From contig NZ_CP031611.1 of the NCBI RefSeq assembly GCF_001687475.2, positions 496,001-560,000 on the forward strand: a stretch of DNA of 64,000 nt. Direction: 5' to 3'. Positions 1-64,000 of the stretch are shown here, in pieces. Origin of the DNA: Campylobacter hepaticus (GTDB taxonomy: Bacteria > Campylobacterota > Campylobacteria > Campylobacterales > Campylobacteraceae). The notes below the pieces were generated by a model. That model saw nothing but the letters and a program-made list of their open reading frames with translations, was not told the origin of the DNA and ran no database searches. The position numbers and the translations under genes are program-made. Within the stretch, counting starts at the first letter, position 1. Each line of letters begins with the position of its first letter.

Positions 1-1473
1 GCGGTTTTAAGTAAAGAAATTGCTATTAATCAAGCTTTATTAAGTGAAATAGAACAAGGTGAAATAGAAAAACCTAAAGATTTTATTTTACCTTCTCTTG
101 ATTTTCTTGCTGACCCAAAAGAACATGCCCAAGAGATAAATGAGGGTGAAATTGATAAAAAAATTTATAATCTTCTTGAAAAATTACGTCGTTTTAAAAT
201 AGGTGGAGATGTTATAAGTACTTATGTTGGACCTGTAGTAACTACCTTTGAATTCCGTCCAAGCGCAGATGTAAAAGTAAGCCGTATTTTAAATTTGCAA
301 GATGATTTAACCATGGCTTTAATGGCAAAATCTATACGCATTCAAGCACCTATTCCTGGAAAAGATGTTGTAGGTATAGAAGTTCCAAATGATGAAATTC
401 AAACTATTTATTTAAAAGAAATTTTACAAAGCAAGGTTTTTAAAAATGCTAAAAGTCCTTTAACCATAGCTTTAGGTAAAGATATAGTAGGTAATGCTTT
501 TATTACAGATTTAAAAAAACTTCCTCATTTATTAATAGCAGGAACCACAGGAAGTGGAAAAAGCGTAGGAATTAATTCTATGCTATTAAGTCTTTTATAT
601 CGCAATTCACCAAAAACTTTACGTTTAATGATGATAGATCCTAAGATGCTTGAATTTAGTATTTATAATGATATCCCTCATCTTTTAACCCCAGTCATTA
701 CAGATCCTAAAAAAGCTATTAACGCACTTTCAAATATGGTAGCAGAGATGGAAAGACGTTACCGTTTAATGGCTGATGCTAAAACCAAAAATATAGAAAA
801 TTATAATGAAAAAATGAAAGAAACAAAAGGTGAAGAATTGCCTTTTATTGTCGTTATTATTGATGAACTTGCTGATTTAATGATGAGTGCTGGAAAAGAT
901 GTGGAATTTTACATAGCAAGACTTGCTCAAATGGCAAGAGCGAGTGGGATTCATTTAATTGTTGCAACCCAGCGTCCATCTGTTGATGTAGTAACAGGGC
1001 TTATCAAAGCTAATTTACCAAGTAGAATTTCTTATAAAGTAGGGCAAAAAATTGATTCTAAAGTTATATTAGATGCCATGGGTGCTGAAAATTTACTTGG
1101 AAGAGGAGATTGTTTGTTTACTCCTCCTGGAACTAGTTCTATTGTACGTTTACATGCACCTTTTGCCAGTGAATTTGAAATAGAAAAAATAGTAGATTTT
1201 TTAAAAGAACAACAAAGTGTAGAATATGACGAAAGTTTTTTAACAGAACAACAAAACACAAAAACATTCTCTAATGAAAACTATGATGATGAAGTAGATG
1301 AACTTTATGAAGAAGCTAAACGCGTTATTTTAGAAGATAAAAAAACAAGTATTTCTTATTTACAACGCCGTTTAAAAATAGGTTATAACAGATCTGCAAA
1401 TATTATAGAACAACTTACACAAAATGGGGTTTTAAGTGAACCAGATTCAAAAGGACAAAGAGAAATTTTATAA
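1..1473 (+). CDS. ftsK: DNA translocase FtsK, C-terminal part (5' end outside window)
   Basis: The reading frame is open from base 1, so the gene starts upstream of the window; 490 residues are visible. FtsK is a septal dsDNA pump that aligns chromosome termini and activates Xer recombination at dif. The Walker A motif GTTGSGKS is at bases 541-564 and the Walker B region VVIIDEL begins at 850. The last ~60 residues form the winged-helix gamma domain that reads orienting sequences and contacts the recombinase. Its proximity (7 kb) to xerH and a dif-like site fits a terminus location. The N-terminal membrane domain is not in view. Confidence 0.97.
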   Translation, partial: AVLSKEIAINQALLSEIEQGEIEKPKDFILPSLDFLADPKEHAQEINEGEIDKKIYNLLEKLRRFKIGGDVISTYVGPVVTTFEFRPSADVKVSRILNLQDDLTMALMAKSIRIQAPIPGKDVVGIEVPNDEIQTIYLKEILQSKVFKNAKSPLTIALGKDIVGNAFITDLKKLPHLLIAGTTGSGKSVGINSMLLSLLYRNSPKTLRLMMIDPKMLEFSIYNDIPHLLTPVITDPKKAINALSNMVAEMERRYRLMADAKTKNIENYNEKMKETKGEELPFIVVIIDELADLMMSAGKDVEFYIARLAQMARASGIHLIVATQRPSVDVVTGLIKANLPSRISYKVGQKIDSKVILDAMGAENLLGRGDCLFTPPGTSSIVRLHAPFASEFEIEKIVDFLKEQQSVEYDESFLTEQQNTKTFSNENYDDEVDELYEEAKRVILEDKKTSISYLQRRLKIGYNRSANIIEQLTQNGVLSEPDSKGQREIL

Positions 1474-1476
1474 TTT

Positions 1477-1500
1477 TAAAAGCCTAAAACTAGGCTTTTA
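1477..1500. terminator. Bidirectional terminator between ftsK and rpsO
   Basis: Perfect 10-bp stem (TAAAAGCCTA, 1477-1486, pairing with 1491-1500) with a 4-nt loop. It lies exactly between the convergent ftsK and rpsO stop codons, with T- and A-runs on the two sides. Confidence 0.85.
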
Positions 1501-1501
1501 A

Positions 1502-1774
1502 TTATTTATCTCTAAGATTTAATTCAGCAATTAATTTACTATAAGAACTATAATCTTTTCTCTTAAGATAAGATAAAAGTCTTTTTCTTTGACCTACAAG
1601 TTTTAAAAGTCCTAATCTTGAAGAAAAATCTTTTTTATAAATCTTTAAATGTTCTGTAAGATCTATAATTCTAGCGGTTAAAAGCGCTATTTGAACTTCT
1701 GTTGATCCAGTATCACCTGGTTTTTTAGCAAATTTTGCAACTATTTGTGCTTTTTTGGCCGAATCTAAAGCCAT
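1502..1774 (-). CDS. rpsO: 30S ribosomal protein S15
   Basis: 90 residues, the usual S15 length. The central segment with [14 protein letters not shown] and the C-terminal [15 protein letters not shown] and Y-LKRKD region are typical of the protein, which binds the three-way junction of 16S rRNA helices 20-22. A strong AGGAGGT ribosome binding site lies 5 bases before the ATG. The gene is monocistronic, convergent with ftsK and divergent from the Rrf2 regulator. Confidence 0.98.
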
Positions 1775-1813
1775 GAAAGACCTCCTGATTGGTAAATTTA
1801 TTTAAAAATTCTA

Positions 1814-1819
1814 ATTATA
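1814..1819 (-). promoter_or_regulatory. -10 box for rpsO
   Basis: TATAAT on the minus strand about 40 bases upstream of the rpsO ATG, in an AT-rich spacer without a clear -35, as is normal for Campylobacter sigma-70 promoters. Confidence 0.5.
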
Positions 1820-1901
1820 TTTTAAAAAAGCAAAAAATAAGCTGAATTTATTTTTTAAAATATTTTGTTTAAATTTAAGTCTTTTTCTAAGAATTTTTTA
1901 T

Positions 1902-1907
1902 TATAAT
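1902..1907 (+). promoter_or_regulatory. -10 box for the Rrf2 regulator and flhA
   Basis: TATAAT 34 bases upstream of the GTG start at 1942. It probably also drives flhA, because the two genes overlap. Confidence 0.5.
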
Positions 1908-1941
1908 TTATAAATTTTGTGACTTAAAATAAGGAGAATCT

Positions 1942-2340
1942 GTGCTATTTACCAAAGCTAGCGAATACGCTTTATTGTCTTTAATTTATATTTCTCAAAA
2001 GAAAACACCTCAAGATGTAGATTCTTTAGCTTTAGAACTAGATATCCCTAAAAGCTTTTTAGCTAAAATTTTGCAAACTCTAGCTAAAGATAATTTATTA
2101 AAATCTTTTAAAGGTGCAAAAGGAGGCTTTGTTTTAATCAAAGAACCTAATCAATACACCATTAAAGAAATCGTTAATAGCGCTGAAAAAAAAGATATTA
2201 GTGTATTTGAATGCAGTAGTGGAGTTTGCCCCAACCACAAAGAAAAAGACTGTACCTTAATGCCTATGTTAATCAATTTGCAAAATAAAGTTGATGAATT
2301 TTTAGATTCTATTACTTTAGAAGATATTATGAAAAAATAA
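1942..2340 (+). CDS. Rrf2/IscR-family transcriptional regulator
   Basis: 132 residues with a GTG start 8 bases after AAGGAG. The N-terminal sequence MLFTKASEYALL and the winged-helix segment ending in AKGGF (about residues 59-63) are family hallmarks. Cysteines C91, C96 and C104 form a C-x4-C-x7-C set where Rrf2 proteins such as IscR and NsrR bind an Fe-S cluster, so redox or iron sensing is likely. The stop codon overlaps the flhA start (TAATG), implying co-transcription. The target genes are unknown. Confidence 0.88.
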   Translation: MLFTKASEYALLSLIYISQKKTPQDVDSLALELDIPKSFLAKILQTLAKDNLLKSFKGAKGGFVLIKEPNQYTIKEIVNSAEKKDISVFECSSGVCPNHKEKDCTLMPMLINLQNKVDEFLDSITLEDIMKK

Positions 2341-4505
2341 TGGCAAAAAATAAAATAGCCCATTTGGTTTTTCCTTTTTTAGGACCTTTAATCGCTCCTA
2401 TTTTAAAAGCTAAAAGCCTTACTATAGTTGCTTTTTTAGTATGTATTTTAGCTATTATTATAGTTCCTTTACCAGGCGCTATTTTAGACTTTTTTTTAGC
2501 ATTAAGCATAGCTTTGTCAGTATTAATTATTTTAATTTCTATTTATATACCCAAACCTACAGATTTAACAACTTTTCCAACGCTTATTTTAATTATCACT
2601 CTATTTAGACTTTCTTTAAATATAGCTACAACAAGAATGATTTTAAGTGAAGGTCAAAATGGACCTCAAGTAGTTAGCGAAATCATTGCAGCATTTGGTG
2701 AATTTGTTGTTGGTGGAAATATGGTTATTGGGATCATTGTTTTTTGTATTTTAGTACTTATTAATTTCATGGTTGTAACCAAAGGTAGTACAAGAGTTTC
2801 TGAGGTACAAGCAAGATTTACACTTGATGCAATGCCTGGAAAACAAATGGCTATTGATGCAGATTTAAATGCAGGATTGATTGATGAACAAGCTGCAAGA
2901 GCAAGACGTCAAGAAGTTATAGCTGAAGCTAATTTTTATGGAGCAATGGATGGTTCTAGTAAATTTATTAAAGGAGATGCGGTTGCTGGTATTATTATTA
3001 CTATTATAAACATGATAGGAGGGTTTTTAATAGGTTCTTTTCAACATGATATGACCTTAAGCAATGCAGCATCTACTTATACTATTTTAACTATAGGAGA
3101 TGGTTTAGTATCGCAAATTCCTGGGCTTATTACTTCAACTGCTACAGCCATTATTATCACCCGTGCAAGCAAAGATGAAGAAAATTTTGCTGAGGGGACT
3201 TTAACCCAACTTTTAAGCGAATATCGTACTTTATTGATAGTAGGTTTTGTACTTTTTGTTTTTGCTTTAGTTCCTGGTTTACCTACCTTATCTTTAGGTT
3301 TTATGGCTTTAGTATTTTTAGGATTAGGTTATTTAACTAAGCAGGTTAAAGAAGGTAAAATTGATGTTAATACGCATAAAAAACAAAAACCAAGTGCTGC
3401 AGCTGCAACTCAAGAAGGGATAGCTAAAGCTCCTGCTAAAAAAAGCGAAGAAGAAATACTTAAAGAAGAAGAACTTAAGATTAATGATATACTTAAAGTA
3501 GAAATTCTTGAACTTGAGTTAGGGTATGGCTTAATAAAGCTTGCAGAAAATGAACTCACAGAAAGAATTCGTTCTATGAGAAGAAGTATTGCTGAAAGTT
3601 TAGGCTTTTTAATGCCAAAAATTCGTATTAGAGATAATCTTAGACTTAAACCTAATGAATACAGCTTTAAATTAAAAGGGGTATCTATAGCAAGTGCTGA
3701 AATTTATCCTGATAAATACTTAGCTATGGATAGTGGCTTTATTACCGAAGAAATAGAAGGAATTGCCACTAAAGAACCAGCTTTTAACTCAGATGCACTT
3801 TGGATAGATACAAACTTAAAAGATGAGGCAACTTTAAATGGCTATATTGTTATAGATCCTGCAAGCGTAATTTCAACTCATATGAGTGAACTTGTTAAAG
3901 CTCATGCAAGTGAACTGCTTACACGTCAAGAAGTGCAAAATCTTTTAGACAAAGTTAAAAACGATTACCCAATTATCGTAGAAGGAGCTTTAAATGTTGC
4001 GCCTGTAAGCCTCATCCAAAAAATTCTTAAAGACTTGCTTAAATATCATATTCCTATTAAAGATATGCTTACTATTTTAGAATCTATAAGTGATATTGCA
4101 GAAGTAAGTAAAAGTTTTGATATGATTATAGAACACGTAAGAGCATCTTTAGCTAGAATGATTACTAATATGTATTTAGATGATAAAGGTAATTTAGATA
4201 TTTTTATATTAGATTCTGCAAGTTCAGCTATATTAATGGAAAATGTACAATTTAAAGATGGTACCTATCATCTTCCTTTAAGTGTAGCCCAAACAGGAAC
4301 TTTAGTAGATACTTTAAGATCTGAAGTTGCTGCAGTAGCTAATGGACGCATTAAGCCTTTTATACTTTGTGTTGAACCCCAACTAAGAAAATTTATTGCC
4401 GATCTTTGTTATAATTTTAGCATTAATATAGTTGTATTAAGTTTTGCAGAAATTGCAGAAAATACAAATTTTAATACTGAAGGTATTATTAAAATAGATC
4501 TTTAA
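2340..4505 (+). CDS. flhA: Flagellar type III export protein FlhA
   Basis: 721 residues, slightly longer than E. coli FlhA. About eight membrane segments occupy roughly residues 20-330; the rest is the cytoplasmic ring domain that docks late export substrates and chaperones. The FHIPEP family signature is visible in RLSLNIATTRMIL (about residues 83-95) and in the loop SEVQARFTLDAMPGKQMAID, which couples to the proton motive force. In Campylobacter FlhA is also needed for expression of the sigma-54 flagellar regulon (known for the genus). It is translationally coupled to the upstream Rrf2 regulator. Confidence 0.97.
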   Translation: MAKNKIAHLVFPFLGPLIAPILKAKSLTIVAFLVCILAIIIVPLPGAILDFFLALSIALSVLIILISIYIPKPTDLTTFPTLILIITLFRLSLNIATTRMILSEGQNGPQVVSEIIAAFGEFVVGGNMVIGIIVFCILVLINFMVVTKGSTRVSEVQARFTLDAMPGKQMAIDADLNAGLIDEQAARARRQEVIAEANFYGAMDGSSKFIKGDAVAGIIITIINMIGGFLIGSFQHDMTLSNAASTYTILTIGDGLVSQIPGLITSTATAIIITRASKDEENFAEGTLTQLLSEYRTLLIVGFVLFVFALVPGLPTLSLGFMALVFLGLGYLTKQVKEGKIDVNTHKKQKPSAAAATQEGIAKAPAKKSEEEILKEEELKINDILKVEILELELGYGLIKLAENELTERIRSMRRSIAESLGFLMPKIRIRDNLRLKPNEYSFKLKGVSIASAEIYPDKYLAMDSGFITEEIEGIATKEPAFNSDALWIDTNLKDEATLNGYIVIDPASVISTHMSELVKAHASELLTRQEVQNLLDKVKNDYPIIVEGALNVAPVSLIQKILKDLLKYHIPIKDMLTILESISDIAEVSKSFDMIIEHVRASLARMITNMYLDDKGNLDIFILDSASSAILMENVQFKDGTYHLPLSVAQTGTLVDTLRSEVAAVANGRIKPFILCVEPQLRKFIADLCYNFSINIVVLSFAEIAENTNFNTEGIIKIDL

Positions 4506-4513
4506 GGAAAATA

Positions 4514-5548
4514 ATGAAAATTTATCACTTATCACACACAGATCTTGATGGCTATGCTTGTCAATTTGTTGTGAATTTTTATTTTAAAAATGTACAATTT
4601 TATAATTCTAATTATGGTAAAGAAATTAATGAAAATTTTAATTCCATTTTAAACGATATAGAAAAAGACAATAATTTAAATCAAGCTATTATTTTAATCA
4701 CAGATTTAAATTTAAATCTCAATCAATGCGAAGAATTTGATAAGATTTGCAAAGAAAAAAATATTAAAATTTTTCTCCTTGATCACCATCAAAGTGGAGA
4801 AGAATGCGCTCAAAAATATCCTTGGTATTTACTTGATTCTAAAAGATGTGCCACTAAAATCGTTTATGATTTCTTTTCTAAAATTTGTTTGCCTAATTTA
4901 GAACTTTCAAAATTAGTTGATGTAGTAAATGCTGTAGATATCTGGCTAAGTAAAGATGAAAATTTTGAACTTGGAAAAGTCTTTTTAGGACTCATTGCTA
5001 ATGCAAAAGAGATTAATCGTATTATGTTTAAAGATATACAAGTAGCTTATATGTTTTTTTTACTTGAAAAAGCACGTAGCTTTATAGGTAAAAATAAAGC
5101 CAATATCTTACTTGATAATGCTATTCATAATATAAAAAAAGATTTTTTTATGAAAAATCATGACGATACTTTAGCCAATTTAATCTCTTATTTTGTTGTT
5201 GAAAAACTAGGAGAATTAAAAGAAAAATTTACCATAGAATATCAAGGTCATAAAGGCATTTTAACTTCAAATATAGGTAATACTTCAATTATTGGCAATG
5301 ATTTTTTAGTTAAAAATCCTGATTATGATTTTTTTGTTGATATAAGTTCTAAAAAAACTCTAAGCTTTCGCGCTAATGGGAATATAGATGTAAGTTTAAT
5401 GGCTAAAAATTTAGTCGGTGGAGGAGGTCATAAAAATGCTAGTGGAGGGCTTTTTGTTTCTTTTAAAGATGGACCTTATCACCATATAAAAGCTCAAATT
5501 ATGGATTTAATAAAAAATAAAGAACTTAAAAAGGGAAGTAATGTCTGA
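4514..5548 (+). CDS. DHH/DHHA1-family phosphoesterase
   Basis: 344 residues with AAGGAAA before the ATG. The N-terminal DHH domain shows HTDLDG (residues 8-13, metal-binding Asp) and LLDHHQSG (DHH at 90-92). The C-terminal DHHA1 domain shows GGGGHKNASGG (about 302-312), the substrate-binding loop. Relatives degrade short oligoribonucleotides, pAp or cyclic dinucleotides with Mn2+. Which of these applies cannot be told from sequence. It is the first of three tightly overlapping genes. Confidence 0.85.
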   Translation: MKIYHLSHTDLDGYACQFVVNFYFKNVQFYNSNYGKEINENFNSILNDIEKDNNLNQAIILITDLNLNLNQCEEFDKICKEKNIKIFLLDHHQSGEECAQKYPWYLLDSKRCATKIVYDFFSKICLPNLELSKLVDVVNAVDIWLSKDENFELGKVFLGLIANAKEINRIMFKDIQVAYMFFLLEKARSFIGKNKANILLDNAIHNIKKDFFMKNHDDTLANLISYFVVEKLGELKEKFTIEYQGHKGILTSNIGNTSIIGNDFLVKNPDYDFFVDISSKKTLSFRANGNIDVSLMAKNLVGGGGHKNASGGLFVSFKDGPYHHIKAQIMDLIKNKELKKGSNV

Positions 5549-5783
5549 ATATAATAATCAAAATTTAAAAAAACAAATACAAGATTTAAGATATGAATTA
5601 AGTATAGTTTTAGAAGCTATGCTTTTATATTCAGGAGTTAAAAGAGAAAAATTAGAAGATGCAATACAAGCTTATATAGATAATATAGATAAAGTTTTAG
5701 AAAATTCTGATAAAGAAGGGGTTGATGAAATTTTAGAACTTGTAGAATTTCTAAGAAAGAATCACAAAGATCTTTTTAAATGA
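5541..5783 (+). CDS. Small acidic helical protein, unknown function
   Basis: 80 residues overlapping the phosphoesterase by 8 bases; GGGAAG lies before the ATG. It is predicted to be all helical: a charged N-terminal stretch, then a central helix around LEAMLLYSGVKREKLEDAIQ, then an acidic C-terminal helix. There is no signal peptide, membrane segment or cysteine. Overlap on both sides suggests it is co-translated with its neighbours. No family recognised. Confidence 0.75.
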   Translation: MSEYNNQNLKKQIQDLRYELSIVLEAMLLYSGVKREKLEDAIQAYIDNIDKVLENSDKEGVDEILELVEFLRKNHKDLFK

Positions 5784-6412
5784 AAAAAATTATTTTATTG
5801 TTTTTTAATTTATATATTTTAAGTTTTGCTAATACTTATGAAAAATTTAATGATTTTGCCTACGAAAAAAAGTCTAATAAAAATTTCAAAATTCAAGAAC
5901 TTCAACTAGTAACTTTTTTTAAAAATAAACAAAATTGTCTTGAATTTTTAATAGAAAAAGATCAAATACGTATTATAAAAGCTTATCATTCTTGTCAAGA
6001 ATTAGTTGAAAATAAAGATTTTATAAATTTTTTAAATAATGATTTTTTAGAAATTTATAAAAATAATAATGACAACATAAATCAAAACTTAAAAGCTTTA
6101 AAAAATACCATGCAAGATATTATGATATATTACAAACTCCACTATGCTTTTAGCAAAGATATAAAAGATATGAGTAAAAATACAAATTTAAGTATTTTAA
6201 ATATAGATGAAAAAGAAGGAGGGGTTTTATTATATAAAATCAATCAACAAGCTTGCATAGGTATAGAACTTAATAAACATAATAACAAAATGGCTATGAA
6301 AATTTATGGCATAGAAAATTCAGATAAAGAATGTAAAATATTTATACAAGCTCCTTTTTTTAAAGAACTTTCATATACACAAAAAGATTTTAAGTGGTAT
6401 TATTTAGAATAA
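5780..6412 (+). CDS. Periplasmic protein of unknown function
   Basis: 210 residues. The ATG overlaps the preceding TGA (ATGA). A signal peptide of about 17 residues ends near SFANTY, so the product is probably periplasmic. Four cysteines are spread through the mature part (CLEFL, SCQEL, ACIGIE, KECKIF) and could form disulfides. The content is rich in Lys, Asn and Ile. I do not recognise a domain; I believe C. jejuni has a homologue at the same place. Confidence 0.75.
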   Translation: MKKIILLFFNLYILSFANTYEKFNDFAYEKKSNKNFKIQELQLVTFFKNKQNCLEFLIEKDQIRIIKAYHSCQELVENKDFINFLNNDFLEIYKNNNDNINQNLKALKNTMQDIMIYYKLHYAFSKDIKDMSKNTNLSILNIDEKEGGVLLYKINQQACIGIELNKHNNKMAMKIYGIENSDKECKIFIQAPFFKELSYTQKDFKWYYLE

Positions 6413-6534
6413 ATAAAAGTTTTAATTTTTACAAAAAAATTTTTTAAAAAAATAGCAAGAGAATCTTGTTTATGAAGATTTTGAAAAACACAATTATCTA
6501 AATCTTTTTTTTCTTGAACACTTAAATTTTTCAT
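6400..6534 (-). CDS. Small 44-residue hypothetical protein
   Basis: Read by hand: ATG at 6534-6532, stop at 6402-6400, product beginning MKNLSVQEKKDLDNC. An AAAGG ribosome site lies 7 bases before the ATG and a good extended -10 lies 34 bases upstream. The 3' end overlaps the convergent periplasmic gene by 13 bases. The product has one cysteine, a charged first half and a Phe/Lys-rich basic end. I recall a similarly small divergent gene here in C. jejuni (cj0878). Function unknown. Confidence 0.65.
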   Translation of the reverse strand: MKNLSVQEKKDLDNCVFQNLHKQDSLAIFLKNFFVKIKTFIYSK

Positions 6535-6567
6535 ATATTACCTTTTACATCTATGAAATATTATGCC

Positions 6568-6576
6568 ATTATAGCA
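6568..6576 (-). promoter_or_regulatory. Extended -10 promoter of the 44-residue ORF
   Basis: TGCTATAAT on the minus strand, a perfect extended -10, ending 33 bases before the ATG at 6534. It supports transcription of the small ORF. Confidence 0.65.
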
Positions 6577-6683
6577 TAGAAACTTTATTTTTATATTAAA
6601 AATTTATTATATTTTTTTAATTGTAACATAAATAAATATTATTCTTAAATATATTTTTTTAAATAAAAAACAAAAAATTTCAT

Positions 6684-6711
6684 TGACTTTTACTTAAGAA
6701 AATTTTATACT
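6684..6711 (+). promoter_or_regulatory. Promoter of the di-heme cytochrome gene
   Basis: TTGACT (6684-6689), a 16-bp spacer and TATACT (6706-6711), followed by AAAGGAGAGG just before the ATG. A recognisable -35 is rare in this window and suggests a strong or regulated promoter. Confidence 0.55.
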
Positions 6712-6746
6712 TACGTGCATAAATATAAATAAAAAAGGAGAGGATA

Positions 6747-7733
6747 ATGAATAAATTTTCTATGGCTTTAGCTTTATTCTTATTTGGAACTTGCGCTTTT
6801 GCTCTAGATGAAAATTTAGAAAAAACTAAAGGTGCAACAGGCATTGATTTGCCTACTGCTCAATGGGCTTTACCCAAAGCCATAAATAAAGATGGCACTA
6901 TTGATGAAAATCAATTACCCAAAAATTCACAATATTCTAAAATGGTTATTTTAGGAAATAAAATCATCAATGAAACAAGTAAATATGTAGGTCCTCAAGC
7001 TAAAGATCCCAAAAAAAGATTTACAGGAAATAATTTTTCTTGTTCAAGTTGCCATGCTAATGCAGGGACAGTTAAAAATCAATTACCTTTTGTAGGAATT
7101 TGGGGAAGATTTCCTCAATATGATATGAAAGAAGATAGAGTTATAGCTTTAGTTGATAGAATCAATAGCTGTTTTCAAAGATCTATGAATGGAAAAAGTA
7201 TGCCTACTGATACTCCTGAAATGATGGCTATGCTAACTTATATGCAATGGCTTTCTCAAGGTATTCCTGTGGGAGCTAAAACAGAAGGGCAGGGGCTCGA
7301 AAAAATAGAATTTATCTCAAGAGCAGCTGATCCTAAAAAAGGTAAAATTATTTATATGAATAAATGTGCTGCTTGTCATCAAAAAAATGGACAAGGGCTT
7401 AAAAATACCAGTGATACAGGAGATTATTATATTTATCCGCCACTTTGGGGAAAAGATAGCTATAATACAGGAGCAGGAGTATACCGCCTTATAAAAGCTG
7501 CTAATTTTATCAAAACTAATATGCCTAAAGGATCTCCTGATTTAAGTCTTGAAGATGCTTATGATGTAGCATCTTATATCAATTTACAAAAACGTCCTAT
7601 AAAAGCAAATAGAGAGCAAGATTTTCCAGATAGAAGGGTTAAACCTTTAGATATGGATGTAGGACCTTATGATGATAATTTTTCTATTATTCAACACCGC
7701 TTTGGACCTTATACAGATATGATTAAAAAATAA
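6747..7733 (+). CDS. tsdA: Di-heme cytochrome c, TsdA-type thiosulfate dehydrogenase / tetrathionate reductase
   Basis: 328 residues with a signal peptide ending near CAFALDE, so periplasmic. There are two c-heme motifs: CSSCH (99-103) and CAACH (207-211). TsdA features: INSCFQRSMNGK places C142 as the distal Cys ligand of heme 1, and TNMPKG places M259 as the Met ligand of heme 2; the ligands I recall for C. jejuni TsdA (C138, M255) differ from these by a constant 4. TsdA interconverts thiosulfate and tetrathionate; in Campylobacter it is reported to favour tetrathionate reduction as an anaerobic electron sink. Own promoter and terminator, so monocistronic. Confidence 0.87.
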   Translation: MNKFSMALALFLFGTCAFALDENLEKTKGATGIDLPTAQWALPKAINKDGTIDENQLPKNSQYSKMVILGNKIINETSKYVGPQAKDPKKRFTGNNFSCSSCHANAGTVKNQLPFVGIWGRFPQYDMKEDRVIALVDRINSCFQRSMNGKSMPTDTPEMMAMLTYMQWLSQGIPVGAKTEGQGLEKIEFISRAADPKKGKIIYMNKCAACHQKNGQGLKNTSDTGDYYIYPPLWGKDSYNTGAGVYRLIKAANFIKTNMPKGSPDLSLEDAYDVASYINLQKRPIKANREQDFPDRRVKPLDMDVGPYDDNFSIIQHRFGPYTDMIKK

Positions 7734-7743
7734 ATACATATAA

Positions 7744-7771
7744 TAATCAAGGTAGAAATATACCTTGATTA
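7744..7771 (+). terminator. Terminator of the di-heme cytochrome gene
   Basis: An 11-bp perfect stem (7744-7754 with 7761-7771) around a 6-nt loop, 10 bases after the stop codon, followed by a T-rich tail. Confidence 0.8.
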
Positions 7772-8155
7772 AATCTTTTTAAAATCATTTAATTTAACCA
7801 TTTATAAACCTTTTAGTCCCGAATTTTAGTCTTAAAATACTTAAATTTTAATCCTTATATTTTCAAAACTTCATAAAAATCATTTTTTTAAAAATTATAA
7901 ATATTTATCCAAACTATATTTTTATCATTTTATTTTATTAATGATAAAAAATTAAAAATAAAATTTTTAAAATGATATTTTTAAGCTCTAAAAATTTATA
8001 TTAATATTTTTAATTTACAAAATAAAATAATAATTTTTTTACATTATATTCTATGGATAAATTATAAATAACCAAAAAGTAAAGTCTTTAAAACATGAAA
8101 TATAGGAACTTTTATATGATAGAGTATAAGAATTTATAAATATATATAAAAAAGT

Positions 8156-8175
8156 TTGAAAATTACAGTTTTCAA
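8156..8175. other. Candidate difH recombination site
   Basis: Inverted repeat: TTGAAAA (8156-8162), a 6-bp centre TTACAG (8163-8168), and TTTTCAA (8169-8175). Two recombinase half-sites around a 6-bp crossover is the geometry of dif-type sites. It lies about 190 bp upstream of xerH in a gene-free stretch. Epsilonproteobacteria use a single XerH acting at an atypical dif called difH. I do not remember the difH consensus well enough to match base by base. Confidence 0.55.
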
Positions 8176-8319
8176 TATAAAATAACTAAATAAAACAATT
8201 TTTACCTTTTATCATATTATCTTACAAAGTTTATAAGTTTTAATTAATATAAATATTTTAGTACTTTTTTAATCCTTATAAAAAATATATAAAAAAGCTT
8301 TTTTTTACTAAGTTAGTAT

Positions 8320-8325
8320 TACAAT
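8320..8325 (+). promoter_or_regulatory. -10 box for xerH
   Basis: TACAAT 39 bases before the xerH ATG, downstream of a T-rich stretch; TAAGGA serves as ribosome site. Confidence 0.4.
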
Positions 8326-8364
8326 ATGTTTTAAAATTAAAGATTTTAAATAAGGAATACATTA

Positions 8365-9429
8365 ATGAAATATCCTTTAGATTGCGAAGAAACTTTTGAA
8401 AAATCATTTTTATTTTGGTTAAGCAAGTATGTGAAATTTAAACTTAATTCCCTATCCAATAAAGAACTTAAAAATCCAAAGGTCTTAACAGAGGTAAATT
8501 TCCATCTTTCAAAAGGTGTAAGCAATATCGAAGAACTTGATGCTTTAACAAAAAAAGCAAGAAATGCCGGATTAAGTGGAGTAAATACTTATTTTAATCC
8601 TTTAAAAAAAATATTTGAATATTTAAATTTTTATAAACTACATTCTTTAAAGCAAATTGATGAAGAACTTATTGTAGAAGTTTTAGCAAGCATAAGCGCT
8701 TCTTTATCAGATGCTAGTAAAAAAAATTATCGCATTGCAGTGATTAATTTTTTTAATTTTTTAGATAAACAAAATGAAGAAGATCAAAAAGCTCATATTT
8801 TTGATATTGTTCTTAAAAATTGGGGAGGAATATCAGGTTCAAAAGGAAATAAATTGCCTGAATTTATGAGCGAGGAAGAACTTAAAAAATTTCTCAATGC
8901 TGTAGATAATGCAAATTTTAAAAATAATACCATACGCAATAAACTCATCATTAAAATCATTATTTTTACAGGAATAAGAGTTAGTGAAGCTATTAACATT
9001 AAAATGGGGGATATTAGCGAAGAAAATGATCTTTATATTATAAGAATACGTGCTAAAGGTAATAAATACCGCATAGTAATGATTAAAAAAGATCTTATTT
9101 GTGATTTATTAAATCATGTTAATATTAATTATATGAGCAAAGATGCTCTACTTTTTGTAAACAAAAAAGGCACCCCGCTTACTCAATCTTATGTCAGTCG
9201 TATTGTTGAACAGATCTTGTTTCGTGCAGGTATACGTAAACAAAAAAATGGTGCACATATGCTACGCCATACTTTTGCAACCCTACTTTATAAAAAACAA
9301 AAAGATTTAATTTTAGTTCAAGAGGCCTTAGGACATGCTAGCTTAAATACTTCAAGAATTTATACACACTTTAATAATGATAAGCTTAAACTTGCAGCAC
9401 AAGTTGCAAAGGAATTGCATGATTATTAA
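8365..9429 (+). CDS. xerH: Tyrosine recombinase XerH
   Basis: 354 residues, long for Xer proteins, as in epsilonproteobacterial XerH. The catalytic set is complete: R205 (TGIRVSE), K231, H298-x-x-R301 (GAHMLRH), H324 (ALGHAS) and the nucleophile Y333. It resolves chromosome dimers by itself at difH, activated by FtsK. The 3' end overlaps pabBC, with xerH ending in LHDY. The adjoining palindrome upstream is its likely target. Confidence 0.93.
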   Translation: MKYPLDCEETFEKSFLFWLSKYVKFKLNSLSNKELKNPKVLTEVNFHLSKGVSNIEELDALTKKARNAGLSGVNTYFNPLKKIFEYLNFYKLHSLKQIDEELIVEVLASISASLSDASKKNYRIAVINFFNFLDKQNEEDQKAHIFDIVLKNWGGISGSKGNKLPEFMSEEELKKFLNAVDNANFKNNTIRNKLIIKIIIFTGIRVSEAINIKMGDISEENDLYIIRIRAKGNKYRIVMIKKDLICDLLNHVNINYMSKDALLFVNKKGTPLTQSYVSRIVEQILFRAGIRKQKNGAHMLRHTFATLLYKKQKDLILVQEALGHASLNTSRIYTHFNNDKLKLAAQVAKELHDY

Positions 9430-11203
9430 CAATTTTGCTGTATTTGGCAAATATTTTTATTATGATCTTAAACATATTTTAAGAGCTTTTAATCTCAAAG
9501 AAACCAAAGAATGCTTTGATTTTATAGAAAAAAATAAAAATGATTTGTATTGTTTAATGTTTGCAGATTATGAATTGTATCAATATTTTCAAGATAAGAA
9601 TCTAACAAGCAAAAAACCTTATTTATCAGTATTTGCTTTTACAAAAAGAAAAAGATTTGAAAATAAAATTTTAGATCAAGAACGTTTTATTCCTGAATTT
9701 ATAAGTTTTTTAGATCAAACAAATTATGAAAAAAATTTCATTGAAGTAAAAAAAGCTATTGCCAAAGGCAGAGTCTATCAATTAAACCTCACTCAAAGCT
9801 TTTATTTTAAAAGCAAGATGAATGCTTTTAATCTTTTCAAACTTTTGCTTTCTAGACAAAATACTTCTCTTAAAGCCTTTATAAAAGACGAAAATAGAGA
9901 AATTTTATCATTTTCACCAGAGCTTTTTTTTAAGATAAAAAATAGGAAAATTACAACAAAACCCATGAAAGGCACCATAAAACGTGATCAAGATCCTATA
10001 AAAGATCAAAATAATAAATTCTTTTTACAAAATGATGAAAAAAATATTAGCGAAAATGTTATGATTTGTGATCTTTTACGCAATGACCTTGCTAAAATTA
10101 TTAAAAAAAATACTCTTAAAACTAAACTTTTTAAAATTCAAAGCCACCCTACTTTACATCAAATGACTTCAAGCGTCAAAGGAAAACTCAAAAAAAACAT
10201 TTCTTTATATCAAATTTTTAAAGCACTCTTCCCATGTGGATCTATAACAGGTGCTCCTAAACTTGAAAGCATAAAATTTATACAAGAATTAGAACAAAAA
10301 GAACGTGGAATTTATTGTGGATCTATAGGTCTTGCTCATAAAAATAAAGCTACATTTAATGTAGCCATACGTACCTTAGAAAAACAAGATGAAATTTATA
10401 AATACAGTACAGGTAGCGGTTTAGTTTGGGATTCTAAAATGCAAGAGGAATTTGAAGAACTTCAGCTTAAAAGCGCTATTTTAAATCCATGTGAGTTTTA
10501 TCTTTTTGAAACTATGTATTTTAAAAATAATACTGTTTTATTTTTCAAAGAACATTTGCAAAGACTCATTAACTCGGCTTTAAAGTATAATTTTAATCTA
10601 AATAATATATTTAAAGATTGCCATGATATTTTAAGTGAAAAAAAATCTTACTTAAAATTTCACAATCTCACTCTTTTTGAACTCAATGAAAAAATTTTCC
10701 ATCACAACCATTCTTTATTTTATCCTTTTATTCCACCTTTTAAAAATTCGCTAAAAGAAGGTGTTTTAAAACTTATTTTACATAAAAATGGAAAATATGA
10801 ATTAAAACAAGATATTTTAAAAAGCAATTCTAGTGATATTTTGTTTTTAAGCAATGAAAAAATTTATTCTAAAAGTGATAATCTTTTTCATAAAACTTCT
10901 TTACGTACTTTTTATGAAAAACATGCGCATAAATGGAGAGAAAATTTATGCTATGATATAGTTTTTTTTAATGAAAAAAAAGAACTTTGCGAGGGTTCTA
11001 GAAGCAATATCATACTAGAAAAAAACAAACATTTTTACACTCCAAAATTACAAAGTGGTATGTTAAATGGTGTTTATAGGAATTTTTTATTAAAACTTAA
11101 ATTCATAGAAGAAAAAAAACTTTTTAAACAAGATTTATTTAAGGCTGATAATATTTATTGTATTAATTCTGTACGAGGTTTAAAAAAGGTAAAATTGCCA
11201 TGA
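9419..11203 (+). CDS. pabB: Fused aminodeoxychorismate synthase component I / aminodeoxychorismate lyase
   Basis: 594 residues from the ATG at 9419, preceded by AAAGGA; a longer in-frame extension into xerH (from 9377) is unlikely. Residues ~75-360 are the chorismate-binding synthase (KPMKGT, DLLRND, HPTLHQM, GSITGAPKLESI). From ~370 a fold-type IV PLP lyase follows (FETMYF, HKTSLRTFY, EGSRSNI), like PabC. Together with PabA it converts chorismate and glutamine to 4-aminobenzoate and pyruvate for folate. It overlaps xerH by 11 bases and pabA by 4, so the three are probably co-transcribed. Confidence 0.92.
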   Translation: MIINNFAVFGKYFYYDLKHILRAFNLKETKECFDFIEKNKNDLYCLMFADYELYQYFQDKNLTSKKPYLSVFAFTKRKRFENKILDQERFIPEFISFLDQTNYEKNFIEVKKAIAKGRVYQLNLTQSFYFKSKMNAFNLFKLLLSRQNTSLKAFIKDENREILSFSPELFFKIKNRKITTKPMKGTIKRDQDPIKDQNNKFFLQNDEKNISENVMICDLLRNDLAKIIKKNTLKTKLFKIQSHPTLHQMTSSVKGKLKKNISLYQIFKALFPCGSITGAPKLESIKFIQELEQKERGIYCGSIGLAHKNKATFNVAIRTLEKQDEIYKYSTGSGLVWDSKMQEEFEELQLKSAILNPCEFYLFETMYFKNNTVLFFKEHLQRLINSALKYNFNLNNIFKDCHDILSEKKSYLKFHNLTLFELNEKIFHHNHSLFYPFIPPFKNSLKEGVLKLILHKNGKYELKQDILKSNSSDILFLSNEKIYSKSDNLFHKTSLRTFYEKHAHKWRENLCYDIVFFNEKKELCEGSRSNIILEKNKHFYTPKLQSGMLNGVYRNFLLKLKFIEEKKLFKQDLFKADNIYCINSVRGLKKVKLP

Positions 11204-11766
11204 AAAAAATTTTATTTATTGATAATTATGATTCTTTTTCTTATATTATTGTATATTATCTTAAAGAGCTTGGCTATGCTTGCAAAATTATAAAAAATGA
11301 TAGTTTTGATAAGGTTAAAGAATTAGAAAAATTTGATTTTACCCATCTTATTATTTCTCCTGGCCCTCATTCTCCAAAAGAATCAAAATTGAGTTTAAAA
11401 GCCATTAAACATTTTAAAAAAAATAAAAAAATTCTAGGTATTTGCCTAGGGCATCAATGCATAGCTGAAGTTTTTGGCGGAAAAGTTTCTAAAATGGAAA
11501 ATCCCATGCACGGAAAAATTTCAAAACTTTATTTTAAAAAAGATCCTATCTTTAAAGATATAGAACAAGAATTTACAATTTGTCTATATCATTCTTTACA
11601 TATTAGCACTATGCCAAAACAATGTAAAATTTTAGCTTATAATTCTCAAAACATTATTATGGCTATTAAACATAAAAAATATGATATTTACGGTCTACAA
11701 TTTCATCCTGAGGCTGTATTAAGTCAAAATGGAAAAAAAATACTTAGTAATTTCATGAAAATCTAA
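11200..11766 (+). CDS. pabA: Glutamine amidotransferase subunit of aminodeoxychorismate synthase
   Basis: 188 residues, a class I glutamine amidotransferase. The triad is visible: C82 in GICLGHQ, H169 and E171 in QFHPEA. It supplies ammonia to the adjacent PabB. The ATG overlaps the pabB stop (ATGA). The same fold serves as TrpG in tryptophan synthesis, but the fused PabB-PabC partner points to folate. Confidence 0.92.
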   Translation: MKKILFIDNYDSFSYIIVYYLKELGYACKIIKNDSFDKVKELEKFDFTHLIISPGPHSPKESKLSLKAIKHFKKNKKILGICLGHQCIAEVFGGKVSKMENPMHGKISKLYFKKDPIFKDIEQEFTICLYHSLHISTMPKQCKILAYNSQNIIMAIKHKKYDIYGLQFHPEAVLSQNGKKILSNFMKI

Positions 11767-11866
11767 TGTTTTAAATAAAAAATAAATATATATTTAAAAT
11801 ATTATATTAAAAAAACTAATTTTAAAAAAAATAATAAATTTTTATATCTTTTCAAAAGTTTAAGAA

Positions 11867-11875
11867 TGCTATAAT
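11867..11875 (+). promoter_or_regulatory. Extended -10 promoter for murA-moeA
   Basis: TGCTATAAT in an AT-rich 139-bp gap, 30 bases before the murA ATG; TTAAGGAA is the ribosome site. Confidence 0.65.
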
Positions 11876-11905
11876 AATTTAGTTTTTAATTTTTTAAGGA
11901 AAAAT

Positions 11906-13162
11906 ATGACTTATTTAGAAATAGAAGGAACAAATCATTTAAATGGGGCTATTACTATAAGCGGAGCTAAAAATGCAGCACTTCCATTAATAGTTTCAAG
12001 TATATTAGCTAAAAATGAAGTATGCATTCATAATATTCCTAATGTAGCTGATATTAAAACTCTTATATCTTTATTGGAAAATTTGGGAGCTACAATACAT
12101 TTTCAAAACAATACCGCTTTATTGAATACTAATACTTTAAATCAAACCATAGCTAAATATGATATAGTAAGAAAAATGCGTGCTTCTATACTTGCTTTAG
12201 GTCCTTTGCTTTCACGTTTTGGACATTGTGAAGTCTCTCTACCAGGAGGTTGTGCTATAGGGCAAAGACCTATTGATTTACACCTTTTAGCTTTGGAAAA
12301 AATGGGTGCACATATACAAATTAAACAAGGTTATGTTGTAGCTAATGGGAAATTAAAAGGTAGTGAAATACTTTTTGATAAAATTACTGTTACAGGTAGT
12401 GAAAATATTATTATGGCAGCAGCTTTAGCTAAAGGCACAACCAAACTTTTAAATATTGCAAAAGAGCCTGAAGTAGTCCAACTTTGTGAAGTTTTAGCTC
12501 ATGCAGGACTTTCAATTAAAGGCATTGGTACAGATGAACTTGAAATTTATGGTACAGATGGAGAGCTTTTAGAATTTAAAGAAATTAAAGTTATACCTGA
12601 TAGAATAGAAGCAGGAACTTATCTTTGTGCAGGAGCTATTACAAATTCTCAAATCACACTTTATCAAGCTAATCCTTCTCATTTAAGTGCAGTCTTATCC
12701 AAACTTCATCAAATGGGTTTTGATACTCTTGTTGAAAAAGATAGCCTAACCCTACTTCCAGCCAAAGAAATCAAACCTGTAGAAATCATGACTAGTGAAT
12801 ATCCTGGTTTTCCAACAGATATGCAAGCACAATTTATGGCTTTAGCTTTAAAAGCCAATGGAACTAGTATTATTGATGAAAAACTTTTTGAAAATCGTTT
12901 TATGCATGTTAGCGAGCTTTTAAGAATGGGCGCAGATATCAAACTTAATGGACATATTGCCACTATAGTAGGAGGAAAAGAACTCAACTGTGCTGATGTT
13001 ATGGCTACAGATTTAAGGGCTTCCTCAGCACTGATTTTAGCTGCATTAGCAGCTAAGGGTACAAGCAAGGTCCACAGAATTTATCATCTAGATCGTGGTT
13101 ATGAAAATTTAGAAAAAAAATTTAAAGCCTTAGGAGCTAAAATCACAAGGCTTGAAGAATGA
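11906..13162 (+). CDS. murA: UDP-N-acetylglucosamine 1-carboxyvinyltransferase
   Basis: 418 residues, matching E. coli MurA (419). It catalyses the first committed step of peptidoglycan synthesis, adding enolpyruvate from PEP to UDP-GlcNAc in the cytoplasm. The catalytic loop [14 protein letters not shown] carries C116, the fosfomycin target, so the Asp variant that gives intrinsic resistance is absent. The N-terminal SGAKNAALP (K22) and C-terminal DLRASSALI also fit. It overlaps moeA by ATGA. Confidence 0.97.
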
Positions 13163-14319
13163 AAAATATTTTTGAAACTTTAAAAGATTTAAACAATCAA
13201 ATTTCGAGTTTAAATGAATCAGAATTAATAAGTCTTGAACAAGCAAAAAATAGAATTTTAGCAAAAGATCTTTATGCAAAAAAAAATCTACCTAGTTTTG
13301 ACAATGCTGCACTTGATGGCTATGCTTTTAATTATGCGCATTTAAACCATCCTTTAACCATCAAAGGAGTAATTTTTGCAGGAGATAAAAACAAGTATGA
13401 ACTTGGTACAAATGAATGCTATAAAATCATGACAGGTGCCATAATGCCTAAAAATGCTGATACTATTTTAATGCTTGAAGATGAATGCATAAAAAATGGT
13501 AAACTTATTATCAAAAAAGCCCCTAAACAATATAATGCTTATCGCTATAAAGGCGAAGAATTAAAAGAAAATGATTTTTTGCTAAAAAAAGGCACCAAAC
13601 TTAATAATAAACACATAGCTTTACTTGCTTCTCAAGGAATTTATAAAATAGAAGTTATAAGAAAAATTCGCATAGGTATTTTTTCAAGTGGAAATGAACT
13701 TAAAGAACCTTGGCAAGAATGCGATGAAAATAATATTTATAATGCTAATGCTTTGCCCTTATTAAACATGTTTGATAATACATCTTATCTTGGTATTATT
13801 GAAGATGATTTTATAAACACTAAGAAAGCTTTAGAAAATACTAATTTTGAACTTTTAATAACTTCAGGTGGTGCAAGTGTTGGAGAGGCAGATTTTATCG
13901 AACAAGCTTTAAATGAACTTGGCTTTAGTCCACTTTTTAAAGGTTTAAAAGCACGTCCTGCAAGACCAACCAAACTTTACCAAAAAAATCAAAAATTAGT
14001 TCTTATCTTGCCAGGAAATCCTATGGCAGCTTATCTTTCTTGTTTTATTTTTGCTAAAAAAATTATCAATTTGTTAAATGGAAATTTAGAAGAACCTTTA
14101 AAATTTCATGCTAAAATGGGAATGGATTTAAAACTTAAAAATGGCCGTAACAATCTTATTTTAGGAAATTTAGAAAAAGACATTTTCATCCCATTTAATG
14201 AAAACAAATTTGGCTCAGGAATGATACTTCCTCTTATAAAAAGTGAATTTTTGCTTATTAGTGATGAAGATACAAGTGAATTAAAAAAAGATGATGAAAT
14301 CAAACTTTTAAAATTATAA
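13159..14319 (+). CDS. moeA: Molybdopterin molybdenumtransferase MoeA
   Basis: 386 residues. MoeA inserts molybdate into adenylylated molybdopterin to make Mo cofactor, used by formate dehydrogenase, nitrate reductase and similar enzymes. Signatures are [10 protein letters not shown] (about 48-57), [19 protein letters not shown] and LPGNPMAA. It is coupled to murA by a 4-base overlap, with no obvious functional link. Epsilonproteobacteria often have two MoeA copies; this could be either. Confidence 0.93.
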
Positions 14320-14323
14320 ATTA

Positions 14324-15172
14324 TTAACTGAGTTGATTTTCATCATCATCGTTATGAATGTATTGTTCATCATTTTCTAAAGTATCCACAAAACGTCCTA
14401 TTCTTTCCCAGCGTACATTTTTATCTTTATCCCAAGAAAAATATACAAACCAAGGTTTTCCTACTATTAATCTATAAGGTACTGAACCCCAAAAACGACT
14501 ATCATAAGAATAATCCCTATTATCTCCAACCATAAAATACTCATTTTCAGGCACATCAAAAACATAAGCATTGCCACCGCTAAAACCTATATGATGACCT
14601 AATTCCTTAAGATAAGTTGGAGACATGGCAAAATTACCTATACTAAGAAAACGTAAAATATCATTTTCTATATCTTTATTAGAATCATAATGTATACCTT
14701 TTTGCTTATAAGGCTCTTTAACATAAATATTACCACCAAAATTTACAAGATCATTAGGATAATATTCTTTCATAAATTGATCCCCTTCATGCATTCTTAC
14801 ATAAAGTGTTTTATTAGAATAAATTATCCTATCTCCACCTACACCTACACAACGTTTTACAAAATGTTCTTTTTCATTACGAGGATTTCTAAAAACTACT
14901 ATATCACCTCTTTGAGGACCTTGTGCTTGGATTAAATGGCCATTTTTGTTAAAATCTGGCAAAACAGGGATTTCAAGCCAAGGAATATGAGGGGTTGGAA
15001 TTCCATAAGTAAATTTTTTAACAAATAAAAAATCTCCTACTAATAAAGTATTTTTCATAGAACCTGAAGGTATTACAAAAGCTTGTATAAAGAAAAAAAT
15101 CACCAAAAGAACTATAATTACAGTCCCTGTCCAAGATTGAGAAAATTTATATATTTTTCTTAAAATTTCCAT
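14324..15172 (-). CDS. lepB: Signal peptidase I
   Basis: 282 residues. One N-terminal membrane helix (about 16-34), then the periplasmic catalytic domain. The Ser/Lys dyad is S38 (PSGSM) and K106 (FVKRCVG); the later box GDNRDYSYDSRFWG is also present. It removes signal peptides from exported preproteins. It follows folD by 8 bases on the minus strand and ends 4 bases from the convergent moeA stop, without a clear hairpin between them. Confidence 0.96.
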   Translation of the reverse strand: MEILRKIYKFSQSWTGTVIIVLLVIFFFIQAFVIPSGSMKNTLLVGDFLFVKKFTYGIPTPHIPWLEIPVLPDFNKNGHLIQAQGPQRGDIVVFRNPRNEKEHFVKRCVGVGGDRIIYSNKTLYVRMHEGDQFMKEYYPNDLVNFGGNIYVKEPYKQKGIHYDSNKDIENDILRFLSIGNFAMSPTYLKELGHHIGFSGGNAYVFDVPENEYFMVGDNRDYSYDSRFWGSVPYRLIVGKPWFVYFSWDKDKNVRWERIGRFVDTLENDEQYIHNDDDENQLS

Positions 15173-15180
15173 TATTGTTC

Positions 15181-16029
15181 CTAATTAAGCCTATTTTTAG
15201 CTGATTTAACAGTATTTTCTAAAAGCATGGCTATGGTCATAGGACCTACACCACCTGGGACAGGGGTAATATAACTTGATTTTTTAGATACTTCTTTAAA
15301 ATCTACATCTCCTGTTATCTTTCCATTTTCAAGATGATTAATACCAACATCAATTACAATAACACCCTCTTTTACCATATCTTCACGCAATAAATTAATA
15401 CAACCTGCTGCTACTATAATCAAATCTGCCTTTTTGGTATAAAAACTTAAATCCTTAGTTTTAATATGACAAATACTTACTGTAGCACCTGCATTTAAAA
15501 GCATACTTGCCATAGGGCGACCTACTATATTTGAAGCACCAATAATCACAGCATCCTTGCCCTCTAAATTAATTTGATATGTTTTTAACAAACGCATTAT
15601 GCCTAAAGGGGTACAAGGTAAAAATCCACTTTCTAAACCTAAATTTAAATAACCTACATTAATAGGATGAAATCCATCAACATCCTTACTACTTATGATA
15701 TTTTCAAGTATTAAATCTTTACAAATATGTTTAGGCAAAGGAAGTTGTACTAAAATACCATCAATACTATCATCATAATTTAAAGTATTAATTAAAGCTA
15801 AAAGTTCATTTTGAGTTGTATCTTGACTAAGATGATAAAGTAAAGATTTAATTCCACATTCTTCGCAAGCTTTAGTTTTAGAACTAACATAAGTTTGACT
15901 TGCTGCATTATCTCCAACTAAAATAACCGCTAAACAACTTTGAATACCTTTATTTTTTAATAATTGATTTTTCTCTTTTACTTCTTCTTTAATTTTTATA
16001 CTTAAAGCTTTACCATCAAGTAAAATCAT
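15181..16029 (-). CDS. folD: Bifunctional methylenetetrahydrofolate dehydrogenase / cyclohydrolase
   Basis: 282 residues. Converts 5,10-methylene-THF to 10-formyl-THF using NADP. Visible motifs: active-site Y49-x3-K53 region (TYVSSKTKAC), VQLPLPKH, KDVDGFHP, the Rossmann GASNIVGRP, and the C-terminal TPVPGGVGPMT. A ribosome site TAAGGAA precedes the ATG, and TATAAA/TACAAT hexamers within 50 bases upstream are possible -10 boxes. lepB follows in the same operon. Confidence 0.97.
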   Translation of the reverse strand: MILLDGKALSIKIKEEVKEKNQLLKNKGIQSCLAVILVGDNAASQTYVSSKTKACEECGIKSLLYHLSQDTTQNELLALINTLNYDDSIDGILVQLPLPKHICKDLILENIISSKDVDGFHPINVGYLNLGLESGFLPCTPLGIMRLLKTYQINLEGKDAVIIGASNIVGRPMASMLLNAGATVSICHIKTKDLSFYTKKADLIIVAAGCINLLREDMVKEGVIVIDVGINHLENGKITGDVDFKEVSKKSSYITPVPGGVGPMTIAMLLENTVKSAKNRLN

Positions 16030-16109
16030 TATTTTCCTTATTGCAAAATTTATAGCTTTTTTAAAGTAAAAATTGTATCATATTAAAACTTTATTAACAA
16101 GGTTAAGCT

Positions 16110-16457
16110 TTGAAATTCGCTTTAATGTTTTTTTTATTAAATATCAACCTTTTTAGTGCAGATTTTATTACACTTAAAGAATACGCTAAAATGTTATATG
16201 AAAATCCAAGAGGTATTAGTTGTAAAAAATGCCATGGAAAAGATGGGAGCGAACAAATTTTAGGATATTATACAAAAAATGGTATCAAAACAGCTTATAA
16301 AATTCCAAGTATACAAAATCTTAATTTTGAAAAATTTAAAAACTCTTTAAATCAAACTAAGAATACTAAATCTATTATGCCAAATTATTCTTTAACCGAT
16401 GATGAAGTTATGACTTTATATAATTATATTAAGCAATTTAGTAAGGAAGAAAAATGA
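16110..16457 (+). CDS. Small mono-heme c-type cytochrome
   Basis: 115 residues from a TTG start after AAGGTT. A signal peptide (about 1-17, ending NLFSAD) directs it to the periplasm. One heme motif, CKKCHG, follows at about residues 40-45, and a distal Met in IMPNYSL near residue 90 is a good axial ligand, as in class I c553-like cytochromes. It probably carries electrons, partner unknown. It overlaps hemL by ATGA. Confidence 0.83.
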   Translation: MKFALMFFLLNINLFSADFITLKEYAKMLYENPRGISCKKCHGKDGSEQILGYYTKNGIKTAYKIPSIQNLNFEKFKNSLNQTKNTKSIMPNYSLTDDEVMTLYNYIKQFSKEEK

Positions 16458-17728
16458 CTAATGAAAAAGCTTTTGAACAAGCATGTAAATTTATAGCAGG
16501 TGGCGTGAATTCTCCAGTTCGCGCTTTTACAAATGTCCAAAGTCAACCCAAATTTATTTCCCATGGCAAAGGAGCTTATATTTTTGACATAGAAGGAAAT
16601 GCTTATATAGATTATGTACAAAGTTGGGGACCTTTGCTTTTTGGACATTGTGATAAAGATATTCAAAAAGCATGCTATAAAGCATTAAAAAAAGGATCAA
16701 GTTTTGGTGCTCCAACTTTATTAGAAACAGAATTAGCTAAACTGATTTTAACTGACTTTCCTCATTTAGATAAAATTCGTTTTGTTAGCAGTGGTACAGA
16801 AGCCACTATGAGTGCTATTCGTCTTGCACGTGGTTTTACAAAGAAAAAGAAAATTTTAAAATTTGAAGGATGTTATCATGGGCATTCTGATTCTTTATTA
16901 GTAAGCGCAGGAAGTGGCGCTGCTACTTTTAACTCCCCTAGTTCTTTAGGAGTTTTAGAAGATTTAGCTAAATATACCCTAGTTGCAAAATACAATGATA
17001 TACAAAGCGTTGAGGAACTTTTTAAAAAAAATAAAGATATTGCTTGTGTTATTATTGAACCCATTGCAGGAAATATGGGATTAGTTCCAGCCAAGCAAGC
17101 TTTTTTAGAAGAACTTTATAAACTTTGTAAAGCTAATGAAACTTTACTAATTTTTGATGAAGTTATGAGTGGATATAGAGCTTCTTATCTTGGATCTTAT
17201 GGAATTAATCATATCCAAGCTGATATAGTAACTTTTGGTAAAGTTATAGGAGGGGGTTTGCCTGCTGGTGCATTTGCTGCTAAAGCTGAAATTATGGATA
17301 TTTTAAGTCCTTTAGGTGGGGTTTATCAAGCAGGAACTTTAAGCGGCAATCCTTTGGCAATGGCAGCAGGTATTGCAAGTCTCACAAAAGCAAAAAAGAA
17401 AATCAATCTTTATGAAAAACTTGGAGAATTAGCTAAAAAACTTACTCAAGAAATGAAAAAATTAGCTAATGAAAAAGGAATTCCTTTACAAATTTGTCAT
17501 ATTGGCTCCATGTTTGGATATTTTTTTATTAAAGATCCTGTATTAAATTATCAAGATGCCTTAAAATCTGATCTTAAATTATTTTCAAAATTTCACAAAA
17601 ATATGCTTGAAAATAAAATTTATTTGGCACCTTCACAATTTGAAACAGGTTTTATTTGTTCAAAAATAACGCACAAAATGATAGATACAACACTACAAGC
17701 CATACAAGAAAGTTTTAGAAAAATATGA
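16454..17728 (+). CDS. hemL: Glutamate-1-semialdehyde 2,1-aminomutase
   Basis: 424 residues, PLP-dependent aminotransferase class III. It makes 5-aminolevulinate from glutamate-1-semialdehyde, the C5 entry to heme. Motifs: GGVNSPVRAF at the N-terminus, SSGTEATMSAIRLARG, CYHGHSD, IFDEVMSGYR, and the PLP lysine in TFGKVIGGGLP. Translationally coupled to the small cytochrome c upstream, so heme supply and a heme protein share a transcript. Confidence 0.97.
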   Translation: MTNEKAFEQACKFIAGGVNSPVRAFTNVQSQPKFISHGKGAYIFDIEGNAYIDYVQSWGPLLFGHCDKDIQKACYKALKKGSSFGAPTLLETELAKLILTDFPHLDKIRFVSSGTEATMSAIRLARGFTKKKKILKFEGCYHGHSDSLLVSAGSGAATFNSPSSLGVLEDLAKYTLVAKYNDIQSVEELFKKNKDIACVIIEPIAGNMGLVPAKQAFLEELYKLCKANETLLIFDEVMSGYRASYLGSYGINHIQADIVTFGKVIGGGLPAGAFAAKAEIMDILSPLGGVYQAGTLSGNPLAMAAGIASLTKAKKKINLYEKLGELAKKLTQEMKKLANEKGIPLQICHIGSMFGYFFIKDPVLNYQDALKSDLKLFSKFHKNMLENKIYLAPSQFETGFICSKITHKMIDTTLQAIQESFRKI

Positions 17729-18042
17729 ATAATACCTTAAAAGAAAATCATACTGGCAAAAAAAGACAAAAAATTATACGCAGCACCCTTGAAGCTGCTC
17801 ATGGTTTAAGTCTTGGAATTTCTATAATAATTGCTATATTATTAGGTATAGCAATAGGATATTTGCTTAAACGGTTCACACCTTATCCCTGGCTTTTTTG
17901 GCTTGGAGTATTTTGGGGTATTGGTGGAGCAATACTTAATGTTTACAAAGCTTATAAAAATCAAATACAAACTTATGAAGAGTTTAGCAAAAGAGATGCT
18001 TTAATTCAAGAAAAAATTCAAGAAGAAAAAAATCAATTATGA
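17725..18042 (+). CDS. AtpZ/AtpI-like small membrane protein
   Basis: 105 residues with two membrane helices (about 32-51 and 57-74) separated by a short turn, and a charged C-terminal helix. The pattern SLGISIIIAILLGIAIGYLL plus WLFWLGVFWGIGGAILN matches the AtpZ/AtpI family associated with F-type ATPase assembly. The atp genes are not nearby. It overlaps hemL (ATGA) and the next gene (ATGA). Confidence 0.75.
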   Translation: MNNTLKENHTGKKRQKIIRSTLEAAHGLSLGISIIIAILLGIAIGYLLKRFTPYPWLFWLGVFWGIGGAILNVYKAYKNQIQTYEEFSKRDALIQEKIQEEKNQL

Positions 18043-18536
18043 AGCATAACGCAATTTTGTTTTATATCATTGTTAGTGTTCATTTATTTTTTTGGATTAT
18101 CTTTTTAATAACAAATAATTTAAAATTAGAGGTATTTTTAAGCTATGAAATAGCTTTTTTTAGTATTCTTTTAGTTGTTTTGTTTTCTTATTTAAACTAT
18201 AAAAAAGCCATAAGGAAAAAGATAGAAATTTATAAAAAAAATTTCAAAAATATTCCATTAATTTTTATAAAAACAAAACAAATTATTCCTAAAAAAGTTC
18301 ATTTTAAAGCAATAAAAGAGGATTTAAATATGAAAGATAAAATTCACTTTTTTACTTTATTTTTTTCTCTTTTTAAACTTATAGCTTATATGATATTAGT
18401 TGCTGGATTTTTATTCTTACATCGCCAAGATAAACTTAATATCTTAGCTTATATTTGTGGAATTTCATCCTTGCTAGTTTGTATATTTATTTTTCTTTTA
18501 TATATAAAAAAACATGAGTCCAAAAAAAATTATTAA
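18039..18536 (+). CDS. Integral membrane protein of unknown function
   Basis: 165 residues with four predicted membrane helices in two pairs (about 7-27, 34-51, 105-127, 133-155), joined by a basic cytoplasmic stretch of about 50 residues. No catalytic motif is visible. It sits between the AtpZ-like protein and an MFS transporter with overlaps on both sides. Function unknown. Confidence 0.72.
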   Translation: MKHNAILFYIIVSVHLFFWIIFLITNNLKLEVFLSYEIAFFSILLVVLFSYLNYKKAIRKKIEIYKKNFKNIPLIFIKTKQIIPKKVHFKAIKEDLNMKDKIHFFTLFFSLFKLIAYMILVAGFLFLHRQDKLNILAYICGISSLLVCIFIFLLYIKKHESKKNY

Positions 18537-19701
18537 ATCAATGACAGCACTTTTTGCTGGTATGGTATTTTTATTTGCAGGCAATGCTTTAATAGTAAGC
18601 TCAATAGGAGTTATACTAAAAGAAAAAGGTGAAAGCTCTTTAGCCGTAGGTATAATAAGTTCTTGTTTTTTCATAGGCGCACTTGTGGGTACTATAAGTG
18701 CGCATAAGATTATTTCTCGTATAGGACATATAAGATCTTTTGGTTTATTTGGCGCAGTATTTGGAATTTCAGCCATGCTTCATACCATAAGCGATAGTTT
18801 AATCTTTTGGGCTCTTTTAAGATTTTTTATAGGAATTTGTTATTATGGGCTTTTAATGGTTATAGAATCATGGCTTAATGAAAAAAGTAAAAATGCTGTA
18901 CGTTCAAGAATTTTAGGATTTTATGAAATTGTTTTTTATCTTGCTTTTGGATTAGGTATTTTAATCATAGCTTTAAATTTAAGCCAGCATACTGTTTTTA
19001 TTTTAAGTGCAAGCTTAATTTTACTTTCATCCTTACCTTTAAATCTCATCAAAATCAAAGAACCTATTTTACCACAACCAAGCCCTATTTCCATACCAAA
19101 AATTTTTGATATCGCACCCTTAGCTATAACTACAAGCTTTATAGCAGGAATGCTTATTAATGGTTTTTTCTCCATGGCTTCTGTTTTTATACTTTTGCAA
19201 GGTTTTGATGCTAAATCTGTATCTTATTTTATGTTTTGTGGAGTTTTAGGAGGCTTTTTTGCTCAAACCATTATGGGAATTATTTCAGATAAACTAGGAA
19301 GAAAATTTGCTATTATTACTTGTTCTAGCATAGCCTTTTTTACCATGTTAATTTTTGCTTTTTTTAAACTTCATTTATATTTTCAATACTTTTTAGGAAG
19401 TTTGTTAGGCGTAGGAGTTTTTTGTTTATATGCTTTAGCACTTGCTAGAGCTAATGATATGCTCATTAATAAAAATAAAAGTGTAGAATTAGGAAGAGGA
19501 GTTCTTTTTTGTTATTCTTTAGGTTCTTTATTTGGTCCTTTAATTTTAGGAATTTTAATGCAATATTTTCAAACTCAAGGTTTTATTTGGTTTTATATAG
19601 TTTGTTTAGGATTTTTAATTCTCTTTGCCATAAATAAACCAAATATACTTAATAAAAATTTAAGAAAAAAACCTAGAAACATGGTTTTATTAAATGATTA
19701 A
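18514..19701 (+). CDS. Major facilitator superfamily transporter
   Basis: 395 residues with about 12 hydrophobic segments. The MFS loop 2-3 motif appears as AHKIISRIGHIRSFG (about 63-77), and the second half has SDKLGRKFAI. The closest style is the YcaD/TTP-like drug or metabolite exporters; the substrate cannot be predicted. The first ATG overlaps the upstream gene by 23 bases without a good ribosome site; an in-frame ATG at 18541 is an alternative. Confidence 0.85.
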   Translation: MSPKKIIKSMTALFAGMVFLFAGNALIVSSIGVILKEKGESSLAVGIISSCFFIGALVGTISAHKIISRIGHIRSFGLFGAVFGISAMLHTISDSLIFWALLRFFIGICYYGLLMVIESWLNEKSKNAVRSRILGFYEIVFYLAFGLGILIIALNLSQHTVFILSASLILLSSLPLNLIKIKEPILPQPSPISIPKIFDIAPLAITTSFIAGMLINGFFSMASVFILLQGFDAKSVSYFMFCGVLGGFFAQTIMGIISDKLGRKFAIITCSSIAFFTMLIFAFFKLHLYFQYFLGSLLGVGVFCLYALALARANDMLINKNKSVELGRGVLFCYSLGSLFGPLILGILMQYFQTQGFIWFYIVCLGFLILFAINKPNILNKNLRKKPRNMVLLND

Positions 19702-21826
19702 TACTCAAATCACAAGTCAAATTTCTAATCTACAAAAAAATGATTCAAAAACAGATAATAATACCCTAAAGGACAAAACTGGTTCAAAAAACAGTTCAAA
19801 ACAAAGTCTTACAGAAGTTTTAAAAGAAAATTTAACTTCAAACAAAAATATAAATAAAGAAGAAATTACACCTAATTTTAGCTCAAATCAAATTAACGAA
19901 AAATTAAAAGAACTTATCAATAAACTTCTAAACCAAATTAATGCTCAAAAAAATCCTAATTCACCTATGCTTAAACAAGGAAAAAATTTAAATTTAGCAC
20001 CCAATTTTGCAAATGAATTAAAAAATTTAAGCACAGAACTTGCAAAAAATGATATTTTTACACAAGTTTTAAATAAACTCAATACTATTTTAAAACCTGC
20101 TAGTGAAATTAAAAATGATAATCTTGCCCCTTTATTAAAAAACTCGGGAGTGTTTTTAGAAGCTAAGTTAAAAGACGCCTTAAATGAAGAATTATTACCT
20201 AAAAGTTTTCATTCTCTTTTAAGTGCTATTAAAGGACTTAGCAATAAAGAACTTAGTAATAAAATAGCTCAACTTGCTGATACTAACTTAAGTCCAAAAG
20301 ATGCCTTAAAAGAACTAAAAAATATTATTGATCATTATCAAAACCAAAATAAAACAATCTTAAATAAAAGTTCTTTTAAAATACTTTTACAATTAAGCAC
20401 TAAATTAGAAAATTTTAAAAATTACATCAGTAAAAATCCAAGCCACGCTCAAGAAAAAATTATCCCTTTGGCTCATAAAATATCAAAAGAATTAAATTCT
20501 ATAAAACATCATTTTTCTAAAACTTTAAATAAATCAGAAAATCTTCTTATTAAAGATACAACCATTTTAAAGCAAGTTGCTAATGCTTTTGAAAAACTTG
20601 AAAATACTTTAAAAAATATCTTAGAACGTGGCAATTTAAAAAACCAAAATAAAATTCATTTAACACAAAATTCTATTCATGAGCAAAATCCTTCAAAATA
20701 TAAACATCAAAACATAAAAGAGAATTCTATAGAAAATAAAACAAAAAATTCATCACAACCTGATGAAAAAAATCACGAAATAAATCCTAATAAACAAATA
20801 ACTTCAACAGAAAAAAAAGACAATAAAGACAATGATGGTAAAATAAAATACCAAAAAAATAATCACGAATCAAACAATATTAAAGAAAATAATACAAAAC
20901 AAGAAAATGAAAAAAATATAGAAAATAAAGTTAAAGATTTAAAAAATAATTTCAAAGAAAGTCATCAAATAAACAAAGATTTTACTCCAAATAACAAAGA
21001 ATATCCTAAAACAAACAATATACAAAATATGCAACAAAATACATCTAATAATCAAAATATTTTAAAAAATCAAGATTTTATACAACAAAATATAATAAAA
21101 AATTTAGCATTTAGCACAGAAAATCTTGACTTAAATCAAGCACAAGATTTAAGCAAACATTTAAATCATCTTTTTATAAAAATTAATAAAAGTTTATTAG
21201 AACTTGATCCTCAAAGTCAAAATGCTAAATCAAATCAAATAGAATTAAAACACTTAGAACACAAACTCAATCACTCCCTTAAAGATCTAGCACAAATTAA
21301 ATCCAAGACTAATGAAGATATAGCAGATTCTTTACATCATGATGTTAAATCTACACTTTTACAAATTTCTAATTTAGCTAAAAATGAAAATAATGAGGCC
21401 ATATATAATCAAGCAAATCGCCTTTTAGCTCAACTTGAAATCAATCAACTCATGTCTTTAGCTAATGATTCTATTAATACTTATTTACCTTTTTCATGGG
21501 AAGATTTAAACGATTCTAAAATTATATTTAGACGTGGCAAAAAAGATAAATTTTTTGCTCAAATTAAACTTGAATTTGCAAAACTTGGAAATTTAGAAAT
21601 TCTTCTTTCTCTTAATAATGAAAAATATATAGATATTAATATCATGGCTGAAAATATTGAATTTAGAAAAACCATTTATGAAAATGCGCATACTCTTAAA
21701 AGAAATATTAATAAAGCAGGGCTTTTAAGTGGAAATTTCTTTATAGGAGATATTATTAAAAATAAATTTGATGCTAAAAATATAAAAAATTTAGACCTTG
21801 AAATAGGCATGGATAAAAAAGTATGA
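19694..21826 (+). CDS. FliK-like protein with long Asn/Lys-rich region
   Basis: 710 residues. The N-terminal ~470 are hydrophilic, low-complexity and very rich in Asn, Lys, Gln and Glu, likely disordered. The C-terminal ~100 fold like the FliK substrate-switch (Flg_hook) domain: LEFAKLGNLEILLSL, then AENIEFRKTIYENA, then LKRNINKAGL. FliK proteins measure the hook and switch export by touching FlhB. The next gene is a FlhB C-terminal paralogue, a strong contextual clue. I recall the recognised C. jejuni FliK being elsewhere, so this may be a second FliK-type protein. Confidence 0.68.
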   Translation: MINTQITSQISNLQKNDSKTDNNTLKDKTGSKNSSKQSLTEVLKENLTSNKNINKEEITPNFSSNQINEKLKELINKLLNQINAQKNPNSPMLKQGKNLNLAPNFANELKNLSTELAKNDIFTQVLNKLNTILKPASEIKNDNLAPLLKNSGVFLEAKLKDALNEELLPKSFHSLLSAIKGLSNKELSNKIAQLADTNLSPKDALKELKNIIDHYQNQNKTILNKSSFKILLQLSTKLENFKNYISKNPSHAQEKIIPLAHKISKELNSIKHHFSKTLNKSENLLIKDTTILKQVANAFEKLENTLKNILERGNLKNQNKIHLTQNSIHEQNPSKYKHQNIKENSIENKTKNSSQPDEKNHEINPNKQITSTEKKDNKDNDGKIKYQKNNHESNNIKENNTKQENEKNIENKVKDLKNNFKESHQINKDFTPNNKEYPKTNNIQNMQQNTSNNQNILKNQDFIQQNIIKNLAFSTENLDLNQAQDLSKHLNHLFIKINKSLLELDPQSQNAKSNQIELKHLEHKLNHSLKDLAQIKSKTNEDIADSLHHDVKSTLLQISNLAKNENNEAIYNQANRLLAQLEINQLMSLANDSINTYLPFSWEDLNDSKIIFRRGKKDKFFAQIKLEFAKLGNLEILLSLNNEKYIDINIMAENIEFRKTIYENAHTLKRNINKAGLLSGNFFIGDIIKNKFDAKNIKNLDLEIGMDKKV

Positions 21827-22104
21827 ATGAAATTAAAAAATCAGTAAAAAAAGCAGTTGCCCTAGCCTATCAAAAAGAAAAACATACAGCACCTAAAGTT
21901 TTAGCTAGTGGCAAGGGTGAGAGTGCGGCTAAAATCATTGCTTTAGCCAAAGAACATGGTGTGCCTATTAAAGAAGATGAAGACTTAATAGAAATTTTAA
22001 GCAAACTTGATTTAGGTGATGAAATTCCACCTAATATGTATAAAGCTGTAGCTGAAATTTTTGCTTTTATTTATCAAATGGCAAATAAAACACCTAAAAC
22101 TTAA
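21823..22104 (+). CDS. flhX: FlhX: stand-alone FlhB C-terminal domain paralogue
   Basis: 93 residues, overlapping the FliK-like gene by ATGA. It aligns with the part of FlhB that begins right after the autocleavage site: AVALAYQKEK, APKVLASGKG, AKEHGVPI, GDEIPPNMYKAVAEI. The NPTH cleavage motif itself is missing, so the gene encodes what is in FlhB the released fragment. FlhX in Helicobacter and Campylobacter can partly substitute for cleaved FlhB (established). Probable role: flagellar export specificity. Confidence 0.87.
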   Translation: MNEIKKSVKKAVALAYQKEKHTAPKVLASGKGESAAKIIALAKEHGVPIKEDEDLIEILSKLDLGDEIPPNMYKAVAEIFAFIYQMANKTPKT

Positions 22105-22901
22105 TCAGCAATTTTTTCTCCAAATTTTACATTTTGCTCTATTTTAAGCTTATAATCAAAAAGACCTTTTTGAGAAATCAAAACGATGGTGGATCCTAAT
22201 TCAAAATTACCCAATTCTTGTGCTTTACTAATCATCAAATCTGTATATTTCCTTGTAAAATTATGAGAAATTTTTGCATTAGTTTGTATGCTTGCATCAA
22301 AATTAAAACGCATTTTACCCACATTTTGTGCCCCAATAAAAACAAGCCAAAAAATACCTTTTTGAGTCTGACATTTTAAACTAACTCTTTCATTTTTTAC
22401 ATATAAATTACCAACATGTTTTAAAGATTTTTCATTTACACTATAAAGCATCCCGCTTATATAACTTGCACTTAAAATCTGCATATTGCAAGGACTATGA
22501 TAACGATGATAATCTTTTGGGGAAAGATAAATATTAACATAATCAAGTCCATTTTTTAATTCTTCTTTTTCAAAATTGTCCCTTAAAAGTTCTTCAACAC
22601 TATAAGTACAGCCTTTAATAGAAAAAGCAAAATGCTCTTCTTTAGCTAAAAAAGTATGACCACATTCTAAAATTTTACCATCACAAGGACTAATAAAGCC
22701 TTCATCAAGTTTTCTTGGAATTTCTAAAGATCTTGTAAAAAGTGCATTTAAACTGTCATATTCATAGGAATTTTTAAATTCACTCATATCAATTTTAAAA
22801 TAATTTACATATTTTTCATTAATTATTTTTTGTATAAATTTTGGAAATTTACATTTTGATACAAAACCAAATAATCTTGAACTTTGCTTTGAAAAACTCA
22901 T
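22101..22901 (-). CDS. psd: Phosphatidylserine decarboxylase proenzyme
   Basis: 266 residues. Makes phosphatidylethanolamine at the inner membrane. The self-cleavage motif ELGST puts S237 as the residue that becomes the pyruvoyl group. Also visible are SPCDGKI and YLSPKDYHRYHSP, including the His of the catalytic region. It overlaps the upstream metallophosphoesterase by ATGA and the convergent flhX stop by 4 bases. Confidence 0.96.
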   Translation of the reverse strand: MSFSKQSSRLFGFVSKCKFPKFIQKIINEKYVNYFKIDMSEFKNSYEYDSLNALFTRSLEIPRKLDEGFISPCDGKILECGHTFLAKEEHFAFSIKGCTYSVEELLRDNFEKEELKNGLDYVNIYLSPKDYHRYHSPCNMQILSASYISGMLYSVNEKSLKHVGNLYVKNERVSLKCQTQKGIFWLVFIGAQNVGKMRFNFDASIQTNAKISHNFTRKYTDLMISKAQELGNFELGSTIVLISQKGLFDYKLKIEQNVKFGEKIAD

Positions 22902-24019
22902 TTTTTTCCTTTTAAATTTAAAATTACAATTTCACTTTGAGCAAAGACTCTAAGGCTTGGACCCCAAAATCCTGCCCCACTACTAACATAAAGCTTGGTT
23001 TTTCCTCCTAAATCATAAAGTCCATGAATAAAACCTTGTTGGAGTTTAACCAAAAACATAAAAGGAAAGATTTGTCCACCATGAGTATGTCCACTTAAAA
23101 CAAGATCAAAATCACTTAAATCATAAAGCAAAGCTGCTTTAGGTTGATGAGTAAGCAAAATACTAGGTTTACTCGTGTTTAAATCTACTTTTACTCTTGC
23201 TAAATCAGGACCCAAAAAACCCTTATTAAGACCTGCTAAATCTGCAATTGCTCCAATATTAATCACATCTAAATCTAAATTTTGGTTTACTAAAATTTTC
23301 ATATTAGTATGCTTTTTAAGCAAATCTAATACTTGATTAACTCCATGATAATACTCATGATTACCTAAAGCATAAAAAGTTCCATAATAAGATTGCAAAT
23401 GATTAAGTTTGGAAATATAATGTAATTTTTTAGGATCTGTATCTATTAAATCACCTACTATAACTACCATATCAGGTTTTTCTGAATTTACCTTAGTAAT
23501 TAATTTCTCTAAAAAATCTTCATGTAAATTCTTACCCAAATGCACATCTGTAAGCATAGCTATTTTTAAATTTTTTTCTAAATCAGCTATATTAATATCT
23601 ACATTATGAATTTGAGGTATTTTTAAAGCATTATTAATGCTTATATAAGTTAAAAAAAATCCTATAAAAATAAGCATACATTCAAAAGATAAACGTGCGA
23701 TGAAATGGTATTTCTCATACACTTTTCCTTTAAGTAACAAAATCAACTTTATTAAATCTAATATTAAACTTATAAAAAACAAACAATAAGTAGGTGCATA
23801 AAGCATAGCCAAAATTTCATACTCCATATCACCTAAATAATCTTCTTTACGAAAAGCTAAAAATACAGCTTGTGCTAAAAAAAGTAAAATAAAAATAAAA
23901 GCAAAAAATTGGTGCAAATGTTTAAAAATAATGATTTTTTTAATAAATCTTTTATAAATATAAACATTAGCCAAAGCAAAAATCAATAATATGCCCAAAG
24001 AAAAAATGAAAAATATCAT
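22898..24019 (-). CDS. Membrane-anchored metallophosphoesterase
   Basis: 373 residues from the ATG at 24019; a TTG 21 bases upstream (24040) is less likely because a -10 box sits between. Four membrane segments (about 2-20, 30-53, 66-93, 106-127) precede a calcineurin-type phosphoesterase domain: [34 protein letters not shown], the complete bimetal site. Related YkuE-type enzymes act on lipids or UDP-linked precursors. Coupling to psd suggests a lipid-related substrate (inference). Confidence 0.87.
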
Positions 24020-24025
24020 GAAAGC

Positions 24026-24031
24026 ATTATA
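24026..24031 (-). promoter_or_regulatory. -10 box very close to the metallophosphoesterase ATG
   Basis: TATAAT on the minus strand with only 6 bases between it and the ATG at 24019, so transcription would start at or next to the A of the ATG. There is no ribosome site. A leaderless transcript is possible. Confidence 0.45.
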
Positions 24032-24069
24032 ACAAAGCAAAAATTAAATATCCATATAAATTTTTTTGT

Positions 24070-24075
24070 TATAAT
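24070..24075 (+). promoter_or_regulatory. -10 box for gltX
   Basis: TATAAT preceded by a T-run, 31 bases before the gltX ATG, in the short divergent spacer. Confidence 0.6.
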
Positions 24076-24106
24076 AAAACTTTTTAATAAAATTAAAGGT
24101 TATAAA

Positions 24107-25402
24107 ATGTATCGTTTTGCACCTTCTCCAACAGGCGATATGCATATAGGAAATTTACGCGCAGCTTTATTTAATTATATTTGCGCAAAACAAAAACATA
24201 CAGATTTTATTCTACGTATTGAAGATACAGATCAAATAAGAAATATAGAAGGTAAAGAAGAAGAAATCAAAGAAATTTTAAATATTTTTGGTATTTCATG
24301 GCAACATTTTTATATACAAAGTCAAAATTTAAAATTTCATCGTCAAATGGCCCTAAAACTTGTAAACGAAAAAAAAGCATTTGCTTGTTTTTGTACTCAA
24401 GAAGAACTTCAAAGCAAAAAAGAATTAGCCAAAAAACAAGGCAAACCTTACCGCTATGATGGCACTTGCGAGCATTTAAGCAATATTGATATTTTAACAT
24501 GCGAAAAACCCTTTGTTATTCGCATTAAAAAACCTAACCATAATATAAAATTTAAAGATTTTATAAAAGGCGAACTCGATTTCAAACCTCAAGATATAGA
24601 TTCTTTTGTAATCATGAGAACTGATAAAACTCCAACTTATAATTTTGCTTGTGCAGTAGATGATATGCTTGAAAATATAACTTGTATCATACGCGGGGAA
24701 GATCATGTTTCTAACACCCCAAAACAAGAACATATTCGTGCTAGTCTAGCTTATACTAATACTATAACTTATGCACACTTACCCATTATCTTAAATGAAG
24801 AAAATACAAAAATGAGTAAAAGAGAAGCGCATTCTTCTGTAAAATGGTTACTTGATCAAGGAATTTTACCTAGTTCTATTGCTAATTATCTTATCATGCT
24901 AGGCAATAAAACTCCTTGTGAAATTTTTACTTTAGAAGAAGCAATTGAATGGTTTGATATTACTAAAATTTCTAAAGCCCCTGCTAAATTTGATCTTAAA
25001 AAACTTTTACAAATTAATCGAGAACATATCAAAAGAATGCCCAATGAAAAACTCAACCAGCTTCTTAATCTTAATAAAGACCTAGCAGAACTTGCTAAAT
25101 TTTATACTCAAGAAGCAAGCACCACTAAAGAACTTAAAGAAAAAATACAAACTATTTTTCAAATTAAAGATTATCAAGAATTTCAAACAGAATGTACGAT
25201 TTTAAAAGATATTTTAAAAAGAATAACATTGTTTGAAAATTATGAAGATTTTAAAAAAGAACTTTTAAATCAAAGTGGTTTAAAAGGTAAAAAATTCTTT
25301 ATGCCTTTAAGGATTATTCTTACAGGAAACACCTATGGTCCAGAACTTAGTGATCTTTATCCTTATATAAAACAATTTATTCATGAACTAGCAAGGATTT
25401 AA
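24107..25402 (+). CDS. gltX: Glutamyl-tRNA synthetase
   Basis: 431 residues, class I synthetase. The HIGH signature is MHIGN within [18 protein letters not shown] (residues 6-23), and the KMSKS loop is KMSKRE (about 237). An AAAGGT ribosome site precedes the ATG. Campylobacter has two GltX enzymes, one charging tRNA-Glu and one misacylating tRNA-Gln for GatCAB; this is one of them, which one is not decided here. yggT follows after 2 bases. Confidence 0.94.
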
Positions 25403-25404
25403 TT

Positions 25405-25686
25405 ATGTTTTTTGATTCTTTTATTATTTCAATTTTTCAAATTGTTCAAATTATTATTAATATTTACATTTGGATTATCATTATCACCGCTCTTTTAAGT
25501 TGGGTCAACCCAGATCCTTATAATCCCATAGTACAAATCTTATATAAATTAAGCTATCCCGCTTATAATTTAGTAAGAAAAATTCCAACTCGTATAGGAA
25601 GTATAGATCTTGCTCCCTTAATCATAGTGCTAATATTAAAATTTCTTGATATTTTTCTTCAAAATATTTTAAAGGGTATATTGTGA
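25405..25686 (+). CDS. YggT-family membrane protein
   Basis: 93 residues with two hydrophobic helices (about 6-28 and 67-90) and the conserved loop LLSWVNPDPYNPIVQIL followed by RKIPTRIG, which defines YggT. The family is linked to osmotic tolerance or to cell-division positioning in other bacteria. It lies between gltX and slt and overlaps slt by 4 bases (GTGA). Confidence 0.85.
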   Translation: MFFDSFIISIFQIVQIIINIYIWIIIITALLSWVNPDPYNPIVQILYKLSYPAYNLVRKIPTRIGSIDLAPLIIVLILKFLDIFLQNILKGIL

Positions 25687-27308
25687 AAAATAAATGGTTT
25701 GTTTTTTTATTTGTGTTTTCTTATTTAAATGCTGTACAATATGATATAGAAAAACTTAAAAAAGAAGAAAATTCTTTAGCTAAAGATTATTATATTTATA
25801 GACTTTTAGAAAAAAAAGCTATCAGTGAAAAAGAGGCACAAAATTTAAATTCTCATATTTTTCGCTATATAGGAAAAATTAAAACTGAATTTGAAAAAAT
25901 CATTCCTTTAAAACCTTATATCAATCCAAAATATGCTAAATGTTATACTTACACTACAAAAACTATTTTAGATGCTAATTTAACTTGTCAAAGTATACGT
26001 TTAAATTCTCTTGTTTTTATAGCAGATTTAGACGCTAAACATAGAATAAGTTTAGCTCAAATTTTTGAAAAACAAAAACCTGATTTAGCTAATTTATTAC
26101 TTGCTTTTAATACTCCCAATCCTATGGCTTATATCATACAAAAAGAAGATATTAATAGTTTTTTTAAACTTTATAATTATTCTAAAAAATATGATTTAGA
26201 TTTAAATGCTAATTTCATTAATAAACTATCTTATCATGTTGGTTTTAAAAATTTTATACAAAACACTATTATTAAAAAAGAAAACCCTCATTTTAGATAT
26301 GCTATGCTACAAATAAACCCTGAACTTGTAAGTGAAGATAGTGCTTTTTACCTAGGAGTAAATGCTTTAACTTATGATAAAACAGAACTTGCTTATAATT
26401 TTTTCAAACAAGCAGCTAAAACTTTTAAAGTTCAAAGTAAAAAAGATAACGCCATTTTTTGGATGTGGTTTCTTAATCATAATGAACAGGATTTAAAAAC
26501 CTTATCCCAAAGCCCTTCTTTAAATATCTATAGTCTTTATGCAAAAGAACTTACTAACACACCTTTTCCAAAAATAGAAAATTTAAACCCTAGTAGAAAA
26601 AAAAATGATTTTAATATACATGATCCTTTTGCTTGGCAAAAACTTCACAAAAAAATCCGTGATGCTAATGCAAGTGAATTAGATGCTTTAGCAAAAGAAT
26701 TTAATACCCAAGAAACCTTACCCATTTATACTTATATATTAGAACGTAAAAATAATTTCAAAAAACATTATTTTATCATGCCTTATTATGAAAATATAAA
26801 AGATTATAATACAACAAGACAAGCTTTAATTTTAGCTATTGCTAGACAAGAAAGTCATTTTATTCCAACTGCTATTTCAGTCTCTTATGCTTTAGGTATG
26901 ATGCAATTTATGCCATTTTTAGCAAATCACATAGGAGAAAAAGAACTCAAAATTCCAAATTTTGATCAAGATTTTATGTTTAAACCTGAAATGGCGTATT
27001 ATTTTGGAAACCATCATTTAAATTATTTAGAAACACGCTTAAAATCTCCACTCTTTACAGCTTATGCTTATAATGGTGGCATAGGATTTACCAGCCGTAT
27101 GCTTGCAAGGGAAGACATGTTTAAAGCAGGTAAATTTGAACCTTTTTTATCCATGGAATTAGTTCCTTATCAAGAAAGTAGAATTTATGGAAAAAAAGTT
27201 CTAGCTAATTATATTGTGTATCGATATCTTCTGAACGATAGTATAAAGATTTCGGATATTTTTGAAAATTTAATTCAAAACAAGGCAAATCATTTAAACA
27301 AATCTTAG
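25683..27308 (+). CDS. slt: Soluble lytic murein transglycosylase
   Basis: 541 residues from a GTG start overlapping yggT. A signal peptide (about 1-17) is followed by a helical superhelix region and then a C-terminal SLT catalytic domain: the Glu in ILAIARQESHF, then ALGMMQFMP and TAYAYNGG. It cleaves peptidoglycan to 1,6-anhydro-muropeptides in the periplasm. The last 104 bases overlap the convergent lipoprotein gene. Confidence 0.93.
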   Translation: MKNKWFVFLFVFSYLNAVQYDIEKLKKEENSLAKDYYIYRLLEKKAISEKEAQNLNSHIFRYIGKIKTEFEKIIPLKPYINPKYAKCYTYTTKTILDANLTCQSIRLNSLVFIADLDAKHRISLAQIFEKQKPDLANLLLAFNTPNPMAYIIQKEDINSFFKLYNYSKKYDLDLNANFINKLSYHVGFKNFIQNTIIKKENPHFRYAMLQINPELVSEDSAFYLGVNALTYDKTELAYNFFKQAAKTFKVQSKKDNAIFWMWFLNHNEQDLKTLSQSPSLNIYSLYAKELTNTPFPKIENLNPSRKKNDFNIHDPFAWQKLHKKIRDANASELDALAKEFNTQETLPIYTYILERKNNFKKHYFIMPYYENIKDYNTTRQALILAIARQESHFIPTAISVSYALGMMQFMPFLANHIGEKELKIPNFDQDFMFKPEMAYYFGNHHLNYLETRLKSPLFTAYAYNGGIGFTSRMLAREDMFKAGKFEPFLSMELVPYQESRIYGKKVLANYIVYRYLLNDSIKISDIFENLIQNKANHLNKS

Positions 27309-27690
27309 CTATAAATTTAGTTTTTTCTTTCATTTCAGAAAGATATACCCTAAAATAATGGGTATAATGATTTTGTATAAGATACTTTAAATAAGATTTG
27401 TCTAATTGCTCTATTTTAGCTTTTTTATTATTAATAAAAACTTCCAATTTTTCAATTTTAAAAGTATTTGGAGTTAAAGATAGAGCAAAAATATCATCTT
27501 GACTTGTATAATCTAAAACAGGATTTAAATAAGACATACTAACAATAGCATTCATCTTATTTTGAGTAATTTTATATTTTTGCGTAAACATTAAAGTTTG
27601 TGACTTTAAATTCATATCTACAATAGATTGATCTTTTAATGAACAAGAACTCATTAAAAAAATACTAAAAACTAAAATATAAAACTTCAT
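27205..27690 (-). CDS. Lipoprotein of unknown function
   Basis: 161 residues. A signal peptide ends in a lipobox, LMSSC, so Cys16 is lipidated and the protein probably faces the periplasm. The mature part is a beta-rich, basic domain without recognisable motifs and two cysteines near the end (AKICLNDLPCFEL). It overlaps slt tail-to-tail by 104 bases. A TAGGAA ribosome site and its own -10 support expression. Confidence 0.8.
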   Translation of the reverse strand: MKFYILVFSIFLMSSCSLKDQSIVDMNLKSQTLMFTQKYKITQNKMNAIVSMSYLNPVLDYTSQDDIFALSLTPNTFKIEKLEVFINNKKAKIEQLDKSYLKYLIQNHYTHYFRVYLSEMKEKTKFIAKICLNDLPCFELNFQKYPKSLYYRSEDIDTQYN

Positions 27691-27707
27691 TTTTTTCCTA
27701 TATTTTT

Positions 27708-27713
27708 ATTATA
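27708..27713 (-). promoter_or_regulatory. -10 box for the lipoprotein gene
   Basis: TATAAT on the minus strand, 17 bases before the ATG, giving a short leader that contains TAGGAA. Confidence 0.5.
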
Positions 27714-27754
27714 ATTATTGTAACTTTTTAACCCTATTTTTTAGTTTAAAAAGA

Positions 27755-27760
27755 TATAAT
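27755..27760 (+). promoter_or_regulatory. -10 box for mobB-fbp and downstream genes
   Basis: TATAAT (within AGATATAAT) 26 bases before the mobB ATG at 27787; the run of tightly packed + genes through metG could start here. Confidence 0.55.
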
Positions 27761-27786
27761 TTATTAAAAAATTAAGAGTGTGCTCC

Positions 27787-28278
27787 ATGAAACAACTTAT
27801 TATGGCATTTAGCGGACCTTCAAATTCAGGTAAAACCACACTTATAAAACAAATAGCTAAAAGATTTATTGAACAAAATCTAAAAGTTCTTATCATTAAA
27901 CATGATCCAGCTAATAAAGCTCAATTTGATCATAATGGTAAAGATAGCTTTATTTTTTTTCAAAGTGGAGCTGAAGTAATGGTATTAAGTCCTAGTAGGA
28001 CTACCTTATTTTCACACAAAGAAAATAGTATTTTAGAGGCTTTAAAATTAGCTTCTGATTTTGATATTTGTTTAGTAGAAGGTTTAAAAACTCTTAATTT
28101 ACCAAGAATTAGTGTATTTTGTAAAGAAATAGATGAAAGCTATTTTAATTATTCTAATGCCATTGCAAGCTATAAAAAAATTACATCTTCAAATTTAGTT
28201 TGGCTTGATTTAAATAATATAGAAAAAATTTGCAAATATATACTTAAAAACGCTAAAAATTTAAAAGGAGAATTATAA
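27787..28278 (+). CDS. mobB: Molybdopterin-guanine dinucleotide biosynthesis adaptor MobB
   Basis: 163 residues from the ATG at 27787, which gives the usual [10 protein letters not shown] start; a GTG three codons earlier is possible. The P-loop [11 protein letters not shown] (about 10-20) binds GTP, and HNGKDSF plus the later VEGLK segment are typical. MobB assists MobA in adding GMP to molybdopterin. It complements the moeA earlier in the window. fbp follows after 1 base. Confidence 0.92.
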
Positions 28279-28279
28279 A

Positions 28280-29119
28280 ATGCAAGATCTTATTTATCAT
28301 GTGCAAAAAGCAGTTATACAAATTTCTAAAGCCTTAAAATTTCCAGATCTTAACTATAATCAAAGTCACAATTTTACAGGAGATACTCAATTAAAATTAG
28401 ATATTTTAAGTGATGAAATCATAACAAATACCCTGAGTCAATGTTCTAGTATTAAAGCTCTTATTAGCGAAGAAAAAAATGAAATATTAACACTTAATGA
28501 AGATGCGCCATTTATTATCGCTTACGATCCTTTAGATGGATCAAGTTTAATGGATGTAAATTTTAGCATAGGTTCTATTTTTGCTATTTATGAAAAGCAA
28601 GCACATGCTAAAAATTTAAAAGCCGCTATTTATAGTATGTATGGATCACGTTTAGAACTTGTAATTTGTCAAGATATCCCAAAACTTTACCGTCTTGATG
28701 CAAATAATAATTTCACCTTTATAAAGGATCTTAAAATGAATCAAAAAGGTAAAATTAATGCCACAGGAGGAACTCAACAATTTTGGGATACCAAACACGC
28801 CTCTTTTATCAGAGAACTTTTTCTTGAAGGTTATCGCTTAAGATATTCAGGTGCCATGGTAAGCGATATTAATCAAATTTTACTTAAAGGCGGTGGAATT
28901 TTTAGTTATCCTGCCACTAAAGATGCTCCACAAGGAAAACTTAGAGCTTTATTTGAAGTATTCCCTTTAGCCTTTATTGTAGAAAAAGCTGGTGGCAAAA
29001 CAAGTAATGGAAACAATAAATCTTTACTTGATCTTGAATTTAACAATATTCATGCTACAACACCTTGTTTTTTTGGATCAGAATATGAAATTACAAAACT
29101 TCTAAAGGCTTATAAATGA
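28280..29119 (+). CDS. fbp: Fructose-1,6-bisphosphatase class I
   Basis: 279 residues. It hydrolyses fructose-1,6-bisphosphate to fructose-6-phosphate, the key gluconeogenic step in an organism that lacks a full glycolytic pathway. The metal site [12 protein letters not shown] (about 85-96) and the substrate region [13 protein letters not shown] are visible. It is shorter than E. coli Fbp (332). A GGAG ribosome site precedes the ATG. It overlaps the next ORF by ATGA. Confidence 0.95.
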
Positions 29120-29319
29120 GTGAATTATTAAATAAAGATGAATTTGAACAAGATTTAGATGAAAAAAAAGACGATTTACTTTCTTGTCAAAACTCAAAAG
29201 GTTTAAAATCTTGTTATAATTGCAATGAAATTTTCACATGTTTAATTAGAAAAAACTATGTAGATGCTGTTTATAATAGCATGTCCAAGGGTAAAACCGA
29301 GGGAGGATTTGATTTTTAA
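29116..29319 (+). CDS. Small cysteine-rich protein
   Basis: 67 residues, an acidic N-terminus followed by four cysteines in the pattern C-x8-C-x2-C-x5-C ([18 protein letters not shown]), then a Tyr/Asn-containing tail ending GGFDF. The spacing could bind zinc or an Fe-S cluster. It sits between fbp (4-base overlap) and metG (9-base gap). No family recognised; I believe it is conserved at this site in C. jejuni. Confidence 0.75.
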
Positions 29320-29328
29320 AGGAAAAAA

Positions 29329-31200
29329 ATGCGCTATATTACAACACCAATTTATTATGTCAATGATGTACCTCATTTAGGTCATGCTTATACAACTATC
29401 ATTGCTGACACCTTAGCTAGATTTTATCGTTTACAAGGACATGAAACTTTATTGTTAACAGGAACTGATGAACATGGACAAAAAATTGAAGAGGTAGCGA
29501 AATTAAAAAACTCTACTCCTAAAGAATATGCTGATAAAATTAGTCTTGAATTTAAAAAATTATGGGATGAATTTGAAATAAGCTATGATATTTATGCAAG
29601 AACAACCGATATTAAACATATAGAATTTGTCAAAGCCATGTTTTTAAAAATGTGGAAAAAAGGCGATATATATAAAGACGAATACGAAGGACATTATTGC
29701 GTTTCTTGTGAAAGCTTTTTTACAAAAAGCCAGCTTATTAATGAATATTCTTGTCCAGATTGTGGTAAAAACACAACCCTTTTAAAAGAAGAAAGTTATT
29801 TTTTTAAACTTTCAAAATATCAAGATAAAATTTTACAATGGTATAACAAAGAAGATCCTATTTTACCAAAAAATAAAAAAAATGAATTGATTAATTTTGT
29901 AGAAAGTGGACTTAAAGATCTTTCTATTACTAGAACAAGCTTTGATTGGGGAATTAAATTACCCAAAGAAATTCACGATGATAAACACATTATTTACGTT
30001 TGGCTAGATGCGCTTTTTATTTATGTAAGCTCACTTGATTATAATAGTGAAAACAAAAATCGAAAATTTTGGCCTGCACATATACATTTAGTGGGTAAAG
30101 ATATTTTACGCTTTCATGCAGTTTATTGGCCTGCTTTTTTAATGAGTGTAGATTTACCATTACCTAAATTTATTGGAGCTCATGGTTGGTGGACTAAAGA
30201 AGGTGAAAAAATGAGTAAGTCTAAAGGCAATGTTATAAAACCTAAAGATCTTATCAATGCTTATGGAGATGAAGCTTTTAGATATTTCTTACTTAAAGAA
30301 GTGCCTTTTGGAAATGATGGAGATTTTAGTGAGCATATGTTAATTAATCGCATAAACACTGAATTAAGTAATGAATTTGGAAATTTACTAAATCGTATTA
30401 TAGGAATGAGTGAAAAATATTTCCAAAAAAATGTTTCTAAAGAAGGTATTTTAGAATTTTACAGCCTTGAACTCAATCAAGCACAAAAACATTTAAACCT
30501 AGCTATAGATTTTTTAGAAAATTTACAATGCAATCGGTATTTAGAAGAACTTTTTAAAGCTTTAAGTATAGCCAATTTAGCTATAAGTAAATACGAACCT
30601 TGGAATCTTATTAAAGAAAATAAATATGAACAAGCTAATGCTCTTGTGGGACTTTGTGCAAATATTTTAGCTAAAACAAGTCTTTTATTAAGCCCTGTTT
30701 TACCTAAATCTTGTCAAAAAGTAGCCAAAGCTTTAAATTTCGAACTTTCTTCGATAAATTATAAAAAATTAATTATCGATAATGAACTTTTAAATTTTAA
30801 AATAAGTGCTTGCGAAGTTTTATTTCCAAAAATAGAACAAAACTTTTTAAATAAAAAAGAAGAAAAACAAAACCCTAGAATTAAAATCGATGATTTTGCT
30901 AAAATTGAAATTAAAATTGCTACAGTACTTGATTGTCAAAATATAAAAGGGAGTGAAAAACTTCTAAAATTTCAACTTGAATTAGATAATAAAGAAATAC
31001 GTCAAGTCCTTTCAGGCATAGCTAAATTTTATAAAGCAGAAGATTTAATTGGTAAACAAGTTTGTATTTTAAGCAATCTAAAAAAAGCAAAAATTTTTGG
31101 ATATGAAAGTGATGGTATGATACTTTGTGCAAAAAGTGAAGACAAGCTTATATTAATTACACCTGAAGAACTCGTTAAAAATGGATCTTTAATAGGTTAA
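29329..31200 (+). CDS. metG: Methionyl-tRNA synthetase
   Basis: 623 residues. Class I signature HLGHAYTT (about 14-21), zinc knuckle C-x2-C ... C-x2-C (CVSCES, CPDCG), and KMSKSKGN (about 295-302). The C-terminal ~105 residues form the tRNA-binding dimerisation domain (IEIKIATVLD, GSEKLLKFQL). AAAGGAA precedes the ATG. It charges initiator and elongator tRNA-Met. Confidence 0.97.
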   Translation: MRYITTPIYYVNDVPHLGHAYTTIIADTLARFYRLQGHETLLLTGTDEHGQKIEEVAKLKNSTPKEYADKISLEFKKLWDEFEISYDIYARTTDIKHIEFVKAMFLKMWKKGDIYKDEYEGHYCVSCESFFTKSQLINEYSCPDCGKNTTLLKEESYFFKLSKYQDKILQWYNKEDPILPKNKKNELINFVESGLKDLSITRTSFDWGIKLPKEIHDDKHIIYVWLDALFIYVSSLDYNSENKNRKFWPAHIHLVGKDILRFHAVYWPAFLMSVDLPLPKFIGAHGWWTKEGEKMSKSKGNVIKPKDLINAYGDEAFRYFLLKEVPFGNDGDFSEHMLINRINTELSNEFGNLLNRIIGMSEKYFQKNVSKEGILEFYSLELNQAQKHLNLAIDFLENLQCNRYLEELFKALSIANLAISKYEPWNLIKENKYEQANALVGLCANILAKTSLLLSPVLPKSCQKVAKALNFELSSINYKKLIIDNELLNFKISACEVLFPKIEQNFLNKKEEKQNPRIKIDDFAKIEIKIATVLDCQNIKGSEKLLKFQLELDNKEIRQVLSGIAKFYKAEDLIGKQVCILSNLKKAKIFGYESDGMILCAKSEDKLILITPEELVKNGSLIG

Positions 31201-31202
31201 AA

Positions 31203-32144
31203 ATGCACATTAGTAATCTAGGAGAACTTCTTAATGCAACTTTAATCCATAAAGGCAGCATCTTAAGCGTAGAAGGTTTTGCTATAAATTTAAATCATAT
31301 AAAAAAAGGTTTTGCTTTTTTTAATAATGATGAAAAAGAAATTGACAAAGCTATAAAAAAAGGTGCTTATGCCATTATTACACAAAACCATATTAATATC
31401 AATGATAAAGAAATTTTTTATTTTAAAGTTGAAAATTTAGAACAAGCTTTAACAAGATTATTGCGCTTTCTTTGTCAAAATCAAGAATGCGAATTTCTAC
31501 TTTTTAAAATTTATGAACTAAGCCTTTGCAAAGCCTTCTCTTTAAATATTTTACAAGGTAATATTTTCGCTGATTTTGAAAAACTCGTTAAAGCAAAAAA
31601 AAATGATTTTTTTTGTTACTATGATGAAGATTATTTAAATAAATTGTGTGCCAACCCTTGTTATTTAAAAAAAAATAATTTTACTTTATTATCTCATTCT
31701 AGCTTATTTTTTACAAGTTTAATTTGCCAAAACCTCTATTTTAAAAACCTTAATTTGCCCTTTTTTTATGCTCATAGTTTTTCAAAAATCATTGCTTTTT
31801 TAAAAGAAAAAAAACAAAAAATCAATTTTGATTTTAGCAAAATTGATGATTTTAAAATTTATTTTATCAATAATCAATTTGAAATTATTCCTTTTGGAAC
31901 AAGCTCTCAAGCATTTATTATCAGCAATAATGAACATACTTTTAACTTTTGGAAAGAACAATTGCAAAACATAAAAGGTTTCAAATATGCTGTTAAAAAT
32001 TCTTTATTATGCGATTTTACATACAATAATATATCAGATCTTAAAACAATAAAAGATTTTAAATATTGTTTAATTTTTGAAAATTATGATACTTTTGAAC
32101 AAGAATTTGAAAACAAAGAAAATCAAATTCCAAGTCTATTTTAA
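31203..32144 (+). CDS. Protein resembling the N-terminal substrate domain of Mur ligases
   Basis: 313 residues. The first ~95 look like the UDP-binding domain of MurE/MurF: NLNHIKKGFAFF where the ligases have a DSR-x-V-x-PGDLFFA segment, then AIKKGAYAII and LEQALTRLLRFL. No P-loop (GTxGKT) or ligase domain follows; the remainder is hydrophobic/aromatic and unassigned. It might bind a nucleotide-sugar precursor without catalysis (inference). It follows metG by 2 bases and ends overlapping the convergent ogt by 9. Confidence 0.75.
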   Translation: MHISNLGELLNATLIHKGSILSVEGFAINLNHIKKGFAFFNNDEKEIDKAIKKGAYAIITQNHININDKEIFYFKVENLEQALTRLLRFLCQNQECEFLLFKIYELSLCKAFSLNILQGNIFADFEKLVKAKKNDFFCYYDEDYLNKLCANPCYLKKNNFTLLSHSSLFFTSLICQNLYFKNLNLPFFYAHSFSKIIAFLKEKKQKINFDFSKIDDFKIYFINNQFEIIPFGTSSQAFIISNNEHTFNFWKEQLQNIKGFKYAVKNSLLCDFTYNNISDLKTIKDFKYCLIFENYDTFEQEFENKENQIPSLF

Positions 32145-32591
32145 ATCAATCCCTTCATTTTTAAGTAAAAATTTTTTTATTTTTAACCCACCATTATATC
32201 CACCTATACCCCTACTTGAAACAACTCTATGACAAGGTATAATAATAGGAATAGGATTTTTAGAATTAGCATTTCCAACCGCTCTAAAAGCTTTAGGATG
32301 ATCAATTTGCTTAGCTATTTCTTTATAAGAAGCAACTTTTCCATAAGGAAGCTTCATCAAAGCTTTATATACTTTTAACTCAAATTCCGTACCTTGTAAT
32401 AAAATAGGAATACTAAATTTCTTAAGCTTATGTGCAAAATACAAATCAAGTTCATTTATTACTAAATCAAGTAAAGCACAAGTTTTAAAATCATTATCAT
32501 TATTCTTGCAAAAATCAATCCTAGTTAAAAATTTTCCATCACTGTGTAAAGATAGGTAACACAAAGACATTTTATAATAAACTTTAAACAT
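32136..32591 (-). CDS. ogt: Methylated-DNA--protein-cysteine methyltransferase
   Basis: 151 residues. Suicide repair of O6-methylguanine: the acceptor cysteine lies in IIPCHRVV, and the Arg-finger helix is GKVASYKEIAKQI, followed by the AVGNANSKNP loop. The N-terminal domain is reduced, as in Ogt rather than Ada. AGAGGAT precedes the ATG. Confidence 0.95.
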   Translation of the reverse strand: MFKVYYKMSLCYLSLHSDGKFLTRIDFCKNNDNDFKTCALLDLVINELDLYFAHKLKKFSIPILLQGTEFELKVYKALMKLPYGKVASYKEIAKQIDHPKAFRAVGNANSKNPIPIIIPCHRVVSSRGIGGYNGGLKIKKFLLKNEGIDLK

Positions 32592-32614
32592 TTTTTATCC
32601 TCTAAAAAGTTAAA

Positions 32615-32620
32615 ATTATA
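32615..32620 (-). promoter_or_regulatory. -10 box for ogt
   Basis: TATAAT on the minus strand, 24 bases before the ogt ATG, in the 55-bp gap shared with acnB, whose own -10 must overlap it. Confidence 0.55.
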
Positions 32621-32646
32621 TCAATAAGATACTCAAGGAGTTAAAA

Positions 32647-35193
32647 ATGTCTTTTATACAAGAATATGATAAACTTGTCAAAGAAAGAGCAGTTTTAGGT
32701 ATTCCACCTCTTGCTTTAAATGCACAACAAACTAAACAATTATGCGAACTTTTAAAAATCCAAAATGATGAAAATTTAATCAATCTTTTACAAAACCGTG
32801 TTAACCCGGGTGTGGATGATGCAGCTTTAATAAAATGCGAATTTTTAGATTCTATATTAAAAGATAAAATCACTACTCCAAGTATAGATAAAAAACATGC
32901 CTTAAAAATGCTTAGTACTATGCTAGGAGGTTATAATGTTAAAGTTTTAATTGATGCTTTAAAAGATGAAAATATAGCCAAAGATGCAGCACAAATGTTA
33001 AAAAATATTATTTTTGTGCATGATAATTTTCATACTATAGCTCAACTTAGTAAAACAAACCCTTATGCTAAAGAAGTTTTACAAAGTTGGGCTGATGCAG
33101 AATGGTTTACTAAAAAAGAAAAATTACCTCAAATGATTTCTTGTATAGCATTTAAAGTCTCAGGTGAAACAAATACTGATGATTTAAGCCCTGCAAGTGA
33201 TGCTTTTACAAGAAGTGATATTCCTTTACATGCTAATGCTATGCTTAAAATAAGACAAGTAGGATCTTTAGAAAAGATTAAAGAACTCAAAAAAAGTGGT
33301 CGCGAAGTGGTTTATGTAGGAGATGTAGTAGGAACAGGATCTAGTAGAAAATCAGCTATTAATTCCATACAATGGCATTTAGGCAAAGAAATAGAAGGTA
33401 TTCCTAATAAACACAGTGGAAGCATTATCATAGGTTCTACTATAGCACCTATTTTTTTTAATACCGCACAAGATAGTGGTGCCTTACCTATTGTTTGCGA
33501 TACATCTCATTTAGAAATGGGTGATGAGTTTGAAATTTATCCTTATGAAGGTAAAATTGTAAAAAATGGATTAGTTATAGCAGAATTTCAATTAAATCCT
33601 AATACCATTTTTGATGAAGTTAAAGCTGGAGGAAGAATTCCTTTAATCATAGGACGCGGACTTTGTACCAAGGCAAGAGAATTTTTAGGTTTAGAAAATG
33701 AAAACATCTTTACTAAACCTAAACAACCTCAAAATTCCAATAAAAATTACACCTTAGCTCAAAAAATATTAGGTCGTGCTTGTAATCTTGAAGGAGTACT
33801 TCCTGATATGTACATAGAACCGCGTACGCTCACTGTAGGCTCTCAAGACACTACAGGTCCTATGACTAGAGATGAAATTAAAGAACTAGCAAGCCTAGGT
33901 TTTAATGCAGATTTTGTTATGCAAAGCTTTTGCCATACTGCAGCTTACCCTAAAATAAGCGATTCTAAACTCCACCAAACTCTACCTGAATTTATAACAA
34001 GTCGAGGTGGAGTAAGCTTAAAACCAGGAGATGGAGTTATTCACTCCTGGCTTAACCGCTTTGTACTGCCTGATACAGTAGGAACTGGTGGAGATTCTCA
34101 TACTCGCTTTCCTATAGGCATTTCATTTCCAGCAGGAAGTGGACTTGTAGCTTTTGCCGCAGTAACAGGATCCATACCTTTAAATGTACCCCAAAGTATT
34201 TTAGTACGTTTTAGCGGAGAATTACAAGCAGGAATTACTTTAAGAGATCTTGTAAATGCTATACCTTATTATGCTATCAAACAAGGGCAACTTAGTGTCG
34301 AGAAAAAAAATAAAAAAAATATTTTTGCAGGAAAAATTTTAGAAATTGAAGGTTTGCCTAACTTAAAGGTAGAACAAGCTTTTGAACTCAGTGATGCTAG
34401 TGCTGAAAGATCAGCAGCTGCTTGCAGTGTAGAATTAAGCATAGAAAGTGTAAGCGAATATATTAAATCAAATATTTCTTTAATTGAAGCTATGATAAAA
34501 GCAAACTATGAAAACAAACAAACTCTTATTAGAAGAGCTACAAAAATGAAAGAATGGCTTAAAAACCCTACTCTTTTAAAAGCAGATAAAAATGCTCAGT
34601 ACGCCTATATTCTTGATATCAATCTTAATGATATTAAAGAACCTATTTTAGCTTGTCCTAATGATCCTGATGATGTAGCAACTTTAAGTGAAATTTTAGC
34701 TGATGAAAAACGTCCAAAAAATATAGATGAAGTTTTTGTAGGATCTTGTATGACCAATATAGGGCATTACCGAGCTTTAGGTGAAATTTTAAAAAATAAA
34801 GGTATGTTACAAACTAGGCTTTGGGTAGTTCCACCAACTAAAATGGATAAAGCACAACTTATTAAAGAAGGGTATTATAGTATTTTTGGTGCTGCAGGAG
34901 CTAGAATAGAAGTCCCAGGATGTTCTTTATGTATGGGCAATCAAGCAAGAGTAGCTGATAATGCTATAGTATTTTCAACTTCCACAAGAAATTTTGACAA
35001 TCGTATGGGGATGGGTGCAAAAGTTTATCTAGGAAGTGCTGAACTTGCAGCAGTTTGTGCAATTTTAGGAAAGATTCCAAGCAAAGAAGAATATTTGCAA
35101 ATTGTTAATGACAAATTAAATGATGATTATAAAGCAAATATATATAAATATTTAAATTTTAATGAAATTGAAAATTTTGAACTTGAAGATTAA
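32647..35193 (+). CDS. acnB: Aconitate hydratase B
   Basis: 848 residues, close to E. coli AcnB (865). It carries the HEAT-like N-terminal domain, then the swivel domain placed before the catalytic domains, as in AcnB. The substrate loops [13 protein letters not shown] and GTGSSRKSA are visible. The [4Fe-4S] ligand cysteines are in [11 protein letters not shown] and [10 protein letters not shown]. It interconverts citrate and isocitrate in the TCA cycle and may bind mRNA when iron-poor (known for E. coli). AAGGAG precedes the ATG. Confidence 0.97.
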
Positions 35194-35211
35194 ATTTTTT
35201 AAAGGAATATA

Positions 35212-35694
35212 TTGAAATTATTGTTTATTTCATTTTTTTATTTTACAATTAATCGCATTATTAGCTATAATAAAAATTATAAAATATTTTTTGATAAAAA
35301 TAATTATTTTTTTAATAAAATATCAAAAAATATTTATAAAATTAGGGAGCTTAATCTTTTATTTGTAAAAATCATGATTCAATTTAATCTTCATCTTAAA
35401 CTTATTAAAAACATAATCAAAAAATATAATATTTTAAAAATATATTTTTTATATCATGCTGATAAAAACATAAATCATTTTAGAAAAAATATAAAAAATT
35501 ATTTCACTTATAATTTAAATAAAATATCTTTTTATTATAAAATTAAAGCTTTTCAATATAATAAAACTATTTTTAAAAATATTAGCAAACAAGCTATTAA
35601 GCAAGAATGTATTATTAGATATTTTATTAATACACCTTATTGGTTTATATTTGATTTTAAAAAATATTTTTTAAAATATCTTAGTTTAAAATAA
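35212..35694 (+). CDS. Orphan Lys/Ile/Asn/Phe-rich ORF of very low GC
   Basis: 160 codons from TTG at 35212, with AAAGGAAT 5 bases before it. My count over 35221-35700 gives 58 G or C in 480 bases, about 12% GC, far below the flanking genes. An uninterrupted frame of this length is unexpected at such composition, because TAA would arise often, so it is probably translated or recently was. The product is very basic, rich in Lys, Ile, Phe, Tyr and Asn, with a hydrophobic N-terminus (LLFISFFYF). I recall an ankyrin-repeat gene here in C. jejuni, but no ankyrin motif is visible. Function unknown. Confidence 0.5.
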   Translation: MKLLFISFFYFTINRIISYNKNYKIFFDKNNYFFNKISKNIYKIRELNLLFVKIMIQFNLHLKLIKNIIKKYNILKIYFLYHADKNINHFRKNIKNYFTYNLNKISFYYKIKAFQYNKTIFKNISKQAIKQECIIRYFINTPYWFIFDFKKYFLKYLSLK

Positions 35695-35767
35695 AATTAA
35701 AATATATAAAAATATAAATAAATTTCTAAATTTTAAAGATAAAAAATATTTTATGGAGGCAACAAAA

Positions 35768-36517
35768 ATGAAAACTGCATTCATCACAGGTGCAAGTTCA
35801 GGCTTTGGAAAAGCTTGTGTAGATGCTTTTATACAAGAAAATTATAAAGTCATCGCTCTTGCGCGTCGTAAAGAACGTCTAGAAGAACTCAAAGAAAAAT
35901 ATAAAGATCAAATTTATACTTTATGTATAGATATAAGAAATCAAGATACCATTTTACAAAATATAGAAAAACTTCCTCAAGAATTTAAAAACATTGATAT
36001 TTTATTTAATAATGCAGGGTTAGCCTTAGGTACAGATGAATTTGATAAACTTTCTCTTGAAGATATTAATACCATGGTTGATACAAATATAAAAGGTTTT
36101 TTATATATCGCAAAAGCTCTTATACCTATACTAAGAAAACAAAAAAATGCCTATATTTTTAATCTTGGTTCCGTTGCAGCACGTAATCCTTATTTTGGAG
36201 GCAATGTTTATTGCGGGACTAAGGCCTTTGTAGGACAATTTTCACTAGCTTTAAGAAATGATCTTCGAGGAAGTAATATTAAAGTTACCAATATTGCCCC
36301 AGGACTTTGTAAAACCGAATTTAGCCAAGTACGTTTTAAAGGAGATATACAAAAAGCAAACGCTCTTTATGAAAATACTCAATTTATTAGTGCTAATGAT
36401 ATTGCTAAAGTAGTTATGTCTATTATCAATTTACCACAACATATTAATGTTAATGAAATTGAACTTATGCCCATAACTCAAACATGGAATGGATTTTATA
36501 TAGAAAGAACACGATGA
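35768..36517 (+). CDS. Short-chain dehydrogenase/reductase, YdfG-like
   Basis: 249 residues from the ATG at 35768, placed by TGGAGG 9 bases upstream; the ATG at 35753 overlaps that site and is rejected. Classical SDR: GASSGFG (8-14) for NAD(P), NNAG (81-84), and catalytic S135, Y148, K152 (Y-x3-K). It is similar to YdfG, which oxidises 3-hydroxy acids such as serine or reduces malonic semialdehyde. The stop overlaps the next start (ATGA). Confidence 0.88.
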   Translation: MKTAFITGASSGFGKACVDAFIQENYKVIALARRKERLEELKEKYKDQIYTLCIDIRNQDTILQNIEKLPQEFKNIDILFNNAGLALGTDEFDKLSLEDINTMVDTNIKGFLYIAKALIPILRKQKNAYIFNLGSVAARNPYFGGNVYCGTKAFVGQFSLALRNDLRGSNIKVTNIAPGLCKTEFSQVRFKGDIQKANALYENTQFISANDIAKVVMSIINLPQHINVNEIELMPITQTWNGFYIERTR

Positions 36518-38247
36518 AAAAAATTTTAATTTTATTTTTATTACCTTTATTTGCATTTGCCAATTCTTCACAAGCTCTTGTAAATGCTAATTTATTTGGT
36601 GCATTTACCATTATACCTCCTTTAGTTGCTATTACTTTAGCTTTTATCACAAAAGATGTTATCTTATCTCTTTTTGCTGGAGTCTTAAGCGGAACCTTTC
36701 TTCTTAGCTTATCGGCAAACATCTTTCAAGCGCAATATCTAGCTTTTAGTAATTTTTATCACACTGCTATAGAATCCTTTTCAAAAATTATCTCTTATGT
36801 TTTAAATTCTACCTCTGATCCTGTTAATGCAGGTATTATTTTACAAATACTGTGTATAGGAGGTCTTGTAGCACTTATCACAAAAATGGGCGGAGCCAAA
36901 GCTTTAGCATTAAAATTTGCTAAACGCTCTAAATCAGCTTTATCAGCTCAAATTAATACTTGGTTTTTAGGACTTTTAATCTTTTTTGACGATTATGCAA
37001 ATTTACTTATTGTTGGTCCTATCATGCGTCCTTTAGCAGATAAATTTAAAATTTCACGTGAAAAATTTGCCTTTATTATTGATTCTACTGCTGCACCTGT
37101 TGCTGGTATAGCTGTGATTTCAACTTGGATAGGTTTAGAGGTTTCTTTAATAAAAACTGCTTATGGACATATAGGTATTAATAATATTAGTGCTTTTGGT
37201 ATTTTTGTTGAAACCCTACCCTACCGTTTTTATAATATCTTCATGCTTTTTTTTGTTATCATGACAGCAATTATGGGACGAGAATTTGGTTCTATGTATC
37301 AAGCTCAAATACGTGCAAAAACTACAGGACAAATTGCACCTTTATCAAAATCAAGTACTTTAAATACCGCAGAATTAGAAGATCAATTTTTAGCACCAAA
37401 AGAAAATATAAAAATTAGATCATTAGATGCTATTATTCCTATTTTTACCTTAATTATTTTAGCCATATTAGGATTTTATTTTAATGGAATTAGTACCCTA
37501 GAAGGAGAAGAACTTTTACAAGCTAATAAAAATCCTTTATCTTTTGAAACTTTTAGAATAGCTTTTGGAAATGCAGATTCTTCAGTAGTATTATTTCAAG
37601 CGGCTTTATTTGCTGCTATTGTGGCAATTTTCATTGGAGTGCGTCGTAAAATTTTTAATCTTAAAGAAGCAGTAGAAACATGGATTTATGGTTGGAAAAC
37701 TATGATTTTTACTATCGTTTTACTTTTATTTGCCTGGTCACTTTCAAGTATAGTTAAAGATCTTGGAACTTCTTTATTTATCACAAGTTTACTTGCAGAT
37801 AAATTACCGCAATTTATCCTACCTGCTACTATCTTTGCTTTTGCTTCAGCTATTTCTTTTGCCATAGGAACAAGTTATGGAACTATGGGTATACTAATGC
37901 CTCTTGCAGTACCTTTAGCCCATGAAATTGCTAAAATTAACGGCATGGATGCAAATACTATGCATCATTATATGGTTATTAATATCAGTTGTGTTTTAAC
38001 AGGTGCAATCTTTGGTAATCACTGCTCACCAATTTCTGATAATGTTATTCTCTCATCCATGAGTGCCAAATGTGATCATATGGAGCATGTTAGAACCCAA
38101 ATTCCTTATGCTCTATTTATTTGTATTATTTCTTTAATTACAGGCTATATTCCTGTATCTTTAGGACTTAATGTTTGGCTTGTTTTACCTTTAAATTTTA
38201 TACTTATTGCCATTTTGCTAAGATATATAGGAAAGAAAATTCCATGA
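36514..38247 (+). CDS. NhaC-type Na+/H+ antiporter family protein
   Basis: 577 residues from the ATG at 36514 (ATGA overlap). A cleavable-looking hydrophobic N-terminus (FLLPLFAFA) is followed by about 11-12 membrane helices. The segments [36 protein letters not shown] and [15 protein letters not shown] are typical of the NhaC / Na+/H+ antiporter family. The transported ion or organic acid is not determined. It ends overlapping trmA by ATGA. Confidence 0.85.
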
Positions 38248-39317
38248 GTCTTGAAAAATTTGGAAATTTTTTAAGCTTAGAAGAAAAAGCTTCTTTTATG
38301 CAAGAATATTTTAAAGAACTTTATAAAGAAGATTTCAAACTCTTTGCTTCAAAAAATAAACATTATCGTACAAAAATTGAACTTTCATTTTACCATGAAA
38401 ACAACACACTTTTTTATGCCATGTTTAATGCTCAAACTAAAAAAAAAATTATAATTAAAAATTTAGAATTTGCAGATGAAAAAATTTGCATATTAATGCC
38501 AAAACTTTTAGAATATTTACGCTCTCATCATTCTCTAAAAGAAAAACTCTTTGGGGTTGAATTTTTAGCCACGAAAGAAGACTTAAGCACTACTTTACTT
38601 TATCATAAAAATATACAAGATATTAAACAAGATTTAGAAAAGCTAAGCACTGCTCTTAATATTAATCTTATTGCAAGAAGTAAAGGCAAAAAACTGATTT
38701 TTAAAACAGAAATTTTAAAACAAATTTTAAACATTCACAATAAAAAAATATTTTATGAAATCAGTAATGATTGTTTTATACAAGCTAATACCGCTATCAA
38801 CGAAAAAATGATTGAATGGACTTGTGAAATTTTAAACACTCAAAAAAGAATGGATTTACTTGAACTGTATTGTGGATATGGAAATTTTACCTTAGCTTTA
38901 GCCCATTTGTTTAATCAAATTTTAGCTACTGAAATTTCAAAAAATAATATTCATTTTGCTTTAAAAAATTGTATATTAAATGATATTTCAAATATTGATT
39001 TTATAAGACTATCAAGTCAAGAATTAAGTTCAGCTCTTAAAAAAGAAAGGGAATTTTTTCGCTTAAGAAACATTCAATTGGATAATTTTAACTTTTCTCA
39101 TGTCTTTGTTGATCCACCACGTTGTGGACTTGATAAAAGTGTGATTGAATTAATAAAAAATTACAAAAATATTATCTATATTTCTTGCAACCCTCTTAGC
39201 TTAAAAGAGGATTTAAAAGAATTAAATTCAACTCATCAAATACATCAATTTGCTCTTTTTGATCAATTTGTAAACACCCCGCATCTTGAATGTGGAGTAT
39301 TTCTTTGTAAAAGATAA
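38244..39317 (+). CDS. trmA: tRNA (uracil-5-)-methyltransferase
   Basis: 357 residues from the ATG at 38244 that overlaps the antiporter stop; a longer frame into the upstream gene is not credible. It makes m5U54 in the T loop with S-adenosylmethionine. Motifs: [14 protein letters not shown] (SAM), VDPPRCGLD, and YISCNP with nucleophile C315. The length fits E. coli TrmA (366), and no Fe-S cysteine cluster of the RlmC/RlmD type is seen. Confidence 0.92.
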
Positions 39318-39398
39318 ATAAAATAAATCATGTATTTAAAAATATAAAAATTGCAAAATTTATATAGAACAATAAAACTTTAAAATAAAGGATAAACT

Positions 39399-40610
39399 AT
39401 GCTAGAACTCAATAAAATTTATAAAGCTAAACAACAAATTTCAAATTTTATTAACAAAACTCCTTTTATATATTCTTCTTGTTTAAGTGAAATTTGTAAA
39501 AGCGAAATTTATCTTAAAAATGAAAATTTACAAATAACAGGAGCTTATAAAATCCGAGGAGCCTACAACAAAATAGCCAATCTTAGTAAAGAGCAAAAAA
39601 AACATGGGGTTATTGCAGCAAGTGCAGGAAATCATGCTCAAGGTGTAGCCATTAGTGCAAAAAAATTTGGTATTAAATCCATTATTGTTATGCCAGAATC
39701 TACTCCTCTTTTAAAAGTTTCTGCAACTAAAGCTTTAGGCGCACAAGTCATACTTAAAGGTAACAATTTTGACGAAGCTTATGCTTTTGCCATAACTTAT
39801 GCCAAAGATAATAATTTAAATTTCATCCATCCTTTTGAAGATGAATTTATCATAGCAGGACAAGGAACTTTAATGCTTGAAATGCTTGATGAAATTAATG
39901 ATCTTGATATGATAATTGTCCCAGTTGGAGGCGGAGGTTTAATAAGTGGTATTGCAAGTGCTGCTAAACAAATTAATCCTAAGATTAAAATTATAGGGGT
40001 TGTAGCAAAAGGTGCCCCAGCCATGTATGAAAGTTTTCATGCAAAAAAAATAAAAAATTCCAAAAGCGTGCGTACCATAGCCGATGGTATTGCAGTACGC
40101 GATGTAAATCCTATTAATTTTAATATTATTTTAAAATGTGTTGATGATTTTGTTTTAGTTAATGATGAAGAAATTGCTAATGCTGTGTTATTTTTACTTG
40201 AAAAACATAAAATCATTGTAGAAGGTGCTGGTGCTGCAAGCGTAGCTGCTTTACTTCATCAAAAAATATATACTCAAAATTATAAAAAAATTGGCGTGGT
40301 TTTAAGTGGAGGTAATATTGATGTTCAAATGCTAAATATTATCATAGAAAAAGGACTCTTTAAAGCCTATAGAAAAATGCAAATTCATGTTACTTTAATT
40401 GATAAACCAGGTGCTTTACTAGATCTTACTGATAGCTTAAAATCAGCAAATGCTAATATAGTAAAAATTGATTATGATAGATTTTCTACAAAACTTGATT
40501 ATGGAGATGCTATGATTTTTATTACCCTAGAAACAAAAGGTAAAGAGCATCAAGAAGAAATAAGAAAAATACTCACTCAAAAAACCTTTAATTTTTATGA
40601 AAGTTTTTAA
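39399..40610 (+). CDS. ilvA: Threonine dehydratase
   Basis: 403 residues. PLP lysine in GAYKIRGAYN (about residue 53), glycine loop GGGGLISG, and a short C-terminal ACT-like domain starting near MQIHVTLIDKPGAL. The short regulatory part resembles catabolic or single-ACT threonine dehydratases more than E. coli IlvA. It yields 2-oxobutanoate for isoleucine. AAAGGAT precedes the ATG. It overlaps the convergent truA stop by 4 bases. Confidence 0.93.
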   Translation: MLELNKIYKAKQQISNFINKTPFIYSSCLSEICKSEIYLKNENLQITGAYKIRGAYNKIANLSKEQKKHGVIAASAGNHAQGVAISAKKFGIKSIIVMPESTPLLKVSATKALGAQVILKGNNFDEAYAFAITYAKDNNLNFIHPFEDEFIIAGQGTLMLEMLDEINDLDMIIVPVGGGGLISGIASAAKQINPKIKIIGVVAKGAPAMYESFHAKKIKNSKSVRTIADGIAVRDVNPINFNIILKCVDDFVLVNDEEIANAVLFLLEKHKIIVEGAGAASVAALLHQKIYTQNYKKIGVVLSGGNIDVQMLNIIIEKGLFKAYRKMQIHVTLIDKPGALLDLTDSLKSANANIVKIDYDRFSTKLDYGDAMIFITLETKGKEHQEEIRKILTQKTFNFYESF

Positions 40611-41332
40611 TAAAAAATGCGACTTAAATAAAGTCCATTTGGAGGAACCAAAGAGTGATGATATCGTTTTTTGCCTTCAATTTGCTCTTTTAATTCTTCT
40701 TCACTCATTTTTCCTTCTAAAACTTTTAAAATACTTGCTACACTCAATCTAATTTGACCCCTTAAAAAACCATTAGCTTTAAAACAAAATATACTCAAAT
40801 CTTTATATACATAAGCCTTTGTAGAAAAAATTTCTCTTATAGTTGTTTTATAATTTCCTCCACTTTTACAAAAAAATTTTAAATCTTTTTTTCCTATAAA
40901 GAGTTTTAAAAGTCTATTTGCTTTAATAATATCAAATCGAGGATAAAAATAAACATAAGATGACATAAATGGATTATATCTAGCATGAGAAAAAATATAA
41001 CGATATTCTCTAGCTTTAACATCAAATCTTACTTCAAAATCATCTTTTACTCTCTCAATTTTTTTAATATGAATAAAAGGATGAGCAAATTTATTAATTT
41101 GCTTTTGCAAATATATAAAATCTTTAAAATATTCTCCACATTCAACACTTGCTACAGCATAACTTGCATGCACTCCTTTATCAGTTCTTGAAGCCATTAA
41201 AACACGAGAAAAAATACCTAAATGCGATAAAGCTTCGCTTAAAGCATCTTGAACACTTTTTTTATGAATTTGCATAGCAGAACCTAAAAAAGATGATCCA
41301 TCATAAGAAAAAATAAGTTTTAGTTTCATCAA
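40607..41332 (-). CDS. truA: tRNA pseudouridine(38-40) synthase
   Basis: 241 residues. Modifies anticodon-arm uridines. Catalytic Asp in SRTDKGVHA (about residues 49-57), the GSAMQ loop near the N-terminus, and the terminal motif SLVPPNGLYL. It overlaps the upstream permease gene by 4 bases, the last member of a minus-strand run from glmU. Confidence 0.95.
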   Translation of the reverse strand: MMKLKLIFSYDGSSFLGSAMQIHKKSVQDALSEALSHLGIFSRVLMASRTDKGVHASYAVASVECGEYFKDFIYLQKQINKFAHPFIHIKKIERVKDDFEVRFDVKAREYRYIFSHARYNPFMSSYVYFYPRFDIIKANRLLKLFIGKKDLKFFCKSGGNYKTTIREIFSTKAYVYKDLSIFCFKANGFLRGQIRLSVASILKVLEGKMSEEELKEQIEGKKRYHHSLVPPNGLYLSRIFY

Positions 41333-42354
41333 TAACGGCTTAAAATCATTTTTTTAAAACATAAAAAAGAAATAAAAAAGCTTAAAGAAAAAATTCCAAA
41401 ACAAACCAAAATAGGATTTTGAGAAAAAGAGCTTAAAAGGCCAAAATATACAGCAATAACCCCAAACATACCTAAATATACATAACCTTTTTCATAACGA
41501 TAAGTTACCAAACCAAAACAAAGTGTAAAAAGTGTGCTAGCAAGTGGAAACAAAGCTATGGTTACATAAATTACAAATTCTCGCGCCCTTTGAGAGTCTT
41601 CATTTAAATCATTCCAGTATTCATAAAATTTTTTTGTTTTAAGATTGTCTATATTAAATTGAGTATTAACTACCAAAGTATCAAATTCCCCACTAAAAAT
41701 ATCCTCTCCTTGCTCAAAATTATATATTTTACCTTGATTTAAACTAAAAGCAAGGCCATCATCTTTTCTTTGCACATAAGCTTCTTTGGCGATAATGAGT
41801 TGTTCTTTATCATCTATTTTACGTTTAGGATGATACATAATAATATTTTCATATTTATTATTATATTGCTTTTCTATAAAAATCATCCAATCTAAAAATT
41901 TTTGCCCAAACTCTCCTGTTTTATAATTAAACTTCACCTGAGTACTTTTATAATTTATAAAATTATTCTGAAGTTCAAAAACTATAGGTATCATAACCAA
42001 AGCTACAATAAGCATTAAAACGCTAATTAAACTTGCAATTTTAATAAAAAATTTAGCTAAAATTACAGGAGAAAAACCTAAGGTAAAAAGTACTATACTT
42101 TCATTTTCTTTAGAAAGCCTATATAAAACCAAGGTCAAGGAAATGAAAAAAGAAATAGGTAGGGTAAAAATTAAAATTCTAGGCAACATAAAACCATAAA
42201 GTTTCAAAAGATCTAAAAAACTAATTTCTATACTTGAAGTAAGCTTAGCAAGCTGGATAAAAAACACCATAGAAACAATACTAAAAAGTACAAAAAAAAT
42301 AGATAAATTAGTACTTAAAAACTGATTTAAAATGTATTTTAAACTAAGTTTCAT
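41329..42354 (-). CDS. LptF/LptG-family (YjgP/YjgQ) permease
   Basis: 341 residues. Six membrane helices: three N-terminal (about 10-30, 50-75, 100-125) and three C-terminal (about 258-340), flanking a periplasmic beta-jellyroll domain. This is the architecture of the LptB2FG permease that extracts lipo-oligosaccharide from the inner membrane. The opening segment YILNQFL is typical. Whether it is LptF or LptG is not resolved. It overlaps truA and the peptidase gene by 4 bases each. Confidence 0.87.
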   Translation of the reverse strand: MKLSLKYILNQFLSTNLSIFFVLFSIVSMVFFIQLAKLTSSIEISFLDLLKLYGFMLPRILIFTLPISFFISLTLVLYRLSKENESIVLFTLGFSPVILAKFFIKIASLISVLMLIVALVMIPIVFELQNNFINYKSTQVKFNYKTGEFGQKFLDWMIFIEKQYNNKYENIIMYHPKRKIDDKEQLIIAKEAYVQRKDDGLAFSLNQGKIYNFEQGEDIFSGEFDTLVVNTQFNIDNLKTKKFYEYWNDLNEDSQRAREFVIYVTIALFPLASTLFTLCFGLVTYRYEKGYVYLGMFGVIAVYFGLLSSFSQNPILVCFGIFSLSFFISFLCFKKMILSRY

Positions 42355-43130
42355 AAAAATAATCCTGAATTTTTATAAAATAAAACAAACACAAATGCAG
42401 TATTTAAAAAAGGTATCATAGGAAGTCCTTGTTCTTTACTTGTTTTATTTTTTAAAAAAATAAAACAAGGTAAAATAAACAAAGAAGCTAAAAAAAGTGT
42501 TAAAAAAGCATATTCAAAACCTAAAATTCCAGCTATACATGCCATAATAATTATATCAGCATCTCCTAAATTATCTAAAATTTCATTCTTTTTTTGAAAA
42601 TGCATTAAGTAAAATACAAAACTTTTGAGTAAAAATACAAATCCTGCAAAACCAAAAGCATGAAGAAAAAAACCTTCTTTAAATTCTTTAAAAATTAAAA
42701 GATATTCTATTTCACCATTTTTAAAGCCATAAAATAAAGCAAATATAAAAGCACTTAAAAGTAAACTTTGAGGCACAGCTTTTAATTTAAAATCTATCAA
42801 AGATAGTAATAAAAAATTAAATAAAAATAAAGATAAAAATAAAAAATCATATAAAGAATAACTTAAAAAATATACCAAAACAAGTAAAATTATCCCTAAA
42901 ATTTCATTTAAAATTAAAGAAAAAGATAAAATACGTGCGCAATGACTACATCTTGCCCTTAGAAAAATATAAGAAAAAATAGGAATAAGTTCATAAAATT
43001 TTAATCTTGCATCACAAAAAAAACAAAAAGAATAAGGAAATAATAAAGATTTTTTTTCTATTATTCTACTAGCTATACTTGCACAAAAAGATCCAATACA
43101 AGCTCCTAAAATTATAATAAAAATAATCAT
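42351..43130 (-). CDS. pilD: Prepilin peptidase
   Basis: 259 residues, type IV prepilin peptidase. Near the N-terminus GACIGSFCASIASRI is followed by two zinc CxxC pairs (CFFC and CSHC). The aspartyl active site is in SLIDFKLKAVP and in LGDADII (GxGD-like). It processes and methylates pseudopilins; Campylobacter uses a type II-like system for natural DNA uptake, and this enzyme probably serves it. About eight membrane helices. Co-directional with uppS and lptF/G-like. Confidence 0.92.
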   Translation of the reverse strand: MIIFIIILGACIGSFCASIASRIIEKKSLLFPYSFCFFCDARLKFYELIPIFSYIFLRARCSHCARILSFSLILNEILGIILLVLVYFLSYSLYDFLFLSLFLFNFLLLSLIDFKLKAVPQSLLLSAFIFALFYGFKNGEIEYLLIFKEFKEGFFLHAFGFAGFVFLLKSFVFYLMHFQKKNEILDNLGDADIIIMACIAGILGFEYAFLTLFLASLFILPCFIFLKNKTSKEQGLPMIPFLNTAFVFVLFYKNSGLFL

Positions 43131-43795
43131 TTTCCAAAAGTTCTTTCTCTATTGTGAAATTCTTTAATAATTTTTTTAAATTCTCTTTTAGTTAAGGATG
43201 GAAATAAAGTCTCACTAAAACAAATTTCTGCATAAGAACATTGCCAAAGTAAAAAATTTGAAAGCCTCTTAGCATTTCCTACACGTAATATTAAATCCAC
43301 ATCCAAAGGTAAATCTAAATTTTGAGTTAAATTTTCTTCATTGAATTCAAGACCTTTTTCAAGTACACGTTTAGCTGCTCTTACAATCTCATCTCTTGAT
43401 CCATAACTTATAGCCAAATTCACACAAAGCCTATTGCAATATTTTGTTTTTTCTTCAACCAAGGCAATTTTATCTCTTATTTTTTGATCTACACGCCATA
43501 AATCGCCTATAGCTCTTAAACGTACATTATTTTTTTCAAATTTTTCTAAAGCTTCATTTAAACAACGATCTAAAAGTTCAAAAATAAAATCAATCTCATC
43601 TTTAGGACGATTCCAATTTTCTGTGCTAAAAGCAAAAAGACTTAAATTAGAAATTTTTTCTTCTACACAAACTTCCATAAGTTTTTGCATGGTTTTAACA
43701 CCTTGAAAATAGCCTAATTTAGCTAAAAATCCCTTCGATCTAGCCCAACGTCTATTCCCGTCCATAACAACAGCAAGATGTTTTAATTGATTCAT
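43127..43795 (-). CDS. uppS: Undecaprenyl diphosphate synthase
   Basis: 222 residues. Makes the C55 lipid carrier for peptidoglycan and glycan assembly. The signature VVMDGNRRWA carries the catalytic Asp12. FSTENWNRP and the C-terminal LRVGNAKRLSNFL and FPSLTKREF complete the family pattern. It overlaps the peptidase gene by ATGA and follows the 205-residue ORF by 2 bases. Confidence 0.97.
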   Translation of the reverse strand: MNQLKHLAVVMDGNRRWARSKGFLAKLGYFQGVKTMQKLMEVCVEEKISNLSLFAFSTENWNRPKDEIDFIFELLDRCLNEALEKFEKNNVRLRAIGDLWRVDQKIRDKIALVEEKTKYCNRLCVNLAISYGSRDEIVRAAKRVLEKGLEFNEENLTQNLDLPLDVDLILRVGNAKRLSNFLLWQCSYAEICFSETLFPSLTKREFKKIIKEFHNRERTFGK

Positions 43796-43797
43796 TT

Positions 43798-44415
43798 TTA
43801 TCCTTTAAAATCAAAAAATTTTTTAAAAACAAATAAAGGTTTAATATCATTTTCTTGCGTTATATTAAAATCTAAATATTTATTTAAAAATTTTTGCACC
43901 TTTGCAAAAGGTGTAAAAATACTTACTCCTTGAGAATCTATTAAAATTTTTAAAGCTCCAAAAACACTAAAATATAAATAAATTTCTAAATACTTAGATT
44001 TTTTACACATTTGTAGCAAACAAGATTTATTGTCAAAAATAAAGGGAATATGATAAATATTTTCATAACTTGCAAAAAGCATTTCTTTTAAAATTTGATA
44101 ACGTCTTGCATCTTTACATTCTAATAAATTTTTTATAAGAAATTTTTTATAAGAAATTTTATCCTCCAAAAGTGCAATAATTAAAGTTAAACCTTCTTCA
44201 AAAACTTCTAAATTAGGACATTTACAAAGATGTTTAAATTGCATTACTCCATTATTTTGCATATAAAGTTCAGCCAAATACTGTGCACCAACTTCAAGTT
44301 CTATCATACTTTTAGTTTGAATTTTTTTATGATTTAATAAAAGAGTATAATGACCATAAGTTGATTTAGCTAAAACTTTTATTTGCAAAGGTAGGGTGGA
44401 ATTAATAATATTCAT
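43798..44415 (-). CDS. Hypothetical protein between coaBC and uppS
   Basis: 205 residues. The first ~50 (KVLAKSTYGHYTLLL, then MIELEVGAQYLAEL) look like a small beta-barrel of the kind seen at the start of FliK-like proteins; this is a weak resemblance only. The remainder is helical, with an HLCKCPN pair and further cysteines. No signal peptide. It overlaps coaBC by ATGA. Function unknown. Confidence 0.72.
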   Translation of the reverse strand: MNIINSTLPLQIKVLAKSTYGHYTLLLNHKKIQTKSMIELEVGAQYLAELYMQNNGVMQFKHLCKCPNLEVFEEGLTLIIALLEDKISYKKFLIKNLLECKDARRYQILKEMLFASYENIYHIPFIFDNKSCLLQMCKKSKYLEIYLYFSVFGALKILIDSQGVSIFTPFAKVQKFLNKYLDFNITQENDIKPLFVFKKFFDFKG

Positions 44416-45566
44416 AATTTTTCACACTCTTTAGCTAATTCAAAAGCTAAGGTTTTTTTATCTTGTAAAAGGCTTTTATTTTGACTTTTAGAAGTGATAA
44501 AATAAAGCTCATTCTTGTCACTTCCAAAATAATTATTTTGATTGATAATATTAAGACAAATCATATCTAATTTTTTATCTTGTAAAGCTTTTTTAGCATT
44601 TTTTAAGGCATTATTAGATTCTAATTCCATTTTAAAACCTATTTTTTTACCCTTAAAATTACAATTTGCAAGCAAATCTTCATTTAAAGATAAATGTAAA
44701 TTTAAACCATCTAAATGCTCACTTTTTTTAATTTTACCTTTAATATTTTGTGGTAAAAAATCACTAACAGCAGCTGCCATAATTAAAAAATCATTCTCTA
44801 AATTCTGGTTTAATAAATCTTTTAGATCTTTTGAATTTTCAAATTTACAAAGCTCATAAGGCGTATTAAAATCTATAGAACTTAAAAATTTTACCTTAGC
44901 GCCTAAAAAATAAAAAGCATCACTAATAGCTTTTGCCATTTTACCGCTTGAAAAATTACTCACACAACGCACAGCATCTATTTTTTCTCTTGTTCCTCCA
45001 CCTGTAATGATTATATTTTTATCACACCAAAATTTTTGTTTAAAAAGTTCTCTTTTTACTGTATTAAATATAGTTTGAAGTTCTGCTAAAGCACCTAAAC
45101 CCTGATCTTTACAAGCTAAAACCTTACACACAGGCTCAATAATCAAAGCTTTATTTTTTTTAAGCAATTTCAAAGCATTTTGCGTGCTAAAATGAAAATA
45201 CATATTAGTATTTGCCGCAGGGGCAATAAGCAAAGGTTTATTAGCAGCTATTAAAGTTTGTATGAAAAGATTATCCGCTATGCCAAAAGCTAGTTTATTT
45301 ATAGAATTAACACTTGCAGGAGCCAATAAAATAATATCTACATCCTTACTAAAAAGAATATGATTTTTTGTATTACTCCAGCTTTCATTTTCTTCACATA
45401 AAACTTCATCCGCTAAAGCTTCAAAACTTATTTTGCTAACAAATTTTAAAACCCCATTAGAGAGTAAAACCTTAACTTTAAAACCTTCTTTTTTAAACAA
45501 AGAAATAAGTTCATAAGCCTTATAAAAAGCAATACTACCGCTAATAGCTAAAAGTATGGTTTTCAT
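44412..45566 (-). CDS. coaBC: Phosphopantothenoylcysteine decarboxylase / synthase
   Basis: 384 residues, bifunctional. The N-terminal flavin decarboxylase CoaC shows GSIAFYKA, LLAPASVNSINKLA and PAANTNMY (His/Asn active site). From about residue 185 CoaB follows, with ITGGGTREKID and SNFSSGKMA. It makes 4'-phosphopantetheine for CoA. It overlaps glmU by one base. Confidence 0.96.
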   Translation of the reverse strand: MKTILLAISGSIAFYKAYELISLFKKEGFKVKVLLSNGVLKFVSKISFEALADEVLCEENESWSNTKNHILFSKDVDIILLAPASVNSINKLAFGIADNLFIQTLIAANKPLLIAPAANTNMYFHFSTQNALKLLKKNKALIIEPVCKVLACKDQGLGALAELQTIFNTVKRELFKQKFWCDKNIIITGGGTREKIDAVRCVSNFSSGKMAKAISDAFYFLGAKVKFLSSIDFNTPYELCKFENSKDLKDLLNQNLENDFLIMAAAVSDFLPQNIKGKIKKSEHLDGLNLHLSLNEDLLANCNFKGKKIGFKMELESNNALKNAKKALQDKKLDMICLNIINQNNYFGSDKNELYFITSKSQNKSLLQDKKTLAFELAKECEKL

Positions 45567-46852
45567 TATTTAAATTTCTTATAATAATAATCTTTAACCA
45601 TTTTATACTCTGCCCTATTGATAAATAAAGATCCCTTTTTTACATTCACATTTACAGTACTTCCAGCTGCTATAACCACTTCATCTTCAATTTTTACAGG
45701 AGCTATAAATTGTGTATGCGACCCTACAAAAACATTTTTACCTATAAAAGTTTTATGTTTTTTTATCCCATCATAATTACAAGTAATACTTCCACAACCT
45801 ATATTAGTCCCACTATGTATCTCACAATCTCCTAAATAGCTTAAATGTCCTGCTTTTACTGTATCTAACTTAGCATTTTTACATTCAACAAAATTACCTA
45901 TATAAGAATTTTTTAATTCACAATTTGGGCGCAAATGAGCTAAAGGTCCTATGCTGCTATTTTCCACTAATGAATTTTCAATCACACTAGAACTTTTAAT
46001 AATAGAATTTACAATCTTACTTTTTCCTTCTATCCTCACATTTTCATAAATTTCACATTCTCCAACAAATTCAACATCCACTTCTATAAAAGTACTCTGC
46101 GGTAAATGAAAAATTACACCTTCTTGCATCCAATATTTTTTAATTTTTTCTTGCATAAAATATTCAGCTAAACTAAGTTCAAATTTATCATTTATTCCCA
46201 TAAATTCATCTTCATTTACAAAAACCGCTTGAATATTAATATTTTTATTTTTAGCCAATTTAACAATATCTGTCAAATAATACTCTTTTGCTGCATTATT
46301 ATTATCGATTAAGGGTAAAAGCTCTACTAAAAGTTTTGAATCTATAACATAAACTCCGCTATTGCAAGTATTTATTTCTCTTTCTTGTTCATTTGCATCT
46401 TTAAATTCAATAATTTTTTCAACACAATTTTCTTTTATAACCACCCTACCATAAGTTTTAGCATTTTTTGCTTTAAAAACTGCTAATACCAGACTTGATT
46501 TAATTTCTAATAAATTTTCTAAGCTGGTTGATTCTATTAAAGGCATATCACCACAAAGAATTAAAACTTTTTCATTTTTTGCTTTAAAACCTTTTAAAGC
46601 CCCCGCAGTTCCTGGATAATTTTGCAAATCTTGTTCTAAAATTTGTGTTTTTGGAAAATGTTTTAAAATTTCTTTTTCAATATAATCTTTTTGATATGAT
46701 AAAACCACACTCACATCATCACTTATCATAAAAGCTTTTTTTAAAATATGCAAAATCATACTTTTTCCACAAATTTCTTGCAAAACTTTTGGTTTTTTAG
46801 ATTTCATTCTAGTGCCAAATCCTGCTGCTAAAATCAAAACAGAAGCTTTCAT
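45566..46852 (-). CDS. glmU: Bifunctional GlmU (GlcN-1-P acetyltransferase / GlcNAc-1-P uridyltransferase)
   Basis: 428 residues (E. coli 456). The N-terminal pyrophosphorylase shows LAAGFGTRMKS and CGDMPLI, and the C-terminal left-handed beta-helix shows the hexapeptide rungs plus GSITCNYDG and FVGSHTQFIAP. It makes UDP-GlcNAc, the substrate of MurA in this same window. AGGGTAAAAA precedes the ATG. It is the first gene of the minus-strand run to truA. Confidence 0.96.
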   Translation of the reverse strand: MKASVLILAAGFGTRMKSKKPKVLQEICGKSMILHILKKAFMISDDVSVVLSYQKDYIEKEILKHFPKTQILEQDLQNYPGTAGALKGFKAKNEKVLILCGDMPLIESTSLENLLEIKSSLVLAVFKAKNAKTYGRVVIKENCVEKIIEFKDANEQEREINTCNSGVYVIDSKLLVELLPLIDNNNAAKEYYLTDIVKLAKNKNINIQAVFVNEDEFMGINDKFELSLAEYFMQEKIKKYWMQEGVIFHLPQSTFIEVDVEFVGECEIYENVRIEGKSKIVNSIIKSSSVIENSLVENSSIGPLAHLRPNCELKNSYIGNFVECKNAKLDTVKAGHLSYLGDCEIHSGTNIGCGSITCNYDGIKKHKTFIGKNVFVGSHTQFIAPVKIEDEVVIAAGSTVNVNVKKGSLFINRAEYKMVKDYYYKKFK

Positions 46853-46996
46853 TTTTTACCCTAATAATGCTAAAATTAAAAAAGATTATTTTAACAATTT
46901 AAAGTTAAAATTTTAGTTCCTTAAACTAGTTTTTAGTCATCAATAGATAAAATTTCATACAAAAATCAAAATCCCTCAAAAAAGGTCTTAATAATT

Positions 46997-47731
46997 TTGA
47001 AAAAAATAATATTATTTTTAATTTTTAATATAAGCTTATTTGCTGCTGAAGCAACTATACCAACAGTTAATTTAAGCTTAAATGCACCCAATACTCCCAA
47101 CCAACTTGTTACCACTTTAAATATCATTATAGTCTTAACCATACTTACCCTTGCCCCAAGTATTATCTTTGTCATGACTTCTTTTTTGCGTCTTATAGTA
47201 ATATTTTCTTTTTTACGCCAAGCTGTAGGTACACAAAGTATGCCTCCAAATACTATTTTAGTAACCTTAGCTCTCATTTTAACTTTTTTTATCATGGAAC
47301 CTGTAGCAACAAAATCTTATGATCAAGCAATTAAACCTTATTTAGCTGAAAAAATAGGTTATGAAGAAGCTTTTACTAAAGGAATGAAACCTTTTAAAGA
47401 TTTTATGCTTAAAAATACTCGTGAAAAAGATCTAGCTTTATTTTATCGCATGCGCAATTTAGCCAATCCTAAAACTATAGATGATGTCCCGCTTACAGTT
47501 TTAGTTCCAGCATTTATGATTTCAGAACTCAAAACTGCTTTTGAAATAGGCTTTTTAATCTATCTGCCTTTTTTAGTTATAGATATGGTTGTAAGCTCAG
47601 TTTTAATGGCTATGGGTATGATGATGCTTCCACCTATTGTAATTTCCTTGCCTTTTAAGCTTTTAATTTTTGTACTTGTTGATGGTTGGAATTTACTCGT
47701 ACAAAGATTAGTAGAAAGTTTTGTTACTTAA
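46997..47731 (+). CDS. fliP: Flagellar type III export protein FliP
   Basis: 244 residues from TTG at 46997, with AAAGG 11 bases upstream. A signal sequence (about 1-18, ILFLIFNISLFAAE) is followed by four membrane helices. Signatures: SFLRLIVIFSFLRQAVGTQSMPPN and VLVPAFMISELKTAFEIGF. FliP forms the export gate with FliQ and FliR. It stands alone, as is usual in Campylobacter, divergent from glmU. Confidence 0.96.
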   Translation: MKKIILFLIFNISLFAAEATIPTVNLSLNAPNTPNQLVTTLNIIIVLTILTLAPSIIFVMTSFLRLIVIFSFLRQAVGTQSMPPNTILVTLALILTFFIMEPVATKSYDQAIKPYLAEKIGYEEAFTKGMKPFKDFMLKNTREKDLALFYRMRNLANPKTIDDVPLTVLVPAFMISELKTAFEIGFLIYLPFLVIDMVVSSVLMAMGMMMLPPIVISLPFKLLIFVLVDGWNLLVQRLVESFVT

Positions 47732-47780
47732 TTAAGGTTTGCAATTTTAATAATTCTTAATATTATATAAATCAAAAATA

Positions 47781-47806
47781 TCTTAATTTAATTAAGAAAT
47801 TTTTTT
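47781..47806 (+). terminator. Terminator of fliP overlapping the kdsB stop codon
   Basis: Stem TCTTAAT / ATTAAGA (47781-47787 with 47791-47797) with the kdsB stop codon (47788-47790) as its loop, then AATTTTTTTA. AT-only stem, so weak, but the T-run is clear. Confidence 0.45.
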
Positions 47807-48504
47807 ATAGCCTTTTGATAATCTTCTTGAGTATCAATACCCATACTTTCAGTTACAATTTCAAGCATTTTAATTTTTTTACCATTTTCTATAGCTCTTA
47901 ATTGTTCTAATTTTTCAGCATTTTCAAGTGCGGAATTTTTTAATGAGCAAAATATCTTTAAAGCTTTTACACTATAAGCATAAATACCCAAATGACCTTT
48001 AAAGCTATCTTTATAATCTTCTCTTTCATAAGGAATTTTAGCCCTTGAAAAATATAAAGCAAAACCTTCTTTATCACAAAGTACTTTAACCAAATTAGGA
48101 TCATTAGCTTCTTCTTGAGTGATTTTTTTATAACAACTCGCCATAAAAGCATCTTTTTTTAAACAAAAATGTGCAAATTTTTTAAATTGAAGTAAATTTT
48201 CGCATTCTATAAAAGGTTCATCAGCTTGAATATTGATAATAATTTCATCTTCTTTTAAATTTAATTTTTGACAAACTTCATAAATTCTATCTGTGCCACT
48301 TTCATGTTCTTTACTTGTTAAAACAGCATTTAAATGATATTTTTGAGCAAGTTTTAAAACTTTTTCATCATCCAAGGCTACACATACTTCATCAACTTTG
48401 TTTGCTTTTCTTGCAGTTGCTACAAACATAGGAACACCTCCTATATCACATAAAATTTTTTCATGAAAGCGACTTGATTTTAATCTTGCAGGTATAATAA
48501 TCAT
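47788..48504 (-). CDS. kdsB: 3-deoxy-manno-octulosonate cytidylyltransferase
   Basis: 238 residues from the ATG at 48504, which overlaps the thrC stop (ATGA) and gives the usual MIIIPAR start; an upstream ATG at 48516 within thrC is less likely. It activates KDO to CMP-KDO for lipid A inner core. Motifs: IPARLKSSRFHEK (nucleotide), QADEPFI, GHLGIYAY and ESMGIDTQEDY. Confidence 0.94.
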   Translation of the reverse strand: MIIIPARLKSSRFHEKILCDIGGVPMFVATARKANKVDEVCVALDDEKVLKLAQKYHLNAVLTSKEHESGTDRIYEVCQKLNLKEDEIIINIQADEPFIECENLLQFKKFAHFCLKKDAFMASCYKKITQEEANDPNLVKVLCDKEGFALYFSRAKIPYEREDYKDSFKGHLGIYAYSVKALKIFCSLKNSALENAEKLEQLRAIENGKKIKMLEIVTESMGIDTQEDYQKAIKKFLN

Positions 48505-49907
48505 TTTTGCATCCAAGCTAAAATTTCTTCTTTTATGTCCTTTATTTTAAAGACTTGTTCTTCTTTATCATTTAATTCAAATAAAGATAAAATATCTTCT
48601 TTAACTTCAACATCAAATTCTTTAGCAAGTAATTTTAAATCTTCTTTTTCATCACTACAATCTCTATTATATAAAGCCTTAATCATACTTGGAGTAAATT
48701 TAGTCCATTCAGCTGTTGAAGTTATAATACTAAGCTTTTTTTTATCTAACATTTTAAAACAAGTTGCAGTATGTGGATCAATTAAAATTTGACTTTGTTT
48801 AATAAATTTTATACACTCTTCATCTTTGCAAAAATCTGCTTCAAAATCTTCTTGTAAACTTTGTAATTCCTCTTTTGTAAGTTCAAAATATTTCCCATTT
48901 TTAAGTGAATTCATAAGCTCATTAGTCCTAATATCTTTAAATTTTGCAAACAAAAGTCTCTCAATATTTGAAGAAAGAAGTATATCCATAGCCGGAGAAA
49001 TGGTTTTTTCAAGACTTCTATGACGCAAATCATAAATCCCTTTGTTAAAAAACTCGCTTAAAACATTATTAGCATTAGAAACAATTTTAATTTTTGAAAT
49101 TTTAGCTCCCATATTTTTAGCATAAAAAGCCCCTAAAGCATTACCAAAATTACCACTAGGAATAATAATCTCTAATTCTTCTTTAAAATCTTGATAAAGT
49201 TTTGCACTTACATAATAATGATAAATAATTTGAAATAAAATACGTCCAAAATTCACTGAATTTGCTGCACAAAGCTGATAATTTAAATTTTTAATTTTTT
49301 CTTGAAAATCTTTAGAACAGAGCATTTCTTTTAAAATACTCTGAGCTGCATCAAAATCTCCATCTATAGGTAAAACTTTTAAATTATTTTTATTTAAAGC
49401 ATGCATTTGTAATTCTTGTACCTTGCTTGTGCCTCCTTTTGGATACATACAAATAACTTTTATATTTTTAGCATTATCAAAACTTTTTAAAGTAGCAGGA
49501 CCAGTATCACCGCTTGTTGCACAAATAATTAAAATATTTTTATCTTTTGAAAATTCCTTTAAAAGCACACTAAAAGGCTGTAAAGCCATATCCTTAAAAG
49601 CTCTTGTTGGACCATGCCAAAGTTCATTAATATAAGTCTTTTCATCGATTTTTTGCAAACAAATAGGCAAATGCTTATCATCAAAATTTTCATAACTTTT
49701 TAAAGCTTGTCTAAAAAGTTCCTCCTCGCCAAAATCAAAACTTTTTATAAGCTCTAAAGCAAAGTCCTTATAAGATAAATGAACATATTTTTGACCATCA
49801 AAAAAAGGCAATATTAAAGGCGAATAAAGTCCACCTTGCATAGGATCGATCAAAGCTTGTTTAAAACTAACCTTATTATTTATATTCCTACTATCAACTA
49901 GCATCAT
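48501..49907 (-). CDS. thrC: Threonine synthase
   Basis: 468 residues from the ATG at 49907, seven bases after AGGAG; a second ATG follows directly. PLP lysine in HGPTRAFKDMALQPF (about residue 110) and the cofactor loop ATSGDTGPA. Final step of threonine synthesis, whose product feeds the ilvA of this window. It overlaps both lpxK and kdsB. Confidence 0.95.
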   Translation of the reverse strand: MMLVDSRNINNKVSFKQALIDPMQGGLYSPLILPFFDGQKYVHLSYKDFALELIKSFDFGEEELFRQALKSYENFDDKHLPICLQKIDEKTYINELWHGPTRAFKDMALQPFSVLLKEFSKDKNILIICATSGDTGPATLKSFDNAKNIKVICMYPKGGTSKVQELQMHALNKNNLKVLPIDGDFDAAQSILKEMLCSKDFQEKIKNLNYQLCAANSVNFGRILFQIIYHYYVSAKLYQDFKEELEIIIPSGNFGNALGAFYAKNMGAKISKIKIVSNANNVLSEFFNKGIYDLRHRSLEKTISPAMDILLSSNIERLLFAKFKDIRTNELMNSLKNGKYFELTKEELQSLQEDFEADFCKDEECIKFIKQSQILIDPHTATCFKMLDKKKLSIITSTAEWTKFTPSMIKALYNRDCSDEKEDLKLLAKEFDVEVKEDILSLFELNDKEEQVFKIKDIKEEILAWMQK

Positions 49908-50829
49908 AATCAAACTCCTGAATATAAGTTTTTATTTTATCTTTTAAACTATCTTTTAATTCCATATTTAATTCTATAATTTGACACTTAAAACCAAAAT
50001 CTTTAACTTTTGTGAAATCTTTAAAAGTAAGCATTAGTGTATCGCAATTATGTTTTTTTAGCAAATTTTTTAATTCTTCTTTTTTAAATTCATAATGATC
50101 TTTAAAAAAATAACAAGCCCTAGCCTTGACAAAATGTTCATGCAATCTAAAAGGTTTGGCAATAGCACTCACTAAAATGGCTTTTGGATTTTCTTTTACA
50201 AAAGAATAAGGTATAAAATCTCTACCTTCAAGTGCAATAAAATGAGCTTTTTTTTCATAAAATTTAGGCAAACGATAAGCACCGCTAGGTAAAGTAAAAT
50301 TAAAATAAGGCTTAATTTTACTCTCAAGTAAAATGTCTAATTTTTTAATATAAAATTTTGAAAAAGCATCATCAAGTAAAACGATTTTAGCGCCCAAATC
50401 AAAGGCTTTTTGAATACCTTTTACCCTATCTTCACTTACAATTACACCTTGAATACTACGTTCAAAAGCGTACTCCATAGCCTCATCACCACTTTGAGAG
50501 ACATGACATAAAATTTCATTTTGCTTTTTAACAATTATCAAACCCTTACTTTTTCTTTTATAACCTCTAAGTACTACAAACACCCCATCAAATTCTCTAG
50601 CAATAGCTTTACATAGTGGAGTTTTACCATTTCCACCAAAACTAAGATTTCCTATGCTAATTATAGGTTTTTTAAAATCAACTTTCTTGTAAAAAAAAGT
50701 ATTTAAAATCGCACAAAAAGTGTAGACAATACTCAAAGGTAAAAGTATAAAGGCCAAAATTTTTTGCCAAAAATTAGGTTTAAAAAAATAATTATCCAGC
50801 CAAAGTTGATATTTTTTCTCCTCTTTCAT
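49894..50829 (-). CDS. lpxK: Tetraacyldisaccharide 4'-kinase
   Basis: 311 residues. An N-terminal hydrophobic hairpin (about 22-44) tethers it to the inner membrane. The Walker A segment is GNLSFGGNGKTPL (about 58-70). It phosphorylates the lipid A precursor at 4'. Next to kdsB (lipid A core) it makes functional sense. It follows nadE by 4 bases. Confidence 0.95.
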   Translation of the reverse strand: MKEEKKYQLWLDNYFFKPNFWQKILAFILLPLSIVYTFCAILNTFFYKKVDFKKPIISIGNLSFGGNGKTPLCKAIAREFDGVFVVLRGYKRKSKGLIIVKKQNEILCHVSQSGDEAMEYAFERSIQGVIVSEDRVKGIQKAFDLGAKIVLLDDAFSKFYIKKLDILLESKIKPYFNFTLPSGAYRLPKFYEKKAHFIALEGRDFIPYSFVKENPKAILVSAIAKPFRLHEHFVKARACYFFKDHYEFKKEELKNLLKKHNCDTLMLTFKDFTKVKDFGFKCQIIELNMELKDSLKDKIKTYIQEFDYDAS

Positions 50830-50833
50830 AATT

Positions 50834-51574
50834 TTAAATTTCCAAAATTTCAGGCATTTGTCTTTTAAAAGTATTTTTTTGCATTCTATCTTTTAGCATA
50901 TGCAATAAAGAAACATCAAGAGAATTTAAAACTTTTTTATCATCTGCTATTAAAGCTTTTAATCCTTGATCTATTTGACTATAAGTAAAACCTAATTCTG
51001 CTTCATCACTTTGATTTTCCCAAAGATCTGCGCTAGCTGGTTTTTTGATAAAATTTTCATGCAAGCAAAGATATTTTGCAAATTCATAAATTTCACTTTT
51101 ATAAAGTCCACCTATAGGATTAAAAGCACAAGCTAAATCTCCATAAATTGTTCCATAACCTAAAAGTAATTCGCTTTTATTAGAAGTACCTACAACAAGA
51201 TAATTTTTTAAAGCAGAATAATCATAAAGCAAACTCATTCTAATACGTGCTGCAAAATTACCTATAGCAATTTGATTAGTATTTTCACTCTGTTTTAAAA
51301 AAGCGTCTAAAATATTTTGAATAGGTAGAATTTTATGATCAAGATTTAAATCTTGACAAAGTTTTAAAGCATCTTCTAAATTAGCTTGATTTGAAATTTT
51401 ACTTGGCATTAAAAGAGCAAAAACATTTTCTTTTAATGCCTTACTACAAAGTGTTGCTACAAGTGCGGAATCAATACCTCCGCTAAGACCTAAAATAACA
51501 CCTTTTGTCTGAGAATGTTTTATTTTTTGTTGTATAAAATTGCATATTTTTTCTGTAATTTTTTGCCAATGCAT
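50834..51574 (-). CDS. nadE: NH3-dependent NAD+ synthetase
   Basis: 246 residues from the ATG at 51574, with AAGGAAAG correctly placed before it; a TTG at 51592 lies upstream of that site and is rejected. The PP-loop is LGLSGGIDSALVA (about 33-45), then VGTSNKSELLLGYGTIYGD. It amidates deamido-NAD with ammonia; there is no glutaminase domain. Confidence 0.95.
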   Translation of the reverse strand: MHWQKITEKICNFIQQKIKHSQTKGVILGLSGGIDSALVATLCSKALKENVFALLMPSKISNQANLEDALKLCQDLNLDHKILPIQNILDAFLKQSENTNQIAIGNFAARIRMSLLYDYSALKNYLVVGTSNKSELLLGYGTIYGDLACAFNPIGGLYKSEIYEFAKYLCLHENFIKKPASADLWENQSDEAELGFTYSQIDQGLKALIADDKKVLNSLDVSLLHMLKDRMQKNTFKRQMPEILEI

Positions 51575-51600
51575 AAAGCTTTCCTTATTCAAATTTAATG

Positions 51601-51606
51601 TATAAT
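51601..51606 (+). promoter_or_regulatory. -10 box for the MBL-fold hydrolase operon
   Basis: TATAAT, 42 bases before the ATG at 51649, with AGAGGA just before the start. Confidence 0.5.
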
Positions 51607-51648
51607 TATATTTTATTTAAGACAAATTTTTATTTAAAGAGGAAAAAA

Positions 51649-52245
51649 ATGCAAATTATAAAACAAGCTTGTGGAATTTATGAAACAAATTGTTATATTT
51701 TATTTAGCACACAAGGAGAATTTATTATTGATCCAGGATTTAATGCATTTGATTTTGTTAAGCAACATGTAAAAAACCCTTTAGCAATTTTAAATACTCA
51801 TGGACATCATGACCATGTATGGGATAATGCAAAAATTAAAGAAGAATATAATATCCCTATTTATATACATCAAAACGATGCTTTTATGTTAAATGATCCT
51901 TTTAATCAAGGTTTTAAACCTAGTAAAGCCGATATTTTAATCAACCATGAAGAAATAATAAATATAGTAGGATGTAATTTTAAATTCCACTTTCTACCTG
52001 GACATACTCCAGGATGCACTATGATAGAAATCATAGGTGAAAACATAATGTTTAGTGGAGATTTTTTATTTTATAGAAGCATAGGAAGATGGGATTTTCC
52101 TTATTCTGATGCTAATTTAATGAAACAAAGTTTAGAAAAAATAATGACTTATGAACAAGATTATAAGCTCTTACCAGGACATGGTCAAGAAACAAGTCTT
52201 AAAGCTGAACAAATACACCTACCTTCTTGGCTTAGATATTTTTAA
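51649..52245 (+). CDS. MBL-fold metallo-hydrolase, glyoxalase II-like
   Basis: 198 residues from the ATG at 51649 (AGAGGAAA before it); the 17 extra codons upstream contain the promoter and are rejected. Metal ligands: NTHGHHDHVWD (about 62-72), LPGHTPGC, FSGDFLF and LPGHGQET, a complete binuclear site. Family members hydrolyse thioesters such as lactoylglutathione; the natural substrate here is unknown. Confidence 0.9.
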   Translation: MQIIKQACGIYETNCYILFSTQGEFIIDPGFNAFDFVKQHVKNPLAILNTHGHHDHVWDNAKIKEEYNIPIYIHQNDAFMLNDPFNQGFKPSKADILINHEEIINIVGCNFKFHFLPGHTPGCTMIEIIGENIMFSGDFLFYRSIGRWDFPYSDANLMKQSLEKIMTYEQDYKLLPGHGQETSLKAEQIHLPSWLRYF

Positions 52246-52256
52246 GGAGTATTTAA

Positions 52257-52559
52257 ATGGATTTAGATTTTGTATTATTATATTATTATATTATTTTAAA
52301 TATTTTTGCTCTTTTAGGTTTGTTTTTAACAAAAAACAAAACAAATGAAATAAAATATAATCAATTTTACAAAATTTGTCCATGTAAAAAAATGGTAGAG
52401 CAAGGATATTTAAGTACAGTTTGCATTTACTCAAGCATAGGAGGATTTTTTTATAGTGTGCTTTCTATAGGACTCATAGGGTTTGGTAATTTAAATATTA
52501 ATTTGATTTTTTTTATGACTCTTTTAAATGCATTTTTAGCTTGGAAACTTAAAACATAA
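52257..52559 (+). CDS. Small integral membrane protein
   Basis: 100 residues, AAGGAG 7 bases before the ATG. Three hydrophobic segments (about 4-23, 52-75, 77-95). Between the first two is a short loop with KICPCKK and further on a cysteine (TVCIY). No family recognised. It follows the MBL hydrolase by 11 bases, probably in its operon. Confidence 0.75.
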   Translation: MDLDFVLLYYYIILNIFALLGLFLTKNKTNEIKYNQFYKICPCKKMVEQGYLSTVCIYSSIGGFFYSVLSIGLIGFGNLNINLIFFMTLLNAFLAWKLKT

Positions 52560-52570
52560 AATATTTTTGC

Positions 52571-52594
52571 AAGAAAAATCTATAGATTTTTCTT
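52571..52594. terminator. Bidirectional terminator between the small membrane protein and the FabL-type gene
   Basis: Stem AAGAAAAATC / GATTTTTCTT with a 4-nt loop, lying in the 42-bp gap between convergent genes, with T-rich arms usable on both strands. Confidence 0.75.
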
Positions 52595-52601
52595 TAATTA
52601 T

Positions 52602-53381
52602 CTATTTAAAAGTAGTTCCTCCATCTACAACAAAAGTATGGCCTGTAACCCAACTTGCCTTATTTGAACACAAAAAAAGACATGCTCCAGCTAAATCTTG
52701 AGGTTGACCTATGCGATTTAAAGGACTTAAATTGATAGTAGCTTGTTTTACTTCTTCATAATTTGTAAAAGCTCTTAAAGCATCTGTTTCAATAGGTCCT
52801 CCACTTACTACATTCACACGGATATTTTTTTCTCCAAGTTCAGTTGCAGCATATCTTGCCATAGCTTCTACTGCAGCTTTTGCTGTACCATGTCCTGAAT
52901 AATTTTCAATATAAACTAAATTACCTGTAGAAGAAATAGAAATAATACTCCCACCTCCTATTTTTTCCATTCTTTTAGCCGCTTCTTGAGCGCCTACAAC
53001 AAAAGCATTAACCGTAGCAGTGAAAATATTATTTATTCCCTTTGGTTTAAGTTTCATAAATTTAGTATAACCACCCACAACTGCACGACCTGAAATAATT
53101 GCATTTGAAATAAAAAAATCTACCCTATCAAAATCTATATCAATTTTTTCAAAAAGCTCTTTATAAGTTTGAGGTTCTAAAATATTAAACTCATAAGCTT
53201 TTGCCTTAATCTTATAAGTTCTTTGAAGATCTTTTACCATATCTTGAGCAATTTGTGCATTAGAATTATAAGTAAAGGCTATATTCACCCCTACTTTAGC
53301 AAACTCATAAACTATAGCTTTGCCAATACCGCGGGTTCCGCCGCTAATGACTAAAGTTTTGCCTTGAAATTCTGTATTCAT
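52602..53381 (-). CDS. fabL: SDR-type enoyl-ACP reductase, FabL type
   Basis: 259 residues. NAD(P) loop GGTRGIG (14-20). Instead of the common SDR Y-x3-K it has Y161-x6-K168 (NYSGHGTAK), the pattern of enoyl-ACP reductases. The surrounding sequence (QEAAKRMEKIGGGSI, NVVSGGPIETDAL) closely resembles Bacillus FabL. It probably reduces enoyl-ACP in fatty-acid elongation, beside FabI if that is also present. Annotated in C. jejuni only as an oxidoreductase (recollection). It overlaps dapA by 1 base. Confidence 0.82.
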   Translation of the reverse strand: MNTEFQGKTLVISGGTRGIGKAIVYEFAKVGVNIAFTYNSNAQIAQDMVKDLQRTYKIKAKAYEFNILEPQTYKELFEKIDIDFDRVDFFISNAIISGRAVVGGYTKFMKLKPKGINNIFTATVNAFVVGAQEAAKRMEKIGGGSIISISSTGNLVYIENYSGHGTAKAAVEAMARYAATELGEKNIRVNVVSGGPIETDALRAFTNYEEVKQATINLSPLNRIGQPQDLAGACLFLCSNKASWVTGHTFVVDGGTTFK

Positions 53382-54277
53382 TAAAATCCTTTAATATTGT
53401 ATTTTTTCATTGTCTTTTCAATTTTTGCAAAATTTTCCTTACTTGGAGGACAAAGTGGAAGTCTAAATTCCAAACTTTGTATCAATCCTGCTATATACAT
53501 AGCAGTTTTAATGGGAATAGGATTGCTTTCACAAAACAAAATTTTATTAATATTATAAAGTTCATCATTAATCTTCTTAGCTTCTTTGTAATTCTCCTTT
53601 AAAGCATAATGTGTTAAATCACTAATCATATCAGGTAATAAATTTGAAGTTACCGAAATTACACCTTTTCCACCATTAGAAAGTATAGGATAATTAATAG
53701 CATCCTCTCCTGAAATTAAAATTATTCTATCTTCATGTGCAAGCAAATCTACACATTTATCAATATTTCCACTAGCCTCCTTTACACCGTAAATATTTTC
53801 ACAATCTTTAAAAAGTCTAATAATAGTATCTGTTGCAATCTCGCAAGCTGTTCTACTAGGGACATTATATAAAAGCACGGGAATATCCACACTTTGTGCA
53901 ATAAATTTATAATGCTCATAAAGACCTTGTTGGGTAGGTTTGTTATAATATGGCGCTACACTTAAAATGCCATGAGCACCATGATCTTGTGCAAATTTAG
54001 CTAAGTCTACAGCTTCATGAGTAGCATTACTTCCAGCACCCGCTAAAACCTTAACCTCAGTTTTTTTACATACTTCTACAGCTATTTGTATACAAGTTTT
54101 ATGTTCTTCATGGGTTAAAGTCGCACTTTCACCTGTGGTCCCAACAGGAACTATAGCATCAATACCATTTTGAATTTGTCTTTGAATTAATCTTTCATAA
54201 CTTTGTTCATCCACTTTACCATTCTTAAAAGGTGTAATAAGCGCAGTCATTGCTCCAATAATGATATTTTTATCCAT
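53381..54277 (-). CDS. dapA: 4-hydroxy-tetrahydrodipicolinate synthase
   Basis: 298 residues from the ATG at 54277, with AAAGGA correctly spaced; a further ATG at 54283 is too close to that site. Condenses aspartate semialdehyde with pyruvate for lysine and diaminopimelate. Motifs: [19 protein letters not shown] (Tyr) and the Schiff-base lysine in YGVKEASGN. It overlaps the M16 protease by 8 bases. Confidence 0.96.
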
Positions 54278-55520
54278 TTGCATCCTTTCGTAGAATCACC
54301 GTGGTAGAATTATCTTCAACAAAGTATTTTTTAGCACAAAAAATTAAATCTTCTAATTTGAGATTTTGTATATCTTGTTCATAATTCAACAAAGGTTTTA
54401 TATCACCTCTTGCCAAATATGAACCGTAAATATTTGCTATTGCACTAGCATTATTGAATGAAAAAATAAAATCACTTTTAACATTATTTTTTACTCTTTG
54501 TAAATCTTTTTGAGAAATTTTACCCTTTTTAACCTTATCAATAATTTTTAAAAGCTCTCTTTCTACTTTATTTGCATCCACATTTAAATTACAATTACAA
54601 ATAAAAATAAATAAATTTTCATCAATACAATCATTAACATAGGCATAATAATCATTAATTAAATTTAATTTATCAACTAAAATTGCATTCATTAAAGAAC
54701 TTTTTCCATTTCCTAAAAGTTCAGCTAAAGCATTTAAAGCTGGTATATCTTTATGTTGAAAATTAGGAATCTTATAAGCAAGAGCTAAAAGTTCAGTATC
54801 GGAATTTTTACACAAATGTATTCTTTTAGCCCCTTCTTGCTTAGGCTCTTTAGTATGAATTTTAGGTATAGATTGAGTATTTTTAATTTTTTCAAAATGT
54901 TTTTTTGAAAGTTTAAAAACTTCTTGACTCTCAATATCACCGCTTACAAGCAAAATAGCATTTTTAGGCTGATAATAAATACTATGAAATTCTCTAATAT
55001 CTTCAATACTCCAATTTTCTATATCTTTAAAAAATCCTATAGGAGTCCAATGATAAGGATGATACATAAAAGCATGATTAAAAAGTCTAAAATACAAAAA
55101 TCCCAAAGGATTGTTATCTGTCCTCCATCTACGTTCTTCTAATACCACTGCTCTTTCAGGTTGAAACTCTTCATCTTTTAAATTTAAATTAGCCATAAGC
55201 TCTGCAAAAAGCTCTAAAGCCTTATCTAAATTTTTCTTTGCGCATTTAATATAATAATGCGTATAATCAAAACCTGTACTTGCATTATCTATACCACCAA
55301 AACCTTTAACAATTTCATCAAATTCACCAGCATTTAAATTTTTAGTACTTTTAAAATTTAAATGCTCAAGCATATGTGCTATGCCACTTTTTCCCATAAT
55401 TTCATTTCTTGAACCAACCTTATAAAAAATATCAACACTAATAACATCACTATTTTTATTTACAGGTAAAGTATAAACTTCAAGTTTATTTTCAAGTTGT
55501 ATTTTTTCATAATTTATCAT
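54270..55520 (-). CDS. M16-family zinc protease
   Basis: 416 residues. The inverted zinc motif is AHMLEHLNF (HxxEH, about residues 48-52). The second half is an inactive M16 repeat ([16 protein letters not shown]). No signal peptide is seen, so it may act in the cytoplasm. PqqL/mitochondrial-processing-like; substrates unknown. It follows pyrD by overlap. Confidence 0.9.
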
Positions 55521-56575
55521 TTTAAATTTACTCCAACAGCTTCACTAATATGTAAAAAACCATCTTTTTTTAAAAGTTCACTAATATTTTGATTAATATT
55601 TTTTATTAAAGATGGACCTTGAAAAACTAAAGCAGTATAAACTTGTACTAGATTAGCACCATTTTTAATACGCTCATAAGCAATATCTGCATTATAAATC
55701 CCGCCACTTGCTATTAACAAAGCCTTGTTAAACAATACCTTAGCCATTTCTTTAAAAAAAATTCCACTTTTTTCACTGATAAGCTTTCCGCTAATTCCTC
55801 CAAAAGTCCTATTATTATCTAATAAAGAATAATCTGTACTTGTGTTTGCAAATATAAAACCATTTGCACCCTTATTTAAAGCATTTTCGCATAATTTTAA
55901 AGCACTATCAAGTGACATATCAGGAGCAATTTTAATTAAAATAGGTTTAGAAGTAATTTTTTTAGATTCTTCAAGCAAGATATTTAAAAACTCATCGTTT
56001 TGCAAATGTCTTAAATTTTTTGTATTTGGAGAAGAAATATTAACTACAAAATAGTCGCATAAGTCTTTAAAATCTCTAAATAAAACAAGATAATCTTCTA
56101 AAGCTTTCTCATTTGGGGTGGTTTTATTTTTGCCTATATTTACACCTAAAGGCAATACAAAAGGATAAATTTTAGCAAGTCGCAAAGCAATCTTTTGGGC
56201 ACCTTCATTATTAAAACCCATAGCATTTTGAATACTTTCTTGTTCTACAAGTCTGAATAAACGCGGTTTATCATTACCTTTTTGTGATTTTGGAGTAAAA
56301 GTTCCTAATTCTAAAAAACCAAAACCTAAAGCACTTAAAGGTCTTATCATGGTAGCATTTTTATCAAAACCTCCTGCTAAACCCACAGGATTATTAAATT
56401 CACAAGTTAATAATTTTTGCTTTAAGCTTTCATCATCAATCATATATTGATAAGCCAAAAAACTCAAAATTCCAGGACAAGTAGTATTTAAAGCTCTTAA
56501 ACTATATTCAAGTAAAGTATGAGCGCACTCAGGATCTAGTTTAAAAAGCAAAGGTTTTATTAATTTATAAGCCAT
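55517..56575 (-). CDS. pyrD: Dihydroorotate dehydrogenase (quinone), class 2
   Basis: 352 residues. Membrane-associated class 2 enzyme: an N-terminal helical extension (about 1-40) that binds quinone, then NPVGLAGGFDKNATM, FRLVEQESIQNAMGFNNEG, VNISSPNTKNLR and ASGGIYNADIAYE for FMN and substrate. Fourth step of pyrimidine synthesis. It overlaps the M16 protease by ATGA. Confidence 0.97.
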   Translation of the reverse strand: MAYKLIKPLLFKLDPECAHTLLEYSLRALNTTCPGILSFLAYQYMIDDESLKQKLLTCEFNNPVGLAGGFDKNATMIRPLSALGFGFLELGTFTPKSQKGNDKPRLFRLVEQESIQNAMGFNNEGAQKIALRLAKIYPFVLPLGVNIGKNKTTPNEKALEDYLVLFRDFKDLCDYFVVNISSPNTKNLRHLQNDEFLNILLEESKKITSKPILIKIAPDMSLDSALKLCENALNKGANGFIFANTSTDYSLLDNNRTFGGISGKLISEKSGIFFKEMAKVLFNKALLIASGGIYNADIAYERIKNGANLVQVYTALVFQGPSLIKNINQNISELLKKDGFLHISEAVGVNLK

Positions 56576-56606
56576 TTTTTAATCCTTTTTAAAATTCTAA
56601 CTAAAA

Positions 56607-58349
56607 TTAACTAAAGTTAGGCTTTGTTTTTTCCCTACTTTTAAATTTTTGATACAAAGAACAAGTTTGCAAAAGTTCTTGATCTTTTCCTATAGCTAAA
56701 ACTTTACCCTTATCTAAAACCACTATTTTATCAGAATTTTCTATAGTGCTTAAACGATGGGCAATAACCATAATAAGTCTATCTTTTTTTAAATTTTCTA
56801 TAGTTTTCACTATAGCTTTTTCACTTTCATTATCAAGAGCTGAAGTAGCTTCATCAAAAATTAATACATCAGGATTTTTATATAAAGCTCTAGCAATAGC
56901 AATTCTTTGCTTTTGTCCCCCACTTAAATTTTTACCATGTTCTTTAATCTCAGCCCAAATTCCACCCATTTCTTCTACAAAATCCAAAGCATTGGCTAGT
57001 TTTAAAGCTTGAATAATCTTTTTTTCTTCTAATTCTTCACTATAGGCAATATTTGCAGCAAAACTATCATTAAATAAATAAATATTTTGAGTTACAAGCC
57101 CTATTTTAGAATGCAAACTTTCTATAGTAAAATTACTAATATCTTCTTGATTGAGTAAAATTTTACCTTTTTGTTTTTCATAAAAATACATTAATAAATT
57201 AATAATTGAAGATTTCCCACCTCCACTTACTCCAACAAGAGCAAGCATTTCACCTTTTTTAAATTCAAAACTTACGCCCTTTAAAACACTTTTATGAGGG
57301 TTTTCATACGAAAATTCAACATTTTCAAAAATAATTTTTTCAATTTTTTTCAATACTTTATCACCCGCTTTAATTTGAGGCTGCAAATCTAATAAATAAA
57401 AAGTTCTTTCACTAGCTGCAACCGCACCTTGAAGTTTCCCGTATAAAGAAGAAAGACGCTTTAAAGGAGTATAAATAGCAAAAAGCGCTGAAACAAAACT
57501 AATAAAACTCCCCACACTCATAACTCCATTAATAACTTCTCTACCCCCTACAATAATTACAACTGCTACACCTATTGAACCCATCATATCCATTAAAGGA
57601 CTTGTAAGCGCATCAATACGTGCAGATTTAAGATTTAAGGTGCACAAAGTATCATTATGTTTGGCAAATTTATCACTTTCTTTTTTTTCATTATCATTAG
57701 CTTTAATAAGTTCAATATTTGCAAAAATTTCTCCCAAATATGAAAGTAAATCTGAATTAGTTTCTTGTATATTTCTTGCATAATTTTTAAGTTTTTTAGC
57801 AAACCAAAGTAAAGGAAAAATAGCTAAAGGCAAAATAACTAAAGCTAAAAAAGCTAAAGTAGGACTTTGATACAAAACAACTATAAGTAAACCAATGGCA
57901 GTTAAAAATTCTCTAAAAAAATCAGGAATAATATTTGCCACTATACTTTGAAGCGCATTAATATCGTTAGTACAACGACTTACAAGTTCACCATTTCTAT
58001 AGCGTTTAAAAAAATCCATATCTAAACGCAAGATATTTTTTAAAACTTTAGCACGCAAGACTCTTAACATATCTGTTCCTATATAAGAAACATAAAAACT
58101 TTGCAAATAAGTTCCAAGATTTTTAAAAAAATACATCAATACAAGCAAAAAAGGCACTGTATAAAGCAAAGATTCATTTTTTTCTACAAAAATATAATTT
58201 AAAATAGGTTCTAAAGCATAAAAACTTCCAGCAGTTCCTCCACTTGCTAAAATCATACCAAAAATAACTACAGCAAATTGTTTCCAATATCTCTTATAAA
58301 AAGGTTTAAAACGAATTAAAACTTCTTTTAAATTCATTTCTTTATGCAT
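56607..58349 (-). CDS. msbA: Lipid A export ABC transporter MsbA-like
   Basis: 580 residues from the ATG at 58349, which overlaps the end of cysS and has GGGAG before it. Six membrane helices, then an ABC ATPase: Walker A GVSGGGKSS, signature LSGGQKQRIA, Walker B VLIFDEATSALD, H-loop AHRLST. It flips lipid-linked core oligosaccharide (lipid A) across the inner membrane, matching the lpxK and kdsB nearby. C. jejuni has a separate PglK for glycan flipping. Confidence 0.9.
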   Translation of the reverse strand: MHKEMNLKEVLIRFKPFYKRYWKQFAVVIFGMILASGGTAGSFYALEPILNYIFVEKNESLLYTVPFLLVLMYFFKNLGTYLQSFYVSYIGTDMLRVLRAKVLKNILRLDMDFFKRYRNGELVSRCTNDINALQSIVANIIPDFFREFLTAIGLLIVVLYQSPTLAFLALVILPLAIFPLLWFAKKLKNYARNIQETNSDLLSYLGEIFANIELIKANDNEKKESDKFAKHNDTLCTLNLKSARIDALTSPLMDMMGSIGVAVVIIVGGREVINGVMSVGSFISFVSALFAIYTPLKRLSSLYGKLQGAVAASERTFYLLDLQPQIKAGDKVLKKIEKIIFENVEFSYENPHKSVLKGVSFEFKKGEMLALVGVSGGGKSSIINLLMYFYEKQKGKILLNQEDISNFTIESLHSKIGLVTQNIYLFNDSFAANIAYSEELEEKKIIQALKLANALDFVEEMGGIWAEIKEHGKNLSGGQKQRIAIARALYKNPDVLIFDEATSALDNESEKAIVKTIENLKKDRLIMVIAHRLSTIENSDKIVVLDKGKVLAIGKDQELLQTCSLYQKFKSREKTKPNFS

Positions 58350-59727
58350 TAACTTTCTCCCATATTGTACCATTTGGAGTATCTAAAAGTATAATTTTTT
58401 TATGATTTAATTGCTCTCTTATAGCATCAGCCTTGATAAAATCTTTATTTTTTTTTGCTTCATTTCTTTGCAAGATTAATTTTTCAATTTCCTCGCATTC
58501 TTTTTGACTCACACCCCATTGAAAATATAAAGTCGTATCCATAAAACCAAAACCAAAAATACTAGCTAATTCCCCTAATGTTTCTTTTATATTTTGTTTT
58601 AAAATTTTATTTTTACCTTCTTTATCAAGTTTTGAATTAGCATAATTAATAAAATCATCTAAAAGCGCTAAAGCTTTAGAAATATTTAAATCATCCTTTA
58701 AAACATCAAGAATTTGCATAGAAATTTTACTTTTAATACAAATATTATTTAAAATATCAAAATCACAAATTACACCCACACCCAATCTTTTCTTAAGACG
58801 ATAAAATTTATCTAAACGCTTTTTAGAATTTTCTAAATCCGCTAAAGAATAATTAAAATGAGATCTATAATGAGAACTTAAAAGATAAAATCTTAAAGCT
58901 TCACCCATAAATTCTTTTAATGCATCTTTTACAAAAAAACTATTATTTAAACTCTTGCTCATTTTTTCGCCATCAATTTTAACAAAACCATTATGCAACC
59001 AAATTTTTGCTAAATTTTTACCACAAGCACAACGGTATTGAGCAACCTCATTTTCATGATGAGGAAAAAATAAGTCCATACCTCCAGCATGAATATCAAG
59101 AGTATCCTTAAAAATATAATCAATCATGGCAACGCATTCAGTATGCCAACCAGGACGCCCTATTCCAAATTCACTTTTATAAAATTTTTCATCAAATTTC
59201 CAAAGCACAAAATCACTTTCATTTTTCTTTTGTATCTTAACATTAAGACGAGAAAGATTTTGAGTGTTTTGATTAGATAAAGTAAAATATTGACTATCTT
59301 TGCTTGTATCAAAATATATTCCATCTTCTAAAGTATAAACAAAACCATTTTTATCAAGTTTTTTAATTAAATCAAGCATTGGTTGTATATAATGAGTTGC
59401 ACATGGTTTTAAATCAGGATCTAAAACATTTAAAGCTTTCATATCTTCTTCATAACTTTGTATATAAAATTGTGCAAGTTCGTCTATACTTTTTCCACTT
59501 TGAGCTATCTTTTTTAAAATTTTATCATCAATATCTGTATAATTTCTAACAAATTTAACCTGATTCCCACAAGCAAGTAAAACTCTGCGTAAAAGATCAA
59601 AACAAACGCTGCTTCTAGCATGACCTAAATGTGCATGATCATAAACTGTAGGACCACATAAATAAATATTAATATTTTTTTTATCAAGTTCTTTTTTTTC
59701 TTTTGTTGCACTATCTAATAATCTCAT
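58342..59727 (-). CDS. cysS: Cysteinyl-tRNA synthetase
   Basis: 461 residues. Class I signature HLGHARS and the zinc Cys in YLCGPTVYDHAHLGH (about 22-36), GWHTEC and HHENEVAQ for zinc, and KMSKSLNN (about 256-263). The start overlaps the murJ stop by 1 base (TAATG). It charges tRNA-Cys. Confidence 0.97.
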   Translation of the reverse strand: MRLLDSATKEKKELDKKNINIYLCGPTVYDHAHLGHARSSVCFDLLRRVLLACGNQVKFVRNYTDIDDKILKKIAQSGKSIDELAQFYIQSYEEDMKALNVLDPDLKPCATHYIQPMLDLIKKLDKNGFVYTLEDGIYFDTSKDSQYFTLSNQNTQNLSRLNVKIQKKNESDFVLWKFDEKFYKSEFGIGRPGWHTECVAMIDYIFKDTLDIHAGGMDLFFPHHENEVAQYRCACGKNLAKIWLHNGFVKIDGEKMSKSLNNSFFVKDALKEFMGEALRFYLLSSHYRSHFNYSLADLENSKKRLDKFYRLKKRLGVGVICDFDILNNICIKSKISMQILDVLKDDLNISKALALLDDFINYANSKLDKEGKNKILKQNIKETLGELASIFGFGFMDTTLYFQWGVSQKECEEIEKLILQRNEAKKNKDFIKADAIREQLNHKKIILLDTPNGTIWEKVNA

Positions 59728-61178
59728 TAAAAAACTCCTTTAAAATTTCCAAAAATCCACATAAAAAAACTTAAAATATAAGGCTTAATTAAAAAAAGTA
59801 AAACAGCAAAAATAAACAAAACTATTATCATTAAAAAACAAATTTTAATAGATATTAAATTAAAAAAATTCTTAAAACCAAATTCTTTAATATTTGCTCC
59901 AAGCAAATAAAAAGCACTTATAGAACTTGAAAGTGCTACAGCAATAACTTTTAAATTTTCTTCTTGAATTAAAAAAATAAAAACTATGGAGCACAAAGTG
60001 CTAATCACTAAAGATTTTAAAGCAATAACAGCTGCTATTTTTTGTTTAAATTTAGCATAAAGCCATAAAGAAAAAAGTTTTTGCAAACCAAAAGGTAAAA
60101 GTCCTGCAAGATAGGCGATTAAAACATAAGCTGTAATAGTACTATCTTCACTTGTAAAATTTCCTCTTCCAAATAAAAGTTTTGCAATCTCTAAAGCAAA
60201 AACTGAACCTATAATACTAGATACTATGAGCAAAATACTCAAAAACACTAAAACTCTTTGCATAAAACGCAAAGCCAAAGCTTCTTGCCCACTTTTTAAG
60301 TGCTTTAAAATCTTAGGAAAAGAAACCTGGGTTAAAGCAATTGCAAAAAGTGCAAGAGGAAGTTGAAAAATACGGTTTGCATAATAAAGATAAGAAATAC
60401 TTCCACTGACTAAAAAACTAGCAATAGTAGTATCCAAAAGAGAACTTAACTGATTTGCAGAAGAACCTAAAACTCCATGAAAAAAATGACCATAAAAATC
60501 TTTTAATTTTGATTTAAATCTCCTTAATTTAAGACTTAAAACCATAGCACGTATTACAGAATTATTTTTTAAAACTAATAAATGTAAAACAAATTGAGCA
60601 AAACCACTTAAAACCGTAGCATAAGAAAAATAATAAAGAGTATCTTCAGGCATATTTTTATCAACAAAAAAAGCAGCTATAACTATACTTAAATTAAAAA
60701 GCGATGCTGAAAAAGAAGTGATAAAAAATTTTTGTCTATAATTTAAAATTGCACCCAAAAAAGTAACTAAAAAAATAAAAAATAAATACCAAAAATTAAT
60801 TGCTACTAAAGGTGCAGCTAAAGCTATAGTATCTTTAGTGAAACCTAAAGCAAAAAGTTTGGTAAAAAAAGAAGAAAAAAAACTTACCAATAAACAAAAT
60901 AAAAACACAATAATACTAAATTGTATTATCACATTTAAACAAAAGGCTCCTTTTTTTCTTGCCCTTACAAAACTAGGTAAAAAACTCTGCCCAAAAGCTC
61001 CTTCGGCAAATATTCTTCTAAAAAAAGCAGGCATTTTTAATGCTACAAAAAAAATATCACTATAAAGCCCTGCTCCTAAAAAAAGCGCTATTAAAATATC
61101 TCGAATAAGTCCTAAAATCCTTGAAAATAAAATCCCCAAGGCATTAATAATAAAATTTTTAAATATTAAACTCTTCAT
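59727..61178 (-). CDS. murJ: Lipid II flippase MurJ
   Basis: 483 residues with about 13-14 membrane helices. MVF signature near the start: ILFSRILGLIRDILIALFLGAG, then PAFFRRIFAEGAFGQSFLP. It carries undecaprenyl-linked peptidoglycan precursor across the inner membrane, the step after UppS, MurA and GlmU products combine. Divergent from the FapA-like gene. Confidence 0.95.
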   Translation of the reverse strand: MKSLIFKNFIINALGILFSRILGLIRDILIALFLGAGLYSDIFFVALKMPAFFRRIFAEGAFGQSFLPSFVRARKKGAFCLNVIIQFSIIVFLFCLLVSFFSSFFTKLFALGFTKDTIALAAPLVAINFWYLFFIFLVTFLGAILNYRQKFFITSFSASLFNLSIVIAAFFVDKNMPEDTLYYFSYATVLSGFAQFVLHLLVLKNNSVIRAMVLSLKLRRFKSKLKDFYGHFFHGVLGSSANQLSSLLDTTIASFLVSGSISYLYYANRIFQLPLALFAIALTQVSFPKILKHLKSGQEALALRFMQRVLVFLSILLIVSSIIGSVFALEIAKLLFGRGNFTSEDSTITAYVLIAYLAGLLPFGLQKLFSLWLYAKFKQKIAAVIALKSLVISTLCSIVFIFLIQEENLKVIAVALSSSISAFYLLGANIKEFGFKNFFNLISIKICFLMIIVLFIFAVLLFLIKPYILSFFMWIFGNFKGVF

Positions 61179-61245
61179 TAAAATTTTTCATAAAAATTAA
61201 ACTATAATAAAGTATTATTTTAACTAAAATTGATTAAAAATTTAC

Positions 61246-61251
61246 TATAAT
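61246..61251 (+). promoter_or_regulatory. -10 box for the FapA-like gene and ruvA
   Basis: TATAAT 34 bases before the TTG start; the same octamer-like ACTATAATAA occurs again at 61201, so two start points are possible. Confidence 0.55.
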
Positions 61252-61285
61252 AATTTTCTTAATTTTTTACAACAAAGGGAAAATT

Positions 61286-63145
61286 TTGGCTTTAGATGAA
61301 AAAATTATTGTCTACACAGATAACCTAGCTCGTGAACTTTTAAAAATATCTTCACAAACACATATTAGCTTAAATGAACTTGATTTTAACATCCTAGCAT
61401 TTTCTACACAATACCGTTTTGCAGATTTAAAATGGACTAAAATTTCTGAAAAAGAATTAATACTTTTTGAACAAGATACAATTTTTTTAAAAAGCGATCT
61501 TCAAATTATACAAAAATATAAAATTGAAATTTTCCATAATATTAACGCTAATCAAATATCTAAAGCAGTAAAATTAATTGCTAATAGAAATTTAACTAAA
61601 ATTATAGCTCAAATTGATTTTAAAAATCTAGATTTTCATGATAAATTAGCATTAGAACTCTTACAAACAATCTATAAAAAAATGTTAAAGCTTAAATTTT
61701 TAATAGGAATTCGCACTTTTAATTTTAAAAAAGATTTGATATCTTTTTGTAATCAACACAAAAATAAGCCCTTAAATCAAACCATACAACTTACAGTTGC
61801 ACAAGGCATTGAACCTATTTTAAGCCAAGATGAGTCTTTAATATTAGTTTACAAAGAAAAAACTCAAAATTATTCCATCGATGAAAAACGATCAGGAATT
61901 ATTAGCGTTGATGAAAATGAAGTGGTTTTAAAACATATGCAATTTAAAGAAGGTAAAGAAGGTAAAGATTTAAATTTGCATACTATTGAAGTTTTATCTG
62001 GAAATGAAAACAAAGTTAATTTTTCTTGTTCTAAAGCTTTCAAAGAAATAAAACAAGATGGTTATATAGAATATTTAGCCTTAAAAAAAGGTTATATTGT
62101 ACAAGATGGTGATAAATTTGATATTGCTAATGAATTAGAATTTAATGGAGTTGATTTTAAAAGCATAGGGATCTTGAAAGCAGGAATAGACAAAAATGTT
62201 AAAATCAATATAAAATTATCTTCAGAAATTAAAGATGCAGTAAATTCTGGAGTAGGAATAGAATGCGAAGAATTGAATATAATTGGAAATGTAGCTAGCA
62301 ATACCCAACTTCATGCTAAAATAATCAAAATTGAGGGAGCAACACATTCTAAAGCCAAAATTCAATCCGAACAAGCTTATATAAAAACCCACAGAGGTTT
62401 TGTACAAGGACAAAGCGTAAATGTAGATTTACTTGAAGGTGGAACAATTAAAGCCAAAGAAGTAAAAATTAAAAAAAGCCTAGGCGGAAATATACAAGCA
62501 GATAAAATTTACATAGAAAATTTAGAAAGCAATAATTCTTGTATCTTTTTTGAAAATACTACTATAGAACATATAAATGGGGAGAATAATAAATTTCACG
62601 CTAAAATTAAAGTTGAAGATAAAGATTATGACCAAGAATTAAGTAATTTAGAGGAAACAATTTCTAAACTTAATCTTAAGATTAATACAATAAAACAATA
62701 TATTTTATCTAGCCAAAATGGAATCACAAATATTGAAAAAAAAATTGAAGAACTTAAAAATCAAGGACAAAATGTCCCTGTTCAATATACTAAAATTCTT
62801 AAAAACTTTTCTTTGCAAAATATGCAATTAAATAAATTACAAAATAAAGAAAAAGAACTTTTAGAATACAAAAAATCTCTAATATTAGAACTAACACAAT
62901 TACAAAAATTACTTTTTAAAGCAAATGTTATCAATAAAAGTGGAAAATGGACCAATACAAATGAAATTAAATTTTCACTTTTAACACCCAAAGAAGATTT
63001 TTCATATTCTTCATCCATAAATGAAAATGCTAAATACATAGGTATTGAAAAAATTATACAAAATAATCAAGAAAACATAAAAATAAACAAAAAATCAGAT
63101 TATGAACAAAAGGATATAGCATGGTTGTCGCCATCGAAGGAATAA
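61286..63145 (+). CDS. FapA (DUF342)-like protein
   Basis: 619 residues from TTG at 61286, after AAAGGGA. An N-terminal domain (about 1-140, not identified), a FapA-type right-handed beta-helix (about 180-430) with regular repeats such as [15 protein letters not shown] and [16 protein letters not shown], then a coiled coil (about 440-555). In Vibrio, FapA is needed for polar flagellar assembly, but the role in Campylobacter is not known to me. It overlaps ruvA by 25 bases. Confidence 0.85.
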
Positions 63146-63672
63146 TTACAAAAAAAGAACCTACTTTTATTATTATCAAATGTAATAGTGGTTTAAGTTA
63201 TGGAGTTTTTGTTTCACTTTTTTGCTCATCTAAACTCCAAATTCAAGAAAAATATGAATTATTTATCACTCAAATCATTAAAGAAGATTCTAATAAATTT
63301 TATGGTTTTTTAGATCAAGAAGAACAAAAAATATTTGAAATGCTATTAAAAGTTAATGGAATTGGAGCTAATACTGCTATGGCTATTTGCTCTAGCTTAG
63401 ACATCAATTCTTTTTATAGGGCCTTAAGTTTAGGTGATGAAAATCTATTAAAAAAAGTACCTGGAATAGGATCTAAAAGTGCAAAACGCATTATTGTGGA
63501 ACTTTCAGATGTTAAAACTAAACTTGATAATATAAGTGAAGATAAAAGCGAAGCTTTAGCTGCTTTATTAACCCTAGGCTTTAAACAAGATAAAATTATA
63601 AATGTTTTAACAACTTGTAAACAAACAAATACTAGCGAATTGATTAAAGAAGCTCTTAAAAAACTAGGATGA
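63121..63672 (+). CDS. ruvA: Holliday junction DNA helicase subunit RuvA
   Basis: 183 residues. An OB-fold N-terminus ([14 protein letters not shown]), two helix-hairpin-helix repeats ([27 protein letters not shown]) that bind DNA backbone, and a C-terminal domain that contacts RuvB ([11 protein letters not shown]). It forms a tetramer on Holliday junctions. The start lies inside the FapA-like gene, without its own ribosome site in a spacer. Confidence 0.96.
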
Positions 63673-63681
63673 AGGAAAAAT

Positions 63682-64000
63682 ATGAATTATGCAATACTTT
63701 TTGGCGGAAATTCTTACGAACATGAAATCAGTATAGTGAGTGCTATAGTACTTAAAAAAGTCATCCATACACATTTAGAATTTATTTTTTGCGATGAAGA
63801 AAGAAAATTTTATCATATCCCAGAACAAAAAATGAATTCTAAAACTTTTAGCACTAAAGCTTATAAAAAAGAAAAGGAACTTTTTTTAAAACAAGGTGGA
63901 TTTTTTTATAAAAAATTTTTTAAGGAAAATAAATTAAAAACTGATTGCATTATTAATCTTATTCATGGTAGAGATGGAGAAGATGGAAAAATAGCCGCTT
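63682..64000 (+). CDS. ddl: D-alanine--D-alanine ligase, N-terminal part (3' end outside window)
   Basis: 106 codons are visible from the ATG at 63682, preceded by GAAGGAAA, 9 bases after ruvA. The N-terminal ATP-grasp motif [14 protein letters not shown] and the later [12 protein letters not shown] (where Ddl enzymes have LHG.xGEDG) identify it. It makes the D-Ala-D-Ala terminus of peptidoglycan precursors. Confidence 0.93.

Follow-up and report, generated by a model that had tools for sequence, protein, structure and literature searches.

A 160-codon open frame at 12% GC in Campylobacter hepaticus is probably an in-place remnant of a genus-wide ankyrin-repeat gene

The 160-codon open frame at positions 35212-35694 of the window (the whole stretch of 64,000 nucleotides of Campylobacter hepaticus DNA that was analyzed) is, in our assessment, quite probably the in-place remnant of an ankyrin-repeat gene that is found throughout the genus between acnB and a short-chain dehydrogenase gene. 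The lineage leading to C. hepaticus would have ceased to need the ankyrin protein, probably not long after it diverged from C. bilis; deletions would then have removed approximately 250 codons, most of the ankyrin repeats among them, and the remaining sequence would have drifted to the AT-rich balance that is set in this genome by mutation alone. The start signal and approximately 104 codons in the original frame appear to have been kept, followed by a short out-of-frame stretch, a return to the ancestral frame, and a final frame change that leads to the stop codon. The remnant is probably still translated, in which case its product would be a basic, helix-prone peptide with no sequence-dependent use. 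The features of the locus are as follows.

32647-35193, forward strand: acnB (aconitate hydratase 2), the intact upstream neighbour; an open frame with 91.5% amino acid identity to its C. bilis counterpart.
35202-35214, forward strand: ribosome-binding site AAAGGA and TTG start, apparently inherited from the ancestral ankyrin gene; the nearest relatives have the same motif and TTG.
35212-35694, forward strand: the 160-codon frame, probable eroded remnant of a Cj0834c-type ankyrin gene (syntenic best matches, profile match, collinear DNA anchors).
35212-35248, forward strand: anchor to gene nt 1-37 (start of the signal peptide), in the ancestral frame; score reached by 0 of 200 shuffles.
35401-35483, forward strand: anchor to gene nt 316-398 (KYNILKxYFxY..), in the ancestral frame; 0 of 200 shuffles.
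35525-35589, forward strand: weaker anchor to gene nt 856-920 (ankyrin repeats), from the alignment, one off the ancestral frame and past a deletion of approximately 365 nt; 5 of 200 shuffles.
35627-35655, forward strand: weaker anchor to gene nt 980-1008 (NTPYxF), in the ancestral frame again; 5 of 200 shuffles.
35735-35762, forward strand: anchor to the last codons of the ancestral gene, containing the GGAGG ribosome-binding site that serves the next gene; 0 of 200 shuffles.
35768-36517, forward strand: intact short-chain dehydrogenase gene of the Cj0833c type (PF00106, E=3e-47).

The start of the dehydrogenase gene at 35768 is conserved in the alignment of starts; the upstream ATG at 35753 (35753-35770), which was taken automatically as the start of this ORF, is an artefact lying inside the end of the old gene. 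The acnB gene keeps the same place in relatives, and its spacing to the dehydrogenase gene is 602 nt here versus approximately 1300 nt in relatives, being thus shorter by approximately 700 nt.

The frame runs for 160 codons without a stop, from the TTG at 35212, preceded by the ribosome-binding site TTAAAGGAATATA, to the TAA at 35692-35694, as the initial annotation had described. Its count of 58 G/C in the 480 bases of 35221-35700 was reproduced exactly, and the GC content of the ORF itself is 12.2%. The accompanying guess that stops should occur roughly every ten codons at such composition was equally accurate: when the stretch was dinucleotide-shuffled 2000 times, the frame of the ORF contained on average 16.1 stops (one per 9.9 codons) and at least 6, and no forward frame had a stop-free run of more than 105 codons. 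In a survey of 464 kb of the genome (30% of its length, 20 sample stretches), only 1 of the 389 ORFs of at least 100 aa had a GC content below 17.5%, and only 1 of the 5 AT-rich stretches contained a stop-free run of more than 47 codons; in both cases it was the 160-codon frame, the remaining AT-rich stretches having runs of just 34-47 codons. The openness of the frame exceeds what chance would produce in random sequence, but the sequence is the descendant of a gene and not random. The ORF matched no Pfam family (0), and nothing was matched among NCBIfam and solved structures. The predicted product of 20 kDa has a hydrophobic N-terminus and a pI of 10.1, the latter because of A-rich codons (AAA/AAT/ATA-type); AlphaFold, run on the single sequence, gave an all-helical, weak model (pLDDT 71, pTM 0.31). 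The gene was not mentioned in the C. hepaticus papers covered by word searches.

By acnB, C. bilis is the nearest of the named genomes found; by the dehydrogenase, it is one of the nearest. At this locus C. bilis, C. jejuni, and others carry a gene of mostly 402-417 codons, which in C. jejuni we take to be Cj0834c. In the nearest relatives it begins with TTG (LKLLF...), and its N-terminus is signal-peptide-like; in the C. bilis protein the ankyrin repeats (Pfam Ank_2 etc.) are located within residues 226-393. Of 38 orthologous records, in which some species are represented twice, 37 have the stop codon overlapping the start of the dehydrogenase gene as ATGA. With the C. bilis protein as query (E <= 1e-20), the gene was matched in all other genomes of the genus searched (48/48, one of them a contig-edge fragment on a small contig), with no internal stop. 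The present genome was the only one in the search to give no match at this threshold, and at E <= 10 it gave just two weak ankyrin-like matches, both elsewhere. The product of Cj0834c has been detected and is predicted to be non-cytoplasmic (PMC3541203).

The initial annotation had proposed a tblastn check against Campylobacter genomes; with the ORF as query, the matches in relatives were weak and fell mostly at the ankyrin locus, 8 of the 10 best lying in frames of approximately 420 codons that immediately precede this short-chain dehydrogenase gene, so the frame is not without relatives. In a profile built from 28 distinct orthologous sequences, codons 40-129 of the ORF match positions 80-173 in frame, and the other two frames gave no significant match to it. 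The anchors, for which solely blocks beating shuffles were accepted (a cheap-gap pairwise aligner over-fitted the AT-rich sequence), are collinear with the ancestral gene from the start codon through the stop, at gene offsets 0, 315, 855 and 979 (the two weaker ones), and 1201, counted from zero. Homology and synteny are observed directly and, since the best matches are syntenic, the profile match is in frame, and the anchors are ordered, the ORF is best read as what survives of the Cj0834c-type ankyrin gene after erosion at its original locus, with no replacement. The frame had been described as resembling nothing known and as replacing an ankyrin-type gene; the profile and anchors match that very gene, and both statements were set aside. 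The remnant shares with the Cj0834c-type gene the locus, the TTG start, the ribosome-binding site, and a recognisable N-terminal sequence, and differs from it in having 160 versus approximately 412 codons, with most of the ankyrin repeats deleted and the signal-peptide cleavage region gone. It lacks the full length (402-417 aa, approximately) and the ATGA overlap with the next gene, and no ankyrin repeat is found in it by Pfam, whereas the C. bilis protein scores E=2e-22.

All three codon positions of the ORF are at the unconstrained GC level. The GC contents of positions 1, 2, and 3 are 0.15, 0.125, and 0.094, as compared with 0.40, 0.29, and 0.14 in the genes of the window, and the fourfold-degenerate sites of the window have 0.136; special selection for composition is therefore unnecessary. 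Considering aligned positions shared by the near relatives, the remnant has lost 71% of the C and 86% of the G, and approximately 20% of the A/T has changed. The remnant would read out directly the GC level (approximately 12%) that results from mutation alone in C. hepaticus. AT-biased mutation in bacteria is argued for in PMC2936535. Low GC with genome reduction has been described for C. hepaticus (PMC5554493), a known case of genome reduction and lowered GC content (PMC5554493, PMC6371046).

The unusual residue of the remnant is the absence of stops. When ancestral-frame codons were evolved under an estimated neutral matrix, 12.5 stops were expected overall across the frame and 4-7 in the 96-104 codons of the ancestral-frame part, where none was observed. 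The probability of zero stops is 0.0002-0.013, varying with the alignment and the choice of ancestor, and 0.04-0.08 when restricted to 39 unambiguous codons. The last third of the frame is open as well. Apparent frame changes follow approximately codons 104 and 148, in addition to the truncation; indels in the alignment sum to multiples of three up to approximately codon 148, with the exception of one compensated stretch, the AT-rich parts being ambiguous. The initial impression of too few stops was correct and is explained only in part, neutral simulations still expecting 4-7 in the ancestral-frame part. The frame was chosen for being open, and with five AT-rich stretches found in 30% of the genome, approximately fifteen would be expected overall; the excess of openness is probably real but moderate, and reflects either luck or the maintenance of translation through the frame.

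If translation was maintained, the protein itself would be useless and its amino acids would drift, while selection removes stops and frameshifts; ribosomes passing from acnB through the gap may shield the mRNA or counteract premature termination ahead of the dehydrogenase gene and whatever lies beyond it. We consider this possible, though on balance rather unlikely. Consistent with it are the scarcity of stops, which other AT-rich stretches of the genome do not share beyond 34-47 codons, and the conservation of the ribosome-binding site and start, all three G's of which are kept, whereas the body lost 50 of 63 conserved G/C (chance approximately 0.01); moreover, no terminator-like site was found in the gap between acnB and the dehydrogenase gene, and in relatives the ATGA overlap couples the ankyrin gene to the next one. 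The direct coupling, however, is already lost here, the frame ending 73 nt ahead of the dehydrogenase start, and stop avoidance is only moderate, given that the most open of perhaps 15 stretches was chosen. That the frame is kept only for translation, with ribosomes bridging the operon gap and the peptide drifting to mutational balance, is offered more tentatively still. The simplest reading of the decayed gene is that it would be translated by default; we infer both the translation and the reason for the openness, be it luck or ribosome passage for the operon.

The amino acid sequence of the remnant has no detectable constraint, which distinguishes it further from the Cj0834c-type gene, because dN/dS on the C. 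hepaticus branch is approximately 1 (0.87-1.22 by three-taxon estimates, with wide bootstrap intervals, from 0.35 to >2.9) and changes are flat over codon positions. Differences from C. bilis at the three positions are 0.40/0.32/0.33, the usual signature being lost, versus 0.08/0.03/0.28 for acnB and 0.11/0.05/0.33 for the dehydrogenase. An early loss of constraint on the C. hepaticus branch is suggested by its dN (0.37), which is close to its dS (0.31-0.43). For C. bilis, the three-taxon estimates of branch dN/dS are 0.27-0.43, and relaxed constraint may have begun in the ankyrin gene of that species too. These values weigh against a shortened gene whose product, a fast-evolving basic protein made of the old N-terminal part with the ankyrin repeats absent, is still needed: amino acid changes are as common as silent ones, and residues identical across the nearest relatives are substituted. 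An open frame, a kept start, a hydrophobic N-terminus, and an all-helical model would fit such a protein, but the quality of the model is low (pTM 0.31), the searches yielded neither a family nor a solved relative, and the signal-peptide cleavage region and ankyrin repeats are gone; we regard this explanation as improbable. Similarly, the option raised at first that selection keeps a basic protein finds no support at the amino acid level, whereas the alternative of a decaying gene agrees with the homology, the synteny, and a dN/dS of approximately 1. The extreme composition might suggest that a foreign or newly arisen gene displaced the ankyrin gene, but this, including the earlier option of a foreign origin, is hardly credible in view of the synteny, the DNA anchors that match both ends and the interior of the old gene in order, the inherited start and ribosome-binding site, and a GC content equal to that of the window's own silent, unconstrained sites.

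The decayed ankyrin gene is ordinary in kind, an instance of gene decay in a reduced genome, and its open frame comes down from the parent gene and does not signal a new protein. It resembles the AT-drifted pseudogenes of reduced, host-restricted bacteria in its deletions, its dN/dS of approximately 1, and a GC content at mutational balance at all codon positions, and differs from them in that its frame is still open for 160 codons. The chicken-liver species C. hepaticus would have abandoned a gene present in every other Campylobacter genome searched, and a long open frame at 12% GC need not mean a working gene, since it can be a shell inherited from one. Should the scarcity of stops hold across strains, the locus would provide a clean test case in which translation is selected for and the product is not.

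Several further observations were made in the window and its counterparts. For the intact C. bilis ankyrin gene (L044:3769-5007), the branch dN/dS is raised to approximately 0.3; for the same codons, the pairwise dN/dS between the C. jejuni-like genome G063 and C. jejuni 414 is 0.06. Positions 7734-8364 (631 nt, 13.5% GC) contain no long open frame and are flanked by cytochrome c and recombinase genes; the counterpart is 489 nt long in C. bilis and approximately 4.8 kb in G063. This region was dropped as a decay control, its ancestor not being identified as a single gene, and served for composition only. Both C. hepaticus and C. bilis retain an intact copy of the adjacent cytochrome c gene (at 6747-7733 in the window), whereas in G063 (G063:C1:803857-804839) it is broken by several stops, an opposite case of retention. 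Finally, a 210-codon ORF at 5780-6412 has a GC content of 19.2% and no match in NCBIfam.
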